Origin: Candidatus Aphodovivens excrementavium
GTDB lineage: Bacteria > Actinomycetota > Coriobacteriia > Coriobacteriales > Eggerthellaceae
Length of the DNA: 36,151 nt
Direction of reading: 5' to 3'
Assembly (NCBI GenBank): GCA_018715935.1
Contig: DVKR01000025.1
Location: 1 to 36,151, forward strand
Under the pieces are notes generated by a model. That model was not told the origin of the DNA. It searched no databases and worked only from the letters and a program-made list of their open reading frames with translations. Below, in pieces: positions 1 to 36,151 of the stretch. The position numbers and the translations under genes were made by a program. Every line of letters starts with the position of its first letter. Position 1 is the first letter of the stretch.

Positions 1-612
1 TACCTGACCCCCGGAAACGGCGCCATGCGCACGGGGTGGGTTCTGGACGGCTCCACTTGGTACTACTGCAGCGGCTCCGGCGCCATGCAGACCGGCTGGC
101 TGAGCACGGGCGGCAGCTGGTACTACCTTAAGAGTTCCGGCGCTATGGTGAGCGCAAGCAGCAAGGACGAAGACAAGATCATCGGCAACAAGGCCTACGT
201 TTTCGCTGATGACGGCAAGTGGATTCCCACCGACACGCAGGCTCAGCGCTTGAAGATCGCCAAGGAACGCGCGGCGGAGTTGGCAGGCTCCCTTTTCACG
301 GGTCCAATGACCCACATGGAGAAGGCGAACGCGGTTTACAACTACCTTCGTCTAAACATTGAGCTGCAAACCGGCACGGCGACTGCGGGCACCTACACCA
401 GCGAAGCGTTCGGTGCGTTCATGTTCGGCAAGGCTTCGAGCGCCGGCTATGCCGAGGCGGCTGCGTTGCTGTGCATCGAAGGCGGCATGAAGGCCACGTC
501 CAGCTCCGACGGCACCACCACGATTGACCTGTACGAGGGAGGTAGAATCGTTGAGGTTACTATGAACGCCTACAGCGGTATAGCTCCGAAGATCGTGGAT
601 GCCGACAAGTAA
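1..612 (+). CDS. Partial cell-wall-binding repeat protein with degenerate transglutaminase-like C-terminus
   Basis: The 5' part lies outside the window; the reading frame is open from base 1. Codons 1-50 encode two to three aromatic/Gly cell-wall-binding repeats (W-Y-Y, then S-G-A-M, then T-G-W), the choline-binding-like type. The remaining ~150 residues resemble a transglutaminase-like fold: a helix with the pattern MTHMEKANAVYNYL, then an FGAFMFGK...GYAEAAALL segment that matches the active-site helix region of bacterial transglutaminase-like proteins (usual form GVCxGYAxA). At the position of the catalytic Cys there is Ser (codon 439-441), and I see no clear His/Asp partners, so the domain is probably not a classical Cys protease or transglutaminase. 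Presumably exported and wall-attached, like the two genes downstream. The repeat assignment is firm; the domain assignment is moderate and rests on pattern recognition. Confidence 0.6.
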   Translation, partial: YLTPGNGAMRTGWVLDGSTWYYCSGSGAMQTGWLSTGGSWYYLKSSGAMVSASSKDEDKIIGNKAYVFADDGKWIPTDTQAQRLKIAKERAAELAGSLFTGPMTHMEKANAVYNYLRLNIELQTGTATAGTYTSEAFGAFMFGKASSAGYAEAAALLCIEGGMKATSSSDGTTTIDLYEGGRIVEVTMNAYSGIAPKIVDADK

Positions 613-647
613 GGCTCAATAAGAGCGTTTGCTTTTTGGTATTGATG

Positions 648-678
648 GGGCGCCGACGATTTGTCGGCGCCCTTTCTT
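648..678 (+). terminator. Rho-independent terminator after the first repeat-protein gene
   Basis: A perfect 10-bp GC-rich stem (648-657 with 663-672), a 5-nt loop and a TTTCTT tail lie 35 bases after the stop codon. The rest of 613-854 shows no gene. A short palindrome (CATGCAAGCATG) sits near 782-793, and no convincing promoter for the next gene could be fixed. Confidence 0.85.
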
Positions 679-854
679 ATGAGAGACCAAAGATAAGCTC
701 TTCCTTCTCGCGCCAAAAATGCGAACCTCTTTTCGCTTCATGAAAAGAAAGCAGATCCCTTTTCGAATAATTTACTCCGCACATGCAAGCATGCGCATTT
801 AGAGGTTAACTTTTGTTGTAAACTTACGCACGTAGGTAGAATCGAGGAGGAAGT

Positions 855-3068
855 ATGGCTAACTCCAAGCAATCTTTGGTTGCCCGGCAAAGCTGGGCAT
901 TGGTGCGCTCTCTTGCGGGGATGCTGGCAGCTTTGGTGCTTGCGCTGGGCGTGGTTTCTCTTGTTGATACCCCGCTGGCGTTTGCCGACAACGTGAGCGA
1001 TTCTTCTGTCAGCCAGCAAAAAGGGCAAGCAGTGGAAGGCTCTGATCAGGAGAGCATGTTGGGTGATGGCGACAGCGCTTCTGCCGATACTGTCGACAAA
1101 GATGCCGCCTCTGATTCCGACGCCGACAATACGGCTGGTGCGGACACTGCGGAGGATGCCGCTCCCGACTCGGAGCCCGATCCGGAACCCGCTCCCGACC
1201 CGGAGCCAGTTGATCCCGAGCCCGACCCCGACGTGCCCACGAAGGCGGGCTGGTTTGAAAACTCCCAGGGTCAGGTTTTCTACTACACCAGCGTTAACGC
1301 AAAGCCCTACACTGGCTGGCTTAAGCTGAGCGGTACATGGTATTACTTGAACCCCAGCAAAGAGGGCGAGCTGGAAACGGGCGTGTTTAAGGTTGGCAAC
1401 GCCTACTATGCGTCGGACAAAAACGGCGCCATGTACGATAACGGCTGGTGCCAGGTAGACGGCACATGGTACTACGCCACGGGCAGCGGCGCCCTGAAGA
1501 CGAGTGGCTGGTTCAAACAGGGCGGCACATGGTATTACTTCTACTCGAATGCCGCGATGGCGACCAATGCTTGGGTTAAAAGCGGCGGTTCGTGGTACTA
1601 CCTCAAGTCTAATGGAGCCATGGCGACCAATGGTTGGGTTAAGGATCTGGATGGTACTTGGTACTACGTTAATTCCTCCGGCAGCATGCTCACCGGCTGG
1701 CAATGGGTTGGTGGAGCGTGGTACTACCTATACGCATCTGGAGCTATGGCTTCGAGCGAATGGGTCTACGACGGCGCTTGGTACTATTTGCGTGAATCCG
1801 GCGCCATGGCAACTGGCTGGGCGCTTGATGGAGAGAACTGGTACTACTTGAATGGCGCAGGCCATATGCTCACCGGCTGGCAATGGGTCGGCGGCGCGTG
1901 GTATTACCTCAACGGTTCGGGTGCGATGCTCACCGGCTGGCAATGGGTCGGTAGTGCGTGGTATTACATGAACAAAAACGGCGCCATGCAAACCGGCTGG
2001 GAGCTTGTAGACGGTACTTGGTACTATCTGAACTCCTCTGGAGCCATGCAGACCGGTTGGGAGAGCATCGGTGGCAAATGGTACTACCTCAACGGTTCGG
2101 GCGAGATGCTCACGGGTTGGCAGAGCATTGGTGGCAAGTGGTACTACCTGAATGGCTCTGGCGCTATGGCAACGGGATGGAAAGAACTCCCCGAAGGTTG
2201 GTATTATCTCAACAGCTCGGGAGCCATGCTCACGGGTTGGCAGAGCATTGGCGGCAAGTGGTACTACCTTGATCCCGCGAACGGCGGCGTTATGGTGGAG
2301 AACACCATCAAGACCATCGGCGGCGCACGCTATTCCTTCACCTCCTCGGGTGCAATGCGGGCGAACGCCCTCATCAACATGGGCGACGGCGTGTGCGCTT
2401 ACGCAAACCCGTCGGGCGCGATTTCCAACATCGGCGTCTATAGCGGCTCCGACGTCATCCTGAAGTCGTCCGGCGGCAAGGTGCTTACCGGTTGGCAGAA
2501 AATCGGCGGCACGTGGTTCTATGCGAACTCTTCGGGCGTGGTGCAGAAGGGCTGGCTGAAGCTTGACGGCACGTGGTACTACCTCGACGAGAACACCGGA
2601 GCCATGGCAACCGGTTGGCGCACCGTGGACGGCAAGAGCTACTACTTCGATTCCTCGGGCGCCTGGCTGGACGGTGGCGCAATGGGTGCTAAGGCTCAAG
2701 GCTATTCCAGCGACACCAACTACCTGATATTGGTTGACAAGAGCGCTCACGAGGTGGGCGTGTTCCGCGGCTCCAAGGGCTCTTGGTCGCTCTACGACAG
2801 CTTCAGCTGTGTGACGGGCGCATCGGGGTCTCCCACTCCGTCGGGAACGTATAAGACCACCGGCTTTAAGCGCGCTTCGCTTTCAACCGACAGCCGTGCA
2901 ATCGACTGCACGCAGATATACGGCGGATATTTCTTCCACTCGGTTCTGGCGTCCGAAAGCGAGCTGGGGCAAAGCCTTTCGCATGGGTGCATCAGGCTTC
3001 CGTGGGCTAAGGCGAAGTGGATCTATAACAACATCGGCGCCGGCACCACCGTGGTAATTTACAACTAG
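855..3068 (+). CDS. Secreted L,D-transpeptidase (YkuD) with ~20 cell-wall-binding repeats
   Basis: This 737-residue protein probably crosslinks peptidoglycan stems (3-3 links) or attaches proteins to them outside the membrane. Residues 1-44 form a signal peptide with a likely AFA|DN cleavage site. Residues ~45-130 are an acidic, Pro/Asp/Glu-rich spacer. Residues ~132-607 carry about 20 W-YY...GAM-TGW repeats of the choline-binding-like type. Residues ~622-737 are a YkuD domain with His695 and the signature SHGCIRL, catalytic Cys712. The ATG is preceded by a strong GAGGAGG ribosome site at 844-850. L,D-transpeptidases of this family act on diamino-acid stems such as meso-DAP, which fits the DAP-type MurE in this window. 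The gene stands alone between two terminators. The wall ligand bound by the repeats (choline, teichoic acid or other glycan) cannot be read from sequence. Confidence 0.93.
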   Translation: MANSKQSLVARQSWALVRSLAGMLAALVLALGVVSLVDTPLAFADNVSDSSVSQQKGQAVEGSDQESMLGDGDSASADTVDKDAASDSDADNTAGADTAEDAAPDSEPDPEPAPDPEPVDPEPDPDVPTKAGWFENSQGQVFYYTSVNAKPYTGWLKLSGTWYYLNPSKEGELETGVFKVGNAYYASDKNGAMYDNGWCQVDGTWYYATGSGALKTSGWFKQGGTWYYFYSNAAMATNAWVKSGGSWYYLKSNGAMATNGWVKDLDGTWYYVNSSGSMLTGWQWVGGAWYYLYASGAMASSEWVYDGAWYYLRESGAMATGWALDGENWYYLNGAGHMLTGWQWVGGAWYYLNGSGAMLTGWQWVGSAWYYMNKNGAMQTGWELVDGTWYYLNSSGAMQTGWESIGGKWYYLNGSGEMLTGWQSIGGKWYYLNGSGAMATGWKELPEGWYYLNSSGAMLTGWQSIGGKWYYLDPANGGVMVENTIKTIGGARYSFTSSGAMRANALINMGDGVCAYANPSGAISNIGVYSGSDVILKSSGGKVLTGWQKIGGTWFYANSSGVVQKGWLKLDGTWYYLDENTGAMATGWRTVDGKSYYFDSSGAWLDGGAMGAKAQGYSSDTNYLILVDKSAHEVGVFRGSKGSWSLYDSFSCVTGASGSPTPSGTYKTTGFKRASLSTDSRAIDCTQIYGGYFFHSVLASESELGQSLSHGCIRLPWAKAKWIYNNIGAGTTVVIYN
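1248..2676 (+). repeat. Tandem cell-wall-binding repeats in the L,D-transpeptidase gene
   Basis: About twenty ~60-bp units encode the pattern G-W-x4-G-x-W-Y-Y-L-x4-G-A-M-x-T. Some units are nearly identical in DNA: 2106-2149 and 2226-2269 differ at one base over 44. This indicates recent unit duplication or homogenisation. Units between 2284 and 2460 are diverged and lack the canonical WYY. Confidence 0.9.
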
Positions 3069-3121
3069 CGCTTTGCGGCAAGTCGTTCGGCTGACGTAAA
3101 GGCTATCGGCAAAAGCCTACC

Positions 3122-3160
3122 GCACATGCACGGAGCACCCCGCTTCGTGCATGTGCTTTT
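3122..3160 (+). terminator. Rho-independent terminator after the L,D-transpeptidase gene
   Basis: An 11-bp perfect stem (3122-3132 with 3146-3156), extendable by four more pairs including one G-T, has a ~5-nt loop and a TTTT tail. It is followed at once by a second hairpin. Confidence 0.8.
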
Positions 3161-3163
3161 ATG

Positions 3164-3184
3164 GAGCCGCGAAGGGCTCTTTTT
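3164..3184 (+). terminator. Second, tandem rho-independent terminator
   Basis: A GAGCC/GGCTC stem (3164-3168 with 3175-3179) is followed by TTTTT. It is short but has a better T-run than the hairpin just upstream, so the two probably act together. Confidence 0.7.
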
Positions 3185-3300
3185 GTAAAGATTATTTCTT
3201 TTGCGGGACAGAGAGCGTCTCAAGGTATGCTCGCTTAAAGGACAAACGAACTAGGACTGCTCAAACGAACCAAAACTGCTCTACATAGGATGCATGCACC

Positions 3301-5517
3301 ATGATGAATGAACCCCTTTCCTTTCGTTTCGCTCACGTCCGCAAGGCTGTAGTCGGCTTGCTCGCCTGCGTGACGGCTTTTGTTACCTGCGCCGCGCTGA
3401 TGATTCCCTCTTCGGCGTTGGCTCAGCCGGCGTCTCAAGCGGGTGACGCGCAGGCTGCCTCCAGTCGAACCTCCGCAACCACCAACGGCGCCATTCACAT
3501 ATTCGCGTTCGACAACTGCGACGCCGTCTTGGTGGAGAGCAACGGCCTTTACGGCATGATCGATTCGGGCGAAGACTCCGATTACCCTTCAGGGAACGAC
3601 TCTCGCTACCCGCTCCGTTCGGGAACCACGATAGGGAAGGGCAAAGAAGAGCAGGTTGTCAGCTATTTGAAGCGGCTCGGCGTGAACTCCAGCAACTTCG
3701 TGTTCTACCTGGGCACGCACGCCCACAGCGATCATATCGGGTCGGCAGACGAAATCATTTGCGAGTTCGAGCCGGACTACGTATACACTCCGCTTTACGA
3801 CGATTCGTACATCACCAACTCCTCCCATCTTTGGGACAACCAGTACGTCTACGACAATCTGCTGGCGGCCGCTGCTGCTGTTGGCGCGGAGATAATCCAG
3901 CAGCCAACTGCCGAGCAGCGAACCTTCACACTGGGCAACCTGACGTTGCAGATCTGCAACTATCGGGACATCACCGACGATTTTCGGGTGGACGACGCCA
4001 ACGATTACTGTTGGGGAGTGAAGGTATCCGACGGCATCAGCTCGGCGTTTCTGGCGGGAGATATCAACAATGTGCTGGGCTCGGAAGATGCGCTTGCGAG
4101 CGAGGTGGGCGAGGTCGACCTCTTGAAGCTGGGTCATCACGGCCACGAAAACTCCAGCACGCCGGCTTACCTGTCTGCCCTCTCTCCGCAGACGGCGGTG
4201 CTTACCGGGTATCGGACGGTTGTCGAAGACAGCGTTCTCAGGCAGCTCTTCGGCCTCAAATGCGACTTCATAACTGCCGCCGACGCCACGGCGCAGGATA
4301 GGGAAGCCATTGTGTGTTCGTTCACATCTCAGGGCATTACCTATAACGTTTCTCAAGAAACCGACGACGTGCAGTTCGCGGTATTCAATGATTCGCCCTA
4401 TGTGGTGGCTCATAGGAATTTCACGCCGGTAGAACTCGACGGCTGGGCTCAAGACGGTGACATCTGGTATTGGTTCGACGACAGCTCCACTGCTACGGAA
4501 GACGAGTGGATTAAGACCGGCGGAGCATGGTACTACCTCAAGCCCACGGCGGAGATGGCCACCGGCTGGGTGCAGGTAGACGGCACTTGGTACTATTGCG
4601 GCGGATCTGGCGCCATGCAGACCGGCTGGCAGAAGGTGAAAGGAGTCTGGTACTACCTGGACGGCTCGGGCGCCATGCAAACCGGCTGGCAGAAGATCGG
4701 CGGCGCGTGGTACTACCTGGATGGCTCCGGCGCCATGCAGACCGGTTGGGTGCAGGTGGACGGCGTCTGGTATTACTTGGACGGATCGGGCGCCATGCTC
4801 ACCGGCTGGCAGAAGATCGGCGGCGCATGGTATTACCTCAAAGGCTCGGGAGCCATGGCCACCGGCTGGCAAAGCGTCGGCGGAACCTGGTACTACCTGA
4901 AAAGCTCCGGCGCCATGGCCACCGGCTGGGTCGACGACAACGGAACCTGGTACTACTGCAACGGATCGGGCGCCATGCAGACCGGCTGGCTCAAGTCGGG
5001 AGGCACGTGGTACTACCTCAACTCCTCCGGCGCGATGGCCGAGGGCTGGAAGAGCGTGGGCGGCGCCTGGTACTACCTCGCCCCCGGCAACGGCGCCATG
5101 CAGACCGGCTGGATCGACGACGACGGCACCTGGTACTACTGCAGCGGCTCGGGCGCCATGCAGACCGGGTGGCTCAAAACGGGCGGTCACTGGTACTACC
5201 TGAAGGGCTCCGGCGCCATGGCCACCGGCTGGCAGAGGGTTGGCGGCATCTGGTACTACCTGAGCGATTCAGGCGCGATGGTTACGGGCGAGCGCGTCAT
5301 CGAGGGCGTGCGCTATACGTTCGACAGCACGGGGGCTTGGATTGGCTCTTCGGTCAAAGAGCCGCCGTCCGAGACGCCATCGTCTGAGGCGCCGCCGTCT
5401 GAGGCGACATCGCCCAAGACTCCGTCGCCCAAGACGCCGCGCGCAGACAATGCCCCCTCGGCGAAACCGCCTGCGCAGGAAAACGCTGATGGGAAGATGG
5501 CGAAGGCCTCGGCATAG
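3301..5517 (+). CDS. Secreted metallo-beta-lactamase-fold hydrolase with cell-wall-binding repeats (Pce/CbpE-like layout)
   Basis: 738 residues. Residues 1-41 form a signal peptide (likely cleavage ALA|QP). Residues ~60-345 are a metallo-beta-lactamase fold: the metal-binding motif H140-A-H142-S-D144-H145, an Asp254 in an AGD loop, and H279/H280/H282 in a GHHGH segment. Residues ~381-680 hold about 15 cell-wall-binding repeats, and the last ~55 residues are a Pro/Ser/Thr/Glu-rich tail. The order of metallo-hydrolase head then choline-binding-type repeats matches pneumococcal phosphorylcholine esterase Pce (CbpE). A phosphodiesterase acting on surface glycans is therefore the best guess; a nuclease-like ComEC/Rec2-type hydrolase is the alternative. 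The start is ATGATG at 3301/3304 with only a weak TAGGA upstream. No classical sortase signal is seen in the tail. Confidence 0.85.
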   Translation: MMNEPLSFRFAHVRKAVVGLLACVTAFVTCAALMIPSSALAQPASQAGDAQAASSRTSATTNGAIHIFAFDNCDAVLVESNGLYGMIDSGEDSDYPSGNDSRYPLRSGTTIGKGKEEQVVSYLKRLGVNSSNFVFYLGTHAHSDHIGSADEIICEFEPDYVYTPLYDDSYITNSSHLWDNQYVYDNLLAAAAAVGAEIIQQPTAEQRTFTLGNLTLQICNYRDITDDFRVDDANDYCWGVKVSDGISSAFLAGDINNVLGSEDALASEVGEVDLLKLGHHGHENSSTPAYLSALSPQTAVLTGYRTVVEDSVLRQLFGLKCDFITAADATAQDREAIVCSFTSQGITYNVSQETDDVQFAVFNDSPYVVAHRNFTPVELDGWAQDGDIWYWFDDSSTATEDEWIKTGGAWYYLKPTAEMATGWVQVDGTWYYCGGSGAMQTGWQKVKGVWYYLDGSGAMQTGWQKIGGAWYYLDGSGAMQTGWVQVDGVWYYLDGSGAMLTGWQKIGGAWYYLKGSGAMATGWQSVGGTWYYLKSSGAMATGWVDDNGTWYYCNGSGAMQTGWLKSGGTWYYLNSSGAMAEGWKSVGGAWYYLAPGNGAMQTGWIDDDGTWYYCSGSGAMQTGWLKTGGHWYYLKGSGAMATGWQRVGGIWYYLSDSGAMVTGERVIEGVRYTFDSTGAWIGSSVKEPPSETPSSEAPPSEATSPKTPSPKTPRADNAPSAKPPAQENADGKMAKASA
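4441..5346 (+). repeat. Tandem cell-wall-binding repeats in the metallo-hydrolase gene
   Basis: About fifteen ~60-bp units, many ending GGCGCCATGCAGACCGG. Units alternate between a WYYL type and a WYYC type. The block around 5078-5226 (PGNGAM, WYYC, WYYL) closely parallels bases 10-150 of the first gene in the window, pointing to duplication or exchange between paralogues. Confidence 0.9.
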
Positions 5518-5680
5518 GCTGTGGCAAGACGGTTTCCGTTCTGTTTCGGCTGGGTGAAATTCTCTAAGGCGCGCCGTTTTGCCAAGCCTCAGCTTCTACA
5601 ATGAAACAACGTTCGGGGCGCGAAACGAAGCTTCCGCCGGGCGTGATCTTCGCTATTTCCTGCGTCGAACATCGGCTTAG

Positions 5681-7303
<1,623 letters not shown>

Positions 7304-7429
7304 AATTACCGCAGGAAGAAGCGCGCAAGCTGCAGCGCTGCTTCGCCGTGCGTGATCGCTGCGCGCAGAGACCGTTTACGATTGCGCTGAATGCGGCTGC
7401 AGCGGAAACCGGAAGGGGCAAGGCGGCCG

Positions 7430-8323
7430 ATGAGGCTTCGGGATGCAATAGAGGACTATCTATCGTATCTGCGTATCGAACGCGGCCGTGCCCCGCTTAC
7501 GCTTGAATCGTATGCGCGCGAGCTGGAGGCGTACCGCTCCTTTCTGGAAGAGAACTTCGTCGTTGAGGTGGAGAACGTCGTACGCTCAGACATTGCCGCC
7601 TTCGAATCGAGCCTGGTAAAGCAGGGGTACGCTGCGTCTACGATAAAGCATCGGCTTTCCGCTGTGAAAGGGCTTCATCGTTTTCTTGTGCGAGAAGGCG
7701 TGCTGCAGAGCAATCCAACCGCAACGCTTCCTGTTCCTAAGATCCCGCAACGTCTGCCGGACGTTTTGTCCATTCGCCAGATGAGCGCGCTGCTAAGCCA
7801 GCCGTTTCCGGCAACGCCAGCAGGAACGCGCGACAGGGCCATTCTGGAGGTGCTGTACGGAAGCGGACTGCGCGTGAGCGAATGCTGCGGCTTGAACAGC
7901 GACGACTGCCTGCTGGAAGAGGGGTATTTGCGCATTCGGGGAAAGGGCGGAAAAGAGCGCGTGGCTCCCATCGCCGGCACGGCCCTGCAAGCGCTCGTGT
8001 GCTATCTGGAGGAAGCGCGCCCGTGTTTGGCCAACCCATACAAACCCACCGCCGCCGTGTTTTTGAATGCGCGGGGCGGACGGCTGACTCGTCAGAGCGT
8101 TCATGCGATTGTGGCGCGCGCGGGGCAAGCCGTCGGACAGAAGCAGCTGCACCCCCACACGCTGCGCCATTCTTTCGCCACGCATCTTCTTGAGGGCGGC
8201 GCCGATTTGCGTGCAATTCAGGAGATGCTGGGGCACTCCGACATATCGACGACGCAGATCTACACTCACGTGGACCGATCCCATATTCGCGAAGAGTACT
8301 TGCATGCCCACCCTCGGGCATAG
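7430..8323 (+). CDS. xerD: XerD-type site-specific tyrosine recombinase
   Basis: Resolves chromosome dimers at dif by strand exchange; in Coriobacteriia it may act with another Xer or alone. With the ATG at 7430 the protein is 297 residues, the usual XerD length. A longer form from 7391 would add 13 residues not typical of the family. The N-terminal SAM-like core-binding domain is residues ~1-85. The catalytic residues are visible: Arg148 (GLRVSE), Lys in KGGKE, His243 and Arg246 (HTLRH), His269 (LGHSD) and the nucleophile Tyr278 (TTQIYTHV). It follows pyrG after 126 bases with no terminator, so it may be co-transcribed. Because no phage or integron genes are nearby, a housekeeping Xer is far likelier than a mobile-element integrase. 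Confidence 0.92.
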   Translation: MRLRDAIEDYLSYLRIERGRAPLTLESYARELEAYRSFLEENFVVEVENVVRSDIAAFESSLVKQGYAASTIKHRLSAVKGLHRFLVREGVLQSNPTATLPVPKIPQRLPDVLSIRQMSALLSQPFPATPAGTRDRAILEVLYGSGLRVSECCGLNSDDCLLEEGYLRIRGKGGKERVAPIAGTALQALVCYLEEARPCLANPYKPTAAVFLNARGGRLTRQSVHAIVARAGQAVGQKQLHPHTLRHSFATHLLEGGADLRAIQEMLGHSDISTTQIYTHVDRSHIREEYLHAHPRA

Positions 8324-8419
8324 TGCGGGCAGGCGCGCAGAAGGGCACGTAAAAGGGTGCGCGGAGAGAGAGCGTGCTTTCCTTGCCGCGTCCTAGTTCG
8401 AGAAAACAGCGACCGCCTT

Positions 8420-8454
8420 CCCATATCCTACATATTAGCCCCACATTACCCCAC
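8420..8454 (-). promoter_or_regulatory. Putative upstream MraZ-box array, minus orientation
   Basis: Read on the minus strand, GTGGG occurs at 8454-8450 and 8444-8440 and ATGGG at 8424-8420, all in 10-bp phase with one degenerate unit between. Known MraZ operators are TGGGN direct repeats separated by 5 bp. This set is inverted relative to the promoter-proximal boxes ~165 bp downstream. The remainder of the 349-base gap 8324-8672 is AT-rich and holds no gene. A TTGACG at 8506-8511 lacks a good -10 partner. Confidence 0.45.
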
Positions 8455-8601
8455 ACAATGGAAAACCCAATATATAGTGCCTAATAAAACGAGTGAAACC
8501 ATATATTGACGCAAAATGAAAACCAGCTTATCTCAAATCTTGCCAGCATTTGGAATTAGCGCATTTTCCCACGTAAAGCATCAACATACAGGCGAAGGAT
8601 G

Positions 8602-8630
8602 TTGCGTTGTGGGATAAAGTGGGATAGAAT
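8602..8630 (+). promoter_or_regulatory. mraZ (dcw) promoter overlapped by MraZ boxes
   Basis: TTGCGT (8602-8607), a 17-bp spacer and TAGAAT (8625-8630) form a plausible sigma-A promoter. Two TGGGA repeats at 8610-8614 and 8620-8624, exactly 10 bp apart, lie in the spacer. This is the layout expected for autoregulation by MraZ, whose operators are TGGGN repeats. Confidence 0.6.
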
Positions 8631-8672
8631 TCCATACATCGAAAGAACCGCGGGCAAGGCAGAAAGGGCGGC

Positions 8673-9176
8673 ATGGCAAAGGTCGTCGACATGAACGAAG
8701 GGGCGCAGGCGGCGCAAGCTTCCGGTGCCACCGACGGCATGCAGGCGACGTTCGACCTGAACGGAAAGTTTCGTTTCAAGGTAGACGACAAGGGTCGCGT
8801 CTCGCTTCCTGCCAAGTTCCGCAAGGTGATTTCGAAGGATCTCGTGGTAACGCTGAATCCGCAAAACGATTGTTTGTGGGTGTTCGAGCCGGCAGGGTTC
8901 AATCAGTGGATCAAGCAGCTGTTTCTCGATCGTTTCGGCAAGTACGACACGTCGAGCAAACAGCACATGGCGCTCCGGAGCAAGCTCAAGGCTCGTTCGG
9001 AAGACGTCCAGGTTGATGCCTCTGGCAGAATCATGCTTCCCGCAGAAATGCGCGGAGAGGTGAGCATCGACAAAGACGTCGTTATTGTGGGAAACACCGG
9101 TTACTTCGAGGTGTGGGACGCGAAGCGTTACGACAAGATGGACGAGGAAGTAGACCTCGATCTGTTGTTCCACTAG
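8673..9176 (+). CDS. mraZ: Transcriptional regulator MraZ
   Basis: DNA-binding regulator that heads dcw clusters and represses its own operon by binding TGGGN repeats. Both SpoVT-AbrB-like half-domains are visible: DDKGRVSLPAKFR near residues 38-50 and DASGRIMLPAEMR near 114-126. The 167-residue length is somewhat above the usual ~145 because of a ~25-residue Ala/Gln-rich N-terminal stretch. The start is supported by an AAAGGG site 6-12 bases upstream; the next in-frame ATG (8739) would give a more standard N-terminus but lacks a ribosome site. Transcription from the TAGAAT promoter would give a leader of about 36 nt. Confidence 0.95.
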   Translation: MAKVVDMNEGAQAAQASGATDGMQATFDLNGKFRFKVDDKGRVSLPAKFRKVISKDLVVTLNPQNDCLWVFEPAGFNQWIKQLFLDRFGKYDTSSKQHMALRSKLKARSEDVQVDASGRIMLPAEMRGEVSIDKDVVIVGNTGYFEVWDAKRYDKMDEEVDLDLLFH

Positions 9177-9185
9177 TCGTAGGAC

Positions 9186-10151
9186 GTGAGCGCAGTGACA
9201 AACCAATATCGGCATATACCGGTTCTGCTCGCCGAGTGCCTCGAATATTTACAACTCAAACCGCAGCACACATTCGTGGACGCAACACTCGGCGGGGCAG
9301 GGCATTCTCTGGAAGCTGCCAAACGGCTCGGAAGGGAAGGAACGCTTATCGGTATCGATCAGGACGACATGGCCCTAGAGGCCGCCGCCCTAAAACTCGG
9401 GACGATACCGGAAGCAACCCGACCCGCCATCGAGCTGCTTCACGGCAACTTCGGCGATATGGACGAGCTTCTTCTTTCGGCGGAAGTGCCTGGCGTCGAT
9501 GCTGTTCTGTTCGACCTAGGCGTTTCGTCTCCGCAGATAGATCTGCCGTCTCGTGGCTTCTCCTTTAAGGAGAACGGCCCCCTTGATATGCGGATGGATC
9601 CGGGAAATCAAACTCTAACCGCAGCAGAGATCATCAACACCTTCAACGCAGCAGATCTCGCTCGGATCATCCGTGTCAATTCCGATGAAAAGTGGGCAAG
9701 CCGCATCGCCGATTTCATCGTGAGGGCGCGCCAAAATGCTCCTATCACGCAAACGGAAGAGCTGGTAGACGTTATCAAGGCGGCTATTCCGGCTTCGGCG
9801 CGACGGGCTGGCGGGCATCCTGCTAAGAGGACGTTTCAGGCCTTGCGCATAGAAGTAAACGGAGAGCTTGATGTTTTGCGTCGCGGGCTAGAGGCTGCCG
9901 TGCGATGGCTGAACCCCGGCGGGCGCTTGGCGGTAATCAGCTACCACTCGTTGGAAGACCGCATAGTAAAAGACGCCTTCGCCTCCTATGCGGACCGCTG
10001 CACGTGTCCTCCCGATTTTCCAACGTGCGTTTGCGGCAAGCAGCCGATATTGGACATCGTTACTCGACGTCCCGTGCTTCCTGCAAAGGAGGAAATCGAA
10101 CGCAATCCGCGTGCGCGCAGTGCGAAACTGCGTGTCGCGCAAAAAAGATAG
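9186..10151 (+). CDS. rsmH: 16S rRNA (cytosine1402-N4)-methyltransferase RsmH
   Basis: Methylates N4 of C1402 in the 16S rRNA P-site using S-adenosylmethionine. It is the near-universal second gene of the dcw cluster (formerly mraW). The 321 residues include HIPVLLAE at the start, the SAM-binding loop DATLGGAGHS, FDLGVSSPQ, the GPLDMRMD motif and the HPAKRTFQALRIEVN segment. It begins at a GTG nine bases after the mraZ stop; a second GTG three codons on (9195) is an alternative and has a better-spaced AGGA upstream. Confidence 0.96.
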   Translation: MSAVTNQYRHIPVLLAECLEYLQLKPQHTFVDATLGGAGHSLEAAKRLGREGTLIGIDQDDMALEAAALKLGTIPEATRPAIELLHGNFGDMDELLLSAEVPGVDAVLFDLGVSSPQIDLPSRGFSFKENGPLDMRMDPGNQTLTAAEIINTFNAADLARIIRVNSDEKWASRIADFIVRARQNAPITQTEELVDVIKAAIPASARRAGGHPAKRTFQALRIEVNGELDVLRRGLEAAVRWLNPGGRLAVISYHSLEDRIVKDAFASYADRCTCPPDFPTCVCGKQPILDIVTRRPVLPAKEEIERNPRARSAKLRVAQKR

Positions 10152-10241
10152 GTTATCGCGGCATCGAGGCTTTCCCTTGATGCGTGTAACAGCCGGAGCC
10201 AACAAGCAGCTTAATCGAACCAGGAAAGGAGGTTGGCCGGT

Positions 10242-10709
10242 ATGAGCGCAGTTCCTGCCTATTCGTACCCCCAACCTCGCCGGCAGCCTCAGCGTGCGCC
10301 GCGTCCGGGCGTGCGCGCCATCCCGGGTGGTGGGCGCAAACCTCAAGAGCAAGGCGTCTCATCCCAGATTCTCTTTTTTGCGAAAGTCATCACCGCAGCC
10401 CTGCTGGCGTTTGCCGTGGTGTGCTGCGTGCGCGTCGCGCTTTCTGCCGCGACGGTGTCTACTGCGATGCAGACGCAAGAGCTCAACCAGCAGATTTCAG
10501 AAGCGCGCGAGCAGGGTAACGCGTTGGAGGTAGTCCAAAGCACGCTGTCGAACCCCTCATACGTGAAGACCGCCGCCGCCGAAATGGGCATGGTTGCCCC
10601 TCAGACCACCGAATACATCGACGTCGGACAAGACGTGGTGGCAACAGACGATGCGGGAAATTTGCTGTTGACGCAAAGCTTGGAGCGCGCGAGCAGCCTG
10701 GGGGCGTAG
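10242..10709 (+). CDS. ftsL: FtsL-like cell-division protein
   Basis: A small bitopic membrane protein between rsmH and ftsI, the place of FtsL in dcw clusters. FtsL scaffolds FtsQ/DivIB and FtsB/DivIC and helps activate FtsW-FtsI. From the ATG at 10242 it has 155 residues: a Pro/Arg/Gln-rich cytoplasmic N-terminus, one membrane segment near residues 43-66, then a short heptad-like extracellular segment (QELNQQISEAREQGN) and a conserved-looking end (PSYVKTAAAEMGMV). The ATG has an AGGAGG nine bases upstream, better than the in-frame TTG at 10233. Sequence identity across FtsL proteins is low, so the name rests on topology and position. Confidence 0.8.
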   Translation: MSAVPAYSYPQPRRQPQRAPRPGVRAIPGGGRKPQEQGVSSQILFFAKVITAALLAFAVVCCVRVALSAATVSTAMQTQELNQQISEAREQGNALEVVQSTLSNPSYVKTAAAEMGMVAPQTTEYIDVGQDVVATDDAGNLLLTQSLERASSLGA

Positions 10710-10713
10710 CCGT

Positions 10714-12543
10714 ATGGCGGATAAACGCTCCCGACCCGAGGGCGGGCGCTCGGGCAACGCCAAAAGCGCACGGCATTCCTCGCGCTCCAATTCGTCCCGC
10801 AGGCAGCGTATAGCCGCCGCGTCGCAGACCATCGATTCAAACCGTGTGTTCGTGCCAGTGCTCGTGTTTGCGGTCCTGGCACTTATCGTCTTTGTGCGCC
10901 TGTTCTATCTGCAGGTTATCGTAGCTCCCGAATACACCGAGCAGGCCGAGAATGCGCGCTTGGTGTCAATTGACGTGGAGGCGCGACGCGGAACCATCTA
11001 CGATCGAAACGGCACCGTGCTTGCCATCAGCGTTGACGCGACGACCGTATACTGCAACCCGTCTGAGGTTAACGACGTGGCCCTTGCCGCGAGAACGGTG
11101 TCGGAGGTGATGGGCGGAAAGCTGTCCGACTATCTTGACATTCTCAGCCAAACGAGCCTTTCGTTCGCCTATTTGGAGCAGAAAGCCGATGTTGAAACAG
11201 CAAGCAAGCTGCAAGAGCTTGTGAACGAGCGCGGCATCACGGGTATATACTTCCTTGACGACACGCGTCGCGAATACCCTAACGGGCAGGTCGGCGGCCA
11301 GATCGTGGGTGCGTGCGAGGTGCGCATCGATGAGGACACCGGCGCGGAATACTACGCGGGGATCTCTGGTCTTGAGGCCTACTACGACGACATACTTTCG
11401 GGCACGCCGGGCAAGTACGTGGCGGAACGCGGCAAGGATGGCATTCCCATTCCGGGAGGCGTGCACGAGGATACGCCCGCAGTGGACGGGCAGGACATCG
11501 TCATCTCGCTGGACATCACGCTGCAGGGCTACGTGGAGGAGCGCATGGCAACCGGCGTGGAGGCGCTCGGCGGCACGGGCGGAAGCTGCATCGTGATGGA
11601 TGCCGGCACCGGCGAGATCTACGCCGCATCGTCGCTTCCGTACTTCAACCCCGCCGATCGCTCGGTGGTGGAGGAAGGCGCAACGCAGCTGAAAAGCGTG
11701 ACGGACTTGTTCGAGCCCGGCTCGATCTTCAAGACAGTTTCCACCTTGGCGCTTCTGGAGACGGGCACCATGGGTCCAGACGACACCATGTTCTGCCCCG
11801 CCTACATCACCGCCGACGGGTACACGATCTCCGACGCCCACGATCGCGGCGACCAAACCATGACTTTGCGCGAGATCCTCGACTCCTCCTCCAACGTAGG
11901 CATTTCGCTGTCGGTTGAGCAGATGGGCTTCGACAAGCTCTACGACTACATCGTGAAATACGGGCTTCACAAAGACACCGGCATCGATTATCCCGGCGAG
12001 GGCGAATCTGACACCGACGCGTTGGGGTATCTGGTCCCCTACGAAGACTGGACGAAGGTAACTGGCTACAACGTCAGCTTTGGCCAGGGAATTTCGGTAA
12101 CCCCCATGCAGATGATCCGCTTTTACGGCGCCATCAACAACGATGGTGTGGCATGCACGCCGCATTTTCTCATCAGCAAGCCGCAGTCCGGGGAGACGCC
12201 TGAGTATGCAACCGAGCAGATCGTGGAAAACACCGAGGTGTTGCCCACCATGATCGACATGCTCAAGACGGTGGTTTCCGACGGCACCGGCACGGCTGCC
12301 GCCATCGACGGATTCAACGTGGCGGGCAAAACGTCCACGGCTGAAATCTACGACGAAGAGAACGGCGGGTATCGCGAGGGTGTCTACAACTTGTGCTTCA
12401 CGGGCTTTTTGGCAGACTCGTCAAGCCAATTGGTATGTTTTGTGGGAGCTGACGAGGTTCCGGGCGCCCGGGTGGTTACGCCCATTTTTAAAGATATAAT
12501 GGCTACAGCAATAGATAGGTTCAAGATCACCCCGGAAGGCTAA
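10714..12543 (+). CDS. ftsI: Division-specific penicillin-binding protein (FtsI/PBP2-type transpeptidase)
   Basis: Class B PBP that crosslinks septal peptidoglycan together with FtsW. 609 residues: a basic cytoplasmic N-terminus, one membrane segment (~45-66), a PBP dimer/pedestal domain containing ARRGTIYDRNG, and a C-terminal transpeptidase. The active-site triad is SIFK (Ser337, Lys340), SSN (392-394) and KTST at 539-542. The last motif is normally KTGT; Ser replaces Gly541, and the codon is plainly TCC. No PASTA domains follow. It starts four bases after the ftsL stop with a weak ribosome site, suggesting coupling to ftsL. The KTST form is unusual in the wider family but the surrounding GKTSTAE is otherwise intact, so I take the enzyme as active. 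Confidence 0.95.
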   Translation: MADKRSRPEGGRSGNAKSARHSSRSNSSRRQRIAAASQTIDSNRVFVPVLVFAVLALIVFVRLFYLQVIVAPEYTEQAENARLVSIDVEARRGTIYDRNGTVLAISVDATTVYCNPSEVNDVALAARTVSEVMGGKLSDYLDILSQTSLSFAYLEQKADVETASKLQELVNERGITGIYFLDDTRREYPNGQVGGQIVGACEVRIDEDTGAEYYAGISGLEAYYDDILSGTPGKYVAERGKDGIPIPGGVHEDTPAVDGQDIVISLDITLQGYVEERMATGVEALGGTGGSCIVMDAGTGEIYAASSLPYFNPADRSVVEEGATQLKSVTDLFEPGSIFKTVSTLALLETGTMGPDDTMFCPAYITADGYTISDAHDRGDQTMTLREILDSSSNVGISLSVEQMGFDKLYDYIVKYGLHKDTGIDYPGEGESDTDALGYLVPYEDWTKVTGYNVSFGQGISVTPMQMIRFYGAINNDGVACTPHFLISKPQSGETPEYATEQIVENTEVLPTMIDMLKTVVSDGTGTAAAIDGFNVAGKTSTAEIYDEENGGYREGVYNLCFTGFLADSSSQLVCFVGADEVPGARVVTPIFKDIMATAIDRFKITPEG

Positions 12544-12582
12544 AATGCCTGATGATATGGGGCTTATAGGCAAGGGGACAGA

Positions 12583-14091
12583 ATGACCAAGACGTGTGCC
12601 CAGCTATTTGAGGGAATGGAGTGCACCATTATAGGCAATCCGGAAGAGGAAGTGTCGGGCATTGCCTATAGAAGCGACAAAGTAAAACCGGGCGATGCGT
12701 TCTTCTGCATTGTCGGGTTCAAAGTGGACGGGCATTCGTTTGCCCAAGACGCCATAGACCGCGGCGCGAAGGTGCTGGTGGTTCAGCGCAAGGTATACCT
12801 TGCGGACGCTACCGACGTTACAGAGGTGGTGGTGTCGGACACGCGTAAAGCCATGGCGCACGTGGCCGCCAACTTCTACGACCATCCGTCGAAAGAGCTT
12901 GCGTTGGTTGGGGTAACCGGCACCAACGGCAAAACCACCACGACGTTTCTGGTGGAGCACATCGCACGCGTCGCCGGAAAGCGCACCGGAGTTATTGGCA
13001 CGGTTGGCGTGAGCGTGGGCAACGAGCATGAGAAGTCTGCGCATACGACGCCCGAGTCTCCCGACCTGCAGTCGCTTTTTGCACGCATGCGCGATGCGCA
13101 CTGCGATGTGGTTGCCATGGAGGTGAGCTCTCATGCGCTGGACCTGCGTCGCACCTGGGCAACGCAGTTCGCGGTGACGGCGTTCACGAACCTTACGCAA
13201 GACCATCTCGACTACCATCACACGTTCGAAGCCTACTTCGAGGCGAAAGCGCTGTTGTTCTCGAAAGACTACCCAGCGAAGCGCGTGATTTGCATAGACG
13301 ACAAATGGGGGCGCGAGCTGCTGCGCCGCTGCTCGGCGGCAGGAGACAGCGTTGTCACCACGGGATTCGACCCTTCTGCTCAAATCCATCCTGGCGAAGT
13401 GACCTACGCTCCCACGCACACGACGGTGGAGCTGCACGTGCGCGGAGAGCGATTCACGTTCGACTACCCGCTGGTAGGTCGCTTCAACGTCTCTAACATC
13501 ATGAACGCGTTTGGCATTGCGCTCCAGTTGGGCATCCCCGCCGAGCTCATCGTCTCTGCGCTTGCGGAGGCGCCGCAGGTTCCCGGAAGGCTCGAGCGCG
13601 TCCATGCCGCCCACGACGGCGGCGTGTCGGTATTTGTCGATTACGCCCACACGCCTGACGCGCTTAAGAAAGCGCTGGCTTCCATCATGTCGCTCACGCC
13701 CGGCAAGACCATCTGCGTGTTCGGCTGCGGAGGGGATCGCGATGCGAGCAAGCGTTCCATCATGGGGCGCGAGGCCCTTGAGGCGGACTACGCCATTGTA
13801 ACCTCTGACAATCCGCGTAGCGAGGATCCGCTGGCTATCATTGCCGATATCGAAAGCGGCATGGGTGCCGGCTCTGGTCGCTACGAAGTGGAGCCCGACA
13901 GGCGCAGCGCCATCGCGCGCGCGCTCGAGGTAGCTCAGTCGGGCGATTCTGTCCTTCTTGCCGGAAAGGGTCATGAAGACTACCAGCTCATTGGCGACAA
14001 AGTGCTGCATTTCGACGACAGGGCGGTTGCGGCCGAAGAGCTGGAGAAGCGTTTCGGCGCCGGTTCGCGCGCCTCGGTCGAGGAGGCGTAA
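12583..14091 (+). CDS. murE: UDP-MurNAc-L-Ala-D-Glu ligase MurE, meso-diaminopimelate type
   Basis: Adds the third stem amino acid to UDP-MurNAc-dipeptide with ATP, in the cytoplasm. 502 residues with the three Mur-ligase domains: N-terminal UDP-binding, central ATPase with GVTGTNGKTTTT, and C-terminal domain with a DNPR box (Asp409-Arg412, SDNPRSEDP). DNPR is the known meso-DAP specificity signature, whereas Lys-adding enzymes have a different box (D-N-P-A/N). An AAGGGGA ribosome site lies 5-11 bases before the ATG, and 39 bases separate it from ftsI. Confidence 0.97.
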   Translation: MTKTCAQLFEGMECTIIGNPEEEVSGIAYRSDKVKPGDAFFCIVGFKVDGHSFAQDAIDRGAKVLVVQRKVYLADATDVTEVVVSDTRKAMAHVAANFYDHPSKELALVGVTGTNGKTTTTFLVEHIARVAGKRTGVIGTVGVSVGNEHEKSAHTTPESPDLQSLFARMRDAHCDVVAMEVSSHALDLRRTWATQFAVTAFTNLTQDHLDYHHTFEAYFEAKALLFSKDYPAKRVICIDDKWGRELLRRCSAAGDSVVTTGFDPSAQIHPGEVTYAPTHTTVELHVRGERFTFDYPLVGRFNVSNIMNAFGIALQLGIPAELIVSALAEAPQVPGRLERVHAAHDGGVSVFVDYAHTPDALKKALASIMSLTPGKTICVFGCGGDRDASKRSIMGREALEADYAIVTSDNPRSEDPLAIIADIESGMGAGSGRYEVEPDRRSAIARALEVAQSGDSVLLAGKGHEDYQLIGDKVLHFDDRAVAAEELEKRFGAGSRASVEEA

Positions 14092-14094
14092 TCT

Positions 14095-15660
14095 ATGCGG
14101 CTGTCTGTCGCCGACATAGCGAAAGCGGTTTCCGGCGAGGCGTTGGCGGGGTCGGAATCGAGCGAGCGCATCATCGAGGGCGTCACGTGGGATTCCCGCA
14201 CGGTAACGCAAGGCTGCCTCTACGTCGCCTTGCCAGGCGAGCGGGTCGATGGGCACGATTTCGTCTCGGCGGCGCTCAAGGCGGGCGCTGGCTGCGTGTT
14301 GGTTACTCGCATGCTCGATACGGCGACTTTAGAGGAAGCGACCCTTCGCGGCGCCGCTGTTTTTCGAGTGCGCGATGCGCAGGATGCGCTTGCTAGCTTG
14401 GCTGGCGCGTGGAGAGCCCGCCTCGGCGGTCGCGTGATAGGCCTCACCGGCTCGAGCGGGAAAACCACTACGAAAAACTTGGTGCGCGACGTTCTCGATG
14501 CGTCGTTTGCCGTAACCGCCACTACAGGAAACCAGAACAACGAGCTCGGCGTGCCCAACACGCTTCTTTCTGCGCGTCTGACCGACCAAGCCGTGGTGGT
14601 GGAAATGGGCATGCGCGGTATGGGGCAGATCCACGAGCTTTGCTCGTTTGTGCGCCCCGATTGGGGTTTGGTGTCCAATGTGGGCTCAAGCCACATGGAG
14701 CTGCTTGGCTCACGCGAAAACATCGCCCGTGCGAAGGCGGAGCTTTTGGAGGCGTTGCCCGAAGGCGGCTGGGCGTTTCTGAACGCCGATTGCGACTTCA
14801 CCGCCTTTATGCGCAGCCACGCCCGTCTCGACGAGCGCGGCGTGCATGTCGCCTTGTTCGACGGCTCTCTAGAGGCCGGGAAGCGCATGGGGGCGTTTGT
14901 ACAGGGACGCGAAGAAGCCGTTGGGGCAGGGAGTGCCGGCGATGCGCTGGTTTGGGCGGAAGACGTTGCGCTTGACGAAGGCGGGCATCCGAGCTTTACC
15001 CTGTGCGCACGCGGCTTTTCGCGGGCAGTGCTTGAAAGCCTAAGCGTTGCGCCATCCGAGGCGGGTGAGCCGCCTTCTCCTGAAGACGATACGACGCAGC
15101 GCGTGGAATGCCGCTTGCGTTTGCGCGGCATGCATAACGTAAGCAATGCCTGTTCGGCTGCGGCGGTTGGCTTGGCGATGGGAATGCCGCTTCAGGTTGT
15201 GTCTGAGGCCCTCTCGCTCGCCGTGCCGGAAAGCGGCAGGGCCCAGGTGCTATCGACTGCGTCAGGCGTAACGGTCGTTGACGACTCGTATAATGCCAAT
15301 CCCGATTCGATGCGTGCCTCCTTGCGGACGTTTGCCGCGATGGAAGTGAAGGGCAAAAAGGTTGCGGTTTTGGGCGATATGGGAGAGCTCGGCCCGTTTT
15401 CGGAAGAGGGACACCGCCAGGTGGGCGTCGACGCCGCACAGGCGGGCGTGGAGATGCTTGTGTGCGTGGGGCCGCTTGCGCAAGGCATTGCAGGCGCTGC
15501 AACCGAGGCAGGGCTTGCGTCTGAAGTAGTATTTTGTGTAGCCGATGCCGACGAGGCGCTGGCGCGGGTGAAGCCGCTTCTGTGCGAGGGCGACGCCGTG
15601 TTGGTGAAAGCGTCTCACTCCGTTGGCCTCGAGCGTGTGGTAGAAGGGCTGGCTAGCTAA
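14095..15660 (+). CDS. murF: UDP-MurNAc-tripeptide--D-Ala-D-Ala ligase MurF
   Basis: Completes UDP-MurNAc-pentapeptide by adding D-Ala-D-Ala. Three Mur-ligase domains are visible: an N-terminal DSRTVTQGCLYVALPGERVDGHDF segment (split here across positions ~38-62), the P-loop GLTGSSGKTTTK near residues 119-130, ATTGNQNNELGVP, and C-terminal VVDDSYNANPDSM. At 521 residues it is about 65 longer than the E. coli enzyme (452). The extra length lies mainly between residues ~260 and ~340 as a low-complexity, Gly/Ala/Glu/Ser-rich stretch around the GSAGDALVW and APSEAGEPPSPEDD segments. It starts three bases after the murE stop, so translational coupling is likely. Confidence 0.96.
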   Translation: MRLSVADIAKAVSGEALAGSESSERIIEGVTWDSRTVTQGCLYVALPGERVDGHDFVSAALKAGAGCVLVTRMLDTATLEEATLRGAAVFRVRDAQDALASLAGAWRARLGGRVIGLTGSSGKTTTKNLVRDVLDASFAVTATTGNQNNELGVPNTLLSARLTDQAVVVEMGMRGMGQIHELCSFVRPDWGLVSNVGSSHMELLGSRENIARAKAELLEALPEGGWAFLNADCDFTAFMRSHARLDERGVHVALFDGSLEAGKRMGAFVQGREEAVGAGSAGDALVWAEDVALDEGGHPSFTLCARGFSRAVLESLSVAPSEAGEPPSPEDDTTQRVECRLRLRGMHNVSNACSAAAVGLAMGMPLQVVSEALSLAVPESGRAQVLSTASGVTVVDDSYNANPDSMRASLRTFAAMEVKGKKVAVLGDMGELGPFSEEGHRQVGVDAAQAGVEMLVCVGPLAQGIAGAATEAGLASEVVFCVADADEALARVKPLLCEGDAVLVKASHSVGLERVVEGLAS

Positions 15661-15661
15661 T

Positions 15662-16711
15662 ATGTTCTCGTTTTTCGCCTATTACCCTACGTTTCTCGTT
15701 TTTCTCGCGGTGGTAATTTCTGCCGCCCTCACCATGGTGCTGATGCCGGTGTGGATTCGCATGCTGCGCTCTAACCACATAGGCCAGGAAGTTCGTGCCG
15801 ACGGACCTCAAAGCCACCTGGTGAAGCAGGGAACGCCTACTATGGGCGGCGTAATCATGCTGGTTGCCGTTGCCATAACCATCATCTTGGTGGCAGGTCC
15901 TTCTCCGGAAACGTTTCTGCTGGCGGGGGCAACCCTTATAGCGGGCGTACTGGGCCTTGTCGACGACGCATCCAAGGTGGTGCACGAGCGTTCGCTGGGC
16001 CTGACGCCTAAAGCGAAGCTGGTCGGCCAGTTTTTGGTCTCAACCATTTTTTGCCTGCTTGCGGTTAATGTGGTGGGCATCGAGCCCACGCTGGAGATCC
16101 CCTTTGTAACGACGCTCGACTTGGGCATTTTGACTACGGTTGTTTCAGTGGGCGGCATCGACGTCTCCATTCCGTGGCTATATCTGATTTTCGTTGACGT
16201 GCTGCTCATGGGCATGTGCAACGCGGTTAACCTAACCGACGGCTTGGACGGGTTGGCGTCGGGAACGGTAATGATCGTGATGATTGTGATGGCGGCAATT
16301 GCCTACCGTTCCGATCTGCTCGACCCGGCGATTTTTGCGGCAGCACTCGCGGGCGCATGCATTGGCTTTCTGTGGTTCAACTCCTACCCTGCAGACATCT
16401 TCATGGGCGACACGGGCTCGTTGGCGCTGGGAATGGCCTTAGGCTGCCTGGCGGTGCTTACCAAATCAGAGTTTATCGTGCTGATCATCGGCGGCTTGTT
16501 TGTGGTAGAGGCGCTTTCGGTGATGCTGCAGGTGTTTTACTACAAGCGCACCAAGAAGCGACTCTTTCTTATGGCGCCCTTGCATCATCACTTCGAGAAG
16601 AAGGGGTGGAGCGAAACCAAGGTCGTTGTTCGTTTTTGGATTGTTTCGGGCGTGTTGGCCGCTATCGGCTTTTTCATCTATTTTGCCGAGTCGATGATGG
16701 CGGTGGCGTAG
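15662..16711 (+). CDS. mraY: Phospho-MurNAc-pentapeptide transferase MraY
   Basis: Integral membrane enzyme that transfers phospho-MurNAc-pentapeptide to undecaprenyl phosphate, making lipid I. 349 residues, about ten predicted membrane segments. Family motifs present: GTPTMGG near the start, the acidic NLTDGLDGLA (Asp193, Asp196), FMGDTGSLALG, and APLHHHFEKKGW (His308-310) near the end. The gene begins one base after the murF stop; its ribosome site would lie inside the murF end. Confidence 0.97.
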   Translation: MFSFFAYYPTFLVFLAVVISAALTMVLMPVWIRMLRSNHIGQEVRADGPQSHLVKQGTPTMGGVIMLVAVAITIILVAGPSPETFLLAGATLIAGVLGLVDDASKVVHERSLGLTPKAKLVGQFLVSTIFCLLAVNVVGIEPTLEIPFVTTLDLGILTTVVSVGGIDVSIPWLYLIFVDVLLMGMCNAVNLTDGLDGLASGTVMIVMIVMAAIAYRSDLLDPAIFAAALAGACIGFLWFNSYPADIFMGDTGSLALGMALGCLAVLTKSEFIVLIIGGLFVVEALSVMLQVFYYKRTKKRLFLMAPLHHHFEKKGWSETKVVVRFWIVSGVLAAIGFFIYFAESMMAVA

Positions 16712-16712
16712 C

Positions 16713-18239
16713 ATGGCGGCTAAGAAGGAGGCCAGCTGCGCACGGGTGCGCCGCGGCGAGGGCAGCCTCGGCACGGTACTGATTCTCGGCCTGGGCAAAA
16801 GCGGCACCGCGGTTGCCGAATACTGCATGGGGCTATTGGGCTCTCGCGTAGCGGGGGTGTATATCGCCGCAGGAAAGAAAACCCCCGAGTCCGAGGCGTT
16901 TGCCGAGCGCGTGGCCTGTCGCGAGGTGAGGGTTGCGTTCGGCGATGAGGGCGTGAGCCAGCTTGCCGCAGAAGTGGAAGGCGGCGTTTTCGACGTGTGC
17001 GTTCCCAGCCCGGGCATTGCGCCTCACAATCCGCTCTACGTTCACGGAAAAGAACTTTCCGCACAGGTGTGGGGAGAGGTCGAGTTTGCGTGGCGCGAAA
17101 GCGCGCCCGATGCGCGCTGGATTGCGATAACGGGAACGAACGGCAAGACAACCACCACGTCGCTTTTGGCTCATATTCTCAGCACGGCAGGCCAAAACGC
17201 CGTAGCAGTGGGAAACATCGGCGATACGTGCATGGAGGCGGTCGCCAAAGACCCGTCGAGGGTGTTTGTGGCAGAGGTTTCCTCCTACCAGCTCTACTCC
17301 ACCGATGAATTCTCTCCCGATGCGGCAGTGCTGCTCAATGTGACGCCCGACCATCTGTCGTGGCACGGCTCGTTTGAGGCATACCGAGAGGCGAAATGCC
17401 GGGTGTTCTCGCATCTGCGCGACTGCGGCCGTGCCGTTGCGGTGCTAGACGCAACCGACGACGAAGCGCGGGCGAAGGTTCGAGAGTTTAAGTCCATCCC
17501 CGAAGATCAGCGGGGTTTCGCGTACATTCCCGTGGGAGCGAAGGCGGGGTACTCGGCGGATATGCGCAACGTCTGCGGAAGCGTCAACGCCGCGTTCGTG
17601 GATGCCGATGGGACGATGACCGTCGCGTACGCGGGAAAAGAGCATCGGCTGTGCAAGGCGTCCGAGCTTCAGATCAAAGGAAGGCACAACGTTGGGAACG
17701 CGCTTGCGGCTGCTTCGGTGGCGGTGGCGCTTGGATCCCCCGACGAGGCGGTGGCCGAGGGGCTTCGCAGTTTTGAGCCGCTTGCACATCGCATCGAGCC
17801 GTGCGGCTCCGTTCAAGGCGTGCGTTGCTACAACGACTCCAAGGCGACGAACGTAGACGCCTCGCTCGCGGCGATTGCGGCATTCCCCGAGACGCGACCG
17901 ATTCTTCTGTTCGGCGGCGACGACAAAGGCACCGACCTGTCTCCTTTGATTGAGGCGTCGCATCGTCATGCCCGTGCGGCTGTGTGCTTCGGCGCCGCAG
18001 GCGAGCGTTTCTACCAGGCGTTTGCCGATGCGCAGGCAAGCGCACCCGAAGACTTCGCCGTTTTGCGGGCGGGCAACATGGAAGACGCGCTCGATGTCGC
18101 CTTCGGCATTGCCCGTTCGGGAGAGGTGATCGTGCTGTCTCCTGCATGCGCCTCATTCGACGAGTTCAGCTGCTTTGAAGAGCGCGGCGAGGTGTTCAAA
18201 AGGCTCGTTGCGAGCCGTGCCCGTCGTCTCGGCGCGTAA
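16713..18239 (+). CDS. murD: UDP-MurNAc-L-alanine--D-glutamate ligase MurD
   Basis: Adds D-Glu to UDP-MurNAc-L-Ala. 508 residues; motifs include the N-terminal nucleotide loop VLILGLGKSGTA, VCVPSPGIAPHNPL, the P-loop AITGTNGKTTTTS, EVSSYQL, the NVTPDHLSWHG segment, and C-terminal CYNDSKATN and LLFGGDDKG. The ATG at 16713 is one base after the mraY stop but has a poor ribosome site. A GTG at 16746 with AAGGAGG 14 bases upstream would give a start closer to typical MurD, so the first 11 residues are uncertain. Confidence 0.95.
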   Translation: MAAKKEASCARVRRGEGSLGTVLILGLGKSGTAVAEYCMGLLGSRVAGVYIAAGKKTPESEAFAERVACREVRVAFGDEGVSQLAAEVEGGVFDVCVPSPGIAPHNPLYVHGKELSAQVWGEVEFAWRESAPDARWIAITGTNGKTTTTSLLAHILSTAGQNAVAVGNIGDTCMEAVAKDPSRVFVAEVSSYQLYSTDEFSPDAAVLLNVTPDHLSWHGSFEAYREAKCRVFSHLRDCGRAVAVLDATDDEARAKVREFKSIPEDQRGFAYIPVGAKAGYSADMRNVCGSVNAAFVDADGTMTVAYAGKEHRLCKASELQIKGRHNVGNALAAASVAVALGSPDEAVAEGLRSFEPLAHRIEPCGSVQGVRCYNDSKATNVDASLAAIAAFPETRPILLFGGDDKGTDLSPLIEASHRHARAAVCFGAAGERFYQAFADAQASAPEDFAVLRAGNMEDALDVAFGIARSGEVIVLSPACASFDEFSCFEERGEVFKRLVASRARRLGA

Positions 18240-18251
18240 AGGAGGGTAGCC

Positions 18252-19493
18252 TTGCCCTCGTTCGGTTCTCGCACATCGTCAACGGTTCCCGCCAGCGTAA
18301 TGATGCCGCGGCTGTTGCTGCTGCTTGCGATCTTGTGCCTTACCATCATAGGCTGCGTGATGATCTACTCGTCGTCCATCGCTCAGGCGATGGAGGCGGG
18401 GACGTCTGCCTTCAGCTATTTGAGGGACCAGCTGATCTTCGTGGCGGTTGGCGTGGTGTTCGCCGCGATAATTTGGAAGTTTTTGCCGTGCTCGATATGG
18501 CGCGGCCCTCTGCTGTGGATCGTATGGCTTATCGCGGTTGCCTTGCTGGTGCTCGTTGCCGTTATGGGCATTGTGGGCTTGGGCGCAAAGCGATGGCTGA
18601 TCTTAGGCCCTATTAGCTTTCAGCCCTCCGAATTCGCGAAAATCGCTTTGGTGCTGGTAGCCGCGCGCTTGTTTTGCGAGTATCGCGAAGGAAGCTGTTC
18701 TGTCGTGCAAATGCTGCTGAAGGCGTTTTTGCTCATCGCCATTCCCGTGGCGTTTCTGTATGCGACTCAGTCAGACCTCGGCACCACCATCATTATCGCG
18801 GTGGGCATTTTGGCGGTGCTCTGGTTGGGAGAGGTGCCGTTGCGCTTTATCTTGGGAGTTTGCGCTCTGGGCGTTGTCTTTGTGGTGGTGGCGATTGTTG
18901 GCACGGGGTACCGTTCCGATCGCATGCTGTTTTTGAACCCCTGGGGCGATGGCGAGAACGGCTTGGGGAAGGGCTTTCAGCTCATCCATTCTTATTACGC
19001 GTTTTCCGAGGGCGGTTTGTTCGGCGTCGGCTTGGGGAATTCTCGCGAGAAGTTCTATTTGCCCGAGGCCGAGACCGACTTCATTTTTGCTATCGTCGGG
19101 GAAGAGCTGGGTATGGTGGGCGCCCTTGCGGTAGTGGTATTGTTTATCCTGTTTCTGTATGCCGGAATGCGCATCGCTAAGGCTGCTGCAAACGATTTCG
19201 CCACGATGGTTGCCGGAAGCTGCACGTTGATGCTGGTGTTCCAGGCTTTTTTGAACATCGGATGCGTGGTGGGGCTTTTGCCCACTACCGGAAAGCCGCT
19301 TCCGTTCGTGTCGTCGGGAGGGTCGTCGCTTATCGCCACCTTCATCATGGTGGGTCTGATTTTGTCGGTCTCCAAAGAAGCGGGCGGTCCGAGCATCTAC
19401 GAGAAGCGCCGCGCGGATTTGCGCGTTGTGCGTGCTGCTGAACCTGATCATTCTCCCTCGAAGAGAAAGTCGGGTTCGTTCGGAGGGAGGTAG
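18252..19493 (+). CDS. ftsW: Septal peptidoglycan polymerase FtsW (SEDS family)
   Basis: Polytopic glycosyltransferase that polymerises lipid II at the septum with FtsI. 413 residues with about ten membrane segments. SEDS signatures: GAKRWL...FQPSEFAKIALVL, the GLGNSREKFYLPEAETDFIFAIVGEELG loop (split: GLGNSREKF at ~257 and ETDFIFAIVGEELG), and TGKPLPFVSSGGSS. The start is a TTG at 18252 chosen because AAAGGAGGG lies 5 bases upstream; the first downstream ATG (18301) has no such site. The position between murD and murG supports FtsW rather than RodA. Confidence 0.94.
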   Translation: MPSFGSRTSSTVPASVMMPRLLLLLAILCLTIIGCVMIYSSSIAQAMEAGTSAFSYLRDQLIFVAVGVVFAAIIWKFLPCSIWRGPLLWIVWLIAVALLVLVAVMGIVGLGAKRWLILGPISFQPSEFAKIALVLVAARLFCEYREGSCSVVQMLLKAFLLIAIPVAFLYATQSDLGTTIIIAVGILAVLWLGEVPLRFILGVCALGVVFVVVAIVGTGYRSDRMLFLNPWGDGENGLGKGFQLIHSYYAFSEGGLFGVGLGNSREKFYLPEAETDFIFAIVGEELGMVGALAVVVLFILFLYAGMRIAKAAANDFATMVAGSCTLMLVFQAFLNIGCVVGLLPTTGKPLPFVSSGGSSLIATFIMVGLILSVSKEAGGPSIYEKRRADLRVVRAAEPDHSPSKRKSGSFGGR

Positions 19494-19497
19494 CGCT

Positions 19498-20604
19498 ATG
19501 AAGGTAGTCCTTTCTGGGGGAGGAACCGCCGGTCATATCAACCCTGCGCTCGCTTTGGCCGAGGAGCTGGCCAACCGCGGCTGCGAAGTTCTGTTCGCGG
19601 GAACGCCCACGGGCGTTGAGGCGAAACTGGTTGCCGACGCGGGGATTGAGTTCAGGGGGTTTAAGGCCTCGGGCTTCAACCGAAAAAAGCCTCTCTCGCT
19701 GGTGAAGGGCGTCGCCACCATTCAAAGAAGCACCGGCGAGGCTAAAAGGTGGTTTCAGGAGATATCTCCCGATGCCGTTGTGGCGTTTGGCGGCTATGTG
19801 TGCGTTCCGGTAGGTCGTGCGGCGGAGTCTTTGGGCATTCCGGTTGTTATCCACGAGCAAAATTCGGTTATGGGCATGGCGAATAAATACCTTGCGCATC
19901 GCGCCGCAGCAATCTGCCTCACCTACGAGCACGCGGCCAAAGCGCTTGACGAAGCCGAGCGGAAAAAGGTTGTCTTGACGGGAAACCCGGTACGGTCTTC
20001 GGTGCTGCACGCTTCAAGGGAAGCGGGAAGGCGCATGCTGAACGTTCCCGACGATGCGCGCATGTTGCTGGTAACGGGAGGCAGTCTGGGAGCTCGCCAT
20101 GTTAATCAGGCGGTGATGGCGTTAAAAGACGAGCTTTTATCTCGCGAGGACGTCTACGTGGTTCACCTGACGGGCAGGCGCGAGTTCGAGGCAGTGAGAG
20201 AACAGATGGCGTTAACCGATGTTCAGGCAAAGCGATGGCAGCTCATTGCCTATCAGGATCGCATGGGAGATGCGATGGCCGCAGCGGACGTCATCGTGTC
20301 GCGCGCGGGTGCCTCGTCGTTGGCGGAAATATCGGCGTTGGCCGTTCCGGCGCTATTGGTTCCCTTCCCGGCTGCAACCGAAGACCATCAAACCATGAAC
20401 GCGCGCGCCTACGTTGATGCCGGGTGCGCCTACTTGGTTCCCGACGCCCAGGTGGAAAGCCCCGAGTTCGCCGAGAAGCTCCTCCATTTGCTTGACGATC
20501 CGCAAGCGCGGCTAGACATGCAGGAGGCGGCGCGCGCGCAAAACACGGTTGGCGCGGCGGCGAAATTGGCAGATGCTGTGTTGTCAGCAGCTAATACGCG
20601 TTGA
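19498..20604 (+). CDS. murG: Lipid II synthase MurG (GlcNAc transferase)
   Basis: Peripheral inner-face membrane glycosyltransferase that adds GlcNAc from UDP-GlcNAc to lipid I. 368 residues from the ATG at 19498, which has a GGAGGGAGG ribosome site ending eight bases upstream; an open frame reaching back to 19426 is just overlap with ftsW. N-terminal GT-B domain starts VVLSGGGTAGHINPALALAEEL (split across ~3-24), with HEQNSVMGMANKYL; the C-terminal donor domain has TGGSLGARHVN, SRAGASSLAEI and PFPAATEDHQ. Four bases separate it from ftsW. Confidence 0.97.
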   Translation: MKVVLSGGGTAGHINPALALAEELANRGCEVLFAGTPTGVEAKLVADAGIEFRGFKASGFNRKKPLSLVKGVATIQRSTGEAKRWFQEISPDAVVAFGGYVCVPVGRAAESLGIPVVIHEQNSVMGMANKYLAHRAAAICLTYEHAAKALDEAERKKVVLTGNPVRSSVLHASREAGRRMLNVPDDARMLLVTGGSLGARHVNQAVMALKDELLSREDVYVVHLTGRREFEAVREQMALTDVQAKRWQLIAYQDRMGDAMAAADVIVSRAGASSLAEISALAVPALLVPFPAATEDHQTMNARAYVDAGCAYLVPDAQVESPEFAEKLLHLLDDPQARLDMQEAARAQNTVGAAAKLADAVLSAANTR

Positions 20605-20661
20605 GGCGGCTATCATAGTTCGGATGCAAAACGAATCTAGTACGGCGAAAGCGAGCAAAAC

Positions 20662-22119
20662 GTGACCAACACCGACCAACAGCGCGCATCGCGCATACAA
20701 TCGGTTCACTTCATCGGAGTAGGCGGCGTGGGCATGAGCGGCATCGCCCGCGTTGCCCACGATCAAGGCATGAGGGTAAGCGGCTCCGACTTGAAGGAGA
20801 GCCGCTATACCAAGCAGCTGCGCGAGGCGGGGGTGGAGGTTCACATCGGCCACAGCCCGCAAAACATTTTCGGCACGGGCGCCAACGACGGCCCGGACAT
20901 CGTTGTGGTGTCTACGGCAATCCTCGATAACAATCCCGAGCTTATCAGCGCACGCGAACGCGGGCTTACCATTTGGCATCGCGCCCAGATGCTCGCGCGG
21001 TTGGGGGACGGTCTCGATACGCTGGCGGTGGCAGGTACGCATGGCAAAACCACCACCTCGTCGATGCTTGCCAGTGCGCTGGATGCCTTGGGTCAAGATC
21101 CTACGTTTCTGATTGGCGGCATCGTGCGGGCGTACGGAACCAACGCCCGCTCGGGTTCAGGGCGCTACTACGCTGTCGAGGCAGACGAAAGCGACAAGTC
21201 GTTTATGTTTCTGTCTCCTAAGGCGGTGCTCGTCACCAATATCGAAGCCGACCACTTGGATCATTACCGCGACCTTGCGGAAATCTATGAGAAGTTCCAG
21301 GCGTTCATTGCATCCGTTCCCGAAAAAGACGGCATGGCGGTTGTGTGCGGCGACGACGAGCGGCTCGTTGAGCTTGCGCGCTCTACCGGGCGCAGCGTGC
21401 TAACGTATGGCTTCGGCGCACAAAACGACGTCGTTGTTTCGTCCTATGAGCATCTTGGCGTGAGCAGCTCCTATGAACTGCGGATGCCCGACGGCGCGCG
21501 CGTTTCCGGCTCTTTGCGTCAAAACCCGGGCAAGCATAACGTCTCCAATGCGGCGGGCGTGGTTGCCCTTCTTGCCGCGCTTGGCTTTGACGCCCAGCGG
21601 GCGGCGGACGCGTTGGCGGATTTCGCCGGCGTGAAACGCCGTTTCGATTTGGTGGGCAAGGAGGCAGGCGTTACCGTAGTAGACGATTACGCCCATCATC
21701 CCACCGAGATTAACGCCACCATCACTGCGGCCTCGCAGTTGGGGTACGGCAGGGTGGTCGTGCTGTTCCAGCCCCATCGCTATTCGCGCGCTCCTCTGTT
21801 TACCGAGGTGCTGCACGATGAGTTCGGCGGTGCGTTCGATGCTGCCGATGCGTTGGTGTTTATGGATGTGTATCCTGCCGGCGAAGCCCCGGTGCCTGGG
21901 GTAAGTGGAAAAACGTTCTTAAACGTGGTGCTCGAACATGCAGGCCATCCGAAGGCATCCTATGTGCCGCGTCGCGTTGAGGTGGTTCCCTATCTTGCAG
22001 ACATGCTGCAGGAGGGCGACTTGCTCATCACCATGGGCGCGGGCGATGTAACGGCAATCGGTCCACAGCTGATAGACGAGTTGCGTCGTCGTTCGCAGCA
22101 ACCCGTCCAGGAAGGGTAG
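20662..22119 (+). CDS. murC: UDP-MurNAc--L-alanine ligase MurC
   Basis: First of the Mur ligases, joining L-Ala to UDP-MurNAc with ATP. 485 residues; motifs include HFIGVGGVGMSGIA at the N-terminus, the P-loop GTHGKTTTSS, EADESDKSF, NIEADHLDHY and DDYAHHPTEI. The start is a GTG with only a weak GCGAG upstream. 57 bases separate it from murG, the largest gap between murE and murB, with no clear promoter. Confidence 0.97.
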   Translation: MTNTDQQRASRIQSVHFIGVGGVGMSGIARVAHDQGMRVSGSDLKESRYTKQLREAGVEVHIGHSPQNIFGTGANDGPDIVVVSTAILDNNPELISARERGLTIWHRAQMLARLGDGLDTLAVAGTHGKTTTSSMLASALDALGQDPTFLIGGIVRAYGTNARSGSGRYYAVEADESDKSFMFLSPKAVLVTNIEADHLDHYRDLAEIYEKFQAFIASVPEKDGMAVVCGDDERLVELARSTGRSVLTYGFGAQNDVVVSSYEHLGVSSSYELRMPDGARVSGSLRQNPGKHNVSNAAGVVALLAALGFDAQRAADALADFAGVKRRFDLVGKEAGVTVVDDYAHHPTEINATITAASQLGYGRVVVLFQPHRYSRAPLFTEVLHDEFGGAFDAADALVFMDVYPAGEAPVPGVSGKTFLNVVLEHAGHPKASYVPRRVEVVPYLADMLQEGDLLITMGAGDVTAIGPQLIDELRRRSQQPVQEG

Positions 22120-22122
22120 CGT

Positions 22123-23049
22123 ATGACGGCTCAGCACGCTTCCGCTTTGGGAGCGCTTTTGGTTGACAATCGGTTCGATGGGGAGGTCTACCCCAACGAG
22201 CCCATGTCTCGCCATACCACCTATCGCATCGGCGGTCCGGCGCGCTACCTTGTGCGGGTCGATTCGGTGGGCGCGTTGCGGCACGTGGTGGAATGCGCGC
22301 AAGAAAGCGATGCGCCCTGGATCGTGGTCGGCCGCGGGAGCAACTTGCTGGTGGCAGACGAAGGGTATCCCGGTGTCGTTATCACGCTGGGTCGCGATTT
22401 CCGTAGGCTGCAGTTCGACAAAGAGACGTCTCATTTCTTTGTAGGAGCAGGCGTTCCCCTCTCTTCTGTCGTCCAAGAGGCCTTCAGGCGCTCGCTTGCA
22501 GGGCTTGAGTTTGCCGTGGGCACGCCCGGCACCATCGGCGGCGCTCTGAGGATGAATGCGGGATCGCGCGACGAGTGGCTCGGGGGGCGCGTGGTTGCAG
22601 TGACCACCTATAGCCCGAAGGAGGGCATGCGCCGCCGTCCTGGCGCCGAGATTACCTGGGGTTACCGGTCGAGCTCTTTTTTGCCCGAGGAAGTGCTGGT
22701 TGAGTGCGAGCTTGCTATGGAGCCAGCTGATCCGTTCTTCATCAGGGGCAAGATGGAGGCCTCTCTTGCCCGTCGAAAAAAGACTCAGCCGCTTGGCAAG
22801 CCGTCGTGCGGAAGCGTGTTCAAAAATCCCGAAGGCGATTCAGCGGGACGCCTGATTGAGGAGGCGGGGTTGAAGGGCGCAACCGTGGGCGGCGCGAAAG
22901 TCTCGCCCGTTCACGCTAACTTCATCGTCAACGAGGGCGGCGCAACCGCGCACGACGTGAAAGAGCTTATCGAGACGATTCAAACGGAGGTGGCCAAGGC
23001 TTATGGCGTCGAACTTTCGCCGGAAGTCCGCTTCCTCGGATTCGAATAA
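22123..23049 (+). CDS. murB: UDP-N-acetylenolpyruvoylglucosamine reductase MurB
   Basis: FAD- and NADPH-dependent enzyme that reduces UDP-GlcNAc-enolpyruvate to UDP-MurNAc. 308 residues. FAD-binding motifs RHTTYRIGGPARYLV and GRGSNLLV, then GTPGTIGGALRMNAG, the YRSSSF segment, and the catalytic-Ser region PSCGSVFKNP, as in short (type II) MurB. It starts three bases after murC and its end overlaps ftsQ by 47 bases. Confidence 0.97.
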   Translation: MTAQHASALGALLVDNRFDGEVYPNEPMSRHTTYRIGGPARYLVRVDSVGALRHVVECAQESDAPWIVVGRGSNLLVADEGYPGVVITLGRDFRRLQFDKETSHFFVGAGVPLSSVVQEAFRRSLAGLEFAVGTPGTIGGALRMNAGSRDEWLGGRVVAVTTYSPKEGMRRRPGAEITWGYRSSSFLPEEVLVECELAMEPADPFFIRGKMEASLARRKKTQPLGKPSCGSVFKNPEGDSAGRLIEEAGLKGATVGGAKVSPVHANFIVNEGGATAHDVKELIETIQTEVAKAYGVELSPEVRFLGFE

Positions 23050-24028
23050 GGCGCCTGCCTCGCGTCGCGGCGCGGGGCGGCAACATCCTGGTCGCGCACC
23101 TCGCCGCTCTGCGGGTCGCGCGCAGCGCTCTGCGCAGCAAGACTGGCATGCGGTAGCCGGCGGGCGCTACGTTTCTTCGAACGACGGCACCCCGTTGACT
23201 TCGGTGCGCGTGGGCGACCTCGACCGACTCGAGCGCCAAAATCGCGCCCAGAAGCGCTATAGGCGCTATCTTGTTCGCCTGGGAGTCATTGTGGCCATTC
23301 TTGCCGCGCTTGCTATTGGCGCGGTTGCGGTCTACAACTCGAGCCTGTTCACCATACAAAACGTGAAAGTGACAGGCGTGGAGCATCTTACGTCTGAAGA
23401 GATGTCGGCGCTTGCTGCGGTTCCGTCGGGCACGACGCTCCTTCGCGTCGACGCGTCCGCTATCGAGAACCGCCTAAAGCAAGATGCCTGGGTTCTGGAC
23501 GTGAAGGTGAACCGGATCTTTCCCGATACACTCGAACTTGCGGTCACCGAGCGCGAAATCGCCGCCGTGGTGGAAGTGCCCACTTCCGACGCCAAGGCCA
23601 CCCAGCGCTGGGCCATTGCCTCCGACCATATGTGGCTGATGCCCATTCCCGATCCCGAGTCTGAGGCCGGTCAGCGCACCAGCGCCAAAGTCTATGAGGA
23701 CGCCGATGCGGCTTTGGTTATCAAAGACGTGCCGTTTGGAACAAAAGCCCAGGTTGGTACCTATTGTTCCGATGAGAGCGTGCTGAATGCCCTTGATATC
23801 GTCTCGGGCATGACCACCGAGCTTGCCGGCAGGGTGAAGACCGTCTACGCCGACGGCGTGGAGGAGACGCGCCTCGTGCTTGACAACAATGTCGAAATCG
23901 CGTTTGGCGCGGCGGAAATCATTCGCGATAAAGAGCGCGTGTGCCTGGAAATCATGGAGCAGCATCCCGATTCGGTCGCGTATATCAATGTCCGCGATGT
24001 AGCGAGCCCCACTTACCGAGCGCTCTAG
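23003..24028 (+). CDS. ftsQ: Cell-division protein FtsQ/DivIB
   Basis: Bitopic divisome protein that binds the FtsL/FtsB pair. 341 residues: an unusually long basic cytoplasmic N-terminus (Arg/Ala/Ser-rich, residues 1-88), one membrane segment (~90-111), a POTRA domain (~116-190, FTIQNVKVTGVEHL...VNRIFPDTLELAVTERE in parts), then the FtsQ beta domain. The ATG lies inside murB, giving a 47-base overlap in another frame, which suggests coupled translation. GGAGG ~12 bases upstream is the only ribosome site; a later start cannot be excluded but would cut the basic tail only. Confidence 0.92.
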   Translation: MASNFRRKSASSDSNKAPASRRGAGRQHPGRAPRRSAGRAQRSAQQDWHAVAGGRYVSSNDGTPLTSVRVGDLDRLERQNRAQKRYRRYLVRLGVIVAILAALAIGAVAVYNSSLFTIQNVKVTGVEHLTSEEMSALAAVPSGTTLLRVDASAIENRLKQDAWVLDVKVNRIFPDTLELAVTEREIAAVVEVPTSDAKATQRWAIASDHMWLMPIPDPESEAGQRTSAKVYEDADAALVIKDVPFGTKAQVGTYCSDESVLNALDIVSGMTTELAGRVKTVYADGVEETRLVLDNNVEIAFGAAEIIRDKERVCLEIMEQHPDSVAYINVRDVASPTYRAL

Positions 24029-24142
24029 GCGTATCTTGCGCACCGTGCGCGTCCGCCTGCACCGCACGCGGCGCGGCGAGGGCGGATGCGGGTCCTATCT
24101 CGGAAAAGTTGGTGCGGTTTCGGAGGAAGGGCGGCGCGTTCG

Positions 24143-24171
24143 TTTGCAAATGCAGTGTCATCGTGTACAAT
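24143..24171 (+). promoter_or_regulatory. Probable ftsZ promoter
   Basis: TTTGCA (24143-24148; or TTGCAA one base on), 16-17 bp spacing and TACAAT (24166-24171). It lies in the 215-base gap between ftsQ and ftsZ and would give a leader of about 65 nt. Confidence 0.5.
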
Positions 24172-24243
24172 GACTGCACGTGAGCGCTGCTCACACGCGA
24201 TTTTAAACGCAGCATTGGAAACGCAGCAGGTGTGGAGGACATA

Positions 24244-25386
24244 ATGCCAAATACTATCGGCTCAGAGCATCTGGCGGTCATCAAGGTCGTTGGAGTTGGT
24301 GGCGGCGGTACGAATGCCGTCAACCGTATGGTGGAAGCCGGCGTCAGGGGCGTCGAGTTTATTGCCGTGAACACCGATCGTCAGGCCTTGCTGATGTCGG
24401 ACGCAGACAAGACGATCCACATTGGCGAGGAAATCACTCGCGGGCTGGGCGCAGGAGCGAACCCCGAAGTGGGCTGCCAGGCAGCCGAGGAGAGCCGCGC
24501 GGAAATCCGCGAGGCGTTGGCAGAGGCCGATATGGTGTTTGTTACCGCCGGCGAAGGTGGCGGAACCGGCACGGGTGCCGCTCCCATCATTGCTGAAATT
24601 GCGCGCGAGGAGATTGGCGCGCTAACGGTAGGCGTTGTCACTAAGCCGTTCTCGTTCGAAGGCCGCACGCGTCGCAACCAGGCAGAGCAGGGCATCGACC
24701 TGCTCTCGCAAAAGGTCGACACCCTTATTGTCATCCCCAACGACCGCCTGCTTGAAATCGTTGACAAAAAGACGAGCATGCTCGATGCGTTCCGCATCGC
24801 CGATGACACGCTGCGTCAGGGCATCCAGGGCGTCACCGACCTTATTACCATCCCTGGTCTGATCAACCTCGACTTCGCCGACATTCGCACGGTCATGAAG
24901 GATGCCGGCACTGCCATGATGGGCATTGGCATCGCGTCCGGCGAGAACCGCGCTTTGGACGCAGCGCAGCAGGCTACCAACTCAAGCCTTCTGGAAGCTT
25001 CCATCGCCGGCGCATCGCGCGTGCTGTTCTCCATCGCCGGCGGCAGCGATCTTACGTTGTCGGAGGTCGATGCGGCTGCGCGCACCGTCGAGGCTTGCGC
25101 AGACGAAAACGCCAACATTATCTACGGCCAGATCATCGACGAGAACATGGGCGATCAGGTTCGCATCACCGTTATCGCCACGGGCTTCAAGGCCACGGCT
25201 CCGCGTCAGTCTTCCATGGACTTCGCCGCGAAGGATCTGTTCGCCTCCACCGAGCCTGCTGCGGCAACTACTACCACTGCCACGGCGGCTTCGGTTACTC
25301 CCTCGGTGTCGTATTCGAGCAGTTCTGGCAGCAGCCGTTTTGCAGACGAGGACTACATTCCCGATTTCCTGAAGCGTCAGCGCTAG
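24244..25386 (+). CDS. ftsZ: Cell-division GTPase FtsZ
   Basis: Tubulin homologue that forms the Z ring. 380 residues from the ATG at 24244, four bases after a GGAGGA site; the in-frame GTG at 24232 is rejected because it overlaps that site. N-terminal [10 protein letters not shown], the tubulin signature [10 protein letters not shown] at residues 105-114, NDRLLE and the T7-loop [11 protein letters not shown] are all present. A Ser/Thr/Ala-rich linker leads to the end [13 protein letters not shown], the conserved C-terminal peptide that binds anchors such as SepF. No FtsA lies next to it, so SepF probably anchors the ring. Confidence 0.99.
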
Positions 25387-25398
25387 GCGGCAGAGCTC

Positions 25399-26247
25399 TT
25401 GAGCGAGCCTCAACAACTTCCTTTACCATCTCTCGACGCGCGCCTGTTCGGCGCGCGTCGCATTCCTCTGCTAAGCGACGACCCGCTTTTTCGCCAAACG
25501 GGAGTGCGTATCGCGTTTACCGGCAGGGAGGGCGGGGTCAGCTCTGCGCCCTTCGACACGCTTAATCTTGGTTCGCATGTTAGCGATGACGCCGATGCCG
25601 TAGAGCGCAACAGGGCTCTGTTGCTTCAGGCGCTCGGCGCGCCCGACGCTTCTTTGATCGTTCCCAACCAAGTGCACCGAACGGATGGCGTTACCGTTTC
25701 TTCCCGTGACGCTGCGGCTCTGCAAGCTGCGAGAGAGGCTGCATCTAAAGGCGCCGATTATCTTGTGGTTGAGCCGTGCGGGGTCGCGGCGCTTCTGTGC
25801 TTTGCCGACTGTGCGTCCGTCATCATCGTGTCGCCTACGGGCCGGTTCGCCGTCGCCCATGCAGGATGGCGCGGTGCGGTTGCCGGCATCGCCTCCCAGG
25901 CTGCCTCTGCGCTTGCTGCATGCGACGAAGCCGTGCTTGATGGGGCGATCGTGCAGGGATACAACGCCTACATCGGCCCGCATATCCATGCTGAGTGTTT
26001 CGAGTGCGGAGAAGACGTTGTCGGGCAATTCGTCGAGGCGTTCGGCGGGCAGGCGGCGCCCGACGCGCGCCACGTGGATCTTGCGACAGCCATTCGCATC
26101 GACTTGATGCGTGCCGGCCTGAGTTCAGAGCGCATCATCGATTCCGGCATTTGCACGAGATGCGATTCAGTTTCCTACTATTCCTACAGAGCCTCTGGGG
26201 GAGTGTGCGGAAGGCATGGAGCCGTGGCGCTTCGCTTCGCGCAGTAA
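25399..26247 (+). CDS. pgeF: Laccase-domain protein, peptidoglycan editing factor PgeF family (YlmD/YfiH)
   Basis: Members remove mis-incorporated L-Ser from UDP-MurNAc-peptides or act as purine nucleoside-processing enzymes; the exact role here is not shown by sequence. 282 residues with the metal-site residues His93 (QVHRTDG), Cys138 (FADCASV) and His154 (HAGWRG), and the late motif CTRCDS. It follows ftsZ by 12 bases, as ylmD does in Gram-positive dcw clusters. The start is TTG with a weak site, so the N-terminus is tentative. Confidence 0.92.
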   Translation: MSEPQQLPLPSLDARLFGARRIPLLSDDPLFRQTGVRIAFTGREGGVSSAPFDTLNLGSHVSDDADAVERNRALLLQALGAPDASLIVPNQVHRTDGVTVSSRDAAALQAAREAASKGADYLVVEPCGVAALLCFADCASVIIVSPTGRFAVAHAGWRGAVAGIASQAASALAACDEAVLDGAIVQGYNAYIGPHIHAECFECGEDVVGQFVEAFGGQAAPDARHVDLATAIRIDLMRAGLSSERIIDSGICTRCDSVSYYSYRASGGVCGRHGAVALRFAQ

Positions 26248-26302
26248 CGGCGGCAAACCGCGCTTGGGCGCGAAACGTGCCGCCAAAGTTGAAAGGTACG
26301 TG

Positions 26303-27001
26303 ATGGTTATGGGAGTTGCACAACGCTATCTGAGGGTAAAAGAAGAGCTCGCCTTGGAGTGCGCTCGCGCCGGTCGCTCGCCGGAAGAAGTCTGCCTGGT
26401 TGCCGTTTCTAAGACGGTAGACGTAGATGCGGTTGGTCAGGCGGTTTGTGCGGGGGGATCCGATTTTGGCGAGAACCGCCCCGACGAGCTTGTGCGCAAG
26501 GCCGAGGCCTTCCCCAATGCGAACTGGCATTTCATCGGCAATATCCAATCGCGCCGCATTCCCGATATCGTTAAGAGCGCACATCTTGTCCATTCCCTTT
26601 TCCAAGAAAGCCATGCGCGAAAAATCGAGGCTGCCGCCGCAAAGCTTGGCAAGGTGCAAGACGTGCTTTTGGAAGTGAACGTGTCGGGCGAGCAAAGCAA
26701 AAGCGGCGTGGAGCCGGCATGCGCCTCGGAGCTTTTGTCGGTATGCGAGAGCCTGCCTCATGTTCGCGTTCGCGGTCTTATGACCATGGCGCCGCAGGGC
26801 GATTTGCAGGTGGCGCGCGAAGTGTTTGAGGAGCTGGCTTACCTGAAGCAGGCTCTTCGAGGCAAACTCGATCCTCAGGCCGCCGCCGCATTCGATGGGC
26901 TTTCTATGGGCATGAGCGAGGATTGGCGTGAAGCGGTGGCGGCGGGCGCTACCATAGTGCGGATTGGACGTGCTGTTTTTTCAGATGCGTTTGAGGAATA
27001 A
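26303..27001 (+). CDS. yggS: PLP homeostasis protein YggS/YlmE family
   Basis: Cytoplasmic pyridoxal-phosphate-binding protein that buffers PLP; it has the alanine-racemase-like TIM barrel but is not known to have catalysis. With the ATG at 26303 it has 232 residues, the family norm. A GTG at 26300 directly before is also possible, and GAAAGG lies 6 bases upstream. Lys37 (AVSKT) is the PLP lysine; GENRPDEL, WHFIGNIQSRR, NVSGEQSKSG and GLSMGMSEDW are typical motifs. An open frame reaching back to 26216 overlaps pgeF and is not expected to be used. Confidence 0.95.
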   Translation: MVMGVAQRYLRVKEELALECARAGRSPEEVCLVAVSKTVDVDAVGQAVCAGGSDFGENRPDELVRKAEAFPNANWHFIGNIQSRRIPDIVKSAHLVHSLFQESHARKIEAAAAKLGKVQDVLLEVNVSGEQSKSGVEPACASELLSVCESLPHVRVRGLMTMAPQGDLQVAREVFEELAYLKQALRGKLDPQAAAAFDGLSMGMSEDWREAVAAGATIVRIGRAVFSDAFEE

Positions 27002-27098
27002 CGCCCCGCTGGGGTGAGGATGACGCGAGTTGTTCTAAAGATAGCGATGGCGCAGCATACAGCGGTACTGCTGGCGCAGAGCAGGACAGGTGGTTAGC

Positions 27099-28001
27099 AT
27101 GGAGCTTCCCAAGTTGAAATCGGACAGGGGCGTGTTTAACGGGCTCAAATCGAAGCTTGGCTTTGCCGACGCGCAAGATCAAAATGTCGACGACGGCTAC
27201 TACGATGACGATTACGCCGACGATTACGACGAGTACGGCGACGATTACGAAGAGTTCGCAGAATACGGCCCTGATTACGACACGTCCTATACGGGCACGC
27301 GCTATGACGCCCCCGATGCGGTAACCACTCGTTCCCCGCGCGCCTCTTCTCGCGCCTCGCGGACGGACGGCGGCTTTCCGCGCCTGGTGTCTATCGACGA
27401 CGTGCGCGCCCATACGCGCGTTCCCGACAGCCTGAACAGAGACCCTCTTCCTGCCCGGCATGTCACTTCGGCGCAATCGAGCTCGGCTCGTCGCGCGGAT
27501 CGCACCATCGTTGACGCGACGGCGCCGGCGCCCTCGTCTCCGGCTTACGTGGCTGCAGCGGCGAAGCGCGAAACCGAGCAGTCGCGCTCGGAAGGGCTCG
27601 ACTCGCTGTTTTCCTCTACAACGCCCGACGGCTCTGTCGGCTCGTCCTCGGGAGCTTCGGCGGCTTCGGCTAAGGGCTCCTCGTTCGATCCGTACGAGGC
27701 GTACTCGGGCGCGGGCTCTTCTGCCCACAACCCGTCGCGTTCGCTTTCGGTGCTTATGCCCAACGCCTATGGCGACGTGGAGCGCGTGGCCAAGATACTG
27801 AAGGCGGGAGATGTGGTGATCTTGTCGCTGCGCGAAACCCCCGATCAGCTTTCCAAGCGCGTGCTCGACTTTTCGTTCGGCGTGGCAAGCGCCCTCGATG
27901 CGCGTGTGGAATGCATTGCAGACAAGGTGCTCTCCATCACGCGCGGGACTGCGCTCACCGATGCTGAGCGCACGGCCTTGCGTGGAAAAGGGGTGCTCTA
28001 G
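27099..28001 (+). CDS. sepF: Cell-division protein SepF with a long Tyr/Asp-rich N-terminal region
   Basis: Membrane anchor and bundler of FtsZ in bacteria that lack FtsA. The ATG at 27099 has AGGTGG 5 bases upstream. Of 300 residues only the last ~90 form the recognisable SepF core (SLSVLMPNAYGDVERVAKILKAGDVVILSL in parts, then FSFGVASALDARVECIADKVL). The first ~15 residues are a basic/hydrophobic start. Residues ~31-75 are rich in Tyr and Asp, and ~75-205 form a Ser/Ala/Arg linker, likely disordered. B. subtilis SepF is about 150 residues, so this one is twice as long. Confidence 0.92.
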   Translation: MELPKLKSDRGVFNGLKSKLGFADAQDQNVDDGYYDDDYADDYDEYGDDYEEFAEYGPDYDTSYTGTRYDAPDAVTTRSPRASSRASRTDGGFPRLVSIDDVRAHTRVPDSLNRDPLPARHVTSAQSSSARRADRTIVDATAPAPSSPAYVAAAAKRETEQSRSEGLDSLFSSTTPDGSVGSSSGASAASAKGSSFDPYEAYSGAGSSAHNPSRSLSVLMPNAYGDVERVAKILKAGDVVILSLRETPDQLSKRVLDFSFGVASALDARVECIADKVLSITRGTALTDAERTALRGKGVL

Positions 28002-28850
28002 ATGGCGCAGCTCGCACATCCTCATTTCGTCGTCGTCGGCGGCGGGAAAATGGGGGAGGCAATTGTCGGCGGCCTCGTCAAGGGGAGCGAGGGGCTGGCA
28101 GCGTCGCTCACGGCGGACGACTTCACCGTGGCAGATCCTGGCGAGGGGCGCCGCGCATATCTTTCCGAGGAGTTCGGCGTAACCTGCGTAGAGGACGCGA
28201 GCGAGGCAGCGCGTGCGGACGTTGTCGTGTTGGCGGTTAAGCCTCAAGTGATGATGAGCGTGTTGGAGGGCATTGCCCAGCTGCCGGTGTATGCCGGCGG
28301 CGAGGCGGGTCCTTTGTTCATATCCATCGCCGCAGGTTTGCCCACCTCCTCTCTCGAAGCGGCGCTTGCGCCGAATAGCCGTCTGGTTCGAGTTATGCCC
28401 AACACTCCTCTGTTAGTGTCGAAGGGGACAACGGCGGTGACGGGCGGCGCGCGTGCCACCGACGAAGACGTGCGGTTCGCCATCGAGCTTTTTGCCTGTC
28501 TGGGAATGGCATATCGGGTGAATGAAGAGGAGCTTGATGCCGTGGGCGCCGTGAGCGGCTCTGGCCCAGCCTACGTTGCAGCGCTGATTGAGGCGCTGCG
28601 CGATGGCGGGGTTTCCGAGGGCCTGGACGCGGAGCTTGCTGAAGAGCTTGCGCTCCAAACGGTTTTGGGCACTGCCGAACTGATGGTTCAGACCGGGCGC
28701 TCGGCTGAAGAGACGCGTGTTGCGGTGTGCAGCCCGGGAGGAACGACGCTGGCGGCGCTTGCCGCCATGGAGGATGCTGGGTTTAGCGCGTCAATCAAGG
28801 CGGGGGTTTCCGCTGCCGTTGTGCGTTCTAAGGAGTTGGCGCAGTGCTAA
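28002..28850 (+). CDS. proC: Pyrroline-5-carboxylate reductase
   Basis: Reduces 1-pyrroline-5-carboxylate to proline with NAD(P)H, the last step of proline synthesis. 282 residues; the N-terminal Rossmann loop is VVGGGKMGEAIVGGL, followed by VLAVKPQ, MPNTPLLVSKGTTA, and the C-terminal SGSGPAYVAALIEAL and SPGGTTLAAL signature. The ATG abuts the sepF stop, with AAAAGGGG eight bases upstream. Its place between sepF and yggT is metabolic rather than divisional. Confidence 0.96.
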   Translation: MAQLAHPHFVVVGGGKMGEAIVGGLVKGSEGLAASLTADDFTVADPGEGRRAYLSEEFGVTCVEDASEAARADVVVLAVKPQVMMSVLEGIAQLPVYAGGEAGPLFISIAAGLPTSSLEAALAPNSRLVRVMPNTPLLVSKGTTAVTGGARATDEDVRFAIELFACLGMAYRVNEEELDAVGAVSGSGPAYVAALIEALRDGGVSEGLDAELAEELALQTVLGTAELMVQTGRSAEETRVAVCSPGGTTLAALAAMEDAGFSASIKAGVSAAVVRSKELAQC

Positions 28851-29110
28851 CACAACTCGCGTACCTGATATATGCGCTTGCCGACGTGTATACCATGATC
28901 ATCTTCGTTTACGTGCTGATGTCGTGGATACCGGTCTCGACGGGCGTCGTTGCCGACATCTATCGAGTGCTGGGGCGGGTGTGCGATCCGTTCCTCAACG
29001 TGTTCCGGCGCTTCATACCCCCTATTGGAGGTATGGTGGACATAAGTCCCATCGTGGCGTTGCTTGTATTACAATTGGGAGTGCGTTTGATTATCAGCGT
29101 GTTGATATAA
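28844..29110 (+). CDS. yggT: YggT/YlmG-family membrane protein
   Basis: Small membrane protein of 88 residues with two hydrophobic segments (residues ~5-26 and ~68-87) and the family-typical middle NVFRRFIPPIGGMVDISPIVALLVL (in parts). The function is unclear; relatives sit in division clusters and affect septum placement or nucleoid shape. It starts at a GTG overlapping the proC stop, with AAGGAG eight bases upstream, so it is translationally coupled to proC. Confidence 0.9.
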   Translation: MLTQLAYLIYALADVYTMIIFVYVLMSWIPVSTGVVADIYRVLGRVCDPFLNVFRRFIPPIGGMVDISPIVALLVLQLGVRLIISVLI

Positions 29111-29197
29111 GCGCTGGCGAGCCGTCGGGCGCTGATGGGCTCTCCGGCCAAGAAGATGCTTGATCGCGCGAGGCGGTCGGGATGAAGGGAAATGCAG

Positions 29198-30058
29198 ATG
29201 GCTATCACTTCGGCTGAAATCCACAATCAGAGTTTTTCTATCGACCGCAAGGGTTATGACGTCGACGAGGTCGATGTGTTCTTGGAGCACGTTGCTGACG
29301 AGATCGACGGTTTGAACGACCAGATCGCGCAGCTGGAAGCACAGCTCGACGGTTCTAAATTCGACGGATTCGACACTCCTGCTCGCATTGTCGAGGAGGA
29401 TGAGCGCAGCATCGAGCCTGCCCATGCGGCAAGCAATGACGCGCTGGCTGAAAAGGACGCGCGCATCGCCGAGCTTGAAGCCCAGCTTGACGATCTGGAG
29501 GCGCAGCTAGAAGAGAAGAAGGCAAACGACAACGCCATCGCCCAGGCTCTCATCATTGCCCAGCGTTCTGCTGATGACGTCGTGTCGAACGCGAAGGCTC
29601 AGGCTGCTGACACCGTGCAGGATGCCGAGGACGAGGCGAAGCGTATTGTTGACAAGGCCGAGGCGGATCGTCAGAAAGTTCTTGACGCTATCAAGAAACT
29701 CGAGGACGACCGCGAAGATGCGCGCGAAGAGTATCGCGCTTTGCTAACCGAGTTTATCGAGGATGCTAACCGCCGCTTGAACGAGCTGGGAGGATCCGGC
29801 TCTGCGCAGCAGACCTCTTCCTACGTCCGCAGTGTCGACGCTTCTGCCGCCTACGACGACGTTGACGAAGTCCCCTTGACGGGGTCAACCACCGCTCAGG
29901 CTCCCATCAACATCGACGGATCCGCTGCCTACTCCACGCCCACTACGCCCGGTGCCGCGGTGGTTGCCGCTGCAACGCCCACGCCTTCCGTTGTTGAGAA
30001 GGATCTTTCCGGTTTCGGTGACGTTGACGACGACTTCGAATTCGAGGAAATCGACTAA
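29198..30058 (+). CDS. divIVA: DivIVA-type polar/septal scaffold
   Basis: Coiled-coil protein that binds curved membrane at poles or septa and recruits growth and division machinery (Wag31 in other actinobacteria). 286 residues from the ATG at 29198, chosen because AGGGA lies seven bases upstream; the ATG at 29192 is too close. The N-terminal DivIVA domain (TSAEIHNQSFSIDRKGYDVDEVDVFLE in parts) is followed by Glu/Ala/Gln/Lys heptads through about residue 190 and a Thr/Ser/Ala-rich tail ending DDDFEFEEID. It is the last plus-strand gene before a terminator. Confidence 0.95.
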   Translation: MAITSAEIHNQSFSIDRKGYDVDEVDVFLEHVADEIDGLNDQIAQLEAQLDGSKFDGFDTPARIVEEDERSIEPAHAASNDALAEKDARIAELEAQLDDLEAQLEEKKANDNAIAQALIIAQRSADDVVSNAKAQAADTVQDAEDEAKRIVDKAEADRQKVLDAIKKLEDDREDAREEYRALLTEFIEDANRRLNELGGSGSAQQTSSYVRSVDASAAYDDVDEVPLTGSTTAQAPINIDGSAAYSTPTTPGAAVVAAATPTPSVVEKDLSGFGDVDDDFEFEEID

Positions 30059-30146
30059 CCTTTACGGCGATTGAGCTGCCGTCTTGATGGATTGGCGCTG
30101 CAAGCGGGGTGTGGCTGCACGTTTGTTGAGCTGGTTTAAATGAAAG

Positions 30147-30178
30147 GAAGGCGACCCGAGGGTCGCCTTCTTCGATTT
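30147..30178. terminator. Bidirectional terminator between divIVA and rnpB
   Basis: Ten-bp stem (30147-30156 with 30161-30170) with a CGAG loop. On the plus strand the stem is followed by TTCGATTTT, ending divIVA transcription. On the minus strand it is followed by CTTTCATTT, ending the RNase P RNA. Confidence 0.75.
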
Positions 30179-30183
30179 TAGGG

Positions 30184-30525
30184 AGGCGAGCGAGCCGATA
30201 AGCCGGGTTCTGTCGTAGGACGGCCATTTATCTCGAACGCTTGTCGCCAAACGTCTCTAGCACGCAACCCGAACGCACGGAAGGGCGGCCGTATCGCGTT
30301 CCTATTTGCGCTTGCTCCGGATGGGGTTTTCCAAGCCGTGGCGTTGCCGACACGCTGGTGCGCTTTTACCGCACCGTTTCAGCTTTTCTCCGCAAAAGCG
30401 GGGAGTTTTCTTTTCTGTGGCACTTTCCGTCGGGTTGCCCCGCCCAGCTGTTAGCTGGCATCCTGCCCTTTGGAGCCCGGACTTTCCTCGCGCTTTTTTA
30501 GAGCACGCGGCCGTCTGGCTCACTC
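30184..30525 (-). ncRNA. rnpB: RNase P RNA, bacterial type A-like
   Basis: Catalytic RNA that cuts 5' leaders from pre-tRNAs. Read on the minus strand it shows the universal core: near the 5' end GAGGAAAGTCCGGGC (about 30493-30477), then GGGCAGGATGCCAGC and a TAACAGCTGGGCGG stretch, and near the 3' end ACAGAACCCGGCTTATCGGC (about 30212-30193). The ends GAGTGAGCC and GGCTCGCTC form helix P1. Size is about 340 nt. Exact ends are estimated from P1. Open frames on the plus strand here are not genes. Confidence 0.96.
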
Positions 30526-30529
30526 GCGT

Positions 30530-30556
30530 ATAGTATTCTAGCAGATAGAATGTCTT
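30530..30556 (-). promoter_or_regulatory. Probable rnpB promoter
   Basis: On the minus strand AAGACA (30556-30551), a 15-bp spacer and TACTAT (30535-30530) lie just upstream of the RNase P RNA 5' end. The spacing is short, so the -35 is tentative. The rest of 30557-30741 holds no other confident site. Confidence 0.45.
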
Positions 30557-30741
30557 GAGCGTTTCGCCGAACAAGCGCATGCAAGGTAAGCATATAAGCA
30601 AGTGGGGCGCAGCAGGGTCGGGCGACGCCGCAATTCGTGCTGCGCTGTGAAGGCTGCGGGGCGGGTTGCGGACGTTGTCTGCGTCCTTGTTTGCATTCCG
30701 AGGTGCTTTTTGCCGTTCGGCTGGGTAGTGGAAGGACGCAC

Positions 30742-31371
30742 ATGGCTCATTGCGCTTTGGTGGGTGCCGCAGATTTCAACGCGGAGCATTTTAAATTCCA
30801 AATGGATGGCGGGTTTTTCGATTTCGTTATAGCCGTAGACGGTGGGTTTGCACATCTTGAGTCCATTGGGGTGGTGCCCGATATGGCAGTGGGTGATTTC
30901 GACTCGCTGGGCTACGTTCCAAAATGCCGCCGCGTGTCGCGCCATCCCGTGAAAAAGGACAAAACCGATATGGAGCTTGCGATGGAAAAAGCGCTGTATT
31001 GGAAGCAAGACGACCTGTATATATACGGCGGGCTTTCGGGCAGGCTCGATCACACGATCGCCAATCTTCAGCTGTTTGCCAAATTCTCCGAGCGGGGGGC
31101 ATATGTCACGGGCGTCGGAGAAGACTTTGCGGTTCGCGCACTCACCGGCCCTGACGTGTACGAGCTTCCTGCGCTCGACGAAGGGGTCGTGTCGGTTTTG
31201 GCTGTTAACGACCGTGTTGAAGGTGTGTTCGAATCTGGCCTCCTCTATTCCCTTGACGACGAAACGCTTACCAACCGCGTTTCCAGAGGAATTTCGAACG
31301 AATTCATTGGCGAGCCCGCTGAAATCGGCGTTGGCAAAGGGACGCTTCTTATCTTCCATCCGCTGCCGTAA
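30742..31371 (+). CDS. thiN: Thiamine pyrophosphokinase
   Basis: Transfers pyrophosphate from ATP to thiamine, making TPP. 209 residues from the ATG at 30742, which has GGAAGGA five bases upstream. Motifs: AVDGGFAHL, the catalytic GDFDSLG, KDKTDMELAMEKAL and GGLSGRLDHTIANLQL. The C-terminal part is the thiamine-binding beta domain. The same frame is open back to a GTG at 30637 and would add a Cys-rich 35-residue head; I prefer the ATG. Its neighbours are the TPP-controlled thiC-thiD, though the riboswitch lies downstream of this gene and does not control it. Confidence 0.93.
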   Translation: MAHCALVGAADFNAEHFKFQMDGGFFDFVIAVDGGFAHLESIGVVPDMAVGDFDSLGYVPKCRRVSRHPVKKDKTDMELAMEKALYWKQDDLYIYGGLSGRLDHTIANLQLFAKFSERGAYVTGVGEDFAVRALTGPDVYELPALDEGVVSVLAVNDRVEGVFESGLLYSLDDETLTNRVSRGISNEFIGEPAEIGVGKGTLLIFHPLP

Positions 31372-31419
31372 GGAGTCCGAAAGGCTGCGCCTCCGCTTGC
31401 CGGCTCGCCGTTTTTGGAC

Positions 31420-31447
31420 TTGTTCCACTTGAAAACGTCTTTATACT
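31420..31447 (+). promoter_or_regulatory. Probable promoter of the thiC-thiD transcript
   Basis: TTGTTC (31420-31425), a 16-bp spacer and TATACT (31442-31447). It would start RNA about where the TPP aptamer begins. Confidence 0.5.
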
Positions 31448-31448
31448 A

Positions 31449-31586
31449 AAGCGGGGGGAGCTTGTAACGCGGGTCGTTTTGCGATTACGTCGAAGTCGGA
31501 ATCGCCTAAGCCGCACGACAGGCTGAGAGGGGGCACGTTTGCCCCGACCCCATGAACCTGATATGGGTAATGCCAGCGAAGGGAGC
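31449..31586 (+). promoter_or_regulatory. TPP riboswitch (THI element)
   Basis: Conserved aptamer pieces in order: GGGGGAGC (31453-31461 area), GGCTGAGAGG (31521-31530), ACCCCATGAACCTGAT (31547-31562) and TAATGCCAGCGAAGGGAG (31568-31585). Between the first two is a ~60-nt arm, longer than in E. coli thiM, that probably forms an extra P3a helix. The AGGGAG at the 3' edge (31580-31585) is also the thiC ribosome site, five bases before the ATG. Bound TPP probably blocks translation; no terminator is seen. The P1 helix could not be resolved clearly. Confidence 0.93.
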
Positions 31587-31590
31587 CAAC

Positions 31591-32970
31591 ATGACTGATT
31601 CATCTTGCTCAACGACGTCTCCTAGCGCGCGCTTCGCGCAGAAATCGGACACAGAGCCTATAACGCAAATCGATTTTGCACGCGCCGGCGTTATCACGCC
31701 GCACATGGAGGAGGTCGCTCGCAAAGAGGGGCGCGATCCTGAATTCATACGAAACGGCGTGGCGTGTGGGCGTATTGCCATTCCTGCGAACAATCACCAT
31801 GCGTCGCTTTCCCCGGAAGGCGTGGGAGAGGGTCTGCGCACCAAGGTTAATGTCAACCTAGGCATTTCCGGTGACCTTGCCGACGAGGCGGAGGAGTGGC
31901 GCAAGGTGGAAGTGGCGTTGGAGCTGGGAGCAGAGTCCATCATGGACTTGTCGAACAGTGGAAAGACGCAGCGCTTCCGAACGCAGCTTATCGAAAAGTC
32001 CTCCGCGATGATTGGCACCGTGCCCATGTACGACGCCATTGGATACTTGGAAAAAGCGCTCATTACGATCACGCCGCAGGATTTTCTTGACGTTATTCGG
32101 CGACATGCCGAAGACGGCGTGGACTTCGTTACCATTCACGCCGGAATCAACCGTCGCGTCTTGGAGTCGTTCAAGGAAACGGGCAGGCTCACTAACATCG
32201 TGAGCAGGGGCGGCTCGCTTATTTTTGCCTGGATGGAGGCCACGGGCAACGAAAACCCCTTCTATGAGTATTACGACGACGTGCTTGCCATCCTGCATGA
32301 GCACGACGTCACTATCAGCCTTGGCGACGCGATGCGTCCGGGTTCCACCTACGACGCAACCGACGCTGGGCAAATTGCAGAGCTTATCGAGATTGGGAAG
32401 CTAACCCGCCGTGCGTGGGGCGCGGGCGTGCAGGTAATGGTGGAAGGCCCTGGACACATGGCCCTCGACGAAATCGCCGCAAACATGAAGCTGGAAAAGC
32501 GGTTGTGCCACAATGCGCCGTTCTACGTGCTTGGCCCTCTTGTTACCGACATCGCTCCCGGCTACGACCATATCACAGCGGCTATCGGCGGCGCGATTGC
32601 CGCATCGTCGGGCGCCGACTTCCTGTGTTACGTAACGCCTGCAGAGCATTTGCGTCTTCCGGACGCCGACGATGTGCGCGAAGGCTTGGTTGCAACGAAA
32701 ATTGCGGCCCATGCGGCAGACATCGCAAAGGGCGTTCCGGGTGCGCGGCAGCGTGACAATCGGATGAGCGATGCGCGTCGCAGGGTGGACTGGGAGGCGA
32801 TGTTCGCCGAAGCGTTGGATCCCGTGCGGGCGCGCAGCTATTTCGAAAGCGCTCCTCCCTCTAACGAGGGAACGTGCACGATGTGCGGGGAGATGTGTGC
32901 GATGCGCACCGTCAATCAGATTATGGACGGTCTTGTGGTCGACTTGTCGGATGGAGGTCCGCGATCGTGA
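31591..32970 (+). CDS. thiC: Phosphomethylpyrimidine synthase ThiC
   Basis: Radical-SAM enzyme that rearranges aminoimidazole ribotide into HMP phosphate. 459 residues, the short form without the N-terminal domain of the 631-residue E. coli enzyme. Motifs: [37 protein letters not shown], and a C-terminal cluster motif C429-x2-C432-x3-C436 ([11 protein letters not shown]). The textbook motif for ThiC is CX2CX4C, so this has one residue fewer between the last two Cys; I recall similar CX2CX3C in archaeal and anaerobe short forms. The ATG at 31591 is set by the riboswitch-borne AGGGAG; an upstream in-frame ATG at 31552 is inside the aptamer. Confidence 0.96.
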
Positions 32971-33782
32971 AAGCCGTATTAAGCATTGCGGGCTCCGACT
33001 CAAGTGGTGGCGCGGGAATCCAGGCGGACATAAAGACCATTTCCGCTTTTGGATTGTTCGGTGAGACGGCCATTACGGCGCTTACTGCGCAAAACACCCT
33101 CGGTGTGGAAGGCGTCTTGGAGGCAACGCCGGAATTTGTTGCGCAGCAGATAGACATGGTGTTCAAGGACATTCCCCCTGCTGCGGTAAAGATAGGCATG
33201 GTGTCTTCTCCGGCTATCATAGAGGCGATTGCGGGACGTTTGAGCGAGCATCAGGCGCAAAACGTCGTGGTGGATCCGGTCATGGTGGCAACAAGCGGGT
33301 CTCGCCTTATTGCTACCGAGGCGGTTGACGCGCTTGTGGGGAGGCTTTTCCCTCTGGCGCGCGTGATCACCCCCAACCTTCCTGAGGCTGAGGTGCTGTC
33401 GGGCATGGCGATTTCCGACGATGAGTCGATGCTTCAAGCGGGACGCCACATTCTTTCTCGGCTGACGCGCCAAGGCGAGCGGGCGGTGCTCGTGAAGGGG
33501 GGTCATGGCACTGATGCGGCAGACGACTTGCTCGTCTGCTCGGATGGCTCGTTTCGTTGGTTCCGTGCATCCCGCATCGCCACCGACAACACCCACGGAA
33601 CAGGCTGCACGCTTTCGTCGGCAATAGCGTGCGGGCTCGCAATGGGAAAACCGCTGGATCAAGCAGTCGGCGATGCGAAAGCATACGTTCGAGGCGCTCT
33701 GTCGGCAGGGCTTGATCTTGGGCGAGGGGCAGGCCCGCTTGACCATATGTGGCGGTTCCGCAGCGAGCTTGGCGTCCTGTAG
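32967..33782 (+). CDS. thiD: Hydroxymethylpyrimidine (phosphate) kinase ThiD
   Basis: Phosphorylates HMP and HMP-P to HMP-PP for thiamine phosphate synthesis. 271 residues; ribokinase fold with [17 protein letters not shown] at the N-terminus, [20 protein letters not shown], and the anion-hole signature [13 protein letters not shown]. The GTG start overlaps the thiC stop (GTGA), with GGAGGTCC 8-13 bases upstream, so it is coupled to thiC and shares its riboswitch. No good terminator follows. Confidence 0.96.
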
Positions 33783-33839
33783 CGATATCGGGAATCCGCT
33801 AGCTGCAGGAAGGCCGCCTTACGGCAGAAAACGTTCCGA

Positions 33840-33880
33840 GTGCTGAAAAAGTGCGAAATGGTGCGAAAAAGTGCCGATTT
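33840..33880 (+). repeat. Four helically phased GTGC/A-tract repeats upstream of the tRNA promoter
   Basis: Units GTGCTGAAAAA, GTGCGAAATG, GTGCGAAAAA and GTGCCGATTT begin at 33840, 33851, 33861 and 33871, so three are exactly 10 bp apart and the first 11. They end six bases before the -35 box. They may bend DNA or bind an activator. The remainder of 33783-33839 has no gene; a short GCCG/CGGC hairpin lies near 33813-33825 without a T-run. Confidence 0.75.
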
Positions 33881-33885
33881 AGGTA

Positions 33886-33914
33886 TTGACGAACGGGAAT
33901 GTCTCATATAGTAT
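33886..33914 (+). promoter_or_regulatory. Promoter of the tRNA-Gln/tRNA-Glu operon
   Basis: TTGACG (33886-33891), 17-bp spacer, TAGTAT (33909-33914). The TTGACG is the same -35 as in the rRNA promoter at 35984. Predicted start near 33921, 47 bases before tRNA-Gln. Confidence 0.7.
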
Positions 33915-33967
33915 TTTCACTCGCGCTCAAGCGTTGCAGAAATGCAGCGTGAGCATCGGGAAGCCGA

Positions 33968-34041
33968 TGGGGTGTCGTATAATGGCAGTACAACGGATTC
34001 TGGTTCCGTCTGTGAGGGTTCGACTCCTTCCACCCCAGCCA
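33968..34041 (+). tRNA. tRNA-Gln (anticodon CTG)
   Basis: A TGGGGTG/CACCCCA acceptor stem, ACGGA/TCCGT anticodon stem with loop TTCTGGT (anticodon CTG, 34000-34002) and a GAGGG/CCTTC T-arm are visible. The discriminator is G34038 and CCA is encoded at 34039-34041. It reads CAG. Confidence 0.96.
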
Positions 34042-34067
34042 CTTTTACGATCAGCGCACACTAATAT

Positions 34068-34144
34068 GGCTCCGTCGTCTAGCGGTTTAGGACGTCGCCC
34101 TCTCAAGGCGAAGGTCGCCGGTTCGAATCCGGTCGGAGCTACCA
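34068..34144 (+). tRNA. tRNA-Glu (anticodon CTC)
   Basis: A GGCTCCG/CGGAGCT acceptor stem (one G-T), TCGCC/GGCGA anticodon stem with loop CTCTCAA (anticodon CTC, 34102-34104), a CCGG/CCGG T-stem with GTTCGAATC, discriminator A34141 and encoded CCA (34142-34144). It reads GAG, and lies 26 bases after tRNA-Gln. Confidence 0.96.
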
Positions 34145-34151
34145 AACATCT

Positions 34152-34188
34152 CAAGGCAGGACGCGAAAGCCTCCTGCCTTGTTTTTTT
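34152..34188 (+). terminator. Strong rho-independent terminator of the tRNA operon
   Basis: Ten-bp perfect stem (34152-34161 with 34172-34181), 10-nt loop, then seven T's (34182-34188). The 104 bases after it (34189-34292), between this hairpin and the convergent cca end, hold nothing I can name. Confidence 0.92.
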
Positions 34189-34292
34189 CTCGCGTTCGAT
34201 CTTTCGGGATCTCGCCAGCATCACTCCTCTCGTCCTTGCAAGAACACAGCCTCGCAGGGCTTGTTGCTGATGACCCCAAGTTCTCGCCAGCT

Positions 34293-35654
34293 TTACCCCT
34301 GCCATTTCTTCAAGAACGCCATGAGCTCCTCGTAGTCGTTAGGGATGCGCTCGTCGATGACCGCATCTAGGGCGGCACGGAGCGCGGCTCCTACTTCAGG
34401 GCCTTGGGGTATGCCGGCGCATTGCGCGTCGTTGCCGTTCACGGCAAGACGCTTCAGCGTGAACGCGTCGTCGGCTTGCAGTATGTCGTCGAGAATGCGC
34501 AGCAGCTCGTCTGCTCGCCGTATCCTTTCTTCTGCATATTCTGGTGCCTGAGCGCTTGCGTCTGCTTTCTTGAGAGCACACAACGCTTTGAATTGCTCGA
34601 CGTCTCCCTCCATGCGCGCTAAGAGTCGGCGCACTGCTTTCGGAGTAGGCTCGATCACATCGTCGTGACGCTCAACGAGCTGGAGCACGCGTGAGCACAA
34701 CGCAGGGGGGAGCTTCAGGCGGTTCATCACTCCCCGCGCCAAAGAAACGCTGATCTTTGCATGGCCGTAAAAATGCCCGCGCCCCGAAGCTTCCTTGAAA
34801 AAGGCGCCCGGTTTTCCCATGTCGTGGAAAAGGGCCGCCCAGCGCACGAGCGGTGAGGCCGGGGCGGCTCCTACCGCACGCGCGGTGTGCTCAAGGACGT
34901 CGTAAGCATGGTAGGGCGTGCACTGGTTGAACCCCTTCATTGCGACAAGCTCGGGGAGAACGGCGCTAAGCACGTCTACGGTTTCCAGTATTGTTTCGGT
35001 GGCATGCGCGCCTAGCAGAAGCTTTTCAAGCTCGGAGGCAATGCGTTCTGCGGACACTTTGAGCAGTAGGCTTTTCTTCGCCAGCATCGCATCAAACGTG
35101 TCTTTGTCGATCGGGAAACCAAGCTGAGAGGAGAATCGGCAAGCGCGCAGGATGCGCAGCGCGTCTTCCTCGAATCTCAGCCTTGGGTCTCCCACCGTCC
35201 TTATAATGCGAGCGCTGGCGTCATTGCGCCCGCCGAATGGGTCGAGGATGCCGCGGTCGGGGTGATAGGCCATGGCGTTGATGGTGAAATCGCGCCGTGC
35301 CAGGTCTTCTTCGATAGAGCAACCGAATTGGACGCTGTCAGGGTGACGTGCGTCAGAGTAGGAGCCATCGATGCGGTACGTAGTTACCTCGAACGTCTCG
35401 TTTTGGCAAACGACCGTAAGCGTTCCATGCGCAATTCCGGTTTGATGTACGTGCATTCCTGCGGCGGCGCATGCATTTTCCGTTTGCTCCCAGCGCGCGC
35501 TGCAGGCGATATCGACATCGGAAACAGGGTTTCCTAGTAAAGAGTCGCGTACGAACCCGCCGACGAGCCAAGCTTCAAAGCCCGCCTGCTCTAAAGTCCG
35601 CAGAAGACGGAGTGCGGCAGGTGGAACAGAGAAGGAGGGGTTCTTCGCGTTCAT
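34293..35654 (-). CDS. cca: CCA tRNA nucleotidyltransferase / poly(A) polymerase family with HD domain
   Basis: Adds or repairs the 3' CCA of tRNAs using CTP and ATP. From the ATG at 35654 (minus strand) the protein has 453 residues; GGAAGGA lies six bases upstream of this ATG. The longer open frame back to 35894 has no ribosome site. Class II polymerase-beta motifs: LVGGFVRDSLLG with DVDIA (catalytic acids), RRDFTINAMAY, DPFGG, and RFEEDALRILRACRF. The HD domain has HAYDVLEHTARAV and LFHDMGKP. Both tRNAs next door already encode CCA, so here it probably repairs or serves other tRNAs. It converges on the tRNA operon and diverges from the rRNA promoter. Confidence 0.94.
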   Translation of the reverse strand: MNAKNPSFSVPPAALRLLRTLEQAGFEAWLVGGFVRDSLLGNPVSDVDIACSARWEQTENACAAAGMHVHQTGIAHGTLTVVCQNETFEVTTYRIDGSYSDARHPDSVQFGCSIEEDLARRDFTINAMAYHPDRGILDPFGGRNDASARIIRTVGDPRLRFEEDALRILRACRFSSQLGFPIDKDTFDAMLAKKSLLLKVSAERIASELEKLLLGAHATETILETVDVLSAVLPELVAMKGFNQCTPYHAYDVLEHTARAVGAAPASPLVRWAALFHDMGKPGAFFKEASGRGHFYGHAKISVSLARGVMNRLKLPPALCSRVLQLVERHDDVIEPTPKAVRRLLARMEGDVEQFKALCALKKADASAQAPEYAEERIRRADELLRILDDILQADDAFTLKRLAVNGNDAQCAGIPQGPEVGAALRAALDAVIDERIPNDYEELMAFLKKWQG

Positions 35655-35983
35655 GGTTGTTCCTTCCGACGTTGCAGCGCAACGGGTGCTTGCGTGCGAC
35701 AAGAGAAATCTAGGGCAAACAGGTTGCGCTTTGAATACCTCTATATAGTAAAGGCGACAAGCGCCTATCAGGTAGAGGGGAAAACGTCTATTAGCAAAAT
35801 GTCGAGCAGCAATTGTCAGAGAATAGGTGCTTTGGGGAATCTTGGAGGGCAGTTTGCAATTCAAACAAAAGGGGTGGAAGTTGAATGCAAGCAATTGAAC
35901 TGGGGAAATGCGAATACAACCGGAGAGAATGAAAGAAAAAACGCGCCGCAGGAAATTTTTTTAAAAAAAGTTGCCAAAAACGC
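35655..35983. other. Divergent intergenic region between cca and the rRNA promoter
   Basis: 329 bases, lower in GC than the genes. A minus-strand AT-rich patch (TACTATATAG, about 35750-35741) preceded by a small GGCG/CGCC palindrome (35752-35765) may be the cca promoter, but no good -35 was found. A 97-codon open frame here has no ribosome site. From 35953 to 35969 an AAATTTTTTTAAAAAAA tract forms an UP-like element for the promoter that follows. Confidence 0.6.
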
Positions 35984-36012
35984 TTGACGACCGTCCCGCA
36001 AGTGCGTAATAT
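35984..36012 (+). promoter_or_regulatory. Ribosomal RNA operon promoter
   Basis: TTGACG (35984-35989), exactly 17 bp, TAATAT (36007-36012), with the A/T-tract UP-like element ending 14 bases before the -35. Predicted start near 36019. This is the strongest promoter in the window by sequence. Confidence 0.85.
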
Positions 36013-36018
36013 ACTACC

Positions 36019-36151
36019 TCGCGCCGCACGGGAGTGCGGAGCGGCCGGACCCCTCCGAGAGGGAGCCGGCGGGACCTTGAGAACCGGATACTGCGAAGAG
36101 AAGAACACTCGGATACAACAAAGAGTGCGTTAGACGTGAATCGTTTACTAG
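36019..36151 (+). other. 5' leader of an rRNA operon (16S gene lies beyond the window)
   Basis: Contains GC-rich hairpins (CCGCAC/GTGCGG near 36024-36038; CCGGACCCCTC/GAGGGAGCCGG near 36045-36069) and then CTTGAGAACCGGATACTG, which resembles the CTTGAGAACTCAACAG element seen upstream of 16S in actinobacterial rRNA leaders. No 16S 5' sequence (GAGTTTGATC) is reached. Identification is by resemblance plus the promoter. Confidence 0.7.

Follow-up and report, generated by a model that had tools for sequence, protein, structure and literature searches.

Three adjacent genes at the start of the window most likely represent the end of a phosphocholine wall-decoration locus similar to that of pneumococcus, with an editing esterase of the Pce type, a choline-anchored L,D-transpeptidase (LDT), and a decayed copy of a transglutaminase gene. 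The best-known examples of phosphocholine-decorated walls and choline-binding proteins come from pneumococcus and related bacteria. In the genome presented here, the reading is based on domain identities, motifs, a fold match, pathway genes, and co-occurrence across genomes. The window, i.e., the whole stretch of DNA analyzed, comprises the first 36,151 bases of contig C17 in a genome (G000) of 2.08 Mb and 54 contigs; the window begins with base 1 of the contig, which cuts off the 5' part of gene 1. The features are listed below, with the choline-binding repeats abbreviated as CBRs.

1-612, + strand: gene 1, open reading frame open at the contig start (5' end missing), CBRs and a transglutaminase-like domain
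1-153, + strand: at least two CBRs of gene 1
~163-609, + strand: transglutaminase-like domain of gene 1
647-673, + strand: terminator-like hairpin 3' of gene 1 (12 pairs, T-rich tail)
855-3068, + strand: gene 2, open reading frame, CBRs and a predicted YkuD LDT; it begins with a hydrophobic N-terminus resembling a signal peptide and has an acidic spacer
~1311-2675, + strand: ~17 CBRs of gene 2
2721-3059, + strand: C-terminal YkuD domain of gene 2
3122-3156, + strand: strong terminator-like hairpin 3' of gene 2 (15 pairs, TTTT tail)
3301-5517, + strand: gene 3, open reading frame, Pce/CbpE-type domain and CBRs, with a Ser/Pro/Lys-rich C-terminal tail
3478-4455, + strand: predicted phosphorylcholine esterase domain of the Pce/CbpE type in gene 3
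~4460-5328, + strand: ~13 CBRs of gene 3
5702-7303, + strand: pyrG, the first gene of the conserved flank, unlinked to CBR genes in relatives

The tandem repeats of ~20 amino acids by which choline-binding proteins are recognized occur in all three genes, which are all on the + strand; the units are regular (two left in gene 1, ~17 in gene 2, and ~13 in gene 3), and Choline_bind_1 and Choline_bind_3 score far above the Pfam cutoff in each, in agreement with an earlier reading of the sequence as three consecutive genes with one common repeat type. The whole genome contains five CBR genes, and the two that lie outside the window encode a GH25 lysozyme and an intact transglutaminase, both on contig C47. 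Because terminator-like hairpins separate them, genes 1-3 are probably transcribed separately and not as one operon. Their GC content (0.58-0.61) is the same as that of the flank, and composition gives no sign of horizontal transfer. Open frames of up to 533 amino acids on the - strand (window 1-5190) mirror the repeats; they are probably a codon-composition effect of the GC-rich repeats and not genes.

Gene 3 is assigned to the Pce/CbpE type, i.e., the teichoic-acid phosphorylcholine esterases, by sequence and by its modeled fold. The metallo-β-lactamase (MBL) motif THAHSDH is present, and the domain matches the Pce/CbpE structures 12QJ, 1WRA, and 2BIB with E-values of 4.5e-49 to 2.4e-48. The AlphaFold2 model of the domain has a pLDDT of 92.6, and its best Foldseek matches are 2BIB and 1WRA (TM 0.81-0.87, RMSD of 1.9 Å to 1WRA), followed by ComEC as the next-best fold match with a TM of 0.66. 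In 27 aligned sequences, THxHSDH, D195, and H220/H221 are invariant. The C-terminal choline-binding module is recognized by Choline_bind_1 (E = 1e-85) and Choline_bind_3 (E = 2e-67). Similar to Pce/CbpE of Streptococcus pneumoniae (1WRA and 2BIB), gene 3 combines an N-terminal MBL-fold module with C-terminal CBRs and a tail, and the metal motifs and the fold are the same; on the other hand, the sequences are ~30-34% identical, the host is a gut-type actinobacterium, and the esterase is a predicted one. Pce strips part of the phosphocholine off teichoic acids (PMC4929436).

The YkuD domain of gene 2 scores 62 bits in Pfam and carries the motif H-x15-SHGCIR, in which SHGC is intact and which conforms to the family pattern HX14-17[S/T]HGC. 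Hydrophobic N-termini are visible in the translations of both gene 2 and gene 3. The YkuD domain with H-x15-SHGC is common to gene 2 and the YkuD-family LDTs (4XXT and the mycobacterial Ldt structures); unlike these, gene 2 would be anchored by its predicted choline-binding repeats. The domain order, with the repeats first and YkuD last, is the same wherever LDT-CBR proteins were checked. The word choline is absent from the text of a 2025 review on LDTs (PMC12729407), and searches of the open-access literature turned up neither choline-binding LDTs nor phosphocholine in the walls of Eggerthellaceae; within the system, the LDT with its choline anchor is documented least. A second YkuD protein of the genome (L112:5033-6877, contig C52) lacks CBRs and contains a PG_binding_4 domain; the genome thus encodes two L,D-transpeptidases with different anchors. 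In the congener G018, the LDT domain is 62% identical but follows a different N-terminal region, one that weakly matches Y_Y_Y, and the genome contains no CBR gene. The YkuD and MBL-fold modules that had been proposed for genes 2 and 3 are confirmed by these motifs, whereas the description of the MBL hydrolase as part of an undescribed module does not hold for a domain of the Pce/CbpE type. Likewise, the notion that the local genes decorate the envelope is misplaced: the decorator would be LicD, encoded elsewhere, and Pce would remove what LicD adds.

The repeats are of the choline-binding type, in line with the original prediction, and the host genome also encodes a phosphocholine decoration pathway. 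Contig C20 (L111:8004-9806) contains a 600-amino-acid fusion of an N-terminal winged helix with LicC-like and LicA-like domains, of which the former matches the pneumococcal CTP:phosphocholine cytidylyltransferase 1JYK (E = 2.8e-40) and the latter the pneumococcal choline kinase 4R77 (E = 6e-19). Full-length relatives of this fusion are found across much of the family, and, as a regulator joined to CDP-choline synthesis, the protein could act as a choline sensor. The fusion is followed by a multispan permease-like open reading frame that looks like LicB; this candidate has no match in Pfam or the PDB. The two LicD genes of the genome are on C47 with flippase-like genes beside them. Compared with the pneumococcal lic/tac pathway (LicA, LicB, LicC, LicD1/2, and TacF; PMC13385700), the genome has LicA and LicC homologues, two LicD genes, and flippases next to LicD, but LicC and LicA are fused here and preceded by the winged-helix domain. 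Searches of the PDB with the flippase candidates, which would correspond to TacF, gave no match. In G017, which belongs to the same genus, contig C48 (53924-63159) contains a LicCA-like gene (54%) and two LicD genes, and there are no CBR proteins; if choline decoration is real in G017, it does not always come with CBR anchoring.

The association between the pathway and the repeats was examined in 138 genomes of the family, with a LicCA orthologue defined as a close relative with an E-value below 1e-200; this threshold was fixed ahead of the LDT-CBR test. A LicCA orthologue is present in 16 of 17 genomes with a Pce domain versus 27 of 121 others (p = 1e-8), LicD in 17/17 versus 67/121 (p = 1e-4), and LicCA in 28 of 50 CBR-positive genomes versus 15 of 88 others (p = 3e-6), where the p-values overstate independence, the genomes being related. 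Pce and LicCA are less than 20 kb apart in eight genomes. For the 30 YkuD relatives that best match gene 2, CBRs are part of the protein in 10/10 genomes with LicCA and in 0/20 of those lacking it (p = 3e-8, with the same reservation). LicD proved too broad as a choline marker: it occurs in 84 of the 138 genomes, its association with CBRs across them is not significant (p = 0.07), and LicCA separates better.

Choline is the probable ligand of the repeats in genes 1-3. Repeats of the CBR superfamily also bind glycans, and the repeats might instead recognize a polysaccharide or glucan, either the cell's own or one from the host, in which case the proteins would be adhesins, or wall enzymes anchored to a glycan. 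The match of the gene 3 repeats to those of clostridial toxin A is no worse than their match to pneumococcal choline-binding proteins, and glucansucrase repeats match less well than toxin A repeats; moreover, a LicCA orthologue is missing from 22 of the 50 CBR-positive genomes, so not every CBR need bind choline. However, the same repeats are carried by Pce, whose substrate is phosphocholine, the attachment of CBRs to the LDT tracks LicCA, and LicC, LicA, and LicD are encoded in the same genome; we consider a glycan ligand rather unlikely.

Gene 1 differs from the other two in the state of its catalytic domain. The transglutaminase-like domain scores 21.3 bits against Transglut_core of Pfam (cutoff, 23) and is 38% identical (E = 5.5e-20) to the domain of the intact C47 transglutaminase. 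In an alignment with 24 relatives, the Cys (C.GY), His (H.W), and Asp residues are kept by the C47 copy and nearly all the other full-length sequences, whereas the Cys-His-Asp triad is not complete in gene 1: Ser replaces Cys, His is absent, and VDAD near the end may be the Asp, which is probably kept. A frameshift was rejected as the cause of the decay, as the domain continues in none of the other frames. Because the catalytic Cys and His are lost, gene 1 was ruled out as an active transglutaminase and does not add a third enzyme to the set; it is probably a pseudoenzyme, a dead copy that would only bind. Continued activity as a transglutaminase or a protease, with Ser in place of Cys and a different base, is quite improbable: the frame is open to the end, the core of the fold aligns, and Asp is probably kept, but there is no His, almost all relatives keep both Cys and His, and a structure model from the single sequence (pLDDT of 42) is too poor for use. 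Two of the three catalytic modules that had been proposed, YkuD and the Pce type, remain.

The probable origin of gene 1 lies on another contig. C47 ends ~145 bases past its transglutaminase-CBR gene, and its last 117 bases (L038:14700-14816) are identical to 13029-13145, where this gene has its promoter region and first codons; a second gene that starts in the same way therefore follows immediately downstream, in the same orientation. The exact 117-base repeat is a sign of a tandem duplication at which the assembly broke. All CBR genes of the genome have a start except gene 1, which is of the same type and on the same strand as the C47 gene. The order C47, a gap inside gene 1, and C17 is very probably correct as the simplest reading, and gene 1 would accordingly be a decayed tandem copy of the C47 gene. 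C47 contains two LicD genes, two flippase-like genes, glycosyltransferases, a GH25-CBR lysozyme, and the intact transglutaminase-CBR gene, all of which the join would place just upstream of the window. The GH25-CBR protein, outside the window, in the same genome, and presumably at the same locus, resembles the choline-binding GH25 lysozymes of the Cpl-1 and LytC type in combining GH25 with CBRs. With the contigs joined in this way, genes 1-3 would be the right-hand end of a phosphocholine wall-decoration locus and not a module of pyrG and xerD.

The neighborhoods in relatives bear on the same question. The original prediction had tied the genes to pyrG, xerD, and the dcw region and had named rarity of the three as neighbors in relatives as evidence against itself; in 20 relatives, two congeners and four genomes with Pce elsewhere among them, no CBR gene was found upstream of pyrG (0/20; ~2-16 kb examined, >10 kb in most), so the three-gene arrangement is not conserved at pyrG/xerD. 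A dedicated and conserved wall-modification module linked to pyrG/xerD and the division genes is largely refuted and highly improbable, for although genes 1-3 are adjacent in this genome and an LDT-CBR gene beside a Pce-CBR gene recurs elsewhere, CBR genes are absent upstream of pyrG in those relatives, Pce is located away from pyrG in G004, G045, G057, and G103, and terminator-like hairpins split the three genes. From the proposed local wall-modification set, the three-enzyme composition and the link to pyrG and dcw fall away, and what stands is a likely role in wall modification for genes 2 and 3, because they carry choline-type repeats in a genome with a phosphocholine pathway.

A scan of genome contigs yielded 505 stretches with a Pce relative, and the best 80 of the 505 were analyzed, 57 with Pce-CBR and 23 without CBRs. 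An LDT-CBR gene is near Pce-CBR in 7 of these 57 loci, several of which have lic genes; they are from Enterorhabdus sp. P55, Adlercreutzia faecimuris, A. mucosicola, an Atopobiaceae bacterium, an uncultured actinobacterium, Ca. Merdenecus, and Dorea phocaeensis. The Dorea block comprises NlpC/P60-CBR, two LDT-CBR genes, Pce-CBR, a flippase-like gene, and LicD. Within the same 80, lic genes are nearby in 20/57 Pce-CBR loci versus 3/23 Pce loci without CBRs, which is only a trend (p = 0.06), the latter loci being shorter. Pce-like domains of ~320-390 amino acids without CBRs or nearby lic genes (L129, L137, and L179-L193) are mostly from rumen and gut Clostridia metagenome-assembled genomes; their substrate may differ.

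Taken as the end of a phosphocholine locus, the three genes belong to a system of a known kind, i.e., phosphocholine-anchored wall proteins with a Pce-type editor, of which the dead transglutaminase copy and the choline-anchored LDT are the less familiar parts. Choline would be taken up and converted to CDP-choline by LicB, LicA, and LicC; the LicD enzymes would attach phosphocholine to a wall polymer for export by the flippases; and the CBR proteins would bind phosphocholine from outside. As an L,D-transpeptidase, gene 2 would sit on the phosphocholine polymer and there make 3-3 crosslinks or attach proteins, and gene 3 would hydrolyze phosphocholine off the polymer and so set the number of anchor sites. 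We tentatively suggest, as a possibility still on the doubtful side, that in Eggerthellaceae and some Lachnospiraceae phosphocholine on the wall polymer spatially addresses LDT crosslinking, with the adjacent Pce-type esterase tuning the sites by anchor removal; if true, crosslinking would depend on dietary or host choline.

The exact match between LDT-CBR and the choline pathway makes the ligand of the repeats directly testable. Judging from their gene content, many gut Eggerthellaceae probably make phosphocholine-decorated walls and choline-binding proteins, with an editing esterase. Both C-reactive protein and natural antibodies target phosphocholine, and choline serves as a nutrient in the gut; phosphocholine walls in gut Eggerthellaceae would bear on recognition by the host.
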